From Arthrobacter sp. SLBN-112 (GTDB lineage: Bacteria; Actinomycetota; Actinomycetes; Actinomycetales; Micrococcaceae): a stretch of 64,000 nt of DNA. Positions 1-64,000 of this stretch are shown here, piece after piece (the first letter of the stretch is position 1; each line of letters opens with the position of its first letter). The stretch is from NCBI RefSeq assembly GCF_030944625.1, contig NZ_JAUSXY010000001.1, forward strand, positions 2,852,001 through 2,916,000. The letters are read 5' to 3'. The position numbers and the translations under genes were made by a program. The notes under the pieces were generated by a model, which made no database searches, was not told the origin of the DNA, and saw only the letters and a list, made by a program, of their open reading frames with translations.

Positions 1-14
1 CAGAAAGGCGTGCT

Positions 15-1811
15 GTGCTGCGCACACATGACCTCGGATCCCTTCGTTCCGAGCACATTGGACAAACCGTAACCCTGGCCGGCTGGGTGGGCCGCCGTCG
101 TGATCACGGTGGTGTGGCCTTCGTTGACTTGCGCGATGCTTCCGGTGTCTCGCAGGTGGTGGTGCGTGAAGAAGAGGTCTTCCATGGCCTGCGCAACGAA
201 TACGTCCTGCAGGTCAAGGGCACTGTTTCCCGGCGCCCCGAGGGCAACGAGAACCCGGCCCTGGCCACGGGTGAGATCGAGGTCATTGCTGAGGACGTCA
301 CCATCCTCAACACCTCCGACCCGCTGCCCTTCCAGATTGACGAGCATGTCGAGGTGGGCGAGGAAGCGCGCCTCAAGCACCGCTACCTCGACCTTCGCCG
401 TCCGGGCCCCAGCAGGAACCTGCGCCTCCGCTCCGAGGCCAACCGGGTGGCCCGCGAACTGCTCCACGATGAGGGCTTCGTGGAAATCGAGACTCCCACG
501 CTGACCCGCTCCACGCCGGAAGGTGCCCGCGACTTCCTGGTTCCGGCACGCCTGGCACCGGGTTCCTGGTATGCGCTCCCGCAGTCGCCGCAGCTGTTCA
601 AGCAGTTGCTGCAGGTGGGCGGCTTTGAGAAGTATTACCAGATCGCCCGCTGCTACCGGGACGAGGACTTCCGTGCGGACCGGCAGCCGGAATTCACGCA
701 GCTGGACATCGAGGCCAGCTTCGTCGACCAGGACGACATCATCCGGCTGGGTGAAAACATCGTCAAGGCGGTGTGGCAGCTCATCGGAGTCGATATTCCC
801 ACGCCGATCCAGCGCATCACGTACGCAGACGCCATGGCGCGCTATGGTTCCGACAAGCCGGACCTTCGCTTCGGGCAGGAACTGACGGAGCTCACCGAGT
901 TCTTCAAAGACACCAACTTCGGCGTCTTCAAGGCACCCTATGTTGGTGCCGTCGTCATGCCTGGGGGCGCCTCGCAGGCACGCCGGGCCCTTGATGCCTG
1001 GCAGGAATGGGCCAAGCAGCGCGGCGCCAAGGGTCTTGCCTACGTCCTGTACAAGGAAGACGGCGCGCTCGCCGGACCGGTCGCAAAGAACCTCACCGAG
1101 ATCGAGCGTGCGGGACTGGCCGACGCGGTTGGCGCCAAGCCCGGCGACTGCATCTTCTTCGCGGCCGGTGAGAAGACGCCATCCCGCGCCCTGCTGGGCG
1201 CTGCACGCGTGGAAATCGGCCACCGTACCGGCCTGATCGACCCCACCGCGTGGGCTTTCTGCTGGGTTGTGGACGCTCCCATGTTCGAGCCTGCTGCCGC
1301 CGCCATCGCCTCAGGTGACGTAGCGGTTGGTGGCGGCAAGTGGACCGCCGTCCACCACGCCTTCACTTCGCCGAAGCCCGAGTTCCTGGACACCTTTGAC
1401 AAAGACCCGGAGTCGGCGCTGTCCTACGCTTACGACATCGTGTGCAACGGCAACGAAATCGGCGGCGGCTCCATCCGTATCCACCAGCGCGACGTGCAGG
1501 AGCGGGTCTTTGAACTCATGGGCCTGGACAAGGAAGACGCGCAGACCAAGTTCGGCTTCCTGCTGGAGGGCTTCAAGTACGGCGCACCTCCGCACGGCGG
1601 CATCGCCTTCGGCTGGGACCGCGTCGTTTCGCTGCTCGCCGGTGTGGAATCCATCCGCGACGTCATCGCCTTCCCGAAGTCCGGCGGCGGCCACGACCCG
1701 CTCACGGAGGCACCGGCACCCATCACGCCGCAGCAGCGCAAAGAAGCCGGCGTGGACTTCAAGCCGGAGGCCAAAAAGCCGGAAGAGAAGAAGCCCGAAG
1801 AGAAGAAGTAG
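15..1811 (+). CDS. aspS: Aspartate--tRNA ligase
   Basis: Charges tRNA(Asp) with aspartate in the cytoplasm. The 598-residue protein has the family layout: an N-terminal OB-fold anticodon-binding domain (about residues 15-105, with [19 protein letters not shown]), a class II catalytic core with motif 2 ([21 protein letters not shown] region, about 212-235) and motif 3 ([10 protein letters not shown], about 530-540), and the bacterial GAD insert between them. The GTG start follows a GAAAGG ribosome site by 6 bases. The C-terminus ends in a low-complexity Lys/Glu/Pro tail (KPEEKK repeated), which is not part of the catalytic fold. Whether it is discriminating or also acts on tRNA(Asn) cannot be judged from this sequence. 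The upstream control region lies outside the window. Confidence 0.97.
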
Positions 1812-1897
1812 CACGCGGAACGCTGCGCAGGCAGCGGCCGTTGGGAGGTTCTCCGGAAACCCGGGGAACCTCCCGCCTTTAACGAAGGAGCCATCCG

Positions 1898-2722
1898 TTG
1901 TCCACACCCGGCAATACCGAAACCCCGCACGGTGAACGGCTGGACCTCGAATCTGCCATGGACGCTGCGTGGCCGGCCCTTGAACGGCATGAAGCCGGCA
2001 CCTGGGTGCTCCGGGCGGCGCACGGCGTCACGCAGCGGGCCAACTCCATCTGGCCGCGTGCCGCGTCCGCCGGCCAACCTGACGGCGACCTCGCCCGTCT
2101 GCTCGCCGACGCCAGGGCCTGGTACCGCCGCCGCCGGCTGCCGGTGATCTTCCAGCTCTTCGACAATCCCGCGATGGCAGCGCTCAACGACTTGCTCGAC
2201 GCCGAGCGCTTCACCCGGCAGTCCGAGACCGTGGTCATGACGCGCAGCGCTACCGCAGGCGGTGCCCCTTGGGCCGGCCGGGCAAACCATGCAATTGAAC
2301 TGTCACCGATGCCGTCCGAGGACTGGCTGCGGGTCTGGTGGGAGGTCGACGGCCGCGGAGGCGAGGACGCCCTCGCCACGGCCCGGGCAATCCTCGAAGG
2401 GTGCCCGTCGGTGTACGCGTTGGCGCGGGACAACGCCGGCCGTGCCGCCGCCGTCGGGCGCCTTGCCCTTCCGGCCGGCAGCCCCCTCGGCGGCGTTTAC
2501 GGCATGGCCACACGCCCTGACGCGCGCCGCCATGGGTACGCGGCAGCCATTCTCCGGGCCCTGCTGCACGTCGGTGGGGAACGGGGCGTGACGGACTTCT
2601 GGCTGCTTGTTACGGCGCCGAACCATGGGGCCCAGGCGCTGTATTCCAGAGCCGGCTTCGCCGTGTCCGGCCGCTATCTGTACCGTCAGGAACCGCCCCG
2701 TCGGTCGCTGACCGGCTGCTGA
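1898..2722 (+). CDS. GNAT family N-acetyltransferase
   Basis: Probable acetyl-CoA-dependent N-acetyltransferase with unknown acceptor. The 274-residue protein has an N-terminal half with the R-A-x-G-x-T-x-R-A-N-S-x-W-P type pattern seen in two-part GNAT proteins, and a C-terminal GNAT fold with the acetyl-CoA pyrophosphate loop near residues 205-215 (RPDARRHGYAAAIL) and the usual final ALYSRAGFAVSGRYLYR strand pair. The start is TTG at 1898, 7 bases after a perfect AAGGAG. It lies 86 bases after aspS on the same strand and could be cotranscribed. The family assignment is firm; the substrate is unknown. Confidence 0.85.
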   Translation: MSTPGNTETPHGERLDLESAMDAAWPALERHEAGTWVLRAAHGVTQRANSIWPRAASAGQPDGDLARLLADARAWYRRRRLPVIFQLFDNPAMAALNDLLDAERFTRQSETVVMTRSATAGGAPWAGRANHAIELSPMPSEDWLRVWWEVDGRGGEDALATARAILEGCPSVYALARDNAGRAAAVGRLALPAGSPLGGVYGMATRPDARRHGYAAAILRALLHVGGERGVTDFWLLVTAPNHGAQALYSRAGFAVSGRYLYRQEPPRRSLTGC

Positions 2723-2738
2723 AGGCGCCCCGCCTCCC

Positions 2739-2778
2739 GTGGTTGAGCCTGTCGAAACTTGCCGGCCAGGTCAACCAC
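2739..2778. repeat. REP-like hairpin between convergent genes
   Basis: GTGGTTGA (2739-2746) is the exact reverse complement of TCAACCAC (2771-2778), and the left arm continues into GCCTGTCGAAAC. This resembles the GGTTGAGC-TGTCGAAA-type element scattered through Micrococcales genomes (recalled, not searched here). It sits between two convergent genes and covers the stop codon of the minus-strand gene, so it may also act as a transcription end. Confidence 0.45.
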
Positions 2779-3442
2779 CTGCGGGATCGGTCACCGTGAC
2801 CCTTACCGAGCACGCGTCCGCCGCGGCCTTCTTCAGGACGGCGGCCCTGGGCTCCGGTACGTCGAGATAAGCAAGCCGGGGCAGCTGGACATACGGGCGC
2901 AGGGGCGGTTGCTGCAGGACAAGGTCCGCAAGGGCCCTGTCGCCGCCCGGCACCACGTACTCGAACGCTGCACCACCGAACACGCCAGCCGCCTGTTCCG
3001 CAACGGCGGACACCAGGGCATCGGCCTGGTTGGAACGCCGCCGGGCGAAGCGCTGCTGTGACTGGCCCCCTGCTGCGGTGCGGGACTGGACGTACCTGGT
3101 GCCGGCCTTCGACGCCAGAAGCATGCCCTCGCTGGCCACCCCGATGCCGTAGCCGCCCCGCCGCACCAGCAGCAGTCCCAGCCGGCGCGGCTGGGACGCC
3201 AGGGCGGCCAGGCGCTCCACGGGGTCCGTACCGCGTCCGGGACGGCCGTCCGCGGGCCACGGCGCCTGCAGGAGCGCAGTTGTGCCATCGGCGGCCACCA
3301 GCCGGAGCCCGTCGTCGTCATCCTGCAACCGGTAACCACCGTGGGAGGACCCGAACCGCTCCACCCAGCCTGCCAGCCGGGCGCCGGGCACGAACGCCGT
3401 CCGGACGGACGGCGGGCCGCCGGCGGAAACAGGGGCGGGCAT
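2771..3442 (-). CDS. acVLRF1-type peptidyl-tRNA hydrolase (Vms1-like release factor)
   Basis: Member of the actinobacterial Vms1/Ankzf1-like release factor family (acVLRF1), thought to cut peptidyl-tRNA on stalled ribosomes. The key segment is SKAGTRYVQSRTAAGGQSQQ followed by RFARRRSNQA at about residues 110-140: the GGQ-like turn with a following Arg-rich stretch is the family hallmark. The 223-residue product starts at the ATG at 3442 after a GAAGGAT ribosome site; a longer open frame upstream to 3661 overlaps rarA and is not credible. It is divergent from rarA with 63 bases between them. The biochemical role of this bacterial branch is inferred from the family, not from the neighbours. Confidence 0.8.
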   Translation of the reverse strand: MPAPVSAGGPPSVRTAFVPGARLAGWVERFGSSHGGYRLQDDDDGLRLVAADGTTALLQAPWPADGRPGRGTDPVERLAALASQPRRLGLLLVRRGGYGIGVASEGMLLASKAGTRYVQSRTAAGGQSQQRFARRRSNQADALVSAVAEQAAGVFGGAAFEYVVPGGDRALADLVLQQPPLRPYVQLPRLAYLDVPEPRAAVLKKAAADACSVRVTVTDPAGG

Positions 3443-3493
3443 AGGCGATCCTTCGCTGTCGGGAGCCGGGGAAAAGCAGGAGTGGACTGGAAG

Positions 3494-3499
3494 TAGCCT
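3494..3499 (+). promoter_or_regulatory. -10 box of a probable leaderless rarA transcript
   Basis: TAGCCT fits the actinobacterial -10 consensus TANNNT and ends 6 bases before the GTG of rarA, so transcription would begin at or next to the start codon. No ribosome-binding site precedes the GTG. No convincing -35 box is visible. Confidence 0.45.
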
Positions 3500-3505
3500 A
3501 TCTAT

Positions 3506-4939
3506 GTGGATGATCTCTTCGGGCACGGCCCAGAAAACGACGACGACGACGGTCCCGTCGCCGGGGCAGGCAGCGGTCCCGGGGGACAGGGGTCGCCGCG
3601 GAGCCCGCTGGCGGTGCGCATGCGGCCGCGCAGCGTGGACGAAGTTGTGGGCCAGCAGCACCTGCTCGGCCAGGGCTCACCATTGCGGCAGTTGGCTGCG
3701 GGCGCGGACGCCGCAGGTCCGGCGGGGCCGAGCTCGCTGATCCTCTGGGGACCTCCGGGCACCGGAAAAACCACCCTGGCGCATGTCATCGCCCGCGGAC
3801 CCGGACGAAAATTCGTTGAACTGTCCGCGATCACGGCCGGCGTCAAGGATGTCCGCCGCGTCATGGACGACGCCCTGACGGCCCGCGACCTCTACAAGAC
3901 CACCACCGTGCTCTTCCTGGACGAGATCCACCGGTTCAACAAAGCCCAGCAGGACGCGCTGCTGCCAGGGGTCGAAAACCGCTGGGTGGTCCTGGTGGCT
4001 GCCACCACGGAGAACCCTTCCTTTTCCGTGGTGTCGCCGCTGCTGTCCCGGTCCCTGCTCCTGACGCTCAAGCCGCTCACAGAGGCGGATATCGAGGGCC
4101 TCCTGGTGCGGGCCGTGGAAGACCCCCGCGGGCTCGGCGGCAAGGTCCGGCTCAGCGACGAGGCGCTCGACCATCTGGTCCGGCTCTCCGGCGGCGACGC
4201 CCGCCGGGCGTTGACGGCGCTGGAAGCAGCGGCGGGGGTCGCCTTCGGTGACGCGGACGACGTCGAACGTTCCGTCGCGGAGGACAGCGGCACTCCCGAA
4301 CCGGTCACCGTGGAGTTGCGCCACACCGAGCGCGCCCTGGATGCTGCCGCCGTCCGGTATGACCGGGCCGGTGACCAGCACTACGACGTCGCCAGCGCCT
4401 TCATCAAGTCCATCAGGGGATCCGATGTGGACGCCGCCCTGCATTACCTCGCGCGGATGCTCGAAGCGGGTGAGGACCCCCGCTTCGTGGCCCGGCGGAT
4501 CGTCATTTCCGCAGCAGAGGACGTGGGCATGGCGGATCCCACCGCGCTCCAGACCGCTGTGGCCGCAGCCCAGGCGGTGCAGCTCATCGGGATGCCCGAG
4601 GGGCGGATCATCCTCGCCGAGGCAGTGGTCCACCTGGCCACCGCGCCAAAGTCCAACGCCGCCTACATGGGCATCAACAAGGCCATCGCCGACGTCAGGG
4701 CCGGGCTGGGCGTCGGGATCCCCGCGCACCTGCGGGATGCGCACTACCCGGGGTCAAAGCAACTGGGCCATGGCGTTGGCTACAAGTACGCCCACGACGC
4801 TCCACACGGGGTGGCGAGCCAGCAGTACCCGCCGGACGACCTGGTGGGGCGGGACTACTACCAGCCGACTAACAACGGCGCCGAACGGGACATCGCAGTA
4901 CGGCTTGAGCGGCTGCGGAAGATTGTCCGGGGCACCTGA
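3506..4939 (+). CDS. rarA: Replication-associated recombination protein A (AAA+ ATPase)
   Basis: RarA/MgsA/WRNIP1-family ATPase that acts at stalled replication forks with SSB and the recombination machinery. The 477-residue protein has Walker [10 protein letters not shown] (about residues 82-90), Walker [19 protein letters not shown] (about 136-153), the sensor region [10 protein letters not shown], and the C-terminal helical tetramerisation part with the family signatures KSIRGSD and [10 protein letters not shown]. The N-terminus carries a short acidic/Gly-rich leader before the conserved [14 protein letters not shown]. The GTG at 3506 is chosen because a -10 box lies just upstream and fits a leaderless mRNA; an ATG two bases earlier is in another frame. 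Confidence 0.95.
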
Positions 4940-4984
4940 CGGCATGGTAAGCTGAATCTTCGTCTGGCAAGGCACGGACGCACT

Positions 4985-5012
4985 TTGCCCTTGAATTTCC
5001 TTCGAGTAGGTT
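4985..5012 (+). promoter_or_regulatory. Candidate rpsD promoter
   Basis: The 170 bases between rarA and rpsD hold a possible promoter: TTGCCC (4985-4990), a 16-base spacer and TAGGTT (5007-5012). A second possibility is TTGTCC (4923-4928) with TAAGCT (4948-4953). Neither is close to consensus. No tRNA or riboswitch was recognised in this stretch. Confidence 0.35.
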
Positions 5013-5109
5013 ATGCCCTGTGCCCAGTAGCAAAAGGCAGCGGTTGGCCGATGCTCTCCATCGTGGAGGCCAGTAACACTGACACACCGCAGATATTGGA
5101 AGGACACAA

Positions 5110-5736
5110 GTGGCTAACAACACTCGTGCTCGCCGTCAGGCCCGCCTCTCGCGGTCCCTCGGCATCGCTCTGACCCCCAAGGCCGCCAAGTACATGGAGC
5201 GCCGCCCGTACGGCCCCGGTGAGCATGGCCGTGCCCGCAAGAAGCAGGACTCCGACTACGCCGTTCGCCTGCGCGAAAAGCAGCGCCTGCGCGCCCAGTA
5301 CGGCATCCGCGAAGCACAGATGACCCGTGCCTTCGAGGAAGCCCGCCGCACCAAGGGCCTGACCGGTGAAAACCTCATCGAACTGCTCGAAATGCGCCTT
5401 GACGCCCTGGTCCTGCGTGCAGGCTTCGCCCGCACCATCGCCCAGGCCCGCCAGCTCGTTGTGCACCGCCACATCATGGTTGACGGCATCCGCGTTGACC
5501 GTCCGTCGTTCCGCGTCGGCGAGGGCCAGCTGGTCCACGTCCACAGCCGCAGCGAGACCATGGTTCCGCTCCAGGTTGCCGCAGCCGGTGCCCACCGCGA
5601 CGTCCTGCCTGCCGTTCCGGCCTACCTTGACGTCAAGCTGGAAGCCCTGCAGGCCCGCCTGGTCCGCCGCCCCAAGCGTTCCGAAATCCCGGTGACCTGC
5701 GAAGAGCAGCTCGTCGTCGAATTCTACGCACGCTAA
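5110..5736 (+). CDS. rpsD: 30S ribosomal protein S4
   Basis: Primary 16S rRNA-binding protein of the small subunit body. The 208-residue sequence begins with the S4 N-terminal region (ARLSRSLGIALTPKAAKYMERRPY with PGEHG) and has the S4 RNA-binding domain at about residues 98-160 (EMRLDALVLRAGFARTIAQARQLVVHRHIMVDG). The N-terminus has no cysteine zinc knuckle, so it is the zinc-free form. The GTG start follows GGAAGGA (5098-5104). As usual in Micrococcaceae it stands alone, outside the alpha operon, and has its own strong terminator. Confidence 0.98.
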   Translation: MANNTRARRQARLSRSLGIALTPKAAKYMERRPYGPGEHGRARKKQDSDYAVRLREKQRLRAQYGIREAQMTRAFEEARRTKGLTGENLIELLEMRLDALVLRAGFARTIAQARQLVVHRHIMVDGIRVDRPSFRVGEGQLVHVHSRSETMVPLQVAAAGAHRDVLPAVPAYLDVKLEALQARLVRRPKRSEIPVTCEEQLVVEFYAR

Positions 5737-5753
5737 ATCCCAGCAGCGTATCC

Positions 5754-5787
5754 AAAGAAGCCCGTGGCAAGCGCCACGGGCTTCTTT
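5754..5787 (+). terminator. Rho-independent terminator after rpsD
   Basis: A perfect 15-bp stem, AAAGAAGCCCGTGGC (5754-5768) with GCCACGGGCTTCTTT (5773-5787), encloses an AAGC loop and ends in T residues. It lies 17 bases after the rpsD stop codon. Confidence 0.93.
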
Positions 5788-5881
5788 GTATGTAAGGTAC
5801 TTGGGGGACATCTGCGCAACGGGCCTTCCGGGCCCGGCCTGGATGGAACCCGACCACGGAATTTCGAGGAGATGAACGTCT

Positions 5882-6256
5882 ATGTCTGGTGGCGATATTG
5901 CCGGCCTGATCGCTGCTGGGGTGTTCGCGCTCCTGGTACTGCTGCTCGCAGTACCCATCCTGAAGCTGGGGAGTGTCTTCGACGAGGTGCGCACTGCCAT
6001 CAAGTCCATCAGCGACGGCGCCACGCCCCTGATGGATGAGGTCACCGCCACCGTTTCGACCACCAACCAGCAGCTGAAGAAAGTGGATGGCATCTCGTCC
6101 AACGTCTCGGATGCGTCTGCCAACATTGCCGCCCTGTCCTCGCTGGTAGCCGCCACGGTGGGTTCGCCCCTGATCAAGGTGGCCGCGTTCAGCTACGGTG
6201 TGCGCAGCGCCTTCGCCAACCGCACGAAGCCCGCAGCCGGCCGCCGCAGCCGCTAG
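5882..6256 (+). CDS. DUF948 domain membrane-anchored protein
   Basis: Small conserved protein of unknown function, 124 residues. One N-terminal membrane segment (about residues 5-28, IAGLIAAGVFALLVLLLAVPIL) is followed by an amphipathic coiled-coil-like stretch rich in Val/Thr/Ser (VRTAIKSISDGATPLMDEVT onward), which is the DUF948 pattern. A GAGGAG ribosome site precedes the ATG. It sits directly before the next small gene and alaS, an arrangement common in actinobacteria, but its link with alanyl-tRNA synthesis is unknown. Confidence 0.85.
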   Translation: MSGGDIAGLIAAGVFALLVLLLAVPILKLGSVFDEVRTAIKSISDGATPLMDEVTATVSTTNQQLKKVDGISSNVSDASANIAALSSLVAATVGSPLIKVAAFSYGVRSAFANRTKPAAGRRSR

Positions 6257-6273
6257 ATTCGAAAAGAACCAAC

Positions 6274-6504
6274 ATGAAAAGAATTGTTTGGATGGGAATT
6301 GGCGTGGCCATCGGCGTCATCGCGTTCCGCAAAGTTACCGAAGCCCGGTCCAACCTTGGGCAGGAGGGCCTTAACCGTGCCGTTGGGCGGCTGGCGGACG
6401 GGGTGTACGACTTCGCCGACGCCGTCCGCGCCGGGATGCGGGAGCGTGAGACCGACCTCCGCGCCGCACTGGGCGTCGACTCCGCCGAACTGGTGCGCCG
6501 CTGA
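6274..6504 (+). CDS. DUF6167-like small protein
   Basis: A 76-residue conserved protein of unknown function. It opens with a short hydrophobic anchor (MKRIVWMGIGVAIGVIAFRK) followed by a charged helix (GLNRAVGRLADGVYDFADAV and onward), matching the small family that accompanies DUF948 genes upstream of alaS in actinobacteria. It starts 17 bases after the preceding gene and is probably cotranscribed with it. The ribosome site is weak. Confidence 0.75.
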   Translation: MKRIVWMGIGVAIGVIAFRKVTEARSNLGQEGLNRAVGRLADGVYDFADAVRAGMRERETDLRAALGVDSAELVRR

Positions 6505-6625
6505 GCCGCACGGCAAGCAAGGCAGCCAACGAAAACCGGCAGGAACCGACCCCGGAACCCGCCACCTGAACTAACTTTCCGCGCCCGGCAGGAGCCGCGG
6601 ACCACGAAGGGTAAGAAAACAGCTC

Positions 6626-9304
6626 ATGAAGTCGCAGGAGATCACAAAGCGCTGGGTGGACTTTTTTGTCAGCAAGGGCCACACGGCGGTTCCCTCCGCA
6701 TCGCTGGTCTCCAGCGACCCCTCGCTGCTGTTCACGGTGGCCGGCATGGTCCCGTTCATTCCCTACCTCACCGCCCGTGAGGAACCGCCCTACTCCCGTG
6801 CCACCAGCGTGCAGAAGTGCATCCGCACCGGTGACATCGAAGAGGTGGGCAAGACCGCCCGGCACGGCACGTTCTTCCAGATGTGCGGCAACTTCTCCTT
6901 CGGCGACTACTTCAAGGAAGACGCCATCAAGTTCGCCTGGGACCTGCTCACCACCAGCGTTGACGACGGCGGCTACGGCCTCGCGCCCGAACGGCTGTGG
7001 GTGACCGTCTACGAAGAGGACGACGAGGCCGAGGAACTGTGGCTCAAGAACACCGGTGTCCCTGCTGAACGCATCCAGCGCATGGGCAAGTCGGACAATT
7101 ACTGGTCCACCGGCCAGCCCGGGCCGGCCGGGCCCTGCTCCGAGATCTACTACGACCGCGGACCGGCCTATGGCGTCGAAGGCGGCCCGCTGGCTGACGA
7201 GACCCGCTACATCGAGATCTGGAACCTCGTGTTCATGCAGTACCAGATCGAAAACGTGCGCTCCAAGGTGGACTTCGACATTGTGGGTGAGCTGCCCAAG
7301 AAGAACATCGACACTGGCCTGGGCATGGAACGCCTCGCCATGATCCTGCAGGGCGTCGAGAACATGTACGAGACCGACCAGGTCCGGCCGGTCATCGACA
7401 AGGCCGCGGAACTCTCCGGCAGGGAATACACCTCCGCTGAGACTCCTGAGGACCCCCACCACACGGACGACGTCCGCATGCGCGTTGTGGCCGACCACAT
7501 CCGCTCGGCCCTGATGCTGATCTCCGACGGCGTCACCCCGTCCAACGAAGGCCGCGGCTACGTCCTTCGCCGCCTGATCCGGCGTGCCGTCCGTTCCATG
7601 CGCCTGCTGGGCGTCGAACAGGCCTGCCTGCCGGAGCTGCTGCCGGCTTCGCGGGACGCCATGAAGGGCGTTTACCCCGTGGTGGAAACCGACTTCGCAC
7701 GGATCAGCCGCATCGCCTATGCCGAGGAGAAGGCGTTCCTGCGCACCATTGCGTCCGGCACTGCGCGGCTTGAGGACGCGGTGAAGGAATCCAAGGCTGC
7801 CAACAAGCCGTTGTCCGGCGAGGATGCCTTTACCCTGCATGACACCTACGGCTTCCCCATTGACCTCACGCTCGAAATGGCCGAGGAGGCGGGCCTGAAG
7901 GTTGACGAGGCCGCCTTCCGCAGCCTGATGCAGGAACAGCGCCAGCGCGCGCAGGCAGATGCCAAGGGCAAGAAGGGCGGCCACGCCGACGTCACCGTCT
8001 TCCAGGAGCTCCTGGGCCAGGGTGAGACGGTCTTCACCGGCTACTCCGAGCTCGAGGGCGAGTCGCGTGTCCGCGGCCTCCTGAGCGCCGGCCGCAAGGT
8101 CCAGCAGGCTGCCACCGGCGACGAAATCGAACTCGTGCTCGCTGAAACCCCGTTCTACGCCGAGGCCGGTGGCCAGGCTGCCGACACCGGCCTCATCACC
8201 GGCGACGGGTTCGTCGTCGAGGTCCTGGACGTGCAGCGCCCCATCAAGGGCCTGAGCGTGCACAAGGCGGTTGTCCGCGAAGGCGAGATCGGCGCAGACT
8301 CGCTTGTGCGCGCCGCCGTCGACCGTGAACGCCGGCACGCAGCAGAGCAGGCCCACACGGGCACGCACATCGTGCACGCCGCCCTGCACCAGATCCTCGG
8401 GCCGGAGGCCACCCAGCGCGGCTCCTTCAACAAAGCCGGCTACCTGCGCTTCGACTTTGCCTGGGGCGAAGGCCTGAGCACCGCCACGCGTTCGGAAATC
8501 GAAGAGGTGTCCAACCTGGCCATCCGCAACAACTACGCGGTGGAAACGAAGATCATGGGACTGGCCGAGGCCAAGGCAATGGGTGCCATGGCCCTCTTCG
8601 GCGAGAACTACGGCAGCGAAGTGCGCGTCGTGGAAATCGACGGCGCATGGTCACGCGAGCTCTGCGGCGGCACCCACGTCGCCAATACCTCGCTGATCGG
8701 CAGCCTGTCCCTGCTGGGCGAACAGTCCGTCGGTTCAGGGAACAGGCGCGTGGAAGCCTTCGTTGGCATGGAGGCTTTCCGCCACCTTGCCGCCGAGCGC
8801 GCCCTGGTGACCGAACTGACCGACCTGCTGAAGGTCCCCTCCGGCCAGCTCGCCGACAGGATCTCCGCCACCTTGGCCAAGCTGAAGGCCACGGAGAAGG
8901 AACTGGACCGGCTCCGCAAGGAACAGCTGGCCGCCTCAGCCGCGCAGCTGGTCAACACCGCCAAGGACGCCGGGGGAGTGAAGGTACTGGCCCACGACGC
9001 CGGCACCGTCAGCGGAGCTGACGACCTCCGGGGCCTGGCACTGGACCTTCGCAACAGGCTCGGTTCGGCGGCCGCCGCCGTGGCCGTCGCAGGTGTCGCG
9101 AACGACCGTCCGCTGATCCTGGTGGCCACTAACGAGGCAGCCCGGGAAGCCGGCGTCAAAGCCGGTGCGCTGGTCCGCGTTGCCGCCGGCGTGCTCGGCG
9201 GCGGCGGTGGCGGCAAGGACGACGTCGCCCAAGGCGGAGGGACCGACGCCGGAAAGGTTGGCGCCGCGCTGGCCGCCGTCGTCGACGCCATCTCCGCGCG
9301 CTAA
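6626..9304 (+). CDS. alaS: Alanine--tRNA ligase
   Basis: Charges tRNA(Ala) and removes mischarged Ser/Gly. The 892-residue protein shows the class II catalytic domain (KCIRTGDIEEVGKTARHGTF, about residues 70-90), the editing domain with zinc ligands H577 and H581 (AEQAHTGTHIVH) plus C680 and H684 (CGGTH), and the C-terminal DHHA1/C-Ala domain ending in a Gly-rich GGGGGGK segment. The length is typical for the family. It starts at ATG 6626, about 120 bases after the DUF6167-like gene, and is followed 7 bases later by ruvX, as in other actinobacteria. Confidence 0.98.
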   Translation: MKSQEITKRWVDFFVSKGHTAVPSASLVSSDPSLLFTVAGMVPFIPYLTAREEPPYSRATSVQKCIRTGDIEEVGKTARHGTFFQMCGNFSFGDYFKEDAIKFAWDLLTTSVDDGGYGLAPERLWVTVYEEDDEAEELWLKNTGVPAERIQRMGKSDNYWSTGQPGPAGPCSEIYYDRGPAYGVEGGPLADETRYIEIWNLVFMQYQIENVRSKVDFDIVGELPKKNIDTGLGMERLAMILQGVENMYETDQVRPVIDKAAELSGREYTSAETPEDPHHTDDVRMRVVADHIRSALMLISDGVTPSNEGRGYVLRRLIRRAVRSMRLLGVEQACLPELLPASRDAMKGVYPVVETDFARISRIAYAEEKAFLRTIASGTARLEDAVKESKAANKPLSGEDAFTLHDTYGFPIDLTLEMAEEAGLKVDEAAFRSLMQEQRQRAQADAKGKKGGHADVTVFQELLGQGETVFTGYSELEGESRVRGLLSAGRKVQQAATGDEIELVLAETPFYAEAGGQAADTGLITGDGFVVEVLDVQRPIKGLSVHKAVVREGEIGADSLVRAAVDRERRHAAEQAHTGTHIVHAALHQILGPEATQRGSFNKAGYLRFDFAWGEGLSTATRSEIEEVSNLAIRNNYAVETKIMGLAEAKAMGAMALFGENYGSEVRVVEIDGAWSRELCGGTHVANTSLIGSLSLLGEQSVGSGNRRVEAFVGMEAFRHLAAERALVTELTDLLKVPSGQLADRISATLAKLKATEKELDRLRKEQLAASAAQLVNTAKDAGGVKVLAHDAGTVSGADDLRGLALDLRNRLGSAAAAVAVAGVANDRPLILVATNEAAREAGVKAGALVRVAAGVLGGGGGGKDDVAQGGGTDAGKVGAALAAVVDAISAR

Positions 9305-9311
9305 TCCAGCC

Positions 9312-9911
9312 ATGACCAATCCTGCAGCTGCCGGCGGCTACCCCCAGGGCGTCAAACTGGGGGTGGACGTGGGCACCGTCCGGGTAGGGGTGGCCATCTG
9401 TGACCGCGATGCGATCCTGGCCACTCCGTATAAGACCCTCGACCGGAACGCCAAGAAGAACTCCGACGTGCGGGTCATCGCCAAACTGGCGGAGGAACTG
9501 GGAGCCGTCCAGGTTTTCGTGGGCCTGCCCCGGACCATGAAAGGCGAGGAACACGCCTCCGCCAGGATGGCCACCGACTACGCACTGCTCCTGGTCACGG
9601 AGCTTTCCGGCCGCGGTTTGACGGTCCCGGTGAACCTCGTGGACGAGCGGCTGAGCAGTGTCACGGCGCACCGGAACCTGCACGAAGCTGGCATGAGCAG
9701 CAGGAACCACCGTAAAGTAGTTGATCAGGTCGCGGCGGCGGGTATCCTTCAGCACGCCATCGACATGCAGAAAGCCAGGGGAGCGGATGTCGGCTCACGC
9801 GTGACAGCGCCATCCCCGTCCGTGGACCTGGGGGCCGGTGAGGTGGACCAACCAGTCCACGCCCTCCCCGCAGACACGGCCCGATCTTCAGATAATGGAA
9901 GGCAACAGTGA
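9312..9911 (+). CDS. ruvX: Putative pre-16S rRNA nuclease / Holliday junction resolvase-like YqgF
   Basis: RNase H-fold protein of the YqgF/RuvX family, which helps mature the 5' end of 16S rRNA in E. coli. The acidic active-site motifs are visible: LGVDVGTVRVGVAI (about residues 16-29), the middle LPRTMKGEEH, and VDERLSSVTAHRNL with KVVDQVAAAGIL near the C-terminus. The 199-residue product starts at ATG 9312; a longer open frame reaching back into alaS is rejected. The last 35 or so residues are a low-complexity tail. Its stop overlaps the mltG start (GTGA), so the two are translationally coupled. Confidence 0.93.
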   Translation: MTNPAAAGGYPQGVKLGVDVGTVRVGVAICDRDAILATPYKTLDRNAKKNSDVRVIAKLAEELGAVQVFVGLPRTMKGEEHASARMATDYALLLVTELSGRGLTVPVNLVDERLSSVTAHRNLHEAGMSSRNHRKVVDQVAAAGILQHAIDMQKARGADVGSRVTAPSPSVDLGAGEVDQPVHALPADTARSSDNGRQQ

Positions 9912-11671
9912 GCCCTGCCAACATTGACGACACTTCCGGCCCGCAGGACACCGGGGCCGCGAGGCCGTTGACCCGCAAGGAACTGCGCGCACGCGAGAAG
10001 AGCCTCAATACCGGCGGCCACGCCGTCCCCGAGCAGGCTTATGAGACGGGCGAGGTCCCGCCGCCCCCCGTCACGCCGCCGGCAGCCGGTAGCTCCGCCG
10101 CCGAACCAGCCTTCGCTCCGCTGCCTGACGCCGGTGACGTGCCGGCCGCCCCGGAAGTGCCGCCGTCCATTCAGGATGTGCAGCCGGCCGGTGATTCCCA
10201 CCCCGGCCACACCTGGGGCAACGAGCCTTCCGCCCGCACGCACCACGACGACGTTGCGCACCATGGGGAGGCGCATGTTTACCAGGACGTCGCGAACCAC
10301 GAGGACGTGCAGCACGACGACGACGTGGCCCATTTTGAGGACGCGGAGCACCGTGAGGTTGCGCACGCCTACGCGGACACGGCGCATCACCAGAACATGC
10401 AGCACCACGACGACGTGGCCCACCACACGGACCACGCTCTTCTCCTCGACGCCCACCATGACACCGACGGGCACCATTACGGGGAGATTCCCGACGACCA
10501 TGCATACGGCGACGCCGGCCACCACGACGATATGCATCCCGACGCCGCCCACCCGGACGCCATCCACGAGCTGCTTCCTGCCTCCTCGGCAGCCCAGGTA
10601 GTGCCGCGGCCCTCGAAAAAGGTCCGGCGCCGTCGCAGGTTGCTGGCCCTCTTCCTGACACTGGCTGTCTTCGTGACGGCCGTGGCGGTGGGAGCCCAGT
10701 TCCTCAAGCCCCTCCTCGGCAGCGGCAAGCCATCGGACTTCCCCGGACCGGGGACCGGCGAGGTCCACGTGACCGTGCAAAGCGGCGAGGGCACCCGCTC
10801 CGTTGCCACCGACCTTGAGAACCAGCGGGTCGTTGCCAACGCCGATACCTTCATGCAGGCGTTCCACGCATCCGGCGCAACCCTGTCTCCGGGCGACTAC
10901 GTCTTCAAGGCCGAAATGAAGAACGCCGACGCCGTCGACGTCCTTGCCGGCAAAGACAAGTCCAAGGTCATCTACTTCGCCCTCAGCGCCGGCCTGCGGA
11001 TCAGTGACTCGCTGCAGGCGATTTCCGAGGGTTCGGGGGTTTCCGTGCAGCAGCTGCAGGCACTGAGCAACCAACCTGCCCAGTTTGGATTGCCGGCGAA
11101 CGCGAAGAACCTCGAAGGATACCTGGCCCCGGGCGAATACCGTTTCCCGCTGGGTACCCAGGCCAAGGACATCCTCCAGTCCCTGGTGAAAGCCACCACC
11201 GATGAACTGGTGTCGCAGGGAATCACAGACCCCGCCAAGCAATACGAGGCCGTCATTGTGGCCAGTATTGTCCAGGCCGAGGGCGGCCAGGCCGATTACG
11301 GGAACGTGGCGGGCGCGATCTACAACCGCCTTAAGCCGAACGACCAGACCGGCGGCTTCCTCCAGGTCGACTCGGCGGTGACCTACGGCCTGGGCACCAA
11401 GAGCTTGAACTTCACCGATGAACAGCGCAAGGACAAGTCCAACCCGTACAACACCTACGCCAACCCCGGGCTCCCGCCAGGCCCCATCGGCTCTCCCGGC
11501 AAGACTGCCATCGACGCAGCCGCAAAGCCCAAGTCCAATGACTACCTGTACTGGGTGACCGTCAACCTGGACACCAACGAAACGAAGTTCGCGAAAACGC
11601 TGGCCGAACACAACGCCAACGTGGAGCAGTACAACGCGTGGTGCAAAGCCAACGCGGGCCGCTGCACATGA
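9908..11671 (+). CDS. mltG: Endolytic murein transglycosylase with His/Asp-rich cytoplasmic segment
   Basis: Cuts nascent glycan strands to end peptidoglycan polymerisation, acting outside the membrane. The 587-residue protein has a cytoplasmic N-terminus (1-238), a basic stop (KKVRRRRR), one membrane segment (about 245-264), and an extracytoplasmic YceG/MltG domain with the catalytic Glu at residue 458 (SIVQAEGGQADYGNVAGAIYNRL region). Unusual: residues 101-221 contain about 28 His and 22 Asp in loose repeats of the type HHDDVAHH. This segment is absent from standard MltG and could bind metal or be a disordered spacer. GTG start, overlapping the ruvX stop by GTGA. Confidence 0.92.
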   Translation: MSPANIDDTSGPQDTGAARPLTRKELRAREKSLNTGGHAVPEQAYETGEVPPPPVTPPAAGSSAAEPAFAPLPDAGDVPAAPEVPPSIQDVQPAGDSHPGHTWGNEPSARTHHDDVAHHGEAHVYQDVANHEDVQHDDDVAHFEDAEHREVAHAYADTAHHQNMQHHDDVAHHTDHALLLDAHHDTDGHHYGEIPDDHAYGDAGHHDDMHPDAAHPDAIHELLPASSAAQVVPRPSKKVRRRRRLLALFLTLAVFVTAVAVGAQFLKPLLGSGKPSDFPGPGTGEVHVTVQSGEGTRSVATDLENQRVVANADTFMQAFHASGATLSPGDYVFKAEMKNADAVDVLAGKDKSKVIYFALSAGLRISDSLQAISEGSGVSVQQLQALSNQPAQFGLPANAKNLEGYLAPGEYRFPLGTQAKDILQSLVKATTDELVSQGITDPAKQYEAVIVASIVQAEGGQADYGNVAGAIYNRLKPNDQTGGFLQVDSAVTYGLGTKSLNFTDEQRKDKSNPYNTYANPGLPPGPIGSPGKTAIDAAAKPKSNDYLYWVTVNLDTNETKFAKTLAEHNANVEQYNAWCKANAGRCT

Positions 11672-12528
11672 GCCTGCGGGCTGCCGTCCTGGGCCACCCG
11701 ATCAGCCATTCAAAGTCTCCCGCGCTGCACCTTTCGGCGTATGAGCTGCTGGGTGCGGCCATCAGCTACACGGCCATCGACGTCACCGAGCAGCTGCTGC
11801 CGTCCTTCATGCGCCAGATCCGGAACCAGCCCGGCTGGCGCGGGCTCTCCGTGACCATGCCGCTGAAGACCGCAATGCTCGATGAGGTGGACGAAGTACG
11901 GGGAGTGGCGCAGACCCTCGGCGTCGTCAATACCGTGACCTTCGAGGAGTCCGGCAACGGGGTGAAGACTGTCGGTTCCAACACCGACGTCGCAGGGATC
12001 GTCAACGCCCTTTGCCACGCCGGGACCGCTGCGGCACCGTCCGCTGTCATCCTGGGCGGCGGTGGCACCGCGGCGTCGGCCGTTGCTGCCCTGAAGGAAC
12101 TTGGCACCGCCACAGTTCAGGTCTTCGTCCGTGATTCTTCGCGGACGGCGGACGTCCGCGCCGCTGCCGACAGCCTGGGCGTCGCGCTGGAGGTCCGTCC
12201 GCTCGCTGCCGCTGCGCGCCCGACGTCGGAGGCCGACGTCGTCATCTCCACCCTGCCGCCGCGCGCGGCCGACGGGCTCGCAGCGGAAATCGCCGCCTTG
12301 AAGACACCGACGCCGGGTGTACTCCTGGACGTCGCGTACGATCCCTGGCCCAGCCTGGTGGCCTCTGTATGGCAGGCCGGCGGCGGCCGCGTGGTGCCCG
12401 GCCTGGAGATGCTGCTGTACCAGGCCGTGGAGCAGGTGCGACTCTTCACCCGGCGCGGGGAAGACGTTAACGCAGCTGTCATAGATGTGATGTGTGACGC
12501 AGTCGGCCTCGCCCGACGGGCGTTGTGA
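11668..12528 (+). CDS. aroE: Shikimate dehydrogenase
   Basis: Reduces 3-dehydroshikimate to shikimate with NADPH. The 286-residue protein has the substrate motif [13 protein letters not shown] (about residues 8-20), the catalytic Lys in VTMPLK, and the Rossmann motif [16 protein letters not shown] at about 127-142. The start is ATG 11668, which overlaps the mltG stop (ATGA); an upstream in-frame GTG at 11638 would extend into mltG without need. Together with aroC, aroK and aroB it forms the chorismate block. Confidence 0.95.
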
Positions 12529-12554
12529 CCGCCCTACGTGGCAGGATGGAAATT

Positions 12555-13750
12555 ATGCGTTGGTTGACTGCCGGTGAATCCCATGGCCCGGCTTTGATGG
12601 GAATTATTGAGGGTGTTCCCGCAGGTGTGGAAATCACCAGCGGGGACATCGCTGACTCCCTGGCCCGCCGCCGGCTCGGCTATGGCCGCGGCGCACGGAT
12701 GAAGTTCGAACAGGACGTGGTCACCATCCTGGGCGGGGTCCGGCACGGCCGCACCCAGGGCGGTCCCGTCGCCATCCAGGTGGGCAACACCGAATGGCCC
12801 AAATGGGAGCAGATCATGTCTGCCGACCCTGTGGACCCCGAACTCCTCGCCGACCAGGCCCGCAACGCGCCGCTGACGCGGCCGCGCCCCGGCCACGCCG
12901 ACTTCACCGGCATGCAGAAATATGGCTTCGATGAGGCCCGTCCCGTCCTGGAGCGCGCAAGCGCCCGCGAAACCGCAACCCGTGTGGCGCTTGGCACCGT
13001 GGCAGCCCGGTTCCTCCGGCAGCTTGGGATCGAGCTGGTCAGCCACACCGTTTCCATCGCCAGCGTCACTGTGCCCGAAGGCCGCCCGCTGCCGTTGCCC
13101 GGCGATGTGATCGCCTTGGACACGGATCCGCTGCGCTGCTTCGACCGCGAAACCTCCGACGCCATGGTTGCCGAGGTGGACGCCGCGCACAAGGAAGGCG
13201 AAACGCTCGGCGGCGTGGTGGAAGTCCTCGCCTACGGGCTTCCGCCCGGACTGGGCAGCTATGTGCACTGGGACCGCCGGCTCGACGCCCGGCTGGCCGC
13301 GGCGCTCATGGGAATCCAGGCCATCAAGGGCGTGGAGGTGGGCGACGGCTTCCTGACCGCGGCACGCCGGGGTTCGGCCGCCCACGACGAGATCGTCCGG
13401 GACGCCAAGGGCCGCATCGGCCGCACCAGCAACCGCGCAGGCGGTATCGAAGGCGGAATGAGCATCGGTGACGTCCTCCGGGTCCGTGCCGCTATGAAGC
13501 CCATCGCCACGGTGCCGCGCGCCCTGCGCACCATCGACGTCAGCACCGGTGAACCGGCCAAAGCCCACCACCAGCGCTCGGACGTTTGTGCCGTCCCGGC
13601 CGCAGGCGTCGTGGCCGAGGCCATGGTTGCCCTGGTCCTGGCCGAAGCCGTCATCGAGAAATTCGGCGGCGACTCCGTGGCGGAAACCGCCCGCAACATC
13701 AAGGGTTACCTGGACAACATCCCGGCTTCCCTGGACTCGATCGGCCAATA

Positions 13751-13751
<1 letters not shown>
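12555..13751 (+). CDS. aroC: Chorismate synthase
   Basis: Makes chorismate from EPSP using reduced FMN, the last common step of aromatic synthesis. The 398-residue protein has the family signatures GESHGPAL (residues 7-14, His10 catalytic), [23 protein letters not shown] and the C-terminal [20 protein letters not shown]. The ATG at 12555 is chosen because residues [11 protein letters not shown] match the family start; in-frame starts at 12525 and 12546 are possible but add nothing conserved. It follows aroE by 26 bases. Confidence 0.97.
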
Positions 13752-15407
<1,656 letters not shown>

Positions 15408-15408
<1 letters not shown>

Positions 15409-15926
15409 TGCGGGGCGACATGACCGGCACCGCCGACTGGCCCCAGGCCGGGTTCCCAGGAATCCGCATCAACCCGGATACCCTGATGCCGCAGATCGTC
15501 AATGAGGACGCTGTCCGGGAAGCCCTGTCAGCTTCAACAGACCCTGCCGACCACATCTTCGTCCTGCTGGTCGAAGGCCACGCCTCCGAGGCGGCCGAAC
15601 TCCTGGCCGAAGCACGGTTCAAGGACCCGGAATCGTTCAGGTTGCGCGTCTTCGAAGCCGAGGTACTGAGCATCACCCACCGGATGGACCGCGCCATTGA
15701 ACTGTTCCGGCAGCTCCTGGCCGAGGTCCACGGAACTCCCCGCGAAGCGCTGGCACTGCAGTTCCTGGGCACCACCCAGTACGCAGCAGGCCAGACCTCC
15801 GCCGCTGTGGAGTCCTTCTCCAAAGCCCTGGACCTGCGGGTGGCACAGTCCGCGGATGCCGCCCAGATCTACTCCTCCACCGTGGCGCTCCAGCGGGCAC
15901 GGGACATCCTGGATTTGGCCTGCTGA
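15408..15926 (+). CDS. TPR-like protein in the aro cluster
   Basis: Protein of 172 residues with alternating amphipathic helices that fit about two to three tetratricopeptide-like repeats ([59 protein letters not shown]). TPR folds mediate protein contacts; no enzyme motif is present. The ATG overlaps the aroB stop (TGATG), so it is translationally coupled to the shikimate genes; ATG 15420 is an alternative start. Its partner is unknown. It may be a Micrococcaceae-specific companion of the pathway, but that is inference. Confidence 0.75.
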
Positions 15927-15970
15927 GGCGGCAGCCGACGGCAGCGGAAAGGCTGCCCGGTATTTACCGG

Positions 15971-16047
15971 TAGAATGGTTGTGGAATTTTTGCATCCACG
16001 CGATTTTTGACAAACACGTGCAGGCGGGCCGAATTGGTTTGCCCGCC
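15971..16047 (+). promoter_or_regulatory. Candidate efp promoter and 5' leader hairpin
   Basis: The 172 bases before efp hold TAGAAT (15971-15976), a good -10 box without a clear -35, and a downstream TTGACA (16007-16012) without a good -10. A 7-bp stem GGCGGGC (16023-16029) with GCCCGCC (16041-16047) would form in the leader about 50 bases before the start codon. Its function is unknown. Confidence 0.35.
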
Positions 16048-16098
16048 CGGCATACAGCACTGGCCCACACGGCCGGACAACGAAACCAGAGGAAACCA

Positions 16099-16662
16099 GT
16101 GGCAACCACTAACGACATTAAGAACGGAACGGTCCTGAAGCTCGAGGGCCAGCTGTGGAACATCATCGAGTTCCAGCACGTCAAGCCCGGCAAGGGCGGC
16201 GCATTCGTCCGCACCAAGATGCGCAACGTGATGTCCGGCAAGGTTGTCGACAAGACCTTCAACGCCGGCCTCAAGATTGAGACGGCCACCGTCGACCGCC
16301 GCGACTACCAGTACCTCTACCAGGACGGCGCGGACTTCGTGTTCATGGACACCTCCGACTACGACCAGATCACCGTTTCCGGTGCCACGGTGGGGGACGC
16401 CACCAACTTCATGCTTGAGAACCAGATGGTGAACATCGCCATCCACGACGGCAACCCCCTCTACATCGAACTGCCGCCGAGCGTTGTCCTCGAAATCACC
16501 TACACCGAGCCGGGCCTGCAGGGCGACCGCTCGTCCGCCGGCACCAAGCCTGCCACCCTGGAAACGGGCTACGAGATCCAGGTTCCGCTGTTCATCGAAA
16601 ACAACACCAAGGTCAAGGTGGACACCCGCGACGGCAGCTACCTGGGCCGGGTCACCGAGTAG
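16099..16662 (+). CDS. efp: Elongation factor P
   Basis: Rescues ribosomes stalled at proline runs. The 187-residue protein has three beta-barrel domains. The tip loop reads KPGKGGAF with Lys32 at the position that contacts the CCA end; actinobacterial EF-P is reported to use an unmodified Lys in a Gly/Pro-rich loop, and this sequence fits that type. C-terminal signature: [20 protein letters not shown]. The GTG at 16099 follows AGAGGAA (16088-16094). The longer open frame upstream runs back through the TPR gene and is rejected. Its stop overlaps the nusB start. Confidence 0.97.
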
Positions 16663-17072
16663 TGAGCGCCCGCGGTAAAGCCCGCAACAGGGCACTGGAT
16701 GTTCTTTTCGAGGCGGAGCAGCGCTCTGTTTCGGCGTTTGACGTGCTTCGTGCCCGCCGGGAAAAGACCGACCAGGTGGTCAACCCCTACACCCTGGAAA
16801 TCGTCGAGGGCGTAGTGTCCCAGCAGGCAGCCATTGATGAGTTCCTGGAGACCTACTCGCAGGGCTGGAGCCTGGAACGCATGCCGTCCGTGGACCGCAT
16901 CATCCTGCGTATCGGCACCTGGGAGCTCCTGTACAACGACGACGTCCCGGACGGCGTAGCGGTCAGCGAGGCTGTTGCGCTGGCCAAGACGTTGTCAACG
17001 GATGAGTCGCCGCAGTTCATCAACGGCCTGCTCGGCAGGCTGCAGCAGTTGAAGCCATCGCTGCTCGCCTGA
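16662..17072 (+). CDS. nusB: Transcription antitermination protein NusB
   Basis: Binds BoxA RNA with S10 (NusE) to support rRNA transcription. The 136-residue all-helical protein starts with the family pattern SARGKARNRALDVLFEAEQR and has the central WSLERMPSVDRIILRIGTWELLY motif and the C-terminal FINGLLGRL. The GTG start shares its G with the efp TAG stop (TAGTG). It ends the run of genes that starts at ruvX and is followed by a strong hairpin. Confidence 0.96.
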   Translation: MSARGKARNRALDVLFEAEQRSVSAFDVLRARREKTDQVVNPYTLEIVEGVVSQQAAIDEFLETYSQGWSLERMPSVDRIILRIGTWELLYNDDVPDGVAVSEAVALAKTLSTDESPQFINGLLGRLQQLKPSLLA

Positions 17073-17104
17073 CCTGACAACCAGGTCCACAGCATGTGAC
17101 GCGG

Positions 17105-17136
17105 AAGGGGCCCGCCGGTCAACCGGCGGGCCCCTT
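17105..17136. terminator. Bidirectional terminator between nusB and the PrsW gene
   Basis: A 15-bp perfect inverted repeat: AAGGGGCCCGCCGGT (17105-17119) with ACCGGCGGGCCCCTT (17122-17136). It lies 32 bases after the nusB stop and 8 bases before the stop of the convergent minus-strand gene, so it can end both transcripts. Confidence 0.88.
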
Positions 17137-17144
17137 CTGCGTTC

Positions 17145-18419
17145 TCAACCGGAGACCGCTGCGCGGAGCTCGAGGATCCTTTGGAGCTGCTGCCGTTCTT
17201 CGGCCTGGTGGAGGGCCACGTCCCGTCCGCTCAGGATCCGCTGGCGGGTATTGGCCAGCTGTGTGGCGGCCTTCAGGAACTGCCGCATCTGCGGCTTCCG
17301 GCCGGAGTTGGCGGCCCATGCCAAGGCCGTGCGCCTGCCTCCGGGGGTCGCCAGGAGCTGGACCTCGTCGGGGGTGAACCAGCCCGCGGCCGAATACTCC
17401 AGCAGCCGCTGCCGGGTCAGGCGCTTCTCGGCAACCCGAAGGAAGATGATGCCGCCTACCGCCAGCAGGAAGATCGGAACCTGGACCACGATGTAGTCCA
17501 GCAGGAAACCCCGTCCCATGCTGTTCCACCTGTTGTGCAGGAACATGGCCGGCAGCAGCCCGACGAGGAACGCTGCCACGGAGGCTCCGGTGTGCCACTT
17601 CCTTGCGGCGAAACCCATGACCAGGCCGGTGGTTCCGGTGAAGATCGCGTGTGCGAATGGCGACATCACGCCGCGGAGGAAGAAGATTTGGGCGAGGTCG
17701 CCGGCCGGGGAGGCTGAGTCGGCCACAGCCCTGCCGAAGTAGAGGATGTTTTCGGTGAAGGCGAACCCGCCGGCGATGGTGAAGGCGAACACGACGCCGT
17801 CCACGGGCCCGTCGAACTGCCGTCGCGCTGCCAGCAGGATGATCAGCAGGCCCAGGGATTTAGCGAATTCCTCTACGATGGGCGCCTGCACAGTGGCCAT
17901 ATAGGTCTGCAGGTCCGGCTGGTCGGTGAACTGGAATGCGACCACGAAGAACGGCTGGATAAGCAGCGTCACGGCTACGGATACCGCTGCGCCCCAGATG
18001 AACGCGAAGAACAGCAGCCGCTTGGGTTCCGGTTCCCACCTGTCGATGATGTGGACCGCCCCCAGGACCACGGACAAGGGAATCATCGACGCCAGGAACC
18101 CGATCAGGAATCCGGCGGCGCCGGTGTTGGACAGAAGGAACGGGACCACCAGGAACAGGCTCAGGAGGGCGAGGACACCGCCTGCTATGGAGAGCCCCGC
18201 CAGTCCGCTCCGCGCCCGCGATGCCCGCAGTACAGTCCCTTGGACCTGGGGCCCGACCGTGGCCAACGGAAGGCCACCGTGCCCTGGTGCTGAGCGGTAG
18301 TGTCCGGGATGGACCTGGCCCATCCAGCTGGGGTTGGCCTGCTGGGGCACGGGCCCGGGCGCCTCGCGATACGGGTCGTCCGGGAGCCCGGGTGTTGGTC
18401 GCTGCGGATACGTCGGCAT
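17145..18419 (-). CDS. PrsW-family intramembrane metalloprotease
   Basis: Putative membrane-embedded protease of the PrsW family (in Bacillus PrsW cuts an anti-sigma factor). The 424-residue protein has a Pro-rich cytoplasmic N-terminus (1-75), about eight membrane segments between residues 78 and 335, and the family motifs PIVEEFAKSLG (catalytic EE), FAFTENILYFGR and SPFAHAIFTG. A soluble C-terminal tail of about 80 residues follows. The start is ATG 18419, preceded by a -10 box at leaderless spacing; the open frame upstream to 19067 overlaps pyrR and is rejected. The substrate is unknown. Confidence 0.88.
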   Translation of the reverse strand: MPTYPQRPTPGLPDDPYREAPGPVPQQANPSWMGQVHPGHYRSAPGHGGLPLATVGPQVQGTVLRASRARSGLAGLSIAGGVLALLSLFLVVPFLLSNTGAAGFLIGFLASMIPLSVVLGAVHIIDRWEPEPKRLLFFAFIWGAAVSVAVTLLIQPFFVVAFQFTDQPDLQTYMATVQAPIVEEFAKSLGLLIILLAARRQFDGPVDGVVFAFTIAGGFAFTENILYFGRAVADSASPAGDLAQIFFLRGVMSPFAHAIFTGTTGLVMGFAARKWHTGASVAAFLVGLLPAMFLHNRWNSMGRGFLLDYIVVQVPIFLLAVGGIIFLRVAEKRLTRQRLLEYSAAGWFTPDEVQLLATPGGRRTALAWAANSGRKPQMRQFLKAATQLANTRQRILSGRDVALHQAEERQQLQRILELRAAVSG

Positions 18420-18426
18420 ACCCGAA

Positions 18427-18455
18427 AGCCTAGGCGGGGGCCGCCGGACGGCCAA
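18427..18455 (-). promoter_or_regulatory. Leaderless promoter of the PrsW gene
   Basis: On the minus strand TTGGCC (18455-18450), a 17-base spacer and TAGGCT (18432-18427) form a good promoter; the -10 ends 7 bases before the ATG at 18419. There is no Shine-Dalgarno sequence in between, so the mRNA probably begins at the start codon. Confidence 0.6.
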
Positions 18456-18534
18456 GGAACCGGAAACCCGCGCCATCCGATGTGACCAGCAACGCGTTCC
18501 CGGGGCACGGGCAGCCGGAGGCCATGTGGTAATT

Positions 18535-18562
18535 TTGAACAGCAAATATTCCTTTTTTAATT
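18535..18562 (+). promoter_or_regulatory. Candidate promoter of the pyr operon
   Basis: An unusually AT-rich patch before pyrR contains TTGAAC (18535-18540), a 16-base spacer and TTAATT (18557-18562). This would give a leader of only about 25 bases before the TTG start. No PyrR-type attenuator hairpins or long leader are visible in the 177 bases upstream. Confidence 0.4.
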
Positions 18563-18596
18563 CCGTCCTGTGAGGCGGGGAAAGGGGAGACGAGCG

Positions 18597-19184
18597 TTGA
18601 CTTCTGTCACCAGCGCACCGGTTCCAGCCAGGGTTGTCCTCAGCCAGGCGGACATTGACCGGGCACTCACTCGTATCGCCCATGAGATCCTCGAAGCCAA
18701 CAAGGGATCCCGGGACCTGGTCCTGCTGGGCATTCCCCGCCGCGGTTACCCGCTGGCTCTCCGGCTGGCCGAAAAAATCGCCGCCGCCGACGCCACCGTG
18801 GACGCCGCCGCCATCGTGGGCCAGCTCGACGTCACCATGTTCCGCGACGACCTGTCCCACCAGGGGACCCGGCCGCCGTACCCCACCAAACTGCCCCGCA
18901 CAGGCATCGACAACAAGGTGGTGGTACTGATCGACGACGTCCTGTACTCCGGCCGCACCATCCGCGCCGCCCTGGACGCCCTCGTGGACCTCGGCCGGCC
19001 GCGCATCGTCCGGCTTGCAGTCCTGATCGACCGGGGCCACCGCGAACTTCCCATCCGCGCTGACCATGTTGGCAAGAACCTGCCCACGTCCTCAGCCGAA
19101 AAGGTACGGGTCCGGCTCGAGGAGACCGACACGCCCGAGGGCGGAACCCCGGTCAACGAAGTCGTAATCGAGGGCGGCGCATGA
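18597..19184 (+). CDS. pyrR: Bifunctional pyr operon regulator / uracil phosphoribosyltransferase
   Basis: UMP-responsive RNA-binding regulator with uracil phosphoribosyltransferase activity. The 195-residue protein has the PRPP-binding loop [19 protein letters not shown] (about residues 103-121) and the family motifs [19 protein letters not shown] and [20 protein letters not shown]. The start chosen is TTG 18597, placed 7 bases after AGGGGAG; an upstream GTG at 18570 has no ribosome site. First gene of the pyrimidine operon; overlaps pyrB (ATGA). Confidence 0.94.
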
Positions 19185-20203
19185 AACACCTCCTATCCAC
19201 CCAGGACCTCAGCCTTGCGAACGCCATCCGCATCCTGGACACCGCCGAGGAAATGTCTGCCGTGGGGGAGCGGGAAGTCAAGAAACTCCCGGCCCTGCGC
19301 GGACGCACAGTGGTCAACCTCTTCTTCGAGGACTCCACCCGGACCCGCATCTCCTTCGAAGCCGCCGCCAAGCGGCTGTCTGCCGACGTGATCAACTTCG
19401 CCGCCAAGGGGTCTTCGGTATCCAAGGGAGAGTCCCTCAAGGACACCGCCCAGACGCTGTCCGCCATGGGTGCCGACGCCGTCGTCATCCGCCACTGGGC
19501 GTCCGGCGCGCCACACAGGCTCGCTGCAACGGACTGGATCGACGCCGGTGTCATCAATGCCGGGGACGGCACCCACGAACACCCCACCCAAGCCCTCCTC
19601 GACGCCTTCACGATGCGCCGGCACTGGGCCCGTCTGGCCGGCACCGGGTCGGAAGGAACCGACCTCAAGGGCCTGCGTGTAGCCATCGTGGGCGACGTCC
19701 TGCACTCGCGCGTGGCGCGATCCAACGTCTGGCTGCTCCGTACCCTTGGTGCTGAGGTCACCTTGGTGGCGCCGCCCACGCTGCTGCCGGTCGGCGTCGA
19801 ACAATGGCCCTGCAGCGTCAGCTATGACCTTGACCAAACCCTGGCCAACGGTGTGGACGCCGTCATGATGCTCCGCGTCCAGGGCGAACGCATGAACGCC
19901 TCGTTCTTCCCCAGCACCAGGGAATACTCCCGCCGTTGGGGATTCGACGACAACCGGCTCCGCGCCCTGGACGACCTCGGCATGACCGATACCATCATCA
20001 TGCATCCCGGTCCCATGAACCGGGGCCTGGAAATCAGCGCCGCCGCAGCGGACTCACCCCGGTCCACCGTCCTGGCGCAGGTCCGCAACGGCGTGTCCGT
20101 CCGGATGGCCGCACTGTACCTGCTGCTCTCCGGGGATTCCCGCGAACCAGCCGCAACCCGGGCCCCGGCCTACACCGCCCCGCCCATCAAGGAGAGCATC
20201 TGA
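19181..20203 (+). CDS. pyrB: Aspartate carbamoyltransferase catalytic subunit
   Basis: Joins carbamoyl phosphate and aspartate, the second step of UMP synthesis. The 340-residue protein has the carbamoyl-phosphate site [13 protein letters not shown] (about residues 46-58), the [10 protein letters not shown] loop, [13 protein letters not shown] and the C-terminal MHPGPMNRG. There is no pyrI regulatory subunit, as expected for actinobacteria. ATG start overlapping the pyrR stop by 4 bases. Confidence 0.97.
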
Positions 20204-21543
20204 TGACGACCACCACCGGAACCTACCTCATCAAGGGCGCCTCCATCCTTGGCGGCGAAGCCTCGGACCTGCTGGTCCGCGACGGCATCATCGCCGAAAT
20301 CGGCAACGGCCTGGCTGCCGATGGGGCCACGGTGATCGACGCCGCCGGCCTCGTGGCCTTGCCCGGCATGGTGGACGTCCACACCCACCTCCGCGAACCC
20401 GGCCGGGAGGACGCCGAAACCGTCGAAACCGGAACCCGCGCAGCGGCGCTGGGAGGCTACACCGCCGTCCACGCCATGGCCAACAGCACCCCCGTCGCGG
20501 ACACCGCCGGCGTCGTCGAACAGGTCTACACCCTGGGCCGCGCCGCAGGCTGGGTGGACGTACGCCCGGTCGGGGCCGTCACCGTCGGCCTGGCGGGGGA
20601 GCAGCTGGCAGAGCTCGGCGCAATGGCCGATTCCCGCGCCCGGGTCCGGATGTTCTCCGACGACGGCATCTGCGTCCACGACCCCGTGCTGATGCGCCGG
20701 GCGCTGGAATACGTCAAGGCGTTCGACGGCGTCGTGGCCCAGCACGCACAGGAACCCCGCCTCACCGCCGGGGCACAGATGAACGAGGGCGACGTCTCCG
20801 CGGTCCTCGGCCTGACCGGCTGGCCTGCGGTTGCCGAGGAAAGCATCATCGCCCGCGACGTCCTGCTGGCCCAGCACGTCGGCTCGCGGCTGCACGTCTG
20901 CCACGTATCCACGGCAGGCTCAGTGGAAATCATCCGCTGGGCCAAAGAACGGGGCATCGACGTCACCGCCGAGGTTACCCCCCACCACCTGCTGCTCACC
21001 GACGACCTCGTACGCAGCTACGACCCCGTCTTCAAGGTCAACCCGCCGCTGCGGACCGACGCAGACGTCCAGGCATTGCGTGCCGGGCTCGCAGACGGCA
21101 CGATCGACGTTGTGGGTACCGACCATGCACCGCACCCCAGCGAGCACAAAGAGTGTGAATGGGCGCAGGCCGCCATGGGAATGACGGGGCTTGAAACCGC
21201 CCTCTCCGTCGTGCAGCACGCCATGATCGAAACCGGGCTCATGACGTGGGCGGATTTCGCCAGGGTCACGTCCACGGCCGCGGCAAGAATCGGCCGGCTC
21301 ACCGACCAGGGGCGGCCCATCGAGGCGGGTGAGCCCGCCAACCTCATCCTGGTGGACCCGGCAGCCCGCTGGACCGTCGATCCGTTCGCGATGGCCACCA
21401 TGGGCCGCAACTCGCCGTTCAAGGGCAGGGAACTGCCGGGCAAGGTGGTGGCCACCTTCTTCAAAGGACACCCCACCGTGCTCAATGGTGCACTCAACAC
21501 GCCGCACCCCGACGCCGCAGCCACCCCGGCAGGCGCTGCCTGA
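20203..21543 (+). CDS. pyrC: Dihydroorotase
   Basis: Cyclises N-carbamoyl aspartate to dihydroorotate. The 446-residue amidohydrolase of the class I type has the metal-binding HxH in MVDVHTHLREPGREDAETVE, further ligand His residues in HVSTAGSVEI and EVTPHHLLLTDD, and the catalytic Asp in VVGTDHAPHP. ATG 20203 overlaps the pyrB stop (TGATG) and has AAGGAG upstream. The longer open frame from 19936 lies in pyrB and is rejected. Confidence 0.97.
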   Translation: MTTTTGTYLIKGASILGGEASDLLVRDGIIAEIGNGLAADGATVIDAAGLVALPGMVDVHTHLREPGREDAETVETGTRAAALGGYTAVHAMANSTPVADTAGVVEQVYTLGRAAGWVDVRPVGAVTVGLAGEQLAELGAMADSRARVRMFSDDGICVHDPVLMRRALEYVKAFDGVVAQHAQEPRLTAGAQMNEGDVSAVLGLTGWPAVAEESIIARDVLLAQHVGSRLHVCHVSTAGSVEIIRWAKERGIDVTAEVTPHHLLLTDDLVRSYDPVFKVNPPLRTDADVQALRAGLADGTIDVVGTDHAPHPSEHKECEWAQAAMGMTGLETALSVVQHAMIETGLMTWADFARVTSTAAARIGRLTDQGRPIEAGEPANLILVDPAARWTVDPFAMATMGRNSPFKGRELPGKVVATFFKGHPTVLNGALNTPHPDAAATPAGAA

Positions 21544-22061
21544 TGGACAAGATCCTTCCCGGCCTTGCCATGCTGGCGGTCGTCGCGGTCGTCTTTGTCC
21601 TCCTGGGCATCGGCTGGCGGAACCGCCTGAGGCGCCAGTCCGACGTCGAACAGCTGCCCCCGGTGCCTGCCGCACCCGGTGAGCCCGCCGCCGTCGCCGA
21701 AGGGCAGTACGTGGCTACCACCACCGCCGGTGACTGGCTTGACCGGATCGCCGTCCACGGCCTGGGGATCCGCACCAACGCAACCCTCGCGGTGTACCCC
21801 CACGGCGTCCTCTACGAACGGTCCGGCGCTCCTGCCCTTTACGTCCCCGCCGCTTCCCTGACAGGCGTCCGGCAGGACAGCGGCATGGCGGGGAAGTTCG
21901 TCGAGAAAGACGGCCTGCTGGTGCTGGCGTGGACGCTCGGCAAGCATGAGCTGGACACCGGCTTCCGGACCCGCCGCGCCGCCGACAAAGACGTGCTGTA
22001 CCAGGCCCTTCAGGAATTGATTTCGTCAGCCCCAGCGGCTGGTGCCACCAGTGGAAAGTAA
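21543..22061 (+). CDS. Membrane-anchored protein in the pyr operon (Rv1382-like)
   Basis: A 172-residue protein: an N-terminal membrane anchor ([20 protein letters not shown], residues 5-24), a short linker, then a mostly beta domain ([40 protein letters not shown]) that may be PH-like. In mycobacteria a similar exported or membrane protein (Rv1382) lies between pyrC and carA, so its place in the operon is conserved over a long distance. The ATG overlaps the pyrC stop (TGATG). No catalytic motif is seen; a role in localising or controlling pyrimidine enzymes is only a guess. Confidence 0.8.
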
Positions 22062-22065
22062 GACA

Positions 22066-23330
22066 GTGAAAGCGAATACATTGACAGCAACCACCTCCGC
22101 TCCGGCAGCGCTTGTCCTCGAAGACGGCCGCATCTTCCGCGGCACCAGCTATGGCGCCACCGGTACCGCCCTGGGCGAGGCCGTCTTCGCCACCGGCATG
22201 ACCGGCTACCAGGAAACCATCACGGACCCGTCCTACGCCCGCCAGCTGGTGGTCCAGACGGCACCGCACATCGGCAACACCGGTGTGAACAGCGAGGACG
22301 CCGAGTCCCGGCGGATCTGGGTGGCCGGCTATATTGTCCGGGACGCCGCCCGCCGGCCCTCCAACTGGCGCTCCGAGCGATCCCTGGACGAGGAACTGGT
22401 GGACCAGGGCATCGTCGGCATCCAGGGCGTGGACACCCGCGCCATCACCCGCCACCTGCGCGAGCACAAGACCATGCGCGCCGGCATCTTCTCCGGCGAG
22501 GCAGCAGAGGCCACGGACAAGGAACTGCTCGACGCCGTCCTGGCCAGCGCCCCCATGGAGGGTTCCCGACTCGCCGAGGAAGTCAGCGTGGACGAAGCCT
22601 ACGTGGTGGAACCGAAGGATCACGGCTGGGACGGCGAACCCCGCTTCACCATCGCCGCGATCGACCTTGGCATCAAGCGCATGACCCCCGTCCGCTTCGC
22701 TGAGCGCGGCGTCCGCGTCCACGTGCTGCCCGCCACCGCCACCCTCGCGGACGTCAAAGCCGTCAACCCGGACGGTTTCTTCATGTCCAACGGCCCCGGC
22801 GACCCCGCCACGGCTGACGCCCAGGTCAGCCTCCTGCGCTCCGTCCTGGACGAAAAGCTGCCGTACTTCGGCATCTGCTTCGGCAACCAGATCCTGGGCC
22901 GGGCACTGGGCTTTGGTACCTACAAGCTCCGCTACGGACACCGCGGCATCAACCAGCCCGTGATGGACCGCCGCACCGGCAAGGTCGAAATCACCTCCCA
23001 GAACCACGGTTTTGCCGTGGACGCCCCGCTCGAGGGCGCAACCCAGGCACCGGAGGCACGCTACGGCCGGGTGGAAGTGAGCCACATCAGCCTGAACGAC
23101 GACGTCGTGGAAGGCCTCGCCTGCCTGGACATCCCGGCGTTCTCCGTGCAGTACCACCCGGAAGCCGCGGCCGGCCCGCACGACGCGGCCTACCTGTTCG
23201 ACCGCTTCATCGAGCTCATGGAAGGCACGCGGGACGGCAGGAACGCCAACCTTTCCAAGGAGCCCGTGGACGCCGCCCACCCCGCAGGCGCTGACACCAA
23301 AAACGACAACAAGACCGAGGACAAGAAGTA

Positions 23331-23331
<1 letters not shown>
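22066..23331 (+). CDS. carA: Carbamoyl-phosphate synthase small subunit
   Basis: Glutaminase subunit that feeds ammonia to CarB. The 421-residue protein has the N-terminal CPSase domain ([20 protein letters not shown]) and a class I glutamine amidotransferase domain with the nucleophile Cys in [12 protein letters not shown] and the His/Glu pair in [13 protein letters not shown]. The GTG at 22066 follows GGAAAG by 7 bases; GTG/TTG starts a few codons away are possible. The last 30 residues are a charged tail. The stop overlaps the carB ATG (TAATG). Confidence 0.95.
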
Positions 23332-26640
<3,309 letters not shown>

Positions 26641-26648
<8 letters not shown>

Positions 26649-27501
26649 GCAGCTACCAGGCGCCGGCCGGGAGTCCTTTGGCTCCCGGCTGGGCGCCGCC
26701 ATGGCGGCCCGGGGCCCGCTCTGCGTGGGCATCGACCCCCACCCGGCGCTGCTGAAGAGCTGGGGCCTGGACGACGACGCCGCGGGGCTGAAGCGCTTTT
26801 CGCTCACGGTCCTGGAGGCCGTAGCTCCGCTCGCTGCCGCGGTGAAGCCCCAAGTGGCGCTTTACGAACGGCACGGCTCGGCCGGCATTGCCGTGCTGGA
26901 GGAGGTCCTGGCCGAGGCCCGGGACCGCGCGGTTCTCAGCATCGCCGACGCCAAACGTGGGGACATCGGTTCCACCATGGCCGCTTACGCCGACGCCTGG
27001 CTCCGTGACGGCTCCCCGCTCGCGGCGGACTCGGTCACGCTCAGCCCCTACCTCGGTTTTGAGTCATTGCGGCCGGCACTGGACCTTGCCGCGGAAACGG
27101 GCCGGGGCGTGTTCGTCCTTGCCCTGACCTCCAACCCGGAGGGCGCGTCGGTCCAGCACGTGGGCGGAAAGGACTCCGTGGCCCGCAGGATCACGGAGTC
27201 CGCGGCAGCGGAGAACTCCCGGTATGCCGGAAATCTCGGTTCTGTTGGCCTCGTGGTTGGTGCAACCGTCGGCGGCGCCCTGGCAGACCTGGAACTGGAC
27301 CTGGCGGCAGTCCGCGGCCCCATCCTGGCGCCTGGTCTCGGTGCCCAGGGGGCAACACCGGATGACCTTCGGGCCACGTTCGGCGACGCGTACCCGCTGG
27401 TCCTGGGAACCTCCAGCCGCGACATCCTGTCGGCGGGACCGCAGGTGAGCGCACTGCGCGAAGCCGCCATCCGCACGCTCGACGGGCTCCGCAGGGAGTA
27501 A
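26641..27501 (+). CDS. pyrF: Orotidine 5'-phosphate decarboxylase (type 2)
   Basis: Final step to UMP. The 286-residue product is the longer actinobacterial type, with the catalytic motif [20 protein letters not shown] (about residues 97-116), CVGIDPHP near the start and [14 protein letters not shown] near the end. ATG 26641 lies 8 bases inside the end of carB; an open frame starting at 26389 is entirely in carB and rejected. Last gene of the pyr operon; pyrD and pyrE are not in this window. Confidence 0.95.
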
Positions 27502-27632
27502 CACTGGCTCTGCGGGAAGCACTTGTTTCGTACCTGGCTTGTTCATTACTGATGGCCCCCTCCTGACGAATGCAGGGATGACGCCATGTGGGTGGCTGCC
27601 AGCGCCCGTTCCAACGATGTAACCTCGGGAAG

Positions 27633-27653
27633 GAAGACGACAATTTTGTCTTC
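27633..27653 (+). promoter_or_regulatory. Inverted repeat just upstream of the LacI-type gene
   Basis: GAAGAC (27633-27638) and GTCTTC (27648-27653) form a 6-bp inverted repeat, and inside it GACAA-TT-TTGTC (27639-27650) is a second one. It ends 13 bases before the start codon and could be a leader hairpin or an operator. No convincing promoter was found in the 165-base gap after pyrF. Confidence 0.3.
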
Positions 27654-27666
27654 GGGAGAGGACGAA

Positions 27667-28701
27667 ATGGCGATCACAATGCGCGACGTGGCCGAGATGG
27701 CTGCCGTGTCAATAAAGACGGTCTCCAATGTAATCAACGACCACCCGAACATTAAGCCCGAGACACGCAGCCGTGTCCTTTCTGCCATCGAGGATCTCGG
27801 CTACCAACCAAATCTCTCGGCTCGCGGACTCCGTTCCGGCCGCACTGGTGTGATCAGCCTCATTATTCCCGACCTGAAAAACGCGTACTTCGCTGAGCTC
27901 GCAGACGCTGTGATGACTGCCGCCTCAAAGAGGGGCCAGGCTGTCATTATTGAACAGAGCGGCGGGGAGCGGGAACGCGAGCTGCAGATCCTTCGCGGCC
28001 CCCGAATGCGGATGGTGGACGGCGTCCTCTACAGTGTGCTCGGCCTTGAACAGGAGGACGCCGACCTCATCAATATCCCGACACCGATCGTGTTGCTGGG
28101 TGAACGCATCTTCAACGGACCCGCGGATCACGTAACCATGCAGAATGTCGAGGCATCCCAAGCAGCTACCGAACACCTTCTTGAACTCGGATGCACGCGC
28201 CTCCTGGCCTTAGGGGCCCACCCCGGGGAGGTGATCGGTTCAGCGGGCCTGCGGCTCGAAGGCTATCGCAGGGCGCTGAATCGAGCCTCCGTACCTTACC
28301 GCGAGGAACTGACCGTCGACGTCCAGACCTGGCACCGGGCGGACGGTGCTCAGGCCATGCGGCGCGTACTCGGATCGGGCCTCGCCTTCGACGGCGTGGT
28401 GGCTTTTAACGACTCCCTTGCCCTGGGCGCGATGAGCGTGATGCAGGACGCCGGCCTGAAGGTTCCCGACGATGTGGCGATTATCGGCTTCGACGATATC
28501 GACGAGACGCGCTACTCCCTTCCCGCGCTATCGACCGTAGACCCGGGCCGGCAGGAGATTGCCGAAACCGCAGTCCGGATGTTGCTGGAGCGGATCAACG
28601 GCGCGGCTGCCGGGCTTGCACCACGCGAGTTTGAGTCTTCCTTCAAAGTCATCGCCCGGGGATCCTCCGGGCGCGTTCCGGTAAAAGTCCCCCACAGTTA
28701 A
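27667..28701 (+). CDS. LacI-family transcriptional regulator
   Basis: Sugar-responsive repressor. The 344-residue protein has the LacI helix-turn-helix at residues 4-50 (MRDVAEMAAVSIKTVSNVIN with the hinge NLSARGLRSGRTG) and a periplasmic-binding-protein-like sensor domain (GVISLIIPDLKNAYFAELAD through IGFDDIDETRYSLPALSTV). ATG 27667 is chosen because the family begins two residues before the HTH; the open frame from 27586 has no extra conserved sequence. It stands immediately upstream of an ABC importer and an arabinofuranosidase, with an operator-like palindrome in between, so it probably represses that cassette in response to an arabinose-containing sugar. Confidence 0.92.
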   Translation: MAITMRDVAEMAAVSIKTVSNVINDHPNIKPETRSRVLSAIEDLGYQPNLSARGLRSGRTGVISLIIPDLKNAYFAELADAVMTAASKRGQAVIIEQSGGERERELQILRGPRMRMVDGVLYSVLGLEQEDADLINIPTPIVLLGERIFNGPADHVTMQNVEASQAATEHLLELGCTRLLALGAHPGEVIGSAGLRLEGYRRALNRASVPYREELTVDVQTWHRADGAQAMRRVLGSGLAFDGVVAFNDSLALGAMSVMQDAGLKVPDDVAIIGFDDIDETRYSLPALSTVDPGRQEIAETAVRMLLERINGAAAGLAPREFESSFKVIARGSSGRVPVKVPHS

Positions 28702-28704
28702 GCC

Positions 28705-28764
28705 TTGACGTGGAGCAGGACTGCCCTCAGTATTGTTTTACATCGATTACTTACATCGATGTAA
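28705..28764 (+). promoter_or_regulatory. Promoter and LacI-type operator of the arabinoside cassette
   Basis: TTGACG (28705-28710) is followed 17 bases later by CAGTAT (28728-28733) or 20 bases later by TATTGT (28731-28736). Directly downstream is a perfect 14-bp palindrome TTACATCGATGTAA (28751-28764) with the central CG typical of LacI-family operators, and its first ten bases also occur at 28738-28747, 13 bp upstream. Binding there would block the promoter. Confidence 0.75.
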
Positions 28765-28894
28765 ACGAAATGGGCGCTAGCTCGAAGTCTTTCCCAGCCC
28801 CTGACGGTCCTCCTGCACGTGCCCTTGGAGGGGCAGCCGCGGAGACCCGCTCAAGACAATGAAGTCCAGAAAATTCAGCACGAAGGGACCCTAC

Positions 28895-30244
28895 GTGAAC
28901 AAGAAAACTATGGCGGCCGCGCTGTCGGCCGTCGCCCTGGTTGCAAGCCTCTCTGCCTGCGGCGGCGGAGATGCTGCTCCTGAAGGCGCCAGCACCACTG
29001 ATTGCACGAACAAGGTCATCCACGCCGATGCTCCCAGGGTCTCGGTATGGGCGTGGTACCCGAACATGGCTACCGTGGTGGATAACTTCAACAACTCGCA
29101 CACAGATGTACAGGTCTGCTGGACTGTGGCCGGCCAGGGTGGCCCCGAGTATGCGAAGTTCCAGACGGCAATCGAGGCCGGCAAGGGCGCACCCGATGTG
29201 ATCATGCTCGAAGCGGACCAGCTTACGGGCTTCGAGCTGCAGAATGCCCTCGTGGACTTGAGCGCCTTTGGTGCAGGCGACGTGAAGAAGAACTTCAGCG
29301 AGGGATCCTGGAAGGACGTCTCCCAAGGAAACTCTGTTTACGCCATTCCGGTCGACGGTGGCCCCATGGCAATGATTTACCGCAAGGATGTGCTCGACAA
29401 GTACGGCATCACGCCTCCAACGACATGGGCTGAGTACGAGAAGGCGGCGCAGAAAGTCAAGGACGCCGGCGGACCGGCCTTTGGCGATCTGGGCAGCAAC
29501 GTTCCGGCGGCTTTGACCGCCCTCATGGCCCAAAAGGGTGCCGTTCCTTTCAAGTACGACCTGGCGGACCAAAAGAACATTTCGATCAACCTGGACAGCC
29601 AGCCGGCAAAGGACGTGTTGAACTACTGGGCGGGGCTGGCAAAGAAGGGCCTTGTAGGCACCCAGGACCAGTTCAACACCGACTACATCACCGGAATGGT
29701 CGGCGGTAAATATGCGACGTACATCTCCGCTGCCTGGGCCCCGGGCTATCTGACCGGATCGGGCGTGGGCAAGGGGCAGGAGAAGGATACATTCGCCGTC
29801 GCGCCCCTTCCGCAATGGGATTCCGGCAGCCCTGTTTCCGTAAACTGGGGCGGTTCAACCTTCGCGGTCACCTCACAGGCAACCGACAAGAAGCTGGCTG
29901 CCGAAGTCGCCAAGGGCCTTTACGCCGACGACGCGTCGCTCACAGACGGCTGGAAAACCCAAACCATCTTCCCGCTGAACCAGAATGTGCTGAAGTCGGA
30001 CGCCTTCATCAACAACAAAGTTGACTTCTTCAGCGGTCAAACGGCCAACAAGGACATCTACATCCCGGCCGAGAACGCCTACCAAGGCTTCAACTACAGC
30101 CCATTCACGGTCTACTACTACGCGCAACTGCAAGCCGAGACGGTCAAGATCAACTCAGGCGAAATCAACGGCGAACAGGCGGCCACCGAGCTGCAGAACA
30201 CCATGGTGACCTACGCAAAGAGCCAGGGTTTCACAGTCAAGTAG
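28895..30244 (+). CDS. ABC transporter substrate-binding lipoprotein (sugar)
   Basis: Extracellular sugar-binding protein of the family 1 type (COG1653-like). The 449-residue precursor has a lipoprotein signal peptide with lipobox LSAC, Cys22 being the lipid site, and the mature domain runs through VIMLEADQLTGFELQN and AYQGFNYSPFTVYYY. The GTG at 28895, 6 bases after GAAGGGA, is preferred to ATG 28859, which would add 12 charged residues before the signal. It is followed by a stable hairpin and two permease genes. The ligand is likely an arabino-oligosaccharide, judged from the GH51 gene downstream. Confidence 0.9.
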   Translation: MNKKTMAAALSAVALVASLSACGGGDAAPEGASTTDCTNKVIHADAPRVSVWAWYPNMATVVDNFNNSHTDVQVCWTVAGQGGPEYAKFQTAIEAGKGAPDVIMLEADQLTGFELQNALVDLSAFGAGDVKKNFSEGSWKDVSQGNSVYAIPVDGGPMAMIYRKDVLDKYGITPPTTWAEYEKAAQKVKDAGGPAFGDLGSNVPAALTALMAQKGAVPFKYDLADQKNISINLDSQPAKDVLNYWAGLAKKGLVGTQDQFNTDYITGMVGGKYATYISAAWAPGYLTGSGVGKGQEKDTFAVAPLPQWDSGSPVSVNWGGSTFAVTSQATDKKLAAEVAKGLYADDASLTDGWKTQTIFPLNQNVLKSDAFINNKVDFFSGQTANKDIYIPAENAYQGFNYSPFTVYYYAQLQAETVKINSGEINGEQAATELQNTMVTYAKSQGFTVK

Positions 30245-30251
30245 CACCAGC

Positions 30252-30292
30252 CCGGCCTGCTCCGCCGACGACTTACCGTCGGAGCAGGCCGG
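30252..30292 (+). other. Intercistronic hairpin after the binding-protein gene
   Basis: A perfect 13-bp stem, CCGGCCTGCTCCG (30252-30264) with CGGAGCAGGCCGG (30280-30292), lies 8 bases after the stop codon. There is no T tract. Such hairpins between binding-protein and permease genes often protect the upstream mRNA and keep the binding protein in excess; that role is inferred here. Confidence 0.7.
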
Positions 30293-30322
30293 ATCGACCG
30301 ACAGAAGGACGCAGGACAGATC

Positions 30323-31309
30323 ATGGCAGTTCACGGGTCAACGGCGACATCCTCGCCGCAAGTCGCTTCACCTGAAGTGCAGGGCCGCTCAGGGCGCCCT
30401 GAAAGCAGACGGGGTTCCCGCGTCAAGACGATGGCGTCACGCCAGGCGCGGATGGGATGGCTATTTATCGCTCCCTTCGTCGTGGTCTTCGGCGCGTTCC
30501 TCCTCGCGCCCCTTGGGTACGCGCTCTACCTCAGCCTCTTTACAAAAGGCCTTGCCACCGGAACACGATTCAGCGGGCTGGAGAACTATATTCACGCCTT
30601 CTCGGACCCCCAATTCCTCAGCGGCATCTGGTTCGTCATCCGGTTTTCTTTGGTTCTCATCCCGGTGCAAATGGCTGTGTCCCTGGCCGCAGCCCTTGTC
30701 CTGGACCATCTGACCACCAAAGTGGCCAAGTTCTCCCGACTCATGATTTTCCTTCCCTATGCAGTGCCGGCGGTCATAGGTGCGCTCATGTGGGGATTCC
30801 TATACAGCCCCTCATTCGGGCCGTTGCAGCAGGTCTTCTCCCTCTTCCACGCTTCAGCGCCATTCCTTCTCAGTCAGGACAACGTTTTCTACGGCCTGCT
30901 GAACGTCGTCACCTGGCAGTGGGCCGGATATTACATGATCATCATCTACGCGGCCCTCCAGGGAATCGACCCCTCCCTCTATGAGGCAGCGAAAATCGAC
31001 GGCGCCTCCACCCGGCAAGTCGCGTTCAGGATCAAGGTTCCCATGGTCTCCTCGGCGCTGGTGCTGATCCTGATATTTGCGCTGATCGGAACCCTTCAGT
31101 TTTTCTCCGAGCCGCAAATTCTCGGCCCGGTCGCCAACGGGAGCATCACTCCCAATTTCACGCCGAACATCTACGCGTTCAATCTGGCATTCGGCTACGC
31201 CCAGTTCAACTACGCGTCTGCCATTTCCTTCTCCCTCGGCATTGTCGTCTTCATCGCCGTGTACATCTTCATGTTCGCCACCCGGAAAAAAGGGAGCACC
31301 CTGTCATGA
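30323..31309 (+). CDS. ABC transporter permease, MalF type
   Basis: Membrane subunit of a carbohydrate importer (CUT1 class). The 328-residue protein has an N-terminal cytoplasmic leader of about 45 residues, six predicted membrane segments, and the EAA loop that contacts the ATPase (YEAAKIDGASTRQVAFRIKVP, about residues 220-240). A ribosome site (CAGGACAG) precedes ATG 30323. Its stop overlaps the next permease (ATGA). No ATPase gene is present in the cassette. Confidence 0.92.
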   Translation: MAVHGSTATSSPQVASPEVQGRSGRPESRRGSRVKTMASRQARMGWLFIAPFVVVFGAFLLAPLGYALYLSLFTKGLATGTRFSGLENYIHAFSDPQFLSGIWFVIRFSLVLIPVQMAVSLAAALVLDHLTTKVAKFSRLMIFLPYAVPAVIGALMWGFLYSPSFGPLQQVFSLFHASAPFLLSQDNVFYGLLNVVTWQWAGYYMIIIYAALQGIDPSLYEAAKIDGASTRQVAFRIKVPMVSSALVLILIFALIGTLQFFSEPQILGPVANGSITPNFTPNIYAFNLAFGYAQFNYASAISFSLGIVVFIAVYIFMFATRKKGSTLS

Positions 31310-32226
31310 GCGCAGCCACCACCGCAGCCGCCACCTCTGTCCGCGCCCCTGGCCCTTCACCCGACCGGCGCCGCAAGCCCCGCCGGAACGTGGTGGCCCA
31401 TGTCTTCCTCGGAGTCCTGGTGCTGTACTTCCTGGTTCCTATCTGGTGGCTCTTCGTGGCGAGCACCAAAGACACCGAAGGGCTTTTCTCCGGTTCTTCC
31501 GGCGCCATGTGGTTCGACAGGAATTTCAACCTTGTCGCCAACCTCCAGGACCTCTTCACCTACAACGGCGGCGAGTACCTGCGGTGGCTGGGCAATTCAG
31601 TGCTGTATGCCGTGAGCGGCGGCCTGGGGGCCACGGCGATCTCGGTCCTGGCCGGTTACGGCTTCGCCAAATACAAGTTTCCGGGACGGAACCTGACCTT
31701 CGCCTTGCTGCTGGGCGCCGTTATGGTTCCCATGACTGCCCTTGTCATACCCACCTTTATCTTGCTCTCCAACCTCAAGCTGACCGACACGGTCTGGGCC
31801 GTTATCCTGCCATCGCTGCTTAGCCCCTTCGGCGTCTACCTGATGCGCGTCTACACCGCCGAGGCCGTGCCGGACGAGTTGCTGGATGCAGCCCGGGTGG
31901 ACGGTGCCGGCGAACTTCGCACCTTCCTCCAAGTCGCACTGCCCCTGCTCCGTCCCGCCCTCGTCACGGTCCTCCTGCTTTCCGTCGTTGGAACCTGGAA
32001 TAACTACTTCCTGCCGCTGGCCATGCTGTCGACCGCAAAGCTTTACCCGCTCACCGTCGGAATCGGGCTCTGGTCGCAACTGGCTTCCTCCAACAACGGC
32101 GGTGGCCATTCACTCTGGAGCCTCATCATCGTCGGCTCATTTGTCTCCATCATTCCTCTCGTCGTGGCCTTCCTGACGCTGCAAAAGTACTGGCAGGGCG
32201 GATTGTCCCTCGGAAGCCTCAAATAG
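31306..32226 (+). CDS. ABC transporter permease, MalG type
   Basis: Second membrane subunit of the same importer. The 306-residue protein has a Pro/Arg-rich N-terminus, six membrane segments and the EAA loop (LLDAARVDGAGELRTFLQVALP region, about residues 190-212). It is translationally coupled to the upstream permease. CUT1 importers in actinobacteria commonly share one ATPase (MsiK type) encoded elsewhere, which would explain the missing ATPase gene. Confidence 0.92.
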   Translation: MSAATTAAATSVRAPGPSPDRRRKPRRNVVAHVFLGVLVLYFLVPIWWLFVASTKDTEGLFSGSSGAMWFDRNFNLVANLQDLFTYNGGEYLRWLGNSVLYAVSGGLGATAISVLAGYGFAKYKFPGRNLTFALLLGAVMVPMTALVIPTFILLSNLKLTDTVWAVILPSLLSPFGVYLMRVYTAEAVPDELLDAARVDGAGELRTFLQVALPLLRPALVTVLLLSVVGTWNNYFLPLAMLSTAKLYPLTVGIGLWSQLASSNNGGGHSLWSLIIVGSFVSIIPLVVAFLTLQKYWQGGLSLGSLK

Positions 32227-32286
32227 GGCGCCCTTAGTACCAGGCGACACACCGACATCAACACATCACTTACCTGAAGGACAACT

Positions 32287-33798
32287 ATGGTTTCCGCGCG
32301 CCTAACCATCGACCCGCAGTTCGCCGTGGGCCCCGTCAATCCACGCCTGTTCGGCTCGTTCGTCGAGCACTTGGGCCGCTGCGTCTACGACGGCATTTAC
32401 GAGCCGGCCCATCCGAAGGCAGACGCTTCCGGATTCCGCACGGACGTCATGGAGCTCGTCAAAGAGCTCGGTGTCTCCGCCATCCGCTACCCTGGCGGTA
32501 ACTTCGTCTCTGGCTTCCGGTGGGAGGACAGCGTCGGACCCAGGGACCAGCGCCCCCGGCGACTGGATCTGGCCTGGCACTCGACTGAGACAAACGAAGT
32601 CGGCCTGCATGAGTTCAGTTCGTGGCTGGAAAAGGTAGGCAGTGAGCTCATGCTCGCGGTCAATCTGGGCACCAGGGGAACCGAGGAAGCCCTCGACCTG
32701 CTGGAGTACACAAACATTCGTTCCGGGACTGAACTTTCCGAGCGCCGGGTCGCCAACGGCCGAACCGAGCCTTTCCGCATCAAAATGTGGTGCTTGGGGA
32801 ACGAAATGGACGGCCCATGGCAGCTGGGACACCGCTCGGCGGACGATTACGGCAAGATCGCATCCCGGACGGCAAAGGCCATGAGGCAGCTGGACCCGTC
32901 AGTGGAACTCGTGGTCTGCGGCTCGTCGAGCGCCCAAATGCCCACGTTCGGTGAATGGGAACGGGTAGTTCTGACGCACAGCTATGACGATGTGGACTAC
33001 ATTTCGTGCCACGCCTATTACGAAGAGAAGAACGGGGACCTCGGTTCCTTCCTTGCCTCAGCCTCCAATATGGACCACTTCATCGAGTCGGTGGTTGCAA
33101 CGGCTGATCACGTCAAGGCCGTCAAGGGCAGCTCGAAAACCATCAACATCTCCTTTGACGAATGGAATGTCTGGTACATCCAGCGCTTTGAGCAGATAGA
33201 GAAGATAGAAGGAATCGATAATTGGCCCACCGCACCGCGACTGCTTGAGGATGCCTACTCCGTCGCGGACGCGGTTGTTTTCGGCAACCTTCTGATGTCA
33301 TTGCTTAAGCACGCCGACCGTGTCACCTCGGCTTCCCTTGCCCAGTTGGTCAATGTGATCGCGCCGATCATGACCGAACCGGGCGGCCCTGCGTGGAAGC
33401 AGACCACATTCTTCCCGTTCGCTTTGACTTCCAAACTCGCAAAGGGAAATGCCCTGGAGGTCAAGCTGGAAGCAGAAACTTACACTACGGAGGTCTACGG
33501 CGTGGTCCCTCTTATTGATGCCGTCGCCACCCACGACGCCGATACCGGATCCACGTCGGTCTTTCTGGTCAACCGCTCCCAAACGGAAGAAGCGACTGTA
33601 ACAATAGATGTGACGGCGCTCAGGGGGGTCATCGTCCTGGACGCGCAGACGCTTTCGGACGATGACGTTTATGCCAAGAACACCCTTGACCAGCCGGACC
33701 GCGTGGGGCTCAGCAGGAATAAGAGCGTCGCTGTCCGCGACGGCATAGTGGAATTGACTCTTCCTCCCGTCTCCTGGACTTCCGTGAACCTGGGCTAA
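32287..33798 (+). CDS. Alpha-L-arabinofuranosidase, GH51
   Basis: Releases L-arabinose from arabinofuranosyl oligosaccharides. The 503-residue protein has the GH51 (beta/alpha)8 core: PRLFGSFVEHLGRCVYDGIY near the N-terminus, the acid/base Glu173 in CLGNEMDGPW and the nucleophile Glu292 in SFDEWNVWY, followed by the C-terminal beta domain. It has no signal peptide, so it acts inside the cell on imported oligosaccharides. It lies 60 bases after the permease genes and most likely belongs to their LacI-controlled transcript. Confidence 0.95.
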   Translation: MVSARLTIDPQFAVGPVNPRLFGSFVEHLGRCVYDGIYEPAHPKADASGFRTDVMELVKELGVSAIRYPGGNFVSGFRWEDSVGPRDQRPRRLDLAWHSTETNEVGLHEFSSWLEKVGSELMLAVNLGTRGTEEALDLLEYTNIRSGTELSERRVANGRTEPFRIKMWCLGNEMDGPWQLGHRSADDYGKIASRTAKAMRQLDPSVELVVCGSSSAQMPTFGEWERVVLTHSYDDVDYISCHAYYEEKNGDLGSFLASASNMDHFIESVVATADHVKAVKGSSKTINISFDEWNVWYIQRFEQIEKIEGIDNWPTAPRLLEDAYSVADAVVFGNLLMSLLKHADRVTSASLAQLVNVIAPIMTEPGGPAWKQTTFFPFALTSKLAKGNALEVKLEAETYTTEVYGVVPLIDAVATHDADTGSTSVFLVNRSQTEEATVTIDVTALRGVIVLDAQTLSDDDVYAKNTLDQPDRVGLSRNKSVAVRDGIVELTLPPVSWTSVNLG

Positions 33799-33893
33799 GC
33801 GCCCAGTTGTGTCCGAATCACACCGTGCTGCACCGGTCCTGGCCAGCCCAGGTGATCCTCCAGGCGACCACGACCTTAACTGTCCCCGATGCA

Positions 33894-33922
33894 TTGCTTC
33901 GGGCTGCACCAGAGGGTATTTT
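33894..33922 (+). promoter_or_regulatory. mihF promoter
   Basis: TTGCTT (33894-33899), a 17-base spacer and TATTTT (33917-33922) make a good sigma-70-type promoter, predicting a start near 33929 and a leader of about 55 bases before mihF. Confidence 0.6.
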
Positions 33923-33931
33923 CAGGACAGG

Positions 33932-33953
33932 TCCAAGGGCGGCCGCCCTTGGA
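33932..33953. promoter_or_regulatory. Perfect 22-bp palindrome in the mihF leader
   Basis: The core CCAAGGGCGGCCGCCCTTGG (33933-33952), extended by one T-A pair on each side, is a perfect palindrome with no loop. It begins a few bases after the predicted transcription start and ends 30 bases before the ATG. It could be an operator placed over the start site, perhaps for mIHF itself, or a 5' RNA hairpin. Confidence 0.65.
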
Positions 33954-33983
33954 TGAAATCCGCCGACTCCGGGGGTGTCCGTG

Positions 33984-34301
33984 ATGGTTCTGCGACCTTT
34001 ATCTGCGACTGAACGGGCTGAGGCCCTGGGCAAGGCGGCAGCGGCAAGGGCCACCCGGGCAGCGGCCAAGGAAAGCCTTCGAAACGGGAACAGGTCCGCG
34101 GCGGACATCATCGGCTCAGCCCTTGAGGACGACGCCCTTGCCCGGATGAAGGTGTCCGAACTGCTCGAGGCACTTCCCGGCATCGGGAAGGTCCGTGCCG
34201 CGGCCATCATGCAGCAGCTGGGCATCGCGGCTTCCCGCCGGGTCCGCGGGCTGGGCGTCCACCAGCGGCGGGCGCTGGTAGATTTTATAGACGAGCATTA
34301 G
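33984..34301 (+). CDS. mihF: Integration host factor, actinobacterial type (mIHF)
   Basis: Nucleoid-associated DNA-binding protein, essential in mycobacteria and unrelated to E. coli IHF. The 105-residue product has a basic Ala/Arg-rich N-terminal helix ([20 protein letters not shown]) and a helix-two-turn-helix/HhH-like core ([20 protein letters not shown]). ATG 33984 gives the typical 105 residues; GTG codons at 33975 and 33981 are alternatives. It heads the conserved block mihF-gmk-rpoZ-coaBC-metK-priA and has its own promoter and a leader palindrome. Confidence 0.93.
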
Positions 34302-34348
34302 CGCGGGCTCGGCGCCTGCGCTTCCCCAACCTCCAGCAAAAGGAATAC

Positions 34349-34942
34349 GTGAGCAAGAAACCCGGACTGACAGTCCTCGCAGGTCCGACGGCTGTTGGCA
34401 AAGGCACCGTGTCCACCTACATCCGGGACAACTACCCCGAAGTCTGGCTTTCCGTCTCGGCCACCACCCGCGCCCCCAGGCCGGGTGAAGAGGACGGTGT
34501 CCACTACTTTTTCAAGTCCAAGGAGGAGTTCGACCAGCTCATCGCTGACGGTGAACTCCTGGAATGGGCCGTGGTCCATGGACAGAACACCTACGGCACG
34601 TTGAAGAGCACCGTAAACCGGGCGATCGCCGAGGGCCGCTCGGTCCTGCTGGAGATCGACCTCCAGGGCGCCCGCCAGGTCAAGGCGGCCGTCCCGGACG
34701 CGCAGTTCGTCTTCCTGGCCCCGCCCACGTGGGACGAGATGGTCCGGCGGCTGGTGGGCCGGGGGACCGAAACCCCGGAGGAACAGCAGCGCCGGCTGGA
34801 AACCGCTAAACTGGAACTTGCTGCTGAACCGGAGTTCGACCACACCGTCATCAACGACGACGTCCGCCGGGCAGCGGACGAGCTTGTTTCACTCATGGGG
34901 CTGACACCGCATCCACATCTGCCGGAACCGTCAGCCCGCTAG
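34349..34942 (+). CDS. gmk: Guanylate kinase
   Basis: Phosphorylates GMP to GDP. The 197-residue protein has the P-loop [13 protein letters not shown] (about residues 9-21), the GMP-binding signature [20 protein letters not shown] and the lid [16 protein letters not shown] start after AAAAGGAA. It sits between mihF and rpoZ, as in most actinobacteria. Confidence 0.97.
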
Positions 34943-34958
34943 AAATTTGGAGAAATTC

Positions 34959-35219
34959 GTGTCTACGAACCTTGAAGGCATCATCAACCCGCCGATCGAC
35001 GATCTGCTGAAGGTAGCGGATTCCAAGTACGGCCTGGTGATCTTCGGTGCCAAGCGTGCTCGTCAGATCAACGCCTACTACGCCCAGCTGCACGAGGGCC
35101 TGTTCGAATACGTCGGGCCGCTGGTTGACACCAAGCTGAACGAGAAGTCACTCTCGATCGCACTGCGCGAGATCAACGAAGGCAAGCTGGTTTCCACGCC
35201 GATCGAAGCCGCAGAGTAG
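34959..35219 (+). CDS. rpoZ: DNA-directed RNA polymerase subunit omega
   Basis: Small subunit that helps fold and assemble beta-prime. The 86-residue protein has the family core [20 protein letters not shown] and [10 protein letters not shown], and the C-terminal actinobacterial extension [19 protein letters not shown]. The GTG at 34959 follows GGAGAAA; the in-frame TTG at 34947 has no better ribosome site and is rejected. Confidence 0.95.
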
Positions 35220-35257
35220 TCCTGCAGCCGAACTGACTCGCTGTTGACGGAGGTCAC

Positions 35258-36496
35258 GTGCGCATAGTCCTCGGAGTCGGGGGAGGGATTGCCGCCTACA
35301 AGGTGGCATCGCTCCTCCGGCTTTTTACTGAAGCCGGCCATGACGTCACGGTGATTCCCACCGAAGCGTCCACCCGATTCGTCGGTACCGCCACCTGGGA
35401 GGCGCTGTCCGGCAACCCGGTCAGCAACAGCGTTTTCGATGACGTGCACCTGGTCAACCACGTCCGCCTGGGCCACGAGGCCGACCTCGTGGTCGTCGCG
35501 CCGGCCACGGCCGACCTCCTCGCCAAGGCCGCAACCGGCCAGGCAGGAGATTTGCTCACCAACACGCTGCTCATGGCGCACGGCCCGGTGCTCTTCGCCC
35601 CGGCCATGCACACGGAGATGTGGCAACATGCCGCCACCCGCGCCAACGTCGAGATACTCCGCACGCGCGGGGCAGCAGTCCTTGAACCCGCCTCCGGCAG
35701 GCTGACCGGCGCCGATTCGGGACCTGGCAGGCTCCCGGAACCCCAGGTGATCTTCGAGGCCGCCATGGCCCTGGTGCAGGGCCGGTCCGATTACCAGCTC
35801 CCCCTGGCCGGGCGCACCGTCACCATCAGTGCCGGCGGCACCCGCGAACCACTGGATCCCGTCAGGTTCCTTGGCAACCGGTCTTCCGGCAAGCAGGGCG
35901 TGGCGCTGGCCGTCGCGGCGCGGAACGCCGGGGCCACCGTGCGTTTGCTGGCAGCCCACATGGAGGTCCCGGCGCCGGCGGGGGTTGAGGTTCAGCGAGT
36001 GGAAACCGCCCTGGAGCTCCGGGAAGCAGCACTGGCCGCAGCCGCCGGATCCGACGTCGTCATCATGTCCGCCGCCGTGGCCGATTTCCGGCCCGCGGAG
36101 GTATCGGACACCAAAATCAAGAAGCGGGACGACACCGCCGACCCCGTCATCACCCTGGTCCGCAACCCGGACATCCTGCAGGAGCTCGTGGAGCAGCGTA
36201 ACGGAAGCCGTTCCGGGGCCGGGCAGCTCATCGTCGGGTTCGCTGCCGAAACAGGGGACAGCCAAGGCGACGTCCTGGCCTACGCCGAAGCCAAACTGCA
36301 GCGCAAGGGCTGTGACCTGCTGGTGGTCAACCATGTGGGGACGGACAAGGTCTTCGGGCAGGACTCCAACGCAGTGGTCATCCTCTCCCGGGCCGGCTCC
36401 GAACCACAGGAGGCGTCCGGGACCAAAACCGAGGTTTCGGAAGCCATCATCAGGCGCATCAGCTTTGAACTGAACCGCGTTTCGCCCCGCGCCTGA
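35258..36496 (+). CDS. coaBC: Bifunctional phosphopantothenoylcysteine decarboxylase / phosphopantothenate--cysteine ligase
   Basis: Two steps of coenzyme A synthesis in one protein. The 412-residue sequence has the FMN-dependent CoaC flavoprotein part (VLGVGGGIAAYKVASLLRLF, active-site His in VHLVNHVRLG, APAMHTEMW) and the CoaB ligase part from about residue 190 (ISAGGTREPLDPVRFLGNRS, MSAAVADFRP, DLLVVNHVG). GTG start 7 bases after a perfect GGAGG region. Confidence 0.96.
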   Translation: MRIVLGVGGGIAAYKVASLLRLFTEAGHDVTVIPTEASTRFVGTATWEALSGNPVSNSVFDDVHLVNHVRLGHEADLVVVAPATADLLAKAATGQAGDLLTNTLLMAHGPVLFAPAMHTEMWQHAATRANVEILRTRGAAVLEPASGRLTGADSGPGRLPEPQVIFEAAMALVQGRSDYQLPLAGRTVTISAGGTREPLDPVRFLGNRSSGKQGVALAVAARNAGATVRLLAAHMEVPAPAGVEVQRVETALELREAALAAAAGSDVVIMSAAVADFRPAEVSDTKIKKRDDTADPVITLVRNPDILQELVEQRNGSRSGAGQLIVGFAAETGDSQGDVLAYAEAKLQRKGCDLLVVNHVGTDKVFGQDSNAVVILSRAGSEPQEASGTKTEVSEAIIRRISFELNRVSPRA

Positions 36497-36560
36497 CGTG
36501 TTTCAGGCCACGTTTGCTTAGCACGGGGACATCTCCCGCCTGGCAACCAACACCAACCAG

Positions 36561-36566
36561 TAAGGT
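36561..36566 (+). promoter_or_regulatory. -10 box or ribosome site of metK
   Basis: TAAGGT fits TANNNT and ends 6 bases before the metK GTG, the leaderless spacing; AAGGT inside it could instead be a weak ribosome site. The 76-base gap to coaBC has no -35 box and no room for a SAM riboswitch. Confidence 0.35.
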
Positions 36567-36572
36567 AGTTGA

Positions 36573-37808
36573 GTGACTTTACCGCTGCACCTTCCCCAGC
36601 CCCATGGGGCCACGCCCCCCGCGCTTCGGCTCTTCACGTCCGAGTCGGTCACTGAGGGCCATCCGGACAAGATCTGCGACCAGATCAGCGACGCCATCCT
36701 GGATGCGCTGCTCGCGGCCGACCCCGAGTCGCGCGTGGCCGTGGAAACGATGGCCACCACGGGCCTGGTGCATGTGGCAGGCGAAGTCACCACCGACGCC
36801 TACGTCGAGATCCCGCAGATCGTCCGCGAGACCATCCTGGGAATCGGCTACGACTCCTCGGCCAACGGCTTCGATGGTGCTCGGTGCGGTGTCTCCGTCT
36901 CCATCGGCCAGCAGTCCAATGACATCGCCGGCGGCGTGTTCAACTCACTCGAGGCGCGAGAGGGCCGCCAGGAGGACGACTACGACCTCCAGGGCGCAGG
37001 CGACCAGGGTCTGATGTTCGGCTATGCCAGCGACGAGACCCCGTCCTACATGCCCGTGCCGATCTGGCTCGCGCACCGGCTCTCCGAGCGGCTCACCGAG
37101 GTCCGCAAGACGGGCCAGCTGGCCTACCTCCGCCCTGACGGCAAGACCCAGGTGACCATCGGCTACGACAAAGACGTCCCCGTCTCCGTTGAAACAGTGG
37201 TGATCTCCAGCCAGCACGCCGAGGGCGCCAGCCTGGAGCAGCTCCGGGCCGACCTCGCCGCCGTCGTCATCGAACCCATCCTTGCCGGTGCCAACCTGGA
37301 CCTCTCGCGCACCGCAAACATCCTCAATCCCGCCGGTGAGTTCGTCATCGGCGGACCGGTCGGCGACGCGGGCCTCACCGGCCGCAAAATCATTGTCGAC
37401 ACCTACGGCGGCATGGCCCGCCACGGCGGCGGCGCCTTCTCCGGCAAGGACCCGTCCAAAGTGGACCGCTCCGCTGCGTACGCCATGCGCTGGGTGGCCA
37501 AGAACGTGGTGGCCGCAGGACTGGCCAAGCGTGCCGAGATCCAGATCGCCTATGCGATCGGCCAGGCCCGGCCCGTAGGAACGTACGTTGAGACGTTCGG
37601 CACCGAGACCGTTGACCCGGCAGGGATCAGCGCCGCCATCGCCGAAATCTTCGACCTGCGCCCGCGCGCCATCATTGACGCCCTGGACCTGAAGCGGCCC
37701 ATCTACGCCAAGACCGCCGCACACGGGCACTTTGGCCGCGACGATCCCGACTTCACGTGGGAACGCCTGGACCGGGTGGACGACCTGAAGGCGTTCTTCA
37801 ACGCCTGA
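36573..37808 (+). CDS. metK: S-adenosylmethionine synthase
   Basis: Makes SAM from methionine and ATP. The 411-residue protein has the three-repeat fold with [18 protein letters not shown] near residue 21, [12 protein letters not shown], and the P-loop-like [19 protein letters not shown]. The GTG start adds about 18 residues before the conserved part, which is normal for actinobacterial MetK. It lies between coaBC and priA in the usual order. Confidence 0.97.
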
Positions 37809-37899
37809 CCGTTCGCGTGCCGGCGGCCGGAAGACCATTGTCAGTGCCGGGTGCTTGACTGTCCATGTCCTACCCGGCAGCTGAACGGAGGTAACCGCC

Positions 37900-39976
37900 A
37901 TGGTTGCTGACAGTTCGGTGCAGCCATCGCTGCTGCAGGGGTTCCCGGCCCGGGCACCCTCCGCCGGCATCACCATGGCCGCGCAGCTGCCGGTGGCAAG
38001 GGTCCTCGTGGAGTCCTCCCTGCCGCACCTGGACCGCCCTTTTGACTATGCCGTACCGGCCTCCCTCGACCAGGACGCCCGGCCGGGGGTGCGGGTCAAG
38101 GTCAAGTTCAACGGCCAGGACCTGAACGGCTTCCTCCTCGAACGGGTGGCGGAGTCCGACGCCGGACACACCCTGGTGCCTTTGGCCAAGGTTGTTTCAC
38201 CGGTTCCGGTCCTCACGCCTGCCGTCAGGGATCTCGCCACCGCCGTCGCGGCCCGGTACGCCGGTACTGTCAGCGACGTCCTGCGCCTCGCCATTCCACC
38301 CCGCGTCGCCAGGCTGGAAAAGGACTTTCCCGGCTCCGCCGATGCCGGGGAGGCGGGCACCGTTCCCGGTACCCCCGGTCCGTCAGCCTGGAGCGCATAC
38401 GGCACCGGCCCCGCTTTCCTGCGGCACCTGGCCGGCGGCGGAGCACCTCGAGCGGTGGTTAACCCGCTTCAGGGCTACGGACCCGCCGGGTGGCCGCACC
38501 TGCTCGCCGAGGCTGCTGCAGCCGCCTACGGCTCAGGCCGCGGCGCCCTGGTGGTGGTGCCGGACTACCGCGACCTAGACCGGCTGGAGGCAGCACTGAA
38601 GGACTTGCTGCCCGAAGATGCAGTTGCCCGGCTCACCGCAGATGACGGTCCCACGCCCCGGTACCGTAACTACCTGCGCCTGCTGGGAGGTACGGCTAAA
38701 GTTGTCATCGGCACCCGTTCGGCTGCCTTCGCACCGGTGCAGGACCTGGGGCTGGTGGCCTGCTGGGACGACGGCGACGACCTCCACATCGAGCAGCGCG
38801 CACCCTATGCGCACGCCCGGGAAGTCCTGCTCCTGCGGGCAGAACAGGAAAGCGCCGCCTGCCTGCTGGCCGGACACTCCCGCAGTACGGAGGTCCAGCG
38901 CCTCGTGGAGTCCGGCTGGGCCGTCCCCGTCAGCGCCGCGCGCGGCACACTCCGCGCGACCGTACCGCGCGTTGTCAGCACCGCTGACAGCTTCGAGCAG
39001 GCGCGCGACCCGCTGGCCACCATCGCCCGGCTTCCGCACGTCGCTTTGGCAGGCCGCCAAGGAAGGCCTGGAGCGCGGACCCGTCCTGGTCCAGGTGGCC
39101 AGAGCCGGCTACGCGCCGTCCCTGGTATGCGAAACGTGCCGCGAACCGGCGCGCTGCGGAAACTGCCAGGGGCCGCTGGCACTGGCGGGCACGTCAGCGC
39201 TGCCCCAGTGCCGCTGGTGCTCCACGCCGGCCCCGGACTGGAAGTGCTCCCACTGTGGAGGCAGTCGGCTCCGGAAGGGGGCTACCGGGGTCCTGCGGAC
39301 TGCCGAAGAACTTGGCCGGGCGTTCCCCGGAAAGACCGTCATCACGTCCTCCGGAGACCAGGTAAAGGCCCAGGTAGGGGAAGCGAAAGCCCTGGTGGTG
39401 GCAACTGTAGGGGCGGAGCCCGTAGCGACCGGCGGCTATGCGGCGGCCCTGCTCCTGGACGGCGATTCCCTGCTGCGGCGCGAAACCCTCCGCGCCGGCG
39501 AGGACACGGTCCGCCGGTGGTTCAACGCCGCCGCACTGGTCCGGCCTGCCCCGGACGGCGGACTGGTGGTGGTAACTGCCGCTGACACAGCAGCCACCGG
39601 CGCCCTGCTCCGCTGGGATCCGGCCGGCTATGCCCAGCGTGAGCTGTCCCTGCGGATGGAACTCCAACTGCCCCCGGCCGTCCGGATCGCATCAGTCACC
39701 GGGCCGCGCGCCGCCGTCGAGCACTACACGGACGCCGTGGAGGCCGGGCTCGGAAGCGCGGGAATAACAGTGCGCACCGCAGGCCCTGCACCGGTGGTGC
39801 TGACCGCTCCGGCGTCCGGCAGGCGCTCGGCCGAGGACGTCCGGACCCTGCTGTTCTTCCCCTATGGCCAGGCGGCCGCCGTCGTCCGCGTTCTGCGGGT
39901 CACCCGGGCAGCCTCTGCCGCCAAGCGGACCGTTGAGCCGGTGCAGCTGCGTCTGGACGGCGTCGACGTCCTGTAG
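37900..39976 (+). pseudogene. priA: Primosomal protein N' (PriA), helicase-dead actinobacterial type, with a frameshift
   Basis: Replication-restart protein homologue. ATG 37900 follows CGGAGG. Frame 1 (to about 39045) gives the N-terminal DNA-binding domain (SSLPHLDRPFDYAVPASLDQ) and a degenerate helicase region: no Walker A Lys, and WDDGDDLHIEQ instead of DEEH. The second frame (about 39046-39976) gives the zinc-binding part (CETCREPARCGNC and CRWCSTPAPDWKCSHC, eight Cys) and the C-terminus. The frame changes at TTT (39045-39047): removing one T joins HVA to WQAAKEGLERGP and restores 691 residues. Loss of helicase motifs is normal in actinobacteria; the frameshift is not. Confidence 0.85.
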
Positions 39977-40032
39977 CGCGCGGCAGCCTCGGTGCCTTCT
40001 GCCCGGCCTGGGTGCCCCTGCCTCGACGCCCG

Positions 40033-41109
40033 TTAGCGCCGCCTGTTGGCCACGACTTCGTGTGCCGCGTCCACTAACTGCCGCGCTGATTCATCCCAGC
40101 TGAATTCAGCGGCCCGCGCCACCGAACGCCGCGACATGTCCTGCCAGTGCCCGTCATCCTGCAGTCGCGCCACGGCTCGGGCAAACTCTTCGGGGGAGCC
40201 CGGGTCCACGTACAGGGCTGCGTCCGCACCCACCTCGCGGAAGATCGGGATGTCGCTGGCGATGACGGGTGTCCCCACGGCCATTGCCTCCACGAGGGGG
40301 AGACCGTACCCCTCGGCCCTGGACAGGCTCACCAGCGCGGTGGCCCGCCGCAGCAGCCCGTCATATTCCTCGTCGGTGACGCCGTTGTGGAACACCACGG
40401 AGGCGCCCGGCGGCACCAGGCCTTCGAGTTCCGCCCTGCGTTGGGGACTGATCCGGCTGAGCAGGTGCAGGGTGTAGCCGGGCAATCCGGCCATGCCGGC
40501 CACCATGGTTTCCACGTTCTTGTAGGGCATGAATGAGCCCATGTAGATGATCGTCTTGTCCGCGCCGTCGCCCGGGGTGCGGTGGACCTGGGCCGGCTGG
40601 GGGGCGTTGGCGATGATGCGTACCGGCCGTCGGGTCAGGCGGTACTTGGTCATGAGCGCTTCCGTGGTCCGGCTGATGGTGGCCACGGTGTCGGCCCGGT
40701 TCAGCAGCAGCCGCTGGGGCCAGAACGCTTTGTGGTAGAGGCGCCAGAGCAGCCTGACCGGTGCCGGCAGGAATCCCGGGGGAGCGGGGTGCTCATAGTA
40801 GATGAGGTCGTGCAGGGTCAGGATCAGGCCGTACTTCCTGCCCCACGTGCCCATGGTCTGCATGGGGCACACCACCACGTCCGCCCCGAGACGGTTGATC
40901 TTGCGGGCAACGAACAGCTCCAGAGGGGAGAGCGGGCTGCTGATCAGTGTGTAGGGCACATCCGGGAGGAGGGCGAGCTGCCGGACGTCCGAGACCAGCA
41001 TCGAGACGTCGGCGATTTTCGCCGTCGCAGCGATCAGGCTGGCCCCGTAGCGGCTGATGCCGTCATGGTGGTCGGTGCGGGTAAAACGGGCATCGATGAC
41101 AATCTTCAC
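40033..41109 (-). CDS. Glycosyltransferase family 4
   Basis: GT-B retaining glycosyltransferase; donor and acceptor unknown. The 358-residue protein starts KIVIDARFTRTDHHDGISRY (typical N-terminal lobe with the acceptor Gly loop) and has the C-terminal nucleotide-sugar site SRAEGYGLPLVEAMAVGTPVIASDIP (about residues 262-287), with the E-x7-E pattern. The GTG start overlaps the stop of the upstream hydrolase gene (GTGA), so the two are coupled. No cell-envelope gene cluster surrounds it. Confidence 0.9.
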   Translation of the reverse strand: MKIVIDARFTRTDHHDGISRYGASLIAATAKIADVSMLVSDVRQLALLPDVPYTLISSPLSPLELFVARKINRLGADVVVCPMQTMGTWGRKYGLILTLHDLIYYEHPAPPGFLPAPVRLLWRLYHKAFWPQRLLLNRADTVATISRTTEALMTKYRLTRRPVRIIANAPQPAQVHRTPGDGADKTIIYMGSFMPYKNVETMVAGMAGLPGYTLHLLSRISPQRRAELEGLVPPGASVVFHNGVTDEEYDGLLRRATALVSLSRAEGYGLPLVEAMAVGTPVIASDIPIFREVGADAALYVDPGSPEEFARAVARLQDDGHWQDMSRRSVARAAEFSWDESARQLVDAAHEVVANRRR

Positions 41110-42035
41110 GCGGGGTGATCCTTCAGGAAGCTGCGGATATAGCGGGCGGCCGGCTCCGGCGTTTCGTAGTGGATCAGGTGTCCGACGCCGGGAATCACCT
41201 TCAGTTCCCCGTCAGGCAGCAGTGCCAGAAGGCGCTGCTGGCTGGGAAGCGTGGCAATTTCGTCCTTTTCGCCTGCCACCAGCAGCACGGGGAGGTCCAG
41301 CTGCCCGGCCACCTGGGCCACGTGGTTGCAGACCGACACCGTGAAGGACTCCAGCAGGCTGTCGCGGTCGGCGAAGGAACTGAAGTACGCGTGGTGCTGG
41401 CCGTGGATGAACGCCCGCAGTTCCTTGTCACGTGTCTTGGCCATGGTCTCGCTCATGACACGCACTATCATCCGGTTGCGCAGCAGGGCCAGCCCGGGCT
41501 TGCGGGGGAGCTTTGCCGCCAGCCGGTAGTACAGGACGGCCAGCCGCGTCATCGCGCCTTTGGGTCCCTCCAGTGCCGGGGCGGCGATGGGGTTGATGAG
41601 GATCAGGGGGCGGACTGCCCCGGGATTGCCGGCCACAAAGTGCGCTGCCACGATCGATCCGAAAGAGTGGCCCAGCAGCACGGTGTCCGGACCCAGCCCC
41701 CTGGCGGCCATGAAGTCGCTGATGAACTGCCCGTAGCGCTTCACCGAATGCTCGTCCCGGGCGAAGGCGTCCGAACTGCCGAAGCCCGGCAGGTCCGGCA
41801 TGATGATCCGCATGTCCGGCAGTTGGTCCGCGACGCGCAGGAGTCCGTGGTGGTCACCCCTAAAGCCGTGGACCACCAGGATGGTGCGGGTCTCCGGCGT
41901 CTCTTCCAGCGGCTCGTAGGTCCAGAAGGCGACCGTGCCGCCGTTGAGGCTTACGGTGCCGGCCGAGGTTCGTCCTGCCAGTCCGGCACTCAGGTATGCG
42001 GGCGCGGGGGAGGGCCCCGGGTTCACGGTATCCAT
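41106..42035 (-). CDS. Alpha/beta hydrolase
   Basis: Serine hydrolase of unknown substrate, 309 residues. The catalytic triad is visible: nucleophile elbow GHSFG in LLGHSFGSIVAAH, Asp in AGEKDEIATLP and His in GVGHLIHYETPE; the oxyanion region is VVHGFRGDHHG. The start at ATG 42035 lies 8 bases after the aldo/keto reductase stop; the longer open frame reaching 42308 overlaps that gene and is rejected. Coupled to the downstream glycosyltransferase. Confidence 0.88.
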   Translation of the reverse strand: MDTVNPGPSPAPAYLSAGLAGRTSAGTVSLNGGTVAFWTYEPLEETPETRTILVVHGFRGDHHGLLRVADQLPDMRIIMPDLPGFGSSDAFARDEHSVKRYGQFISDFMAARGLGPDTVLLGHSFGSIVAAHFVAGNPGAVRPLILINPIAAPALEGPKGAMTRLAVLYYRLAAKLPRKPGLALLRNRMIVRVMSETMAKTRDKELRAFIHGQHHAYFSSFADRDSLLESFTVSVCNHVAQVAGQLDLPVLLVAGEKDEIATLPSQQRLLALLPDGELKVIPGVGHLIHYETPEPAARYIRSFLKDHPA

Positions 42036-42043
42036 GCCCGCGC

Positions 42044-42913
42044 CTAGTTGACGTTGTCCGGATGGGAACCGGTACGCTGCCCGCGGTCCAACGCGTTGAT
42101 TGCAGCCAGGTCCCGTTCGGAAAGGTCGAAACCGAAGACGTCCAGGTTCTCCCGGATGCGGGCCTCCGAACTGGCCTTGGGGATCGCAATATTTCCCAAC
42201 TGCATGTGCCAGCGGAGGACCACCTGTGCCGGGGTCTTGCCGTGCTCCGCAGCGCAGGCCTCGATGACCGGATCGGCGAGCACTTGTCCGCGGCCAAGCG
42301 GGCTCCACGCCTCAGTCCGGATACCCAGGTCCGCGTGCTTGCTGCGCAACTCCTCCTGCTGCAGCCAGGGGTGCAGTTCGATCTGGTTGACGGCGGGAAC
42401 CACTTCGGCGCTTTGCAGCAGCCGGTCAAGATGGGCGGGCTGGAAATTGCTGACGCCGATGGCACGGACGCGGCCCTCACGGTAGAGCGTCTCCAGCGCG
42501 CGGTATGTTTCCGGGAACAGCCCGCGGCGGGGGCAGGGCCAATGGATCAGGTACATGTCCACGTAGTCCAGGCCCAGGTTGACCATGGAATCGTCGAACG
42601 CCCGCAATGTGGAGTCGTAGCCGTGATGGTCGTTCCACACCTTGGTGGTGATGAAGACGTCTTCGCGGGCCAGGGACGGGGACAACTCCCCGGAGCCGCC
42701 GCTGCCGGTGCCGTCGCCAAGCTGGGAACTGATCCCACGCGCAACTCCGGTCTCATTGCCGTACATGGCGGCGGTGTCGAAGTGGCGGTAGCCGGCGGCG
42801 AGAGCCGTGGCCACCAGGCCCTCGGCGTCTGCCGCCGGCACCTTGTACAGCCCAAAGCCAAGCTGGTCGATCAGCACGCCGTTGTTCAGGCTGAGCCGGG
42901 GTGAGGTTCTCAT
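42044..42913 (-). CDS. Aldo/keto reductase
   Basis: NADPH-dependent reductase of the 2,5-diketo-D-gluconate reductase-like group. The 289-residue TIM barrel has the catalytic tetrad residues in YRHFDTAAMYGNE (Asp, Tyr), VFITTKVWND (Lys) and MYLIHWPCP (His), and the cofactor loop IPKASSEARIRENLDVF near the end. ATG 42913 is preferred to the upstream GTG because a -10 box sits at leaderless distance. The gene lies 19 bases after the SorC-type regulator on the same strand. Substrate unknown. Confidence 0.9.
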   Translation of the reverse strand: MRTSPRLSLNNGVLIDQLGFGLYKVPAADAEGLVATALAAGYRHFDTAAMYGNETGVARGISSQLGDGTGSGGSGELSPSLAREDVFITTKVWNDHHGYDSTLRAFDDSMVNLGLDYVDMYLIHWPCPRRGLFPETYRALETLYREGRVRAIGVSNFQPAHLDRLLQSAEVVPAVNQIELHPWLQQEELRSKHADLGIRTEAWSPLGRGQVLADPVIEACAAEHGKTPAQVVLRWHMQLGNIAIPKASSEARIRENLDVFGFDLSERDLAAINALDRGQRTGSHPDNVN

Positions 42914-42920
42914 GGAAACG

Positions 42921-42926
42921 ACTCTA
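42921..42926 (-). promoter_or_regulatory. -10 box of a probable leaderless aldo/keto reductase transcript
   Basis: On the minus strand TAGAGT lies 7 bases before the ATG at 42913 and no ribosome site separates them. No clear -35 box is seen, so this could be a second start inside a longer operon transcript from the regulator gene. Confidence 0.4.
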
Positions 42927-42932
42927 CCCACT

Positions 42933-43898
42933 TCAGCTGGTCAGGCCTTCGTAATCGACAAGTCGGCGTGCGGTGGCTTCGTCCAGGATCAGGTCGGTGG
43001 CCAGCCTGGCTGCCAGGGCACCGCGCAGGCCGTTGATCTTGGAGACACCTGAGACCACGCAGATCCTGCGGCGCACCTGGCGGAGCTGCGCACGTGTCGG
43101 ACCGGTGGACCGCTCGTTGAGGACGATCCCGTCGGAGGAACCGTCGGCCCGGAAGAACACGGTGGCCACGTCCCCCACTACGTCCGAGTTGGCCAGGGCA
43201 TTCAGGTCCTCTTCGTCGAGGTATCCGCCGGCGTAGACGTGGCTGGGATAGTCGGCATGTACTGAGCCGACCCCGAAGATGGCGATGCTCATCTTGGCCT
43301 GCAGTTCCAGCACGCGCTGCACGCTGCGTTCATTCCACATGGCTGTCTTGGTGGCGGCGTGGTCGAAGAAGGCCGGGACGGGGAACTGCTCCACCCGTGC
43401 CCCGTAGGCGCTGCCGAACCTGCGCATGATGTCGCTGGCATACGTAATACCCGTGGTGTGCATGTTTCCCGCGCCGTTGAGCTGGACGATGACGCTGTCG
43501 TGGGTGATCTTCCTGGTGAGGTGCCGGCTGACTGCACTGAGGGTGGATCCCCAGGCCACGCCGATGATGGCGTTGGAGTCTACCAGGGGGCCGATGGTCC
43601 GTGCGGCCTGCATGGCCACGCGGTCCAGGGTTTCAGCCTCGTTGAGCGTCCCAAGGATGGGGACAACATGGACATCCAGGTTGTAGCGGCGGCGGATCAT
43701 CCCTTCCAGTTCGGGCCCCGTGTCCAGCGGATTCCGAATCTGGATCTGCACCAAGCCGGACTCCCTGGCGGCGGACAACAGGCGCGAAACCGTGGACCGG
43801 GAGGTGCGCAATTCCCGGGCTATCGCATCCATGGTGAGGTCCTGCAGGTAGTACATTTGTGCAGCTCGGAGGGCATCTGCGTCCCGTGAAAGTGTCAT
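42933..43898 (-). CDS. SorC-family sugar-binding transcriptional regulator
   Basis: Regulator with an N-terminal HTH (about residues 12-48: YYLQDLTMDAIARELRTSRS with TVSRLLSAAR) and a C-terminal SorC/DeoR-type sugar-phosphate-binding domain (GVAWGSTLSAVSRHLTRK, GVGSVHADYPSHVYAGG). The start is taken as ATG 43898 (321 residues); a GTG 18 bases upstream is possible. It is divergent from glpD with an inverted repeat between them, so it probably controls the glycerol genes and itself. The effector is likely a phosphorylated sugar or glycerol phosphate (inferred). Confidence 0.88.
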   Translation of the reverse strand: MTLSRDADALRAAQMYYLQDLTMDAIARELRTSRSTVSRLLSAARESGLVQIQIRNPLDTGPELEGMIRRRYNLDVHVVPILGTLNEAETLDRVAMQAARTIGPLVDSNAIIGVAWGSTLSAVSRHLTRKITHDSVIVQLNGAGNMHTTGITYASDIMRRFGSAYGARVEQFPVPAFFDHAATKTAMWNERSVQRVLELQAKMSIAIFGVGSVHADYPSHVYAGGYLDEEDLNALANSDVVGDVATVFFRADGSSDGIVLNERSTGPTRAQLRQVRRRICVVSGVSKINGLRGALAARLATDLILDEATARRLVDYEGLTS

Positions 43899-43911
43899 CC
43901 CACTTCCGCCC

Positions 43912-43925
43912 TGCACGTTTGTGCA
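43912..43925. promoter_or_regulatory. Candidate operator between the SorC-type gene and glpD
   Basis: TGCAC-GTTT-GTGCA is a perfect inverted repeat in the 123-base divergent gap, 14 bases before the regulator ATG and 6 bases upstream of the glpD -35 box. This position suits control of both genes. Confidence 0.55.
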
Positions 43926-43931
43926 CAGTCC

Positions 43932-43961
43932 TTGACTCCATTTTCCATATCTCCAAAGAAT
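43932..43961 (+). promoter_or_regulatory. glpD promoter
   Basis: TTGACT (43932-43937), an 18-base spacer and AAGAAT (43956-43961). It predicts transcription from near 43968, about 50 bases before the TTG start codon of glpD. Confidence 0.6.
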
Positions 43962-44021
43962 AGAGCAGAACGGCGGCGCGCCACGGCGCCCGCATCATTC
44001 AAAGCCCCAAGGGAGTTTGTT

Positions 44022-45847
44022 TTGGGACCCAAGGAACCAGCTGTCCAACCGTCTGTCCGCGCCCCCAAAGCCGGGGCCGAACGTTCATCGGTGCACAACC
44101 TCCGGCGCCGGCCACACGCCAAAGTACTAGTGGTGGGCGGTGGCATCAACGGAGTAGGCACCTTCCGTGATCTGGCACTCCAGGGCGTCGATGTCGCGCT
44201 CGTGGAACGCGGAGACTACTGCCAAGGCGCCAGCGGCGCGTCGTCGCACATGATCCACGGCGGTATCCGTTACCTGGAGAACGGCGAGTTCCGCCTGGTC
44301 CGTGAGTCAGTGGTGGAGCGGAACCGCCTCCTGAAGATCGCCCCGCACTACGTCAAGCCGCTGCAGACCACCATCCCGATATTCAGCACCTTTTCCGGCA
44401 TCCTGTCTGCGCCCCTGCGGTTCCTCACCCACAAGCAGCAGGGCAAGCCCAAGGAACGCGGCGCCTTCCTGATCAAGGCCGGCCTGAGCCTCTACGATTC
44501 GTTTTCCAGGGACGGTGGAACCGTGCCGCGGCACCAGTTCCGCACCCCCACAAGGCAGCGCTCCAGGAACTGCCCGACCTGCGGCCGGACGTGAAGTACA
44601 CCGCCACCTACTTCGACGCCTCCGTCCACAACCCGGAGCGCCTCACTCTCGACGTGCTCCAGGACGGCGAAAAGGCCGGCCGCGCCGGCAACGCGACTGG
44701 CACCAGCGCACAGGGTGACACGGCCCGTGCCAGCAACTACCTGTCGCTTCAGTCCATGTCGCCGGTCCCCAACCCGGGAACCGGCCGCGGAAGCACGGTT
44801 CGCCTCCGGGACGAGCTCACCGGTGAGGAATTCGACTTCACCGCTGACATCATCATCAACACCACCGGCGCATGGGTGGACCTCACCAACCAGGCGATGG
44901 GCGCGGCCTCGTCCTTTATGGGCGGGACCAAGGGCTCCCACGTCGTACTGGACCACCCTGGACTCCTCGCTGCCTGCCGCGGCCGCGAAATCTTCTTTGA
45001 GCACACCGATGGCCGGATTGTCCTCATCTATCCCATGGGCGACCGGGTTCTGGTGGGCACCACCGACGTTGATGCCGACATGTCGGAGGACGCCGTCTGC
45101 ACCGACGACGAAATCCGTTACTTCTTTGACCTGATCGGACACGTCTTCCCGTCCGTCGATGTGACACCGGAACACATCGTCTACACGTTCTCCGGGGTAC
45201 GCCCGCTGCCCAGCCATGACGCCACGCAGCCGGGCTTCGTCTCCCGCGACTACCGGATCGAACGCCGCACTTCCGGCACGAACGGAAGCGGCGCCGTCGT
45301 ACTCAGCCTGGTGGGCGGCAAGTGGACCACGTTCCGGGCCCTTGCGGAGCACCTGACCAACGATGTCCTGGCCGAACTCGGCGTCCAGCGCAAGGTTTCC
45401 ACGGCGCAACTCCCCATCGGCGGAGGCGCAGGCTTCCCGGCCGATGAAGCGGGTGTCCAGAAATGGATCAAGGCGCACATCGCTGCCGGCCGGGACGCGG
45501 ACCGCACCGCCGGGCTGCTGACCCGCTACGGAACGCGGGCCGAAGAAGTGATCGGGTACCTCGACGCCGCCCCTGACCGGCCGCTGCGTTCCACCCGTGA
45601 GCTCAGCGTCAGGGAACTGGAATTCATGGCGGCACACGAACAGGTGGGCCACCTGGTGGATGTCCTGATCCGGCGCACTTCCCTGGCTTTCCGTGGACTC
45701 GTCACCGGCGAACTGCTCAATGAGGTGGCCGAGGTGCTGGCCGGCCCGCTCAAGTGGGACGCCGCAACGCGTACCGCAGAGATCAAGCACGCCAAGGACG
45801 TGCTGCAGCGATTCCACCGCGTGGAAACGCACAGCCTGGTTTCCTAA
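44022..45847 (+). pseudogene. glpD: Glycerol-3-phosphate dehydrogenase (GlpD) with a frameshift
   Basis: FAD enzyme that oxidises glycerol 3-phosphate to DHAP and passes electrons to quinone. Start: TTG 44022, 6 bases after AAGGGAG. Frame 1 (to about 44546) has the FAD site KVLVVGGGINGVGTFRDLAL and SSHMIHGGIRYLENGEFRLV. The second frame (44549-45847) continues with LPDLRPDVKYTATYFDASVH, GTTDVDADMSEDAVCTDDEI, SGVRPLPSHDATQPGFVSRD and the C-terminal helical domain. The break is in the C5 run 44545-44549: one missing C (or two extra) changes the frame. Corrected, the protein is about 608 residues and otherwise complete. Confidence 0.87.
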
Positions 45848-45939
45848 GGAGCCAGGCCGTCGGCCGGGGCGCGCAAGCGTCCCGGCCCCAGCGGTCCTTC
45901 ACCTGCGGAGGACCGCCAACTAAACGGAAGGAGTCAAAG

Positions 45940-46689
45940 ATGTCTCTGGGATTAGTCTTCCTCTCCGAAGTCTTTGGCACGGGCATGCTGACCCTGTTGG
46001 GTTGCGGCGTCGTTGCCAACGTGGCCTTGCGGGGGACAAAAGGCAATAGCGGCGGTTTCCTGATGGTTACCTGGGGATGGGGTATCGCCGTGTTCTGCGG
46101 TGTCTTCGTCGCCGCCCAGTCGGGTGCACACCTGAACCCCGCAGTTACCCTCGGCCTGCTCCTCAACGGCAAGGCCGAATACGCTCCCGGCGTTGCGGTG
46201 GATTTTGCCTCCACCCTCACCTACTTCGGGGGCGAGATGGTGGGCGCATTCCTCGGCGCAGTGGTCTGCTGGCTGGCATACAAGCAGCACTTCGATGACG
46301 AACCCGAGGCCGCCGGCAAGCTGGGAACCTTTTCTACCGGCCCCGCCATCCGCTCTACTCCCTGGAACCTGATCACCGAGATCATCGGAACTTTCGTTCT
46401 GGTTTTCGTCATCCTGACTTTGGGCGGCACCCCCTCCGGCCTCGGCCCGCTCGCCGTCGCGCTGCTCGTGGTGGGCATCGGCGTATCCCTCGGCGGCCCC
46501 ACCGGCTACGCCATCAACCCGGCCCGTGACCTCGGGCCCCGCATCGCCCACGCAGTACTTCCCATCAAGGACAAGGGTTCCAGCGACTGGGCTTACTCCT
46601 GGGTGCCCGTCGTCGGACCGTTGATCGGCGGCGCACTCGGTGGCCTCGTGGCCAGCGTAGTCCCCATCATTGTCACCGCAGCATCCTGA
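45940..46689 (+). CDS. glpF: Glycerol facilitator (aquaglyceroporin)
   Basis: MIP-family channel for glycerol uptake in the cytoplasmic membrane. The 249-residue protein has six membrane segments and both half-helix NPA motifs ([15 protein letters not shown] and [13 protein letters not shown]); the Asp after the second NPAR marks the glycerol-conducting subgroup. ATG 45940 follows GGAAGGAG by 6 bases; a longer frame reaching into glpD is rejected. It lies between glpD and glpK, so glycerol entry, phosphorylation and oxidation are encoded together. Confidence 0.94.
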
Positions 46690-46729
46690 ACCCACACGAC
46701 AGATCAACAAACCGGACAAGGACGTCATC

Positions 46730-48244
46730 ATGAACCAGTACGTAATCGCCATCGACCAGGGCACCACCAGCACCCGCGCCATCATCTTCGACCACAGCGG
46801 CGCCATTGTCTCCTCCGGCCAGATGGAACACGAGCAAATCTTCCCGCAGGCCGGCTGGGTGGAGCACGACGCCACGGAAATCTGGAACAACACCCGTGAG
46901 GTCATTGGTTCCGCCCTCTCCAAGGCGAACCTGACGCGGCACGATATTGCCGCCGTCGGCATCACCAACCAGCGCGAAACTGCTGTGGTGTGGGACAAGA
47001 CCACCGGCAAGCCGGTCTACAACGCGATCGTGTGGCAGGACACCCGCACACAGGACATCGTTGATGAACTGTCCAAGGACGGCGGCGGGGACCGCTTCAA
47101 GCAAAAGGTGGGGCTGCCACTGGCAACCTACTTCTCCGGTACCAAGATCAAATGGATCCTGGACAACGTCGACGGCGCCCGTGAAAAGGCTGAAGCCGGG
47201 GATCTGGCCTTCGGCAACACCGACGCCTGGGTCCTGTGGAACCTGACGGGCGGCGTGGACGGCGGTGTCCACGTCACGGACGTCACCAACGCATCCCGCA
47301 CACTGTTCATGGACCTCGAAACCCTGCAATGGGACGACGAAATCCTGGGCATCTTCGGCGTGCCGCGCAGCATGATGCCGGAGATCAAGTCCTCGTCCGA
47401 GGTTTACGGCACCGTCCACAGCTCGCAGCTGCTGCGGGAAACGCCGGTGGCGGGCATCCTTGGTGACCAGCAGGCCGCCACGTTCGGCCAGGTCGCCTTC
47501 GACGCGGGCGAAGCCAAGAACACCTACGGCACGGGCTGCTTCCTGATCTTCAATACGGGCGAGGAAATCGTCCACTCGAAGAACGGGCTGCTCACCACCG
47601 TGGGCTATAAGCTGGGCGACGCCAAGCCGCACTACGCCCTGGAAGGGTCCATCGCCGTCACCGGCTCACTCGTCCAGTGGCTGCGTGACAACCTGGGCAT
47701 GATCAGCAGCGCCCCCGAGGTGGAGACCCTGGCCGCCGCGGTGAAGGACAACGGCGGCGTCTACATCGTGCCTGCGTTCTCCGGACTCTTCGCTCCGTAC
47801 TGGCGCTCGGACGCCCGCGGCGCGATCGTCGGCCTGACCCGCTTCGTCAACAAGAACCACATTGCCCGGGCGGCCCTGGAAGCCACCGCGTTCCAGACCC
47901 GCGAGGTGCTTGACGCCGTCAACGCGGACTCCGGCGTCCCGCTGAGTGAGCTGAAGGTCGACGGCGGCATGGTTGCCAACGACGCCCTCATGCAGTTCCA
48001 GGCAGACATTCTGGGCGTCCCGGTAATCCGGCCCAAGGTCGTGGAAACGACGGCGCTGGGCGCCGCGTACGCGGCAGGCCTTGCCGTTGGCTTCTGGAAG
48101 GACCTCGGCGAGTGCTCGGCCAACTGGTCAGAGGACAAGCGCTGGGAACCGCAGATGGAGCAGGCCGAGCAGGACCGCCAGCTGCGCCTCTGGAAGAAGG
48201 CCGTCACCAAGTCCATGGACTGGGTTGACGAGGACGTGAGGTAG
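46730..48244 (+). CDS. glpK: Glycerol kinase
   Basis: Phosphorylates glycerol to glycerol 3-phosphate, trapping it in the cell. The 504-residue FGGY kinase has the N-terminal phosphate loop [18 protein letters not shown], the glycerol site around [10 protein letters not shown] and the C-terminal signature [23 protein letters not shown] 46730 follows AAGGAC. It is 40 bases after glpF and ends the operon before a strong hairpin. Confidence 0.97.
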
Positions 48245-48259
48245 CGCCTTTAGCCTCTG

Positions 48260-48295
48260 GGGCCGCCCGGCCGATATCCGGCGGGGCGGCCCTTT
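48260..48295 (+). terminator. Terminator of the glp operon
   Basis: GGGCCGCCC (48260-48268) pairs with GGGCGGCCC (48284-48292), with an inner GCCG/CGGC extension, and is followed by TTT. It lies 15 bases after the glpK stop. Confidence 0.75.
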
Positions 48296-48356
48296 CCGTG
48301 GTGGGCCGCCATTCAGGGACCGGTTTCCAGCCAAGGGTCGGTGTTGTTGCGCGGCA

Positions 48357-49883
48357 TCAGGATGCGGTGCGTGGCGGCAAGTCCTCTGTGGCCGGCCCCT
48401 GGATGACCTTGCCCTCCACATCGAACCGGGAGCCGTGGCAGGGACAATCCCAGGTGCGGTCGCGCCGGTTGAATCCGACGGTGCAGCCGAGGTGCGTGCA
48501 GACGGCAGACACGGCGTGGATCTCGCCGGCGTCGTCTCTGAAGCAGGCCGTGCTGCCTCCCTCGGTGTCAACCACCATGCCGTCGCCGGATGCCAACTCC
48601 GCAATTCGCATCCGGGAGGCGCCCGGCGATACTGCATCTTTGGGCCGTGCCGGTCCAGTCCCTCCTGCTTCCCGGGTCCCGGGTGCTAATGCCGCGCGGT
48701 TGCTGTCGAACAGGGAAGCCCACTTATTCGGCGTCCCGTTGAGGAGGTCCGCCACAATCAGGGCGGCGGCGGTGCCGTTGGTCAGGCCCCACTTGCGCAG
48801 GCCGGTAATGACGAAGGCATGCCGGCTGTCTGCGTTCAAGGGCCCCACGTAGGGCAGCCCGTCCTTGGGTATGGCGTCCTGGGTGGACCAGCGGTACGCC
48901 ACGGCCGCAGCCCCGAAACGGCTGTGCGCATAGCCGGCGAGCGCTGCATAGCGCGGCGCCGGATCCACCTGTTCTTCGGTGGGGTGTCCCTCACCTCCGG
49001 TCAGCAGGTACGTCACCCCGCCAAGCCCCACCGTCAACAGGGAGCGCATAGGCTCGCCGGCACTGATAAAGGTGGCGTCCAGGGGAGGGCCTGCCACCGG
49101 CGCTGCCACAATATATGAACGGTGCGGCCGGCACAGCGCGGCGAACCGGCCGTGGTCGCCGAAAGGGACATTGGTCGCCACAATGGCATCGCTGGCCAGC
49201 ACTGTTCCGTGACTTGCAGCCACGGCCACAGTCGTGCGCTCGCGCAGTCCCAGTACGCGCGTCCCTTCAAAAACGAAGCTGCCTCCTCCGTCCACTGCAG
49301 CTGCCAGGCCTTGGAGGTACTGCACGGCATGCATCTGGGCCTGACCCTCAAACCGGACCGCGCCGGCTGCCCGGAACGGAAGGGGAACGTCGGCCGTGAA
49401 AGTGGCCGGAAGGCCCAGGCTGGCGGCCAAGGCGGCTTCTTCCCGTACGGCGGGGAGGGTCCGGTCGTCTTCTGCGAACGTATAGTTCTGTACTCGGCGG
49501 AACCCACAAGCGATGTTCTCCTGCGCCACCAGGTCTGCGATGTGCTCGACGGCCGCTTGGTTGGCCAGCCCATAGATCCTGGCGGCAGCTTTGCCGTGAC
49601 TGCGCTCAAGGGCCGTATAGGCAAGGCGGTGCAGGGAAGTCACTTTCCCGGTGGTGTGGCCGCTGACGCCCGTTCCGATCCTGCCCGCCTCAAGGACAGC
49701 CACGGTCCGGCCAGAACGCTTGAGGGCCAGCGCAGCGGTGAGACCGGCGATACCGCCTCCGATCACCGCCGTATCAACGTCAAGTGATCCGCTCAGCTCC
49801 GGGTAGGCCGTGGTCCCCGCGGATGCCAGCCAAAGGGAGAGCGGTTCCCCTTCGGCGAAAGTACCGGTTTCTGGATCTGGCAT
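48357..49883 (-). CDS. FAD-dependent oxidoreductase with C-terminal Rieske domain
   Basis: A 508-residue fusion: an N-terminal DAO-type FAD oxidoreductase (dinucleotide motif VIGGGIAGLTAALALKRSGR near residue 38, GTGVSGHTTGKVTSLH) and a C-terminal Rieske [2Fe-2S] domain with both cluster motifs, CTHLGC and CPCHGS, about residues 455-490. The fusion type is widespread in soil actinobacteria; the substrate is unknown and may be an amine or amino acid. Start: ATG 49883 after GGAGG; an ATG 18 bases upstream is possible. It converges on glpK. Confidence 0.9.
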   Translation of the reverse strand: MPDPETGTFAEGEPLSLWLASAGTTAYPELSGSLDVDTAVIGGGIAGLTAALALKRSGRTVAVLEAGRIGTGVSGHTTGKVTSLHRLAYTALERSHGKAAARIYGLANQAAVEHIADLVAQENIACGFRRVQNYTFAEDDRTLPAVREEAALAASLGLPATFTADVPLPFRAAGAVRFEGQAQMHAVQYLQGLAAAVDGGGSFVFEGTRVLGLRERTTVAVAASHGTVLASDAIVATNVPFGDHGRFAALCRPHRSYIVAAPVAGPPLDATFISAGEPMRSLLTVGLGGVTYLLTGGEGHPTEEQVDPAPRYAALAGYAHSRFGAAAVAYRWSTQDAIPKDGLPYVGPLNADSRHAFVITGLRKWGLTNGTAAALIVADLLNGTPNKWASLFDSNRAALAPGTREAGGTGPARPKDAVSPGASRMRIAELASGDGMVVDTEGGSTACFRDDAGEIHAVSAVCTHLGCTVGFNRRDRTWDCPCHGSRFDVEGKVIQGPATEDLPPRTAS

Positions 49884-49982
49884 TGCACGCCGCCTCCGCA
49901 TGTTTGGGACGATCATGCGCGTTCCCGCGGAGTAAAGCAACGGGCCATGGGCCGGGCTGCGGCGCGCGGGGTGCCTGTGCGC

Positions 49983-49988
49983 TAAAGT
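49983..49988 (+). promoter_or_regulatory. -10 box of the leuS leader transcript
   Basis: TAAAGT fits TANNNT and ends 6 bases before the ATG of the leader peptide, so the transcript would be leaderless. The -35 region is not recognisable. Confidence 0.6.
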
Positions 49989-49994
49989 AGATCC

Positions 49995-50021
49995 ATGCGT
50001 GCGATCCTTCTGCTTAGTTAG
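49995..50021 (+). CDS. Leucine-rich leader peptide of the leuS attenuator (MRAILLLS)
   Basis: An 8-codon open frame, ATG CGT GCG ATC CTT CTG CTT AGT TAG, directly follows a -10 box at leaderless spacing. It holds an Ile codon and three consecutive Leu codons, two of them CTT, which is rare in this GC-rich genome and so sensitive to charged tRNA(Leu). It is followed at once by a hairpin and then a terminator, and leuS is the next gene. This is the layout of ribosome-mediated attenuation, as known for amino-acid operons. Too short for standard gene finders. Confidence 0.75.
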   Translation: MRAILLLS

Positions 50022-50080
50022 CCGCCGGCTGTCCCAGACGTGACAGCTGAGCGGCAGCCCCTCCATGGTGAGGGGCTTTT
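50021..50080 (+). terminator. leuS attenuator: pause hairpin and terminator
   Basis: Hairpin 1: GCTGTC (50028-50033) with GACAGC (50042-50047), extended outward by GCCGC (50021-50025) with GCGGC (50051-50055). Terminator: AGCCCCTC (50056-50063) with GAGGGGCT (50070-50077), then TTT. An alternative pairing, GGCTG (50027-50031) with CAGCC (50055-50059), would break the terminator. A ribosome stalled on the Leu codons would cover GCCGC and favour it, allowing readthrough into leuS. Confidence 0.7.
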
Positions 50081-50170
50081 GTGTGTCCGGGGCATGCCGC
50101 CGGGCCGTCAGCAGGAGGATCAGGCCGTTATGGCAGCACCGATGCCGTAACAGAACAGAAAAGGGCAGCA

Positions 50171-52690
50171 GTGGGCGTTCAGCCGGAGACAGAGACCGGA
50201 ACAACAGTATCGGCAGAGCCTGAAGAGGGCACCTACAGTTTCACCGCCATGGAGGCCAAATGGCCCCAGGTGTGGGAAGACCTCAAGGTCTTCACCCCGG
50301 TGGACGACGGGTCCCGGGAACGCCGCTACGTGCTGGACATGTTCCCGTACCCGTCCGGCGACCTGCACATGGGACACGCCGAGGCGTTCGCCATGGGCGA
50401 CGTCGTGGCCCGGTACCTCCGCCAGAAGGGCTACGACGTCCTGCACCCGATCGGGTGGGACTCCTTTGGCCTGCCCGCGGAAAACGCCGCCATCAAGCGC
50501 AACGCCCACCCCAGTGAGTGGACCTACGCCAACATTGACACCCAGGCAGCCTCGTTCAAGCGGTACGCGATCTCCGCTGACTGGTCCCGGCGCCTGCACA
50601 CGTCCGACCCCGAGTACTACCGGTGGACGCAGTGGCTGTTCAAGCGCTTCTACGAGCGCGGCCTTGCCTACCGGAAAGACTCCCCGGTCAACTGGTGCCC
50701 CAAGGACCAGACCGTCCTGGCCAACGAGCAGGTGGTCAACGGCGCCTGCGAGCGCTGCGGTACCACGGTCACCAAGAAGTCCCTGAACCAGTGGTACTTC
50801 AAGATCACCGACTATGCAGACCGGCTGCTGGACGACATGGACGAGCTCCGCGGCCACTGGCCTGAGCGCGTGCTGGCCATGCAGAAGAACTGGATCGGTC
50901 GGTCCGAGGGCGCCCACGTCAACTTCGTCATCGAGGCCGACGGCGGCAAGCCCGCCAAGGACGTCACGGTCTTCACCACCCGCCCGGACACCCTGTACGG
51001 GGCAACCTTCTTCGTGGTGGCCGCTGACGCGCCACTCGCCGTCGAACTCGTCACGGAAGAGCACGCCGCCGCCCTGGACGAGTACCGCGAGAAGGTCAAG
51101 GCCCTCTCTGAGATCGAACGGCAGTCCACGGAACGGGAGAAGACCGGCGTCTTCACCGGCCGGTACGCCATCAACCCGCTCAACGGGGAAAAGCTGCCCG
51201 TCTGGGCCGCCGACTACGTCCTGGCCGACTACGGCACGGGCGCCATCATGGCCGTGCCCGCCCACGACCAGCGCGACCTGGACTTTGCCAAGACCTTCGA
51301 CCTGCCCGTCCGCGCCGTCCTGGACACCGGCGAAGAGGACCCCGCCGTCTCCGGCACCGCCACAGCGGGGGAGGGCACCCTGATCAACTCCGGTGAGCTG
51401 GACGGGCTGGCCAAGGCTGAGGCCATCCCGGCCGCGATCAGGATCCTCGAAGAGCAGGGCACCGGCGAGAAGTTCGTGAACTTCCGGCTGCGCGACTGGC
51501 TGCTGAGCCGCCAGCGGTTCTGGGGCACGCCGATCCCCATCATCCACTGCCCGTCCTGCGGGGAAGTTCCTGTCCCGGACGAGCAGTTGCCGGTGACGCT
51601 GCCGTCGGACCTCCGCGGCGAGGACCTGGCCCCGAAGGGCACGTCGCCCCTGGCCGCCGTCGAAGCATGGGTCAACGTCGAGTGCCCCTCCTGCCACGGC
51701 CCGGCCAAGCGCGATACGGACACCATGGATACGTTCGTTGACTCGTCCTGGTACTTCCTGCGGTTCGTCTCGCCGCAGTACACCGAAGGTCCCTTCGACC
51801 CGCAGAAGATCAACGACTGGATGCCCGTCGGCCAGTACGTCGGCGGCGTGGAGCACGCCATCCTCCACCTGCTGTACGCCCGCTTCTTCACCAAGGTCAT
51901 CCACGACCTGGGCATGATCGACGCCGACGAACCGTTCAGTGCCCTCCTCAACCAGGGGCAGGTGCTCAACGGCGGCAAGGCCATGAGCAAGTCACTGGGC
52001 AACGGCGTTGACCTCGGTGAGCAGCTGGACAAGTTCGGCGTGGACGCGGTCCGGCTGACCATGGTCTTCGCCTCCCCGCCGGAGGACGACGTTGACTGGG
52101 CCGACGTCTCCCCGTCGGGCTCTGCCAAGTTCCTGGCCCGCGCCTGGCGCCTGGCCCAGGACGTCACCAGCGCGCCCGGCGTGGACGCCACCACGGGAGA
52201 CCGTGCCCTGCGTTCGGTAACGCACCGCACCATCGCCGACGCCGCCGAGCTGCTGGACGCCAACAAGTTCAACGTTGTGGTGGCCAAACTGATGGAACTG
52301 GTCAATGCCACCCGCAAAGCGATCGACTCCGGCGCCGGAGCAGCTGACCCCGCCGTCCGCGAGGCCACCGAGGCTGTGGCCGTGATCCTCAGCCTGTTCG
52401 CGCCGTACACGGCCGAGGACATGTGGAACCTGCTGGGCCACCCGGCATCAGTAGCGAACGCCGGCTGGCCGGCACACGATCCTGCCCTCCTGGTCCAGGA
52501 CACTGTCACTGCCGTTGTCCAGGTGCAGGGCAAGGTGCGGGACCGGCTGGAGGTGTCTCCGGATGTTTCCGAGGACCAGCTGCGCGAGCTGGCTCTGGCG
52601 TCCGTGAATGTCCAGCGTGCCCTTGACGGCCGGGGCATCCGAACAGTCATCGTCCGTGCGCCTAAGCTGGTCAACATCGTTCCGGCCTAA
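50171..52690 (+). CDS. leuS: Leucine--tRNA ligase
   Basis: Charges tRNA(Leu). The 839-residue class I enzyme has the HIGH-equivalent [11 protein letters not shown] (about residues 60-70), the KMSKS signature [10 protein letters not shown] (about 603-612), the editing CP1 domain between them ([20 protein letters not shown], Thr-rich loop) and the C-terminal anticodon domain. The GTG at 50171 follows AAAAGGG; in-frame codons upstream to 50081 overlap the leader region and are rejected. Expression is likely controlled by the attenuator upstream. Confidence 0.97.
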
Positions 52691-52713
52691 CCGCTGCACC
52701 CGCAGTACCCACC

Positions 52714-52740
52714 GGCCGCCGGAGATTTTCCGGCGGCCGG
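52714..52740 (+). terminator. Hairpin after leuS
   Basis: CGGCCGCCGG (52714-52723) pairs perfectly with CCGGCGGCCG (52731-52740) around an AGATTTT loop, 23 bases after the leuS stop. No T tract follows, so termination strength is uncertain. Confidence 0.6.
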
Positions 52741-52776
52741 TGCTGCCTGAGCCGGGCACCGTGATCAGGAGGCCCC

Positions 52777-53766
52777 TTGCCCGACAGTAATGCCGCCGCC
52801 TGGCCGTGGGTCCGCTCCCGGCTGTCGGCCCTGAGGCCCTCTGCCCGTCCCGGGACCGTGCGTCCGGGCTCCGGCGCCGCGGTCCGCACCGCCGTCGTCA
52901 CGGATTCCGCGGCCGCCCTGCCGGCCGCCTACCTGGCTGGACTTGCCCACGACGGAATCCTTACTGTCGTACCGATGCCCGTTATGGTGGGGGCGGAGAT
53001 CTACGGCGAAGGCGAAGACGACATCCTGGAGACCATCGCCGTGGCCCTGGCCTCGGGTACCGGAGTCAAAACATCCCGCCCATCACCGGGCCAGTTCGAG
53101 CAGGCTTACCGGGCAGCTGAACAACGGGGATTCGAGGCCGTGGTGTCAGTCCACATCTCCGGTGAACTTTCCGGCACCGCGGACGCCGCCAGGCTCGCTG
53201 CGGCCAGGGTGGCTATCCCGGTTGACGTGGTGGACACGGAGACTGTCGGCATGGCCGAGGGGATGGCCGTTCAGGCTGCGGTGGAAGCCGCGGCAGCCGG
53301 TGCAGGGTGTGCCGACGTGGCGGCGGCGGCTCGCGCACAGGCAGCCCGGACCAGGGTTTTCTTCTACGTTCCCAGCCTGGAACAGTTGCGGCGTGGCGGA
53401 CGCATCGGCGCCGCGGCGTCGCTCGTTGGCACCATGCTTGCCATCAAACCCATCCTGGCGGTCGACGGCGGCAGGATCGTCCCGTTGGAAAGGGTGCGTT
53501 CAGCCGCGCGTGCCGTCGCCCGGCTGGAGGAAATCGTCGCGGCGGAAGCGGTACCCCGCCCTGGTGAATCCGTACGCCTGGCCGTCCATCACTTTGGAAA
53601 CCAGACGGAAGCGGACGGGCTCGCCGCCAGGCTGGCGGTGGCTTTGCCCGACTGCCCTCCTGCCCAGATCAGCTCTCTCCCAGCGGTCCTTGCAGCCCAC
53701 GCCGGACTCGGTGTGCTTGCCGTCATTGTCGGCAGGGGAACCGGCGGCGGGAACCTTTCCACATAG
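52777..53766 (+). CDS. DegV family protein (fatty-acid binding)
   Basis: Family that binds fatty acids and in Firmicutes (FakB) presents them to a kinase. The 329-residue protein has the conserved VVTDSAAALPAAYL, KTSRPSPGQFEQAY (lipid-binding Ser/Thr-Ser-x-Pro loop), VSVHISGELSGT and the EQLRRGGRIG motif. TTG 52777 follows AGGAGG by 4 bases; the first 38 or so residues are not conserved, so a later GTG (52858) could be the true start. It precedes comEA, as often seen in actinobacteria. Confidence 0.88.
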   Translation: MPDSNAAAWPWVRSRLSALRPSARPGTVRPGSGAAVRTAVVTDSAAALPAAYLAGLAHDGILTVVPMPVMVGAEIYGEGEDDILETIAVALASGTGVKTSRPSPGQFEQAYRAAEQRGFEAVVSVHISGELSGTADAARLAAARVAIPVDVVDTETVGMAEGMAVQAAVEAAAAGAGCADVAAAARAQAARTRVFFYVPSLEQLRRGGRIGAAASLVGTMLAIKPILAVDGGRIVPLERVRSAARAVARLEEIVAAEAVPRPGESVRLAVHHFGNQTEADGLAARLAVALPDCPPAQISSLPAVLAAHAGLGVLAVIVGRGTGGGNLST

Positions 53767-53802
53767 GAGCTTTGCTGTGTGCCACCCGGCGGCAAGGCTT
53801 CC

Positions 53803-53808
53803 TAGGGT
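53803..53808 (+). promoter_or_regulatory. -10 box of a probable leaderless comEA transcript
   Basis: TAGGGT ends 6 bases before the comEA ATG (53815). The GGAG between them is too close to the start to serve well as a ribosome site. No clear -35. Confidence 0.4.
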
Positions 53809-53814
53809 GGAGCT

Positions 53815-54699
53815 ATGTCACGCCGGGATGCTGGAGCAGCAGGTCAGCAGGCGCGGCATGCGAGGGACAGGCTGCGGTCCGCGCTGGGTGGGGGACCACC
53901 CGGCCTTCTGCAGGATGGTCCGGATCCGGATGGTTTTGAGTACCGGGGCACCGGACAACCTGACCAGACCGGCACGGAGCCCGGTTCCGGCGGCGGGAGG
54001 GGCACGTCCCCACGGGTCAGGTGGCGGGTTGGACTGCGCGTCGCCGCGCTGTTGGCCGCTGTGGCCGCGGCAGCGGGAGCCTGGTTCTGGTGGCAGGCGG
54101 GAGCCGTAGCCCCCGAAATCCTGCCGCTGAGCGGAGTGGCCTCCGGTAGGAGCCACGCAACGCCGGAGGACACAGCTGCGGGTGCTGCGGAGGGCCCGCA
54201 GGAATTGTCCCCAGATTCCGGCGGGGCCGTGTCCGGTGGCCTGGTGGTGGTGCATGTGGCCGGGGCCGTGGCCAACCCCGGGGTAATCCGTTTGCGGCAG
54301 GGCAGCCGCGTTGACGACGCCATCGCTGCTGCGGGCGGTCCCGTAGCCGAGGCCGACGTGAACCGGCTAAACCTCGCACTTGTCATTGAAGATGGACAAA
54401 AGATCCATGTCCCGCGGATTGGGGAGCCACCATCTACCCACTCCGGGACAGCAGGCGCCGATGGTTCGGACACCACCGGCGAGGCGGCCGGGCCCGGCCA
54501 GTCCGGGGGGAAGATTAACCTCAACACCGCCGGTGTAGCGGAGCTGGACACGCTGCCCAAGGTCGGTCCCGTGCTCGCCCAGCGGATCGTGGACTGGCGA
54601 AAGGAACATGGCCCGTTCAAGAGTGCCGAGGAGCTGGACGCGGTGGATGGCGTCGGGCCCAAAATGCTTGAGTCGCTGCTGCCCCTGGTGACGGTCTGA
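53815..54699 (+). CDS. comEA: ComEA family DNA-binding protein
   Basis: Membrane-anchored DNA receptor of competence-type DNA uptake. The 294-residue protein has a cytoplasmic N-terminus, one membrane segment (about residues 74-94), an SLBB domain (VVVHVAGAVANPGVIRLRQG, about 146-200) and a C-terminal helix-hairpin-helix pair (INLNTAGVAELDTLPKVGPV, about 234-294). The ATG at 53815 fits a leaderless transcript. comEC follows after one base. DNA uptake has not been shown for most Arthrobacter; function is from homology. Confidence 0.93.
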   Translation: MSRRDAGAAGQQARHARDRLRSALGGGPPGLLQDGPDPDGFEYRGTGQPDQTGTEPGSGGGRGTSPRVRWRVGLRVAALLAAVAAAAGAWFWWQAGAVAPEILPLSGVASGRSHATPEDTAAGAAEGPQELSPDSGGAVSGGLVVVHVAGAVANPGVIRLRQGSRVDDAIAAAGGPVAEADVNRLNLALVIEDGQKIHVPRIGEPPSTHSGTAGADGSDTTGEAAGPGQSGGKINLNTAGVAELDTLPKVGPVLAQRIVDWRKEHGPFKSAEELDAVDGVGPKMLESLLPLVTV

Positions 54700-54700
54700 C

Positions 54701-56751
54701 ATGGGGGTGCGTGGCAGCGAAACCGGGCCCGGAACGCCGGAGGACCGCCATGCCGGCGGCAGACAGGGCAGCCCCTGGAGCAGGTTCGTGGAATCGGCTG
54801 TCCGGGGAGAAGCAGCGGAGCCGCCAGGGCGCATGCAGGGCCCGGCGCCCTCAGGAACCGCGGGACCATCACGAACGGCCACGCTCCGCCCACGTCAACG
54901 GCGGGCCCTCCACGGGTACTGGACCCGGTGCGCCGATTTCGTGCGGAAGCGCCTAGCGCCTGCGGCCGACGCCTCGGCGGAGGGGGATTCCGGTTCCGTC
55001 GGAGCCCGGCGCCGCACCGATCTCCGGCTCGCCCTCCCGGCAGTCCTGGTGTGGGGAGGCGCGGTGGCGGGGATCTGGTTGCCACCCGCGTCCTTGGCAC
55101 TGCTGTGCGCCGCCCTGGCCGCAGCGGCGGCTGTCTTTATCTCCAGCGCCGCCGGCGCAAGCGTGCCAACGTGCGCGGGGTCCGGGCCACACCGCGCCGG
55201 AAGGCCCGGGGACGGAGCTTGGCGGCCGCCGTCGGTGTCTCCCTGATGCTTGCTGCTGCTGCCGCCGCGCATTCGGCAGCAGGCTCAGCCCAGCGTTTTG
55301 ACGGGCCGTTGGCCGAGGCGATCACGGCAGGCAGATCGGTCGTTGCTGTCGTCGAGGTGGCCGGGAGCCCGCGTGCTGTGACCGGGCCGGGGGGAGCGGC
55401 GGAACGATGGTCGGTGCCGGTGGTGACCCAGGAAGTCTCGACAGGAGGGGTGCGAATCCGGACCCGGGCACCGCTTGTCATCATGGGCGGACAGGACTGG
55501 GGTTCGGTGGTGCCCGGACAAACCCTGCGTGCCGCGGGCAAGCTGCGGCCCGCGGACCCGGGACGCACGGAGGCGGGGAACCTGGCGGCCTCCACTGCTC
55601 CCGCACGGTCCACGGCTGGTCCAGTCCTGCAGGAGTCTGCAAGGGAGCTCCGCGGCCGCTTCGTATCGGCTGCGTCCTTCCTGGAACCGGACGCCCGCGG
55701 GCTCCTGCCGGGGATGGTCACCGGAGACACCAGTGCCTTGGATCAAGGATTGGCCAACGCAATGAAATTGGTGGGCATGACTCACCTGACCGCAGTGAGC
55801 GGGGCCAACTGCAGCCTGGTGCTGGGGGCATTGCTGGTGCTGTGCCGGCGGTTCCGGTTGCCCCGTGCCCCGGCCGCAGGAGTGGCCCTTGCCGGACTGG
55901 CATTGTTCGTGGTGCTTGTGGGTCCTGACGCCAGCGTGCTGCGCGCGGCACTGATGGGTGCCATCGGGGTGGCCTCCCTGGCCGGGGGACGCTCGGGACG
56001 AGGTTTGAGCTTCCTCTGCTTGGCAGTTATCGGGCTCCTGCTGTTCGACCCCGCACTTGGAACCAGCGTCGGCTTCCTGCTATCGGTGCTGGCCACGCTC
56101 GGAATTATTCTCCTGGGCCGGCGGATCATCGACTGGATTCCCGTGGTGGTGCCGCGGTGGCTGGCCGCCTCGGTTGCCGTTCCGCTGTCCGCACAGTTGC
56201 TGTGCGGGCCGGTCATCGTCCTGTTGCAGCCCCAGTTCGCTACGTATGCCCTGCTGGCCAATGTGGTGGCCTCGCCCCTGGTGGCTCCGGTAACCCTGCT
56301 GGGGACCGCGGCAGTGCCCCTGGTTGCCTTGCTGCCCTGGGCCGCTACGGTGCTGATTGCCGTGGCGGGGACCTTCAGTTCGGGCGTTGCCGCAACGGCA
56401 AGGTTTGCTGCCCAACTGCCGGCATCCGCCTTGCCCTGGCCGGAAGGAGTCCCAGGCCTGCTGTCCATGCTGCTGCTGTCAGTTCTCACGTTCGCCTTGG
56501 TCTGGGCGGCCGCGCGGCCACGCCGGCTCATCCGAAGGATCACGGAGGCACATTCGGTGGCAGAAGCGGTGGTCGAACTGCTCGCAACGCGGATGCAGCG
56601 GGTCCGCCATAGCTGCAGCGTGGCGCTCAGGTACGGACACGGCGGCCCCGGGTACCGCACTAAATCCGCAGGAAGCAATCCTCAATCCCGGCTGCGCAAA
56701 AGCGCTAAACCCGCGCTCCGGCGTTCAACGTTTCCTCCTGGCGGGACGTAA
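54701..56751 (+). pseudogene. comEC: ComEC/Rec2-type DNA uptake channel, frameshifted, with altered 3' end
   Basis: Putative membrane channel for DNA import. Frame 1 from ATG 54701 gives a soluble leader and the first membrane segments (RLALPAVLVWGGAVAGIWLP, ALLCAALAAAAAVFI); the frame then breaks near 55145-55147, where one missing base would join it to RRRRKRANVRG and the rest: OB-like part (AITAGRSVVAVVEVAGSP), the competence core with HLTAVSGANCSLVLG, and further membrane segments. No metallo-beta-lactamase domain is visible. The last 20 codons run into a relic of holA (RLRKSAKPALRRSTFPPGGT), so the natural C-terminus may be lost. Confidence 0.82.
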
Positions 56752-56820
56752 CTCCAGAGCCGCGGGAATCAGGCCTTCGGGGTATCAACGCGATTCGATC
56801 CACCCAAGGCACCTAAACCG
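56671..56820 (+). pseudogene. Relic of the holA 5' end
   Basis: Bases 56691-56755 match 59684-59748 at the start of holA with 56 of 65 identities and no gaps. The match continues weakly upstream into the holA ribosome site and start region (ATG lost). In the holA frame there is a stop at the seventh codon (TAA for GAA), then SSWRDVTP, and after a short deletion SGLRGINAIRSTQ resembles HolA EEYLGIRAIDRVRSQ. This is a decayed second copy, overlapping the end of the comEC open frame. Confidence 0.75.
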
Positions 56821-56955
56821 CGAGGGTCCCAACATCGCGGCCGAGACGGTGCAACGGCGGATGCCGAGGAAATCCACAAGGTACGGGATTCCCCGCGTAA
56901 CAATATTCAGGCTGTGGCACCATGAGAACGCAACCACAATTAGGGGGAAATTGTT

Positions 56956-59493
56956 GTGACTGAATCGCATTATCCGCAGACCGGACCATCCGACCCAATC
57001 AATGAGGCGCCTGGCAGGCCGCCCGCTGCCGGCGCAGGGACCGCTGGCCATCCAGGACCTAAGACGGGCGCTGGAGCGGCATCCACACTTCTGAAGTCTT
57101 TCGATTACAAGACTTTGATTCCCGGGGCCCTGGTCGGGGCCATTTCTTATGTAGCGGTTCTGATTACCGCAATCCTTTTCCTGATTTTGGCGCTGATCGG
57201 TATCAGCGCTAGTAACGGCGGCAACACCGAAATACCATCAAATTCCATGCTCCCCAGTGGTGGCTCAACGCCGTCGCCGTGGTCCCTGATGGGCCAGTTG
57301 GCCGTCCAACTGGTCGTCATGAGCCAGCTTGGCGCTCTCGGTTCAAGCATCGACGCGACCATCCCGTTCATGGGGAACGTGCACGGATCAGCTTCCTTCT
57401 TCGCTCTTCCCTTGCTGCTGACGGCTGTGTCGCTCGCGGTGCTGTTTCTCGGTGGGCGGTTCGCCGCGAAACGGTCCTCAGCCCAATCGGCAGCCGGAAC
57501 AGCCGGGACCTGGATCCAGGCAGCAGTATCGGGCCTGGTCTTCACTCTCCTGGTCAATATCAGCGGGGCGGTCTTCGGCATATCGTTTCCTGTACCCAGC
57601 GTGAAGATCAGCCCGATCGGGGCAGTGACACTTGGTTCGGTCCTGTTTGCGTTGGCAAGCGGAGTGCTCGCAACTTTCGCAGGGCGGGCATCTGTCCGGC
57701 CCCGTGCCGCTACAGGTGTTGGGGTACGCGCAGCAGTTCGCCGGGCTTTTGAAGCCGTTGCTGTGCACTGCGGCGTATTTTTGGCCGTTGCCATCCCCGT
57801 TGTCGTGGTTGTCCTGGGCATCAAGTCCGGCTGGCAGGCTACTCTCTCGGCTCCGCTATGGGCACCGACGGCGGGCTTCTTTATGTTCGGCCTGGGTCAC
57901 CTCAGTGCTGTCAGCCGCAGCTGGAATTTCGGCTCCGCAGTGGCTTCATCGTCGAACACTTCAGGTTCAGACATCAGCTTCGGCTTCGGAAGTGCCCTGG
58001 CCCAGTACGGCATCCCGGGCTGGGCCGGCTGGCTGCTGCTGCTCTTGGCGCTGATTTCAATCCTGGTAACTTCCGTGTTCTGGTACCTGCGCCGCGGACC
58101 GCTGGTCGGCAACAAGATCACGGACTGGGCGATGCTTCCCGCCGCATTCCTCGTTGCCGGAACGCTGATGACCTGGCTCAGCAGTGTTACCGGTACGTTT
58201 GACGCAGGTTCGCTCGCGTCGGGCGCCGGCAGCATGACGCTGGCGTGGTGGACCCCGTTCTTCTTGATGCTTTGGGGCGGTGCGACGGAGGCGTCAGCTC
58301 GCTATGCTGCACCACAGCTGAGCAGGTATGTCCCCTTGGCTATCGCTTACAAGATCGCTCCCGCTCATCCGGCTGCGACTGCGCCGACTGCAACTGGGCC
58401 GGCTGCTGTTCCAAGCGCGTATGCAGCCGCTGGCGACCATCCTGCGCCGGCGCCGCGGGAGCCGATGTCCGCTCCCACGAAACGCAAGCTTGGACTCATC
58501 CTGGGATCAGTCGGCCTTGTGATCGTCCTGGGCGTAGGCGCAATCGTCACCGTCAACGTCATCAAGGGCAACAACGGGCCCGATAAGGCCGTGAACAGCT
58601 ATCTCCAGGCGCTTCAGAACGGCGAAGCTTCCAAAGCGATGGTCATGGCCGATCCCGGTCTCGCCAACGATCAAAGGGTCCTGCTTTCGGACCAGATTTA
58701 CGCCAAGGCCGGCAAACGCATTGACGGCTTCGAAATTGTTTCCACGAAGATCTCCGAGGACAACGCCACGGTAGTTGCCGACGTGCACCAGGACGGTCGC
58801 AAGCAGCAGAGCACTTTCAGCCTCCGCAAGTCGAACCCTGAATTTCTGGACGATCACTGGAAGATGGAGTCGTCCCCGCTTCAGAGTCTTCGCATCACCT
58901 CGGACACCCCGGTGAAGACCGTATTGGTCAATGGCCAGGAACTCGACGTCGACCTTGCCGGCAGCGTTTCCGGTTCATCCAACCTGAGTTACCCCGCTTT
59001 GCCTGGCGAGTATACCGTGGAATTGCCGTCTTCAGAAAAGTATCTGACCGCACAGAAGTCAACCGCGCTAGTGACCATCGGTGCCGCTCAGGCGCCACCG
59101 ACCGCCAGCCTCAAGGTGGACGCCTCTGACGCCCTGAAGTCCGAAGCCATGGCGCAGATCGACGCATATCTTGCCGAGTGTGTGAAGTCCACCGAGGCCC
59201 AGCCGGCCAATTGCCCGCTCGAGAACTACAGTTCCTCGCGCTATTCACGGAACTTCCACTGGACACTCACAACGAAACCTACGTTCAGCATGAGCAAGGA
59301 TCCCTATGGATCTTCCCCTTGGCGTATTCGTACACAGGCTCCAGGGAAAGCGACAGTCAGCTATGAAAGGGACAACTCATACGGTTTCGGAACAGCTGAA
59401 TGGAAGCCGGTAACGGATACAACCTCGGTGTCCATGAGTGCCAATGTCTCCCTGGAGAACGGCAAAGTGAAGCTGACGTACAGCAGCTATTAG
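56956..59493 (+). CDS. Large multi-pass membrane protein with extracellular C-terminal domains, function unknown
   Basis: An 845-residue protein I do not recognise. Residues 1-55 are Pro/Gly-rich cytoplasmic; about eight or nine membrane segments lie between 57 and 445; a Pro/Ala linker (465-505) leads to one more membrane helix (512-535) and a soluble part (536-845). The latter opens with an NTF2/DUF4878-like stretch (GPDKAVNSYLQALQNGEASK), then a PEGA-like stretch (VLVNGQELDVDLAGSVSG, YTVELPSSEKYL). GTG start after AGGGGG. It lies between a holA relic and holA, has lower GC than its neighbours by eye, and looks acquired. A surface sensor or envelope role is a guess. Confidence 0.8.
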   Translation: MTESHYPQTGPSDPINEAPGRPPAAGAGTAGHPGPKTGAGAASTLLKSFDYKTLIPGALVGAISYVAVLITAILFLILALIGISASNGGNTEIPSNSMLPSGGSTPSPWSLMGQLAVQLVVMSQLGALGSSIDATIPFMGNVHGSASFFALPLLLTAVSLAVLFLGGRFAAKRSSAQSAAGTAGTWIQAAVSGLVFTLLVNISGAVFGISFPVPSVKISPIGAVTLGSVLFALASGVLATFAGRASVRPRAATGVGVRAAVRRAFEAVAVHCGVFLAVAIPVVVVVLGIKSGWQATLSAPLWAPTAGFFMFGLGHLSAVSRSWNFGSAVASSSNTSGSDISFGFGSALAQYGIPGWAGWLLLLLALISILVTSVFWYLRRGPLVGNKITDWAMLPAAFLVAGTLMTWLSSVTGTFDAGSLASGAGSMTLAWWTPFFLMLWGGATEASARYAAPQLSRYVPLAIAYKIAPAHPAATAPTATGPAAVPSAYAAAGDHPAPAPREPMSAPTKRKLGLILGSVGLVIVLGVGAIVTVNVIKGNNGPDKAVNSYLQALQNGEASKAMVMADPGLANDQRVLLSDQIYAKAGKRIDGFEIVSTKISEDNATVVADVHQDGRKQQSTFSLRKSNPEFLDDHWKMESSPLQSLRITSDTPVKTVLVNGQELDVDLAGSVSGSSNLSYPALPGEYTVELPSSEKYLTAQKSTALVTIGAAQAPPTASLKVDASDALKSEAMAQIDAYLAECVKSTEAQPANCPLENYSSSRYSRNFHWTLTTKPTFSMSKDPYGSSPWRIRTQAPGKATVSYERDNSYGFGTAEWKPVTDTTSVSMSANVSLENGKVKLTYSSY

Positions 59494-59551
59494 TGGGAAA
59501 GCATGCGCCCTGACGGGCCATCGGCAGCGGTGTAGGCCAGTCACATCAGCA

Positions 59552-59582
59552 AGGTCCTTCCCGGGGTTACCGGGAAGGGCCT
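59552..59582 (+). terminator. Hairpin between the unknown membrane protein and holA
   Basis: AGGTCCTTCCCGG (59552-59564) pairs with CCGGGAAGGGCCT (59570-59582), with one T-G wobble and a 5-base loop. No T tract follows. It separates the inserted gene from holA, which probably has its own promoter in the 95 bases after it. Confidence 0.6.
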
Positions 59583-59677
59583 CTGATAGAGGGCGTCGGC
59601 AGCACCTGCAGCTTGGAGCGCGGGCGCGGACATGGCAGGCTGGGATACTGCAATATGACCTCCGGAAGGGACCTTCG

Positions 59678-60694
59678 ATGGCTGCTGCGCAAAAACGCGA
59701 AACCCGCTCTCCGGCGTCGAACGCTGCCTCCTGGCGGGACGTTACCCCGGCGCAGGTTGTCCTGGTCAGCGGACCGGAGGAATACCTGGGCATCAGGGCC
59801 ATCGACAGGGTCCGGTCGCAAGTCCGGGCGGCGGCACCGGACGTGGAGCTCAGCCGCATCAACGCCGCGGGGTATGAGCCCGGCACCCTGACCATGCAGG
59901 TCAGCCCCTCGTTGTTCGGCGAAAGCAAATTCATCGAGGTCGAGTCAGTGGAAGGCATGAACGAAGCGTTCCTCGCCGACGCGCTCGACTATTTGCAGCA
60001 TCCTGAGCCGGATGCCGTCGTCGTGCTTCGCCACGCCGGCGGCGCCCGCGGCAAAAAGTTGCTCGACGCCGTCAAGAAGGACGGCTGGCCGGTTGTTGAT
60101 TGCCAGCCACTGAAGAAAGATGCGGACAAGATCTCCTTCGTTACCGCAGAATTCAAGGCCGCGGGCCGCCAGATCAACCAGGACGCCGTGCAGGCTCTCG
60201 TGAACGCGGTGGGTGCAGACCTGTCCGAACTCGCCGCCGCCTGCAGCCAGCTGATCGCTGACGCCACCAGTACAGTCACGTCCGAGACAGTGGACCGCTA
60301 CTACGGAGGGCGCATTGAAGCCACCGCCTTCAAAGTGGCCGACGCCGCCATGGCGGGAAATGCGCCCCTGGCGCTCTCCACGCTGCGCCATGCCCTCGCC
60401 ACGGGTGCGGATCCAGTGCCCCTGGTGGCCGCCCTCGCCGCAAAGCTGCGGACGGTTGCGCGGGTGGCCGGCGCGTCCGGGTCATCGGCGCAGATTGCGG
60501 CGGAGCTTGGAATGCAGCCCTGGCTCGTTGAACAGGCCCAGCGGGACGTCCGCCGCTGGACGCCCGAAGGCCTGGTGCGCTCCATCCAGGCCACGGCAGA
60601 GGCTGACGCCCAGGTCAAGGGCCTGTCCAGGGATCCGGTCTACGCCGTGGAACACGCCGTGACAGTAATCGCCATGTCGGTTCAGGGCAGGTAA
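59678..60694 (+). CDS. holA: DNA polymerase III subunit delta
   Basis: Clamp-loader subunit that opens the beta sliding clamp. The 338-residue protein has the AAA+-like N-terminal domain without Walker A (VVLVSGPEEYLGIRAIDRVR, SLFGESKFIEVESVE), the linker domain and the C-terminal collar (ALSTLRHALATGADPVPLVA). ATG 59678 follows GGAAGGG by 7 bases. In related genomes it normally follows comEC directly; here about 2.9 kb intervene, and a relic of its 5' end marks the original site. Confidence 0.95.
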   Translation: MAAAQKRETRSPASNAASWRDVTPAQVVLVSGPEEYLGIRAIDRVRSQVRAAAPDVELSRINAAGYEPGTLTMQVSPSLFGESKFIEVESVEGMNEAFLADALDYLQHPEPDAVVVLRHAGGARGKKLLDAVKKDGWPVVDCQPLKKDADKISFVTAEFKAAGRQINQDAVQALVNAVGADLSELAAACSQLIADATSTVTSETVDRYYGGRIEATAFKVADAAMAGNAPLALSTLRHALATGADPVPLVAALAAKLRTVARVAGASGSSAQIAAELGMQPWLVEQAQRDVRRWTPEGLVRSIQATAEADAQVKGLSRDPVYAVEHAVTVIAMSVQGR

Positions 60695-60801
60695 CGCCGG
60701 CACACTCACCGCGGGTAAGGGGCCCGGGCAACCGGCCCCCGGGAATACAAGATGGCTCTGTACCGCTTTCCCGGCGGCCGTTTTGGGCACGGCTTAAAAG
60801 C

Positions 60802-60833
60802 GTGTGGCCGGTACCTTGCGGTACCGGCCACAC
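60802..60833 (-). terminator. Terminator of rpsT
   Basis: A perfect 14-bp stem GTGTGGCCGGTACC (60802-60815) with GGTACCGGCCACAC (60820-60833) around a TTGC loop. Read on the minus strand it is followed by GCTTTT, so it ends the rpsT transcript; it may also stop readthrough from holA. Confidence 0.85.
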
Positions 60834-60858
60834 CATCAGTTCGTGGGAACTGGAAACC

Positions 60859-61119
60859 TTAGAGTGCGTTGACCTTCTTGGAGATCGCCGACTTGCGGTT
60901 CGCTGCGTTGTTCTTGTGCAGAACACCCTTGCTGACAGCCTTGTCCAGCTTACGGCTGGCAGTAACGAGCGCAGTAGTAGCAGCGTCCTTGTCAGAGGAC
61001 TCAACAGCGGTGTTGACGGCGCGGATGGCCGTCTTCAGCTCAGACTTGACTGCGTTGTTGCGCAGACGTGCCTTCTCGTTGGTCAGGATGCGCTTCTTCT
61101 GGGACTTGATATTCGCCAC
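60859..61119 (-). CDS. rpsT: 30S ribosomal protein S20
   Basis: Small all-helical 16S rRNA-binding protein. The 86-residue sequence begins [20 protein letters not shown] and ends [21 protein letters not shown], both diagnostic. GTG start at 61119; upstream AGAGAG is a modest ribosome site. Its placement divergent from lepA and convergent with holA is conserved in actinobacteria. The promoter should lie in the AT-rich patch near 61240-61260 but was not resolved. Confidence 0.97.
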
Positions 61120-61288
61120 GTGTGAACTCTCTTTGTAATGCGGAAATGGTCTAGAGGGCTTTCAGGCTGGCCTTGACTGAGCGGCGTGGGGATACCTATG
61201 GCGGCCAGCCATCAGTGACCGTCGACCTGCACGGACACACAGCAATAAAGAATAGCAGGTCAGGGCCGGGACTGGCCATTTCCGGCGA

Positions 61289-61780
61289 CTATGTCCAGCC
61301 GTGCCGGCGGCGAAGCCCGGATGCCACCTTCTCGAACCGTACCTTGTCCAGGACGGCCCCCTCGCGCCGAACACTGTCCGGCCTGATTTGCAGGACCCTG
61401 TCCAGCCGGACCTCGCTTGCCCTGCCCTGCTTGTCCCAGGCACCGGATCCAAGGTCCACGTAAACGTCGGAGGCCGAGCCTGGAGCCACCCGGTCCCTGC
61501 TGGTCATCATCAGTCCCAGGAGGTACTTCCCGTTGTGTCCCACCAGCAGCACGGGCCGGTCCTTCCCCCTGCTGTAGTCCTCCTCGTAGGGGACCCAGGT
61601 CCACACCACCTCGCCAGGATCAGGGTCGCCGTCGGGCCGGGGTGCGTAACGCACGGCGGCCCGGCCGGTGAAATCACCCGGGTAGGAGGACCCGGGCACG
61701 GCCCCGGGGGTGCCTCGTAATTTCAGCATGCGCAGGCCGCGGCGGACGGCGTCACCCAGGGAGCGGAGATCGATAGCCAT
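61289..61780 (-). CDS. PemK/MazF-like protein
   Basis: The 163-residue protein has a MazF/PemK-type beta-barrel core: PGEVVWTWVPYEEDYSRGKD followed by RPVLLVGHNGKYLLGLMMTS, the usual position of the RNA-cleaving site, and a later strand with SEVRLDRVLQIRP. The N-terminal 55 residues are extra. No antitoxin gene lies beside it, and the gene stands between rpsT and lepA as in other Micrococcaceae, so it may be a housekeeping member rather than a toxin. ATG 61780, with a leaderless-type -10 box upstream. Confidence 0.8.
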   Translation of the reverse strand: MAIDLRSLGDAVRRGLRMLKLRGTPGAVPGSSYPGDFTGRAAVRYAPRPDGDPDPGEVVWTWVPYEEDYSRGKDRPVLLVGHNGKYLLGLMMTSRDRVAPGSASDVYVDLGSGAWDKQGRASEVRLDRVLQIRPDSVRREGAVLDKVRFEKVASGLRRRHGWT

Positions 61781-61786
61781 CCTGAA

Positions 61787-61792
61787 ACCCTA
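61787..61792 (-). promoter_or_regulatory. -10 box of a probable leaderless PemK/MazF-like transcript
   Basis: On the minus strand TAGGGT lies 6 bases before the ATG at 61780, with no ribosome site between. It overlaps TATAGG. The -35 region is not convincing. Confidence 0.45.
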
Positions 61793-61955
61793 TAGCCGTA
61801 CGCGGCCGGCAGGTGCCCCTGCTGTGGCGGCCGGGATGCGGTACGGCGGCCCGGGACGTGGGACACTGGATATTCAAGATGTGCGGTCAAACCGCTTGGC
61901 ACCTGTGGGGTGCCTGCCGGGTGGCTGCAAACAATGCCAACAGTAAGGACCCTGC

Positions 61956-63812
<1,857 letters not shown>

Positions 63813-63837
63813 CCACCGCGCAGCGGGGGACCCGCTG

Positions 63838-64000
63838 ATGCCCAGCGTTCTTCCCCTTGGCGACCCGGCGCCGTCGGACGGCCTGCTGCCCGCACAGGCA
63901 GCAGACGGCGCGGCGGCCCGGGCCTTCGGCTTGTACGTCCATATTCCGTTCTGTGCCGTGCGCTGCGGGTACTGCGACTTCAACACCTACACGGCCACGG
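63838..64000 (+). CDS. hemW: Radical SAM protein HemW-like (5' end, cut by window)
   Basis: Only the first 54 codons are present. ATG 63838 follows GGGGGA. After a 30-residue leader comes GLYVHIPFCAVRCGYCDFNT, which holds the CxxxCxxC radical SAM cluster motif in the form typical of HemW (the haem chaperone formerly called coproporphyrinogen III oxidase-like). The position after lepA is the standard one in actinobacteria. Confidence 0.88.
   Translation, partial: MPSVLPLGDPAPSDGLLPAQAADGAAARAFGLYVHIPFCAVRCGYCDFNTYTAT

Follow-up and report, generated by a model that had tools for sequence, protein, structure and literature searches.

Does the leucyl-tRNA synthetase gene (leuS) of Arthrobacter sp. 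SLBN-112 respond to a shortage of charged leucine tRNA through a leader peptide of only eight codons, and if so, how would a stalled ribosome keep the terminator in front of the gene from acting? The question is raised by the region upstream of leuS, which the sequence-only reading had interpreted as a leucine attenuator with a leaderless leader peptide. The genome is a single contig of 4,386,623 bases. The window, by which we mean the whole stretch of 64,000 bases that was analysed, covers positions 2852001-2916000 of it, and the coordinates below are those of the window. The features needed here are as follows.

49983..49988, plus strand: -10 box TAAAGT of the leader promoter, read from the sequence
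49995..50021, plus strand: leader ORF MRAILLLS with its stop codon, predicted to be leaderless, the RNA 5' end being placed at or near 49995 (from the sequence, relatives and the S. lividans homologue)
50007..50015, plus strand: control codons CTT CTG CTT (Leu5-Leu7), the fixed one being Leu7 (50013-50015), from codon counts in relatives
50021..50055, plus strand: hairpin A, sensor and candidate antiterminator, from folding, pinning and covariation
50056..50077, plus strand: terminator hairpin B, AGCCCCTC/GAGGGGCT, directly 3' of hairpin A, from a terminator scan, folding and covariation
50077..50086, plus strand: U-rich tract TTTTGTGTGT, read from the sequence and similar in relatives
50171..52690, plus strand: leuS, leucyl-tRNA synthetase, with a match to TIGR00396

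Direct reading and folding bear out every coordinate of the layout as first described, from the -10 box through the ATG, the ORF, the hairpin and the terminator to leuS. The leader codons are ATG CGT GCG ATC CTT CTG CTT AGT TAG, specifying an 8-codon peptide, and a spacer of six bases (AGATCC) separates the -10 box from the leader ATG at 49995. A simple scan of the leader region for consensus sigma-70 promoters found no -35 box. Folding gives hairpin A arms at 50021-50033 and 50042-50055 with a single bulged A at 50050; its first pair is formed by C50055 and G50021, the latter being the last base of the TAG. The arms of hairpin B are 50056-50063 and 50070-50077. The leader RNA has a folding z score of -2.27, equal stability being reached in 4 of 200 shuffles, and the terminator scan returns one terminator-like site (50056-50077), where shuffled sequences would give 0.4. 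With up to one mismatch allowed, the 4.39-Mb genome contains the 16-mer GGGGCTTTTGTGTGTC a single time, and a search of the window against Rfam 15 at gathering thresholds gave 0 matches, to leader families such as the T-box or to any other. The start of leuS is probably the in-frame GTG at 50171, although the frame is open already from 50081. Among the named matches listed, the nearest leuS locus is that of Pseudarthrobacter enclensis (96%). The minus strand carries at 48357-49883 a gene for an oxidoreductase-like protein that has a Rieske-type stretch at its C terminus, between glpK (46730-48244) and leuS; in Yaniella (L092, L095), the end of a glpK-like gene appears by eye to lie directly before leuS.

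Short ORFs followed by hairpins are easy to find by eye, and the arrangement could be due to chance, or B could be the terminator of a neighbouring gene. Conservation refutes these readings, and we attach practically no probability to them. We assembled 218 leuS upstream regions, consisting of 30 loci from relatives, the best 80 of at least 577, 28 new loci and 80 stretches; the loci come from 59 relatives, 80 named contigs and 246 genomes of the class, in addition to the stretches. Some species are represented twice (e.g. L012 and L032), and L080 has just 9 nt upstream. A composite rule, namely a leader ORF with a Leu codon 5-7 nt before a hairpin that ends beside a terminator, recognises 123 of the 218 real regions but only 2 of 436 in which the bases were shuffled in blocks of 20 nt, and the helices covary. 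The gene upstream of the window element is on the other strand and directed away from B, which speaks against a neighbour's terminator. In one further genus, the composite is present in all 20 of 20 leuS loci, with the peptides MRAVRLLLSEPR, MRAVRLLLSGPR or MRAVRLLLTEPR. We take this genus to be Streptomyces because its peptide MRAVRLLLSEPR is identical to the published LeuL2 of S. lividans. There are 143 positives; dropping two doubtful ones (L068 and L126) leaves 141, of which 134 are unique elements. The sequence-only reading had asked for an alignment of relatives and named missing conservation of the Leu codons or of the terminator as the result that would speak against it. In the aligned relatives, both are conserved well past the genus, and both helices covary.

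The composite test failed in 95 of the 218 regions, and the rule misses some leaders that are found by eye or by script (L089, L090, L093, L099 and L198). The same rule detects no leader in L076, L077, L079, L081, L083-L085, L088, L092, L095, L101 and L103, which lie upstream of leuS in Kocuria, Micrococcus, Yaniella, Auritidibacter and Nesterenkonia. This result suggests that the switch was lost within or near Micrococcaceae. A covariance model, R1, was built from 34 elements, none of them from the Streptomyces-type genus. At an E value no higher than 0.01, it finds matches in 135 of the 296 genomes of the class, some with a second match, a count that includes all matches whether or not they lie at leuS. 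In the Arthrobacter genome itself, the leuS element is the sole strong match (E 3e-18; next 0.27), and a weak one lies at G000:C1:2691716 (E 1.67). In the class search R1 also matches the Streptomyces-type element (e.g. in G072, E 1.3e-12), the geometry of which is alike too. Judged by sequence comparison, the two elements are homologous, the genus name of the second being taken from its peptide. Another weak R1 match within the window, at 36561-36639 (E 0.042), was considered as an attenuator and rejected, as it looks like a leaderless metK start. Here TAAGGT is followed after six bases by the GTG of a metK-like frame (36561-37808; S-adenosylmethionine synthetase by reading), and this gene is probably transcribed as a leaderless mRNA.

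The spacing of the leader promoter is similarly regular. Upstream of the 175 in-frame ATG or GTG starts in the 134 unique elements, we found 151 TAnnnT boxes within 0-20 nt; the spacing is 6 nt for 121 of them and 7 nt for 12, and the remaining 18 are scattered. Thus, 133 of 134 unique elements have a TAnnnT box 6 or 7 nt before an in-frame start, and the 6-nt spacing is as expected of a leaderless start. The leuS leader is therefore probably leaderless, as had been proposed; to this -10-to-start spacing can be added the homologous S. lividans leader, which is reported to be leaderless (PMC8079986).

The control codons are conserved in kind as well as in place. By recount, CTT encodes the final Leu of the run in 120 of the 134 unique elements (109 by the rule, which took the penultimate Leu as the last in 20 of 134), versus 2.9% CTT among the Leu codons of 128 leuS genes. 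The presence of a Leu is required by the composite rule and is thus partly circular, while the choice of the codon is not. In the window, CTT accounts for 5 of the 107 Leu codons of leuS and glpK, so that the two CTT codons of the leader were rightly called rare. The run is LLL in 116 of 134 elements; in the others, Gln, Val, Arg, Pro, Glu, Ser and Asp are among the residues that precede the last Leu. Codons 5 and 6 may encode residues other than Leu in relatives. In Glutamicibacter-type loci, which do not pass the rule, the sole Leu is a CTA at codon 7. These leaders (L068-L073) have 8 codons with few Leu, for example MNSQHNLA and MHPKRNLV, each followed by a stop. The frame of L070 is MKPQ and a stop, without Leu, and in L071 both hairpins look merged by eye.

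Between the control codon and the terminator lies hairpin A. When leader and terminator were searched for without requiring A, they were found in 144 of 238 regions, 137 of these being unique. In 127 of the 137 elements, the strongest intervening stem starts 4-7 nt past the last Leu and ends at most 3 nt from B, versus 105 of 2740 shuffled spacers. The window sequence is among the 10 exceptions, since its bulge lets an inner stem score higher; the basal stem GCCGC/GCGGC is present in its folded hairpin A. The helices were further examined in an alignment, A2, of 34 chosen sequences, with L175 left out. Double changes are seen at 6 of 8 pairs of helix A and 2 of 7 pairs of helix B. The covariation score of 0.236, computed on a structure read from the same 34 sequences, was reached in 0 of 500 shuffles and falls to 0.015-0.073 when partners are slid; the number of further pair types was matched by 22 of 500 shuffles. 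RNAalifold recovers both helices from the alignment. Among 70 distinct pairs of A arms, a mean of 7.60 of 9 positions are paired, the maximum in 500 random re-pairings being 6.07. The first pair of A, between the last base of the stop codon and the base that follows GCGG, is G-C in 31, A-U in 2 and G-U in 1 of the 34 sequences. One of the A-U cases is L056, where the stop codon is TAA and the partner is U.

This geometry would place hairpin A just outside a ribosome waiting for charged tRNA(Leu). If Leu7 occupies the A site, the codon in the P site is 50010-50012, and the first paired base of A, 50021, is at +12. When all 137 elements are set with their last Leu codon in the A site, +12 is where the strongest stem begins in 113 of them, and in 16 it begins at +11. 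The ribosome unwinds RNA at position +11, so that an empty A site at Leu7 should allow hairpin A to be complete. Once the ribosome has the stop codon in its A site, it encloses the first six bases of A. These six form the best conserved pairs, and the distal part of the hairpin is variable. In terms of sequence geometry, the placement of the codons fits the classical expectation that stalling frees a regulatory hairpin and completion of the peptide masks it.

Taken with the conserved anatomy, Leu codons, terminator and covariation, which support the initial proposal of a Leu-codon attenuator of leuS, this leads us to regard the element, with good confidence, as a ribosome-mediated transcription attenuator in which hairpin A, read out by a leaderless 8-codon leader peptide, opposes hairpin B. 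We infer the leaderless 5' end, the stalling, the termination and the direction of control, which would combine as follows. The RNA would begin with the A of the leader ATG, where the ribosome would load. With ample charged tRNA(Leu), the ribosome would reach the TAG and hold open the conserved base of A, B would form, and transcription would end before leuS. Under a shortage of charged tRNA(Leu), the ribosome would instead halt with its A site on a Leu codon, chiefly the rare CTT of codon 7, and A would fold fully from +12 relative to the P site. The complete A, abutting B, would then make B fail to stop RNA polymerase, and leuS would be made.

Leader pause hairpins have their base unwound by the passing ribosome, and A could be one of these. 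It precedes a terminator, and a ribosome passing codon 7 would unwind its base, so that A might mainly pause the polymerase until the ribosome catches up; the switch would then lie in the kinetics of coupling, with no antiterminator state. This reading, which we regard as unlikely, leaves unexplained why A should end so close to B. The gap between the strongest upstream stem and B is 0-2 nt in 131 of the 137 elements, although the distance from the Leu codon to B ranges from 26 to 80 nt. Both the Leu-to-A and the A-to-B distance are fixed, as the preferred reading of A as a hairpin opposing B would have it.

How A defeats B is the least certain step of the attenuator, because the two hairpins adjoin but share no conserved bases, which is the unusual trait of leuS. 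A classical attenuator would use an antiterminator whose pairing takes up nucleotides from the 5' arm of B, either the pairing of 50027-50031 with 50055-50059 proposed in the sequence-only reading or a short overlap at the boundary. The proposed pairing does exist in the letters of the window, but its exact register occurs in 1 of 134 elements, namely this one. As a conserved feature it was rejected: over 20 registers, 5 of 5 pairs are possible in 2 elements and 4 of 5 in 66. A two-base boundary overlap (columns 38-91 and 39-90 of A2) did no better than shuffles among the 34 sequences, with 60.3% of cells paired versus 60.7% in shuffles and no double change. The upstream bases of this overlap would be inside the ribosome when Leu7 is in the A site. 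A further candidate, pairing of the Leu-codon segment with the 3' arm of A (GCUUAGUU with AGCUGAGC), fits this element by eye and, likewise by eye, not the distant relatives viewed.

Folding with a stalled ribosome gives a more graded picture. It was done under equilibrium conditions, without polymerase, pausing or coaxial stacking, on 115 unique of 121 elements before the further genus was added and later on all 134; in both runs, elements in which the penultimate Leu had been chosen were modelled one codon early. With full B, the mean probability of the B pairs is at least 0.5 in 115 of 115 elements at the Leu stall and in 114 of 115 once the ribosome has reached the stop codon. A stall two codons earlier still leaves a median of 0.979, never below 0.5 in 134 of 134. 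When B is incomplete, its 5' arm pairs upstream (probability >0.5) in 43 of 115 elements at the stop versus 1 of 115 at the Leu stall, a modelled contrast that by itself would predict the opposite polarity and is unexplained by the favoured model. Upstream pairing (>0.5) of the first three bases of B is seen in 19 of 134 elements at the last-codon stall, 66 of 134 two codons earlier and 46 of 134 without ribosome; for the whole 5' arm of B, the counts are 1, 11 and 9 of 134. At the last-codon stall, the first three bases are also paired upstream in 4 of 22 ilvB and 4 of 8 cimA leaders. An outward extension of A into B by 2 bp is possible in 91 of 134 elements, and with an earlier stall a partial A/B overlap is possible in about half. 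These numbers leave some room for the classical scheme, and in C. glutamicum ilvBNC the adjacent hairpins overlap by three bases, GCC (PMC11857589). Nevertheless, folding, register and boundary tests detected no conserved antiterminator sharing bases with the 5' arm of B among the 134 elements, and we consider such a pairing rather improbable. We regard hairpin A itself as the probable antiterminator, which might act by abutment; that it acts against B is suggested by the physiology and by analogy with related ilvB systems.

The same layout recurs at other genes of branched-chain amino acid metabolism. We viewed 34 further places, mostly R1 matches, where the downstream frames by reading are ilvB in 18 cases (plus 2 probable), cimA in 6, leuS in 5 and leuA-like in 1, with 2 unassigned. 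Some are backed by gene-search matches (for example, ilvB in L258, L259, L264, L265 and L272; cimA in L271), and the rest are named by reading. The leuA-like gene (L283), a weak match of R1, has the leader MHSLLLLRSRGEA followed by a stop. In a direct gene search, we took the best 30 ilvB loci of 97 genomes and the best 30 cimA loci of 79 genomes with matches, using a looser rule (-10 box [TGC]AnnnT and a stem-start window of 2-8, versus 4-7 for leuS). Leaders with runs of I, L or V were found in 22 of 30 ilvB and 8 of 30 cimA loci; by this looser rule, 8 of 30 ilvB and 22 of 30 cimA loci have no leader. A pinned stem lies between run and terminator in 18 of the 22 ilvB leaders (shuffled, 30 of 440) and in 8 of the 8 cimA leaders (shuffled, 9 of 160). 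The ilvB runs are ILVL and similar, and those of cimA are Ile-rich (IIIV, VIII, LIII, LLII, VVII and VII). The codons thus follow the gene while the layout stays constant, which is the best comparative evidence that the control codons are the sensor. The ilvB gene of Arthrobacter sp. SLBN-112 itself (L275, G000:C1:2561351-2563368), identified by a gene family match, has the branched-chain leader MTFVTGIVVVLTKRVAH, ending in a stop, near 195-248 of this locus, and a hairpin that adjoins the terminator. Ile-rich leaders with the same layout precede cimA in several actinomycetes (L257, L268, L271, L274, L286 and 8 of the 30 loci L321-L350). We recognised no published account of Ile-rich cimA leaders in the open-licence literature searched, and the present data point to such leaders upstream of some cimA genes.

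These parallels bear on the converse role of A. Being adjacent and thermodynamically compatible, A and B could stack, A aiding B so that a stall favours termination, or A could be a mere spacer, with leuS not regulated by leucine here. A ribosome at the stop codon would free the 3' arm of A, which pairs weakly with B. Stacking, however, would lower leuS expression just when charged tRNA(Leu) is short, ilvB and cimA use the same layout with matching codons, and an actinobacterial ilvB leader is reported to be induced on inhibition of the pathway (PMC13236596). We consider both variants very improbable and return to A as an antiterminator. In that role it would need no pairing with B. We favour a steric or geometric conflict at the RNA exit of the polymerase. 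Lying between the stalled ribosome and B, hairpin A could leave no room for the basal pairs of B in the exit channel, and the two-codon step of the ribosome from control codon to stop would open just the conserved base of A and restore termination. We tentatively suggest, as a possibility well short of a probable one, that antitermination without bases shared by antiterminator and terminator is a design common to actinobacterial leuS, ilvB and cimA. If abutment is true, attenuation can work without competing base pairs, and attenuators without a visible antiterminator would be recognisable by spacing alone. Whether or not abutment is the mechanism, a very short leader peptide of 8 codons is here tied to a geometry that is fully specified to the nucleotide. 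No paper on antitermination by hairpin abutment was recognised in the open-licence literature, searched mostly by titles and the beginnings of abstracts.

Comparison with known systems shows where the element is familiar and where it is not. To call the design little described was an overstatement, as a leader of this kind has already been published for leuS of Streptomyces. In S. lividans TK24, leuL2-leuS has the leader MRAVRLLLSEPR, which is reported to be leaderless, contains three Leu codons and precedes a hairpin and a U stretch (PMC8079986); the gene is the same, and the Leu-A-B geometry is found in the 20 of 20 loci with this or similar peptides. The difference is that the Arthrobacter leader has 8 codons and a TAG whose G begins hairpin A, whereas in the Streptomyces type the ORF enters A and ends with TGA. 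Classical attenuators of leuS, likewise with a leader peptide, a hairpin called antiterminator and a terminator upstream of the gene, were predicted for S. coelicolor and S. avermitilis in 2005 by Seliverstov et al. (PMC1262725). The text calls the attenuation classical and is silent on hairpins sharing bases, and its genome list, by our reading of the species names, is without Micrococcaceae. Work cited there counts against the codon-sensing model: changes of leader codons in S. coelicolor ilvB were without effect, and mutations in the leuA leader were inconsistent with classical attenuation (PMC1262725). No paper on leuS leaders outside Streptomyces was recognised among the titles and abstract beginnings that made up most of the open-licence literature searched.

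The ilvB systems are closest in mechanism. In the 'fast' attenuator of C. glutamicum ilvBNC, the leader start lies beside the transcript start and the antiterminator adjoins the terminator, as is predicted for the leuS element; its control codons are Leu and Val, and its hairpins share the GCC trinucleotide, whereas the leuS family has no conserved shared bases (PMC11857589). The adjacent antiterminator was proposed there from mutations, the effect of which mostly tracks terminator stability. Mutations in the antiterminator and not in the terminator had moderate to weak effects, which counts against the antiterminator role preferred here (PMC11857589). An uORF motif is also reported upstream of Corynebacterium ilvB (PMC10272879). 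In M. tuberculosis ilvB1NC, where changing LVVI to AAAA abolishes induction of ilvB1 by pathway inhibition, stalling at branched-chain codons is proposed to allow the antiterminator and a ribosome at the stop codon to mask it, as we suggest for leuS. The gene and leader are different, and two mutually exclusive structures are described (PMC13236596). In summary, leaderless leuL-leuS with a terminator is known already from Streptomyces, and what is added here is a shorter, TAG-ended form in Micrococcaceae, which on comparative grounds would extend the leuS regulation of Streptomyces to this family and to several other actinobacterial groups.
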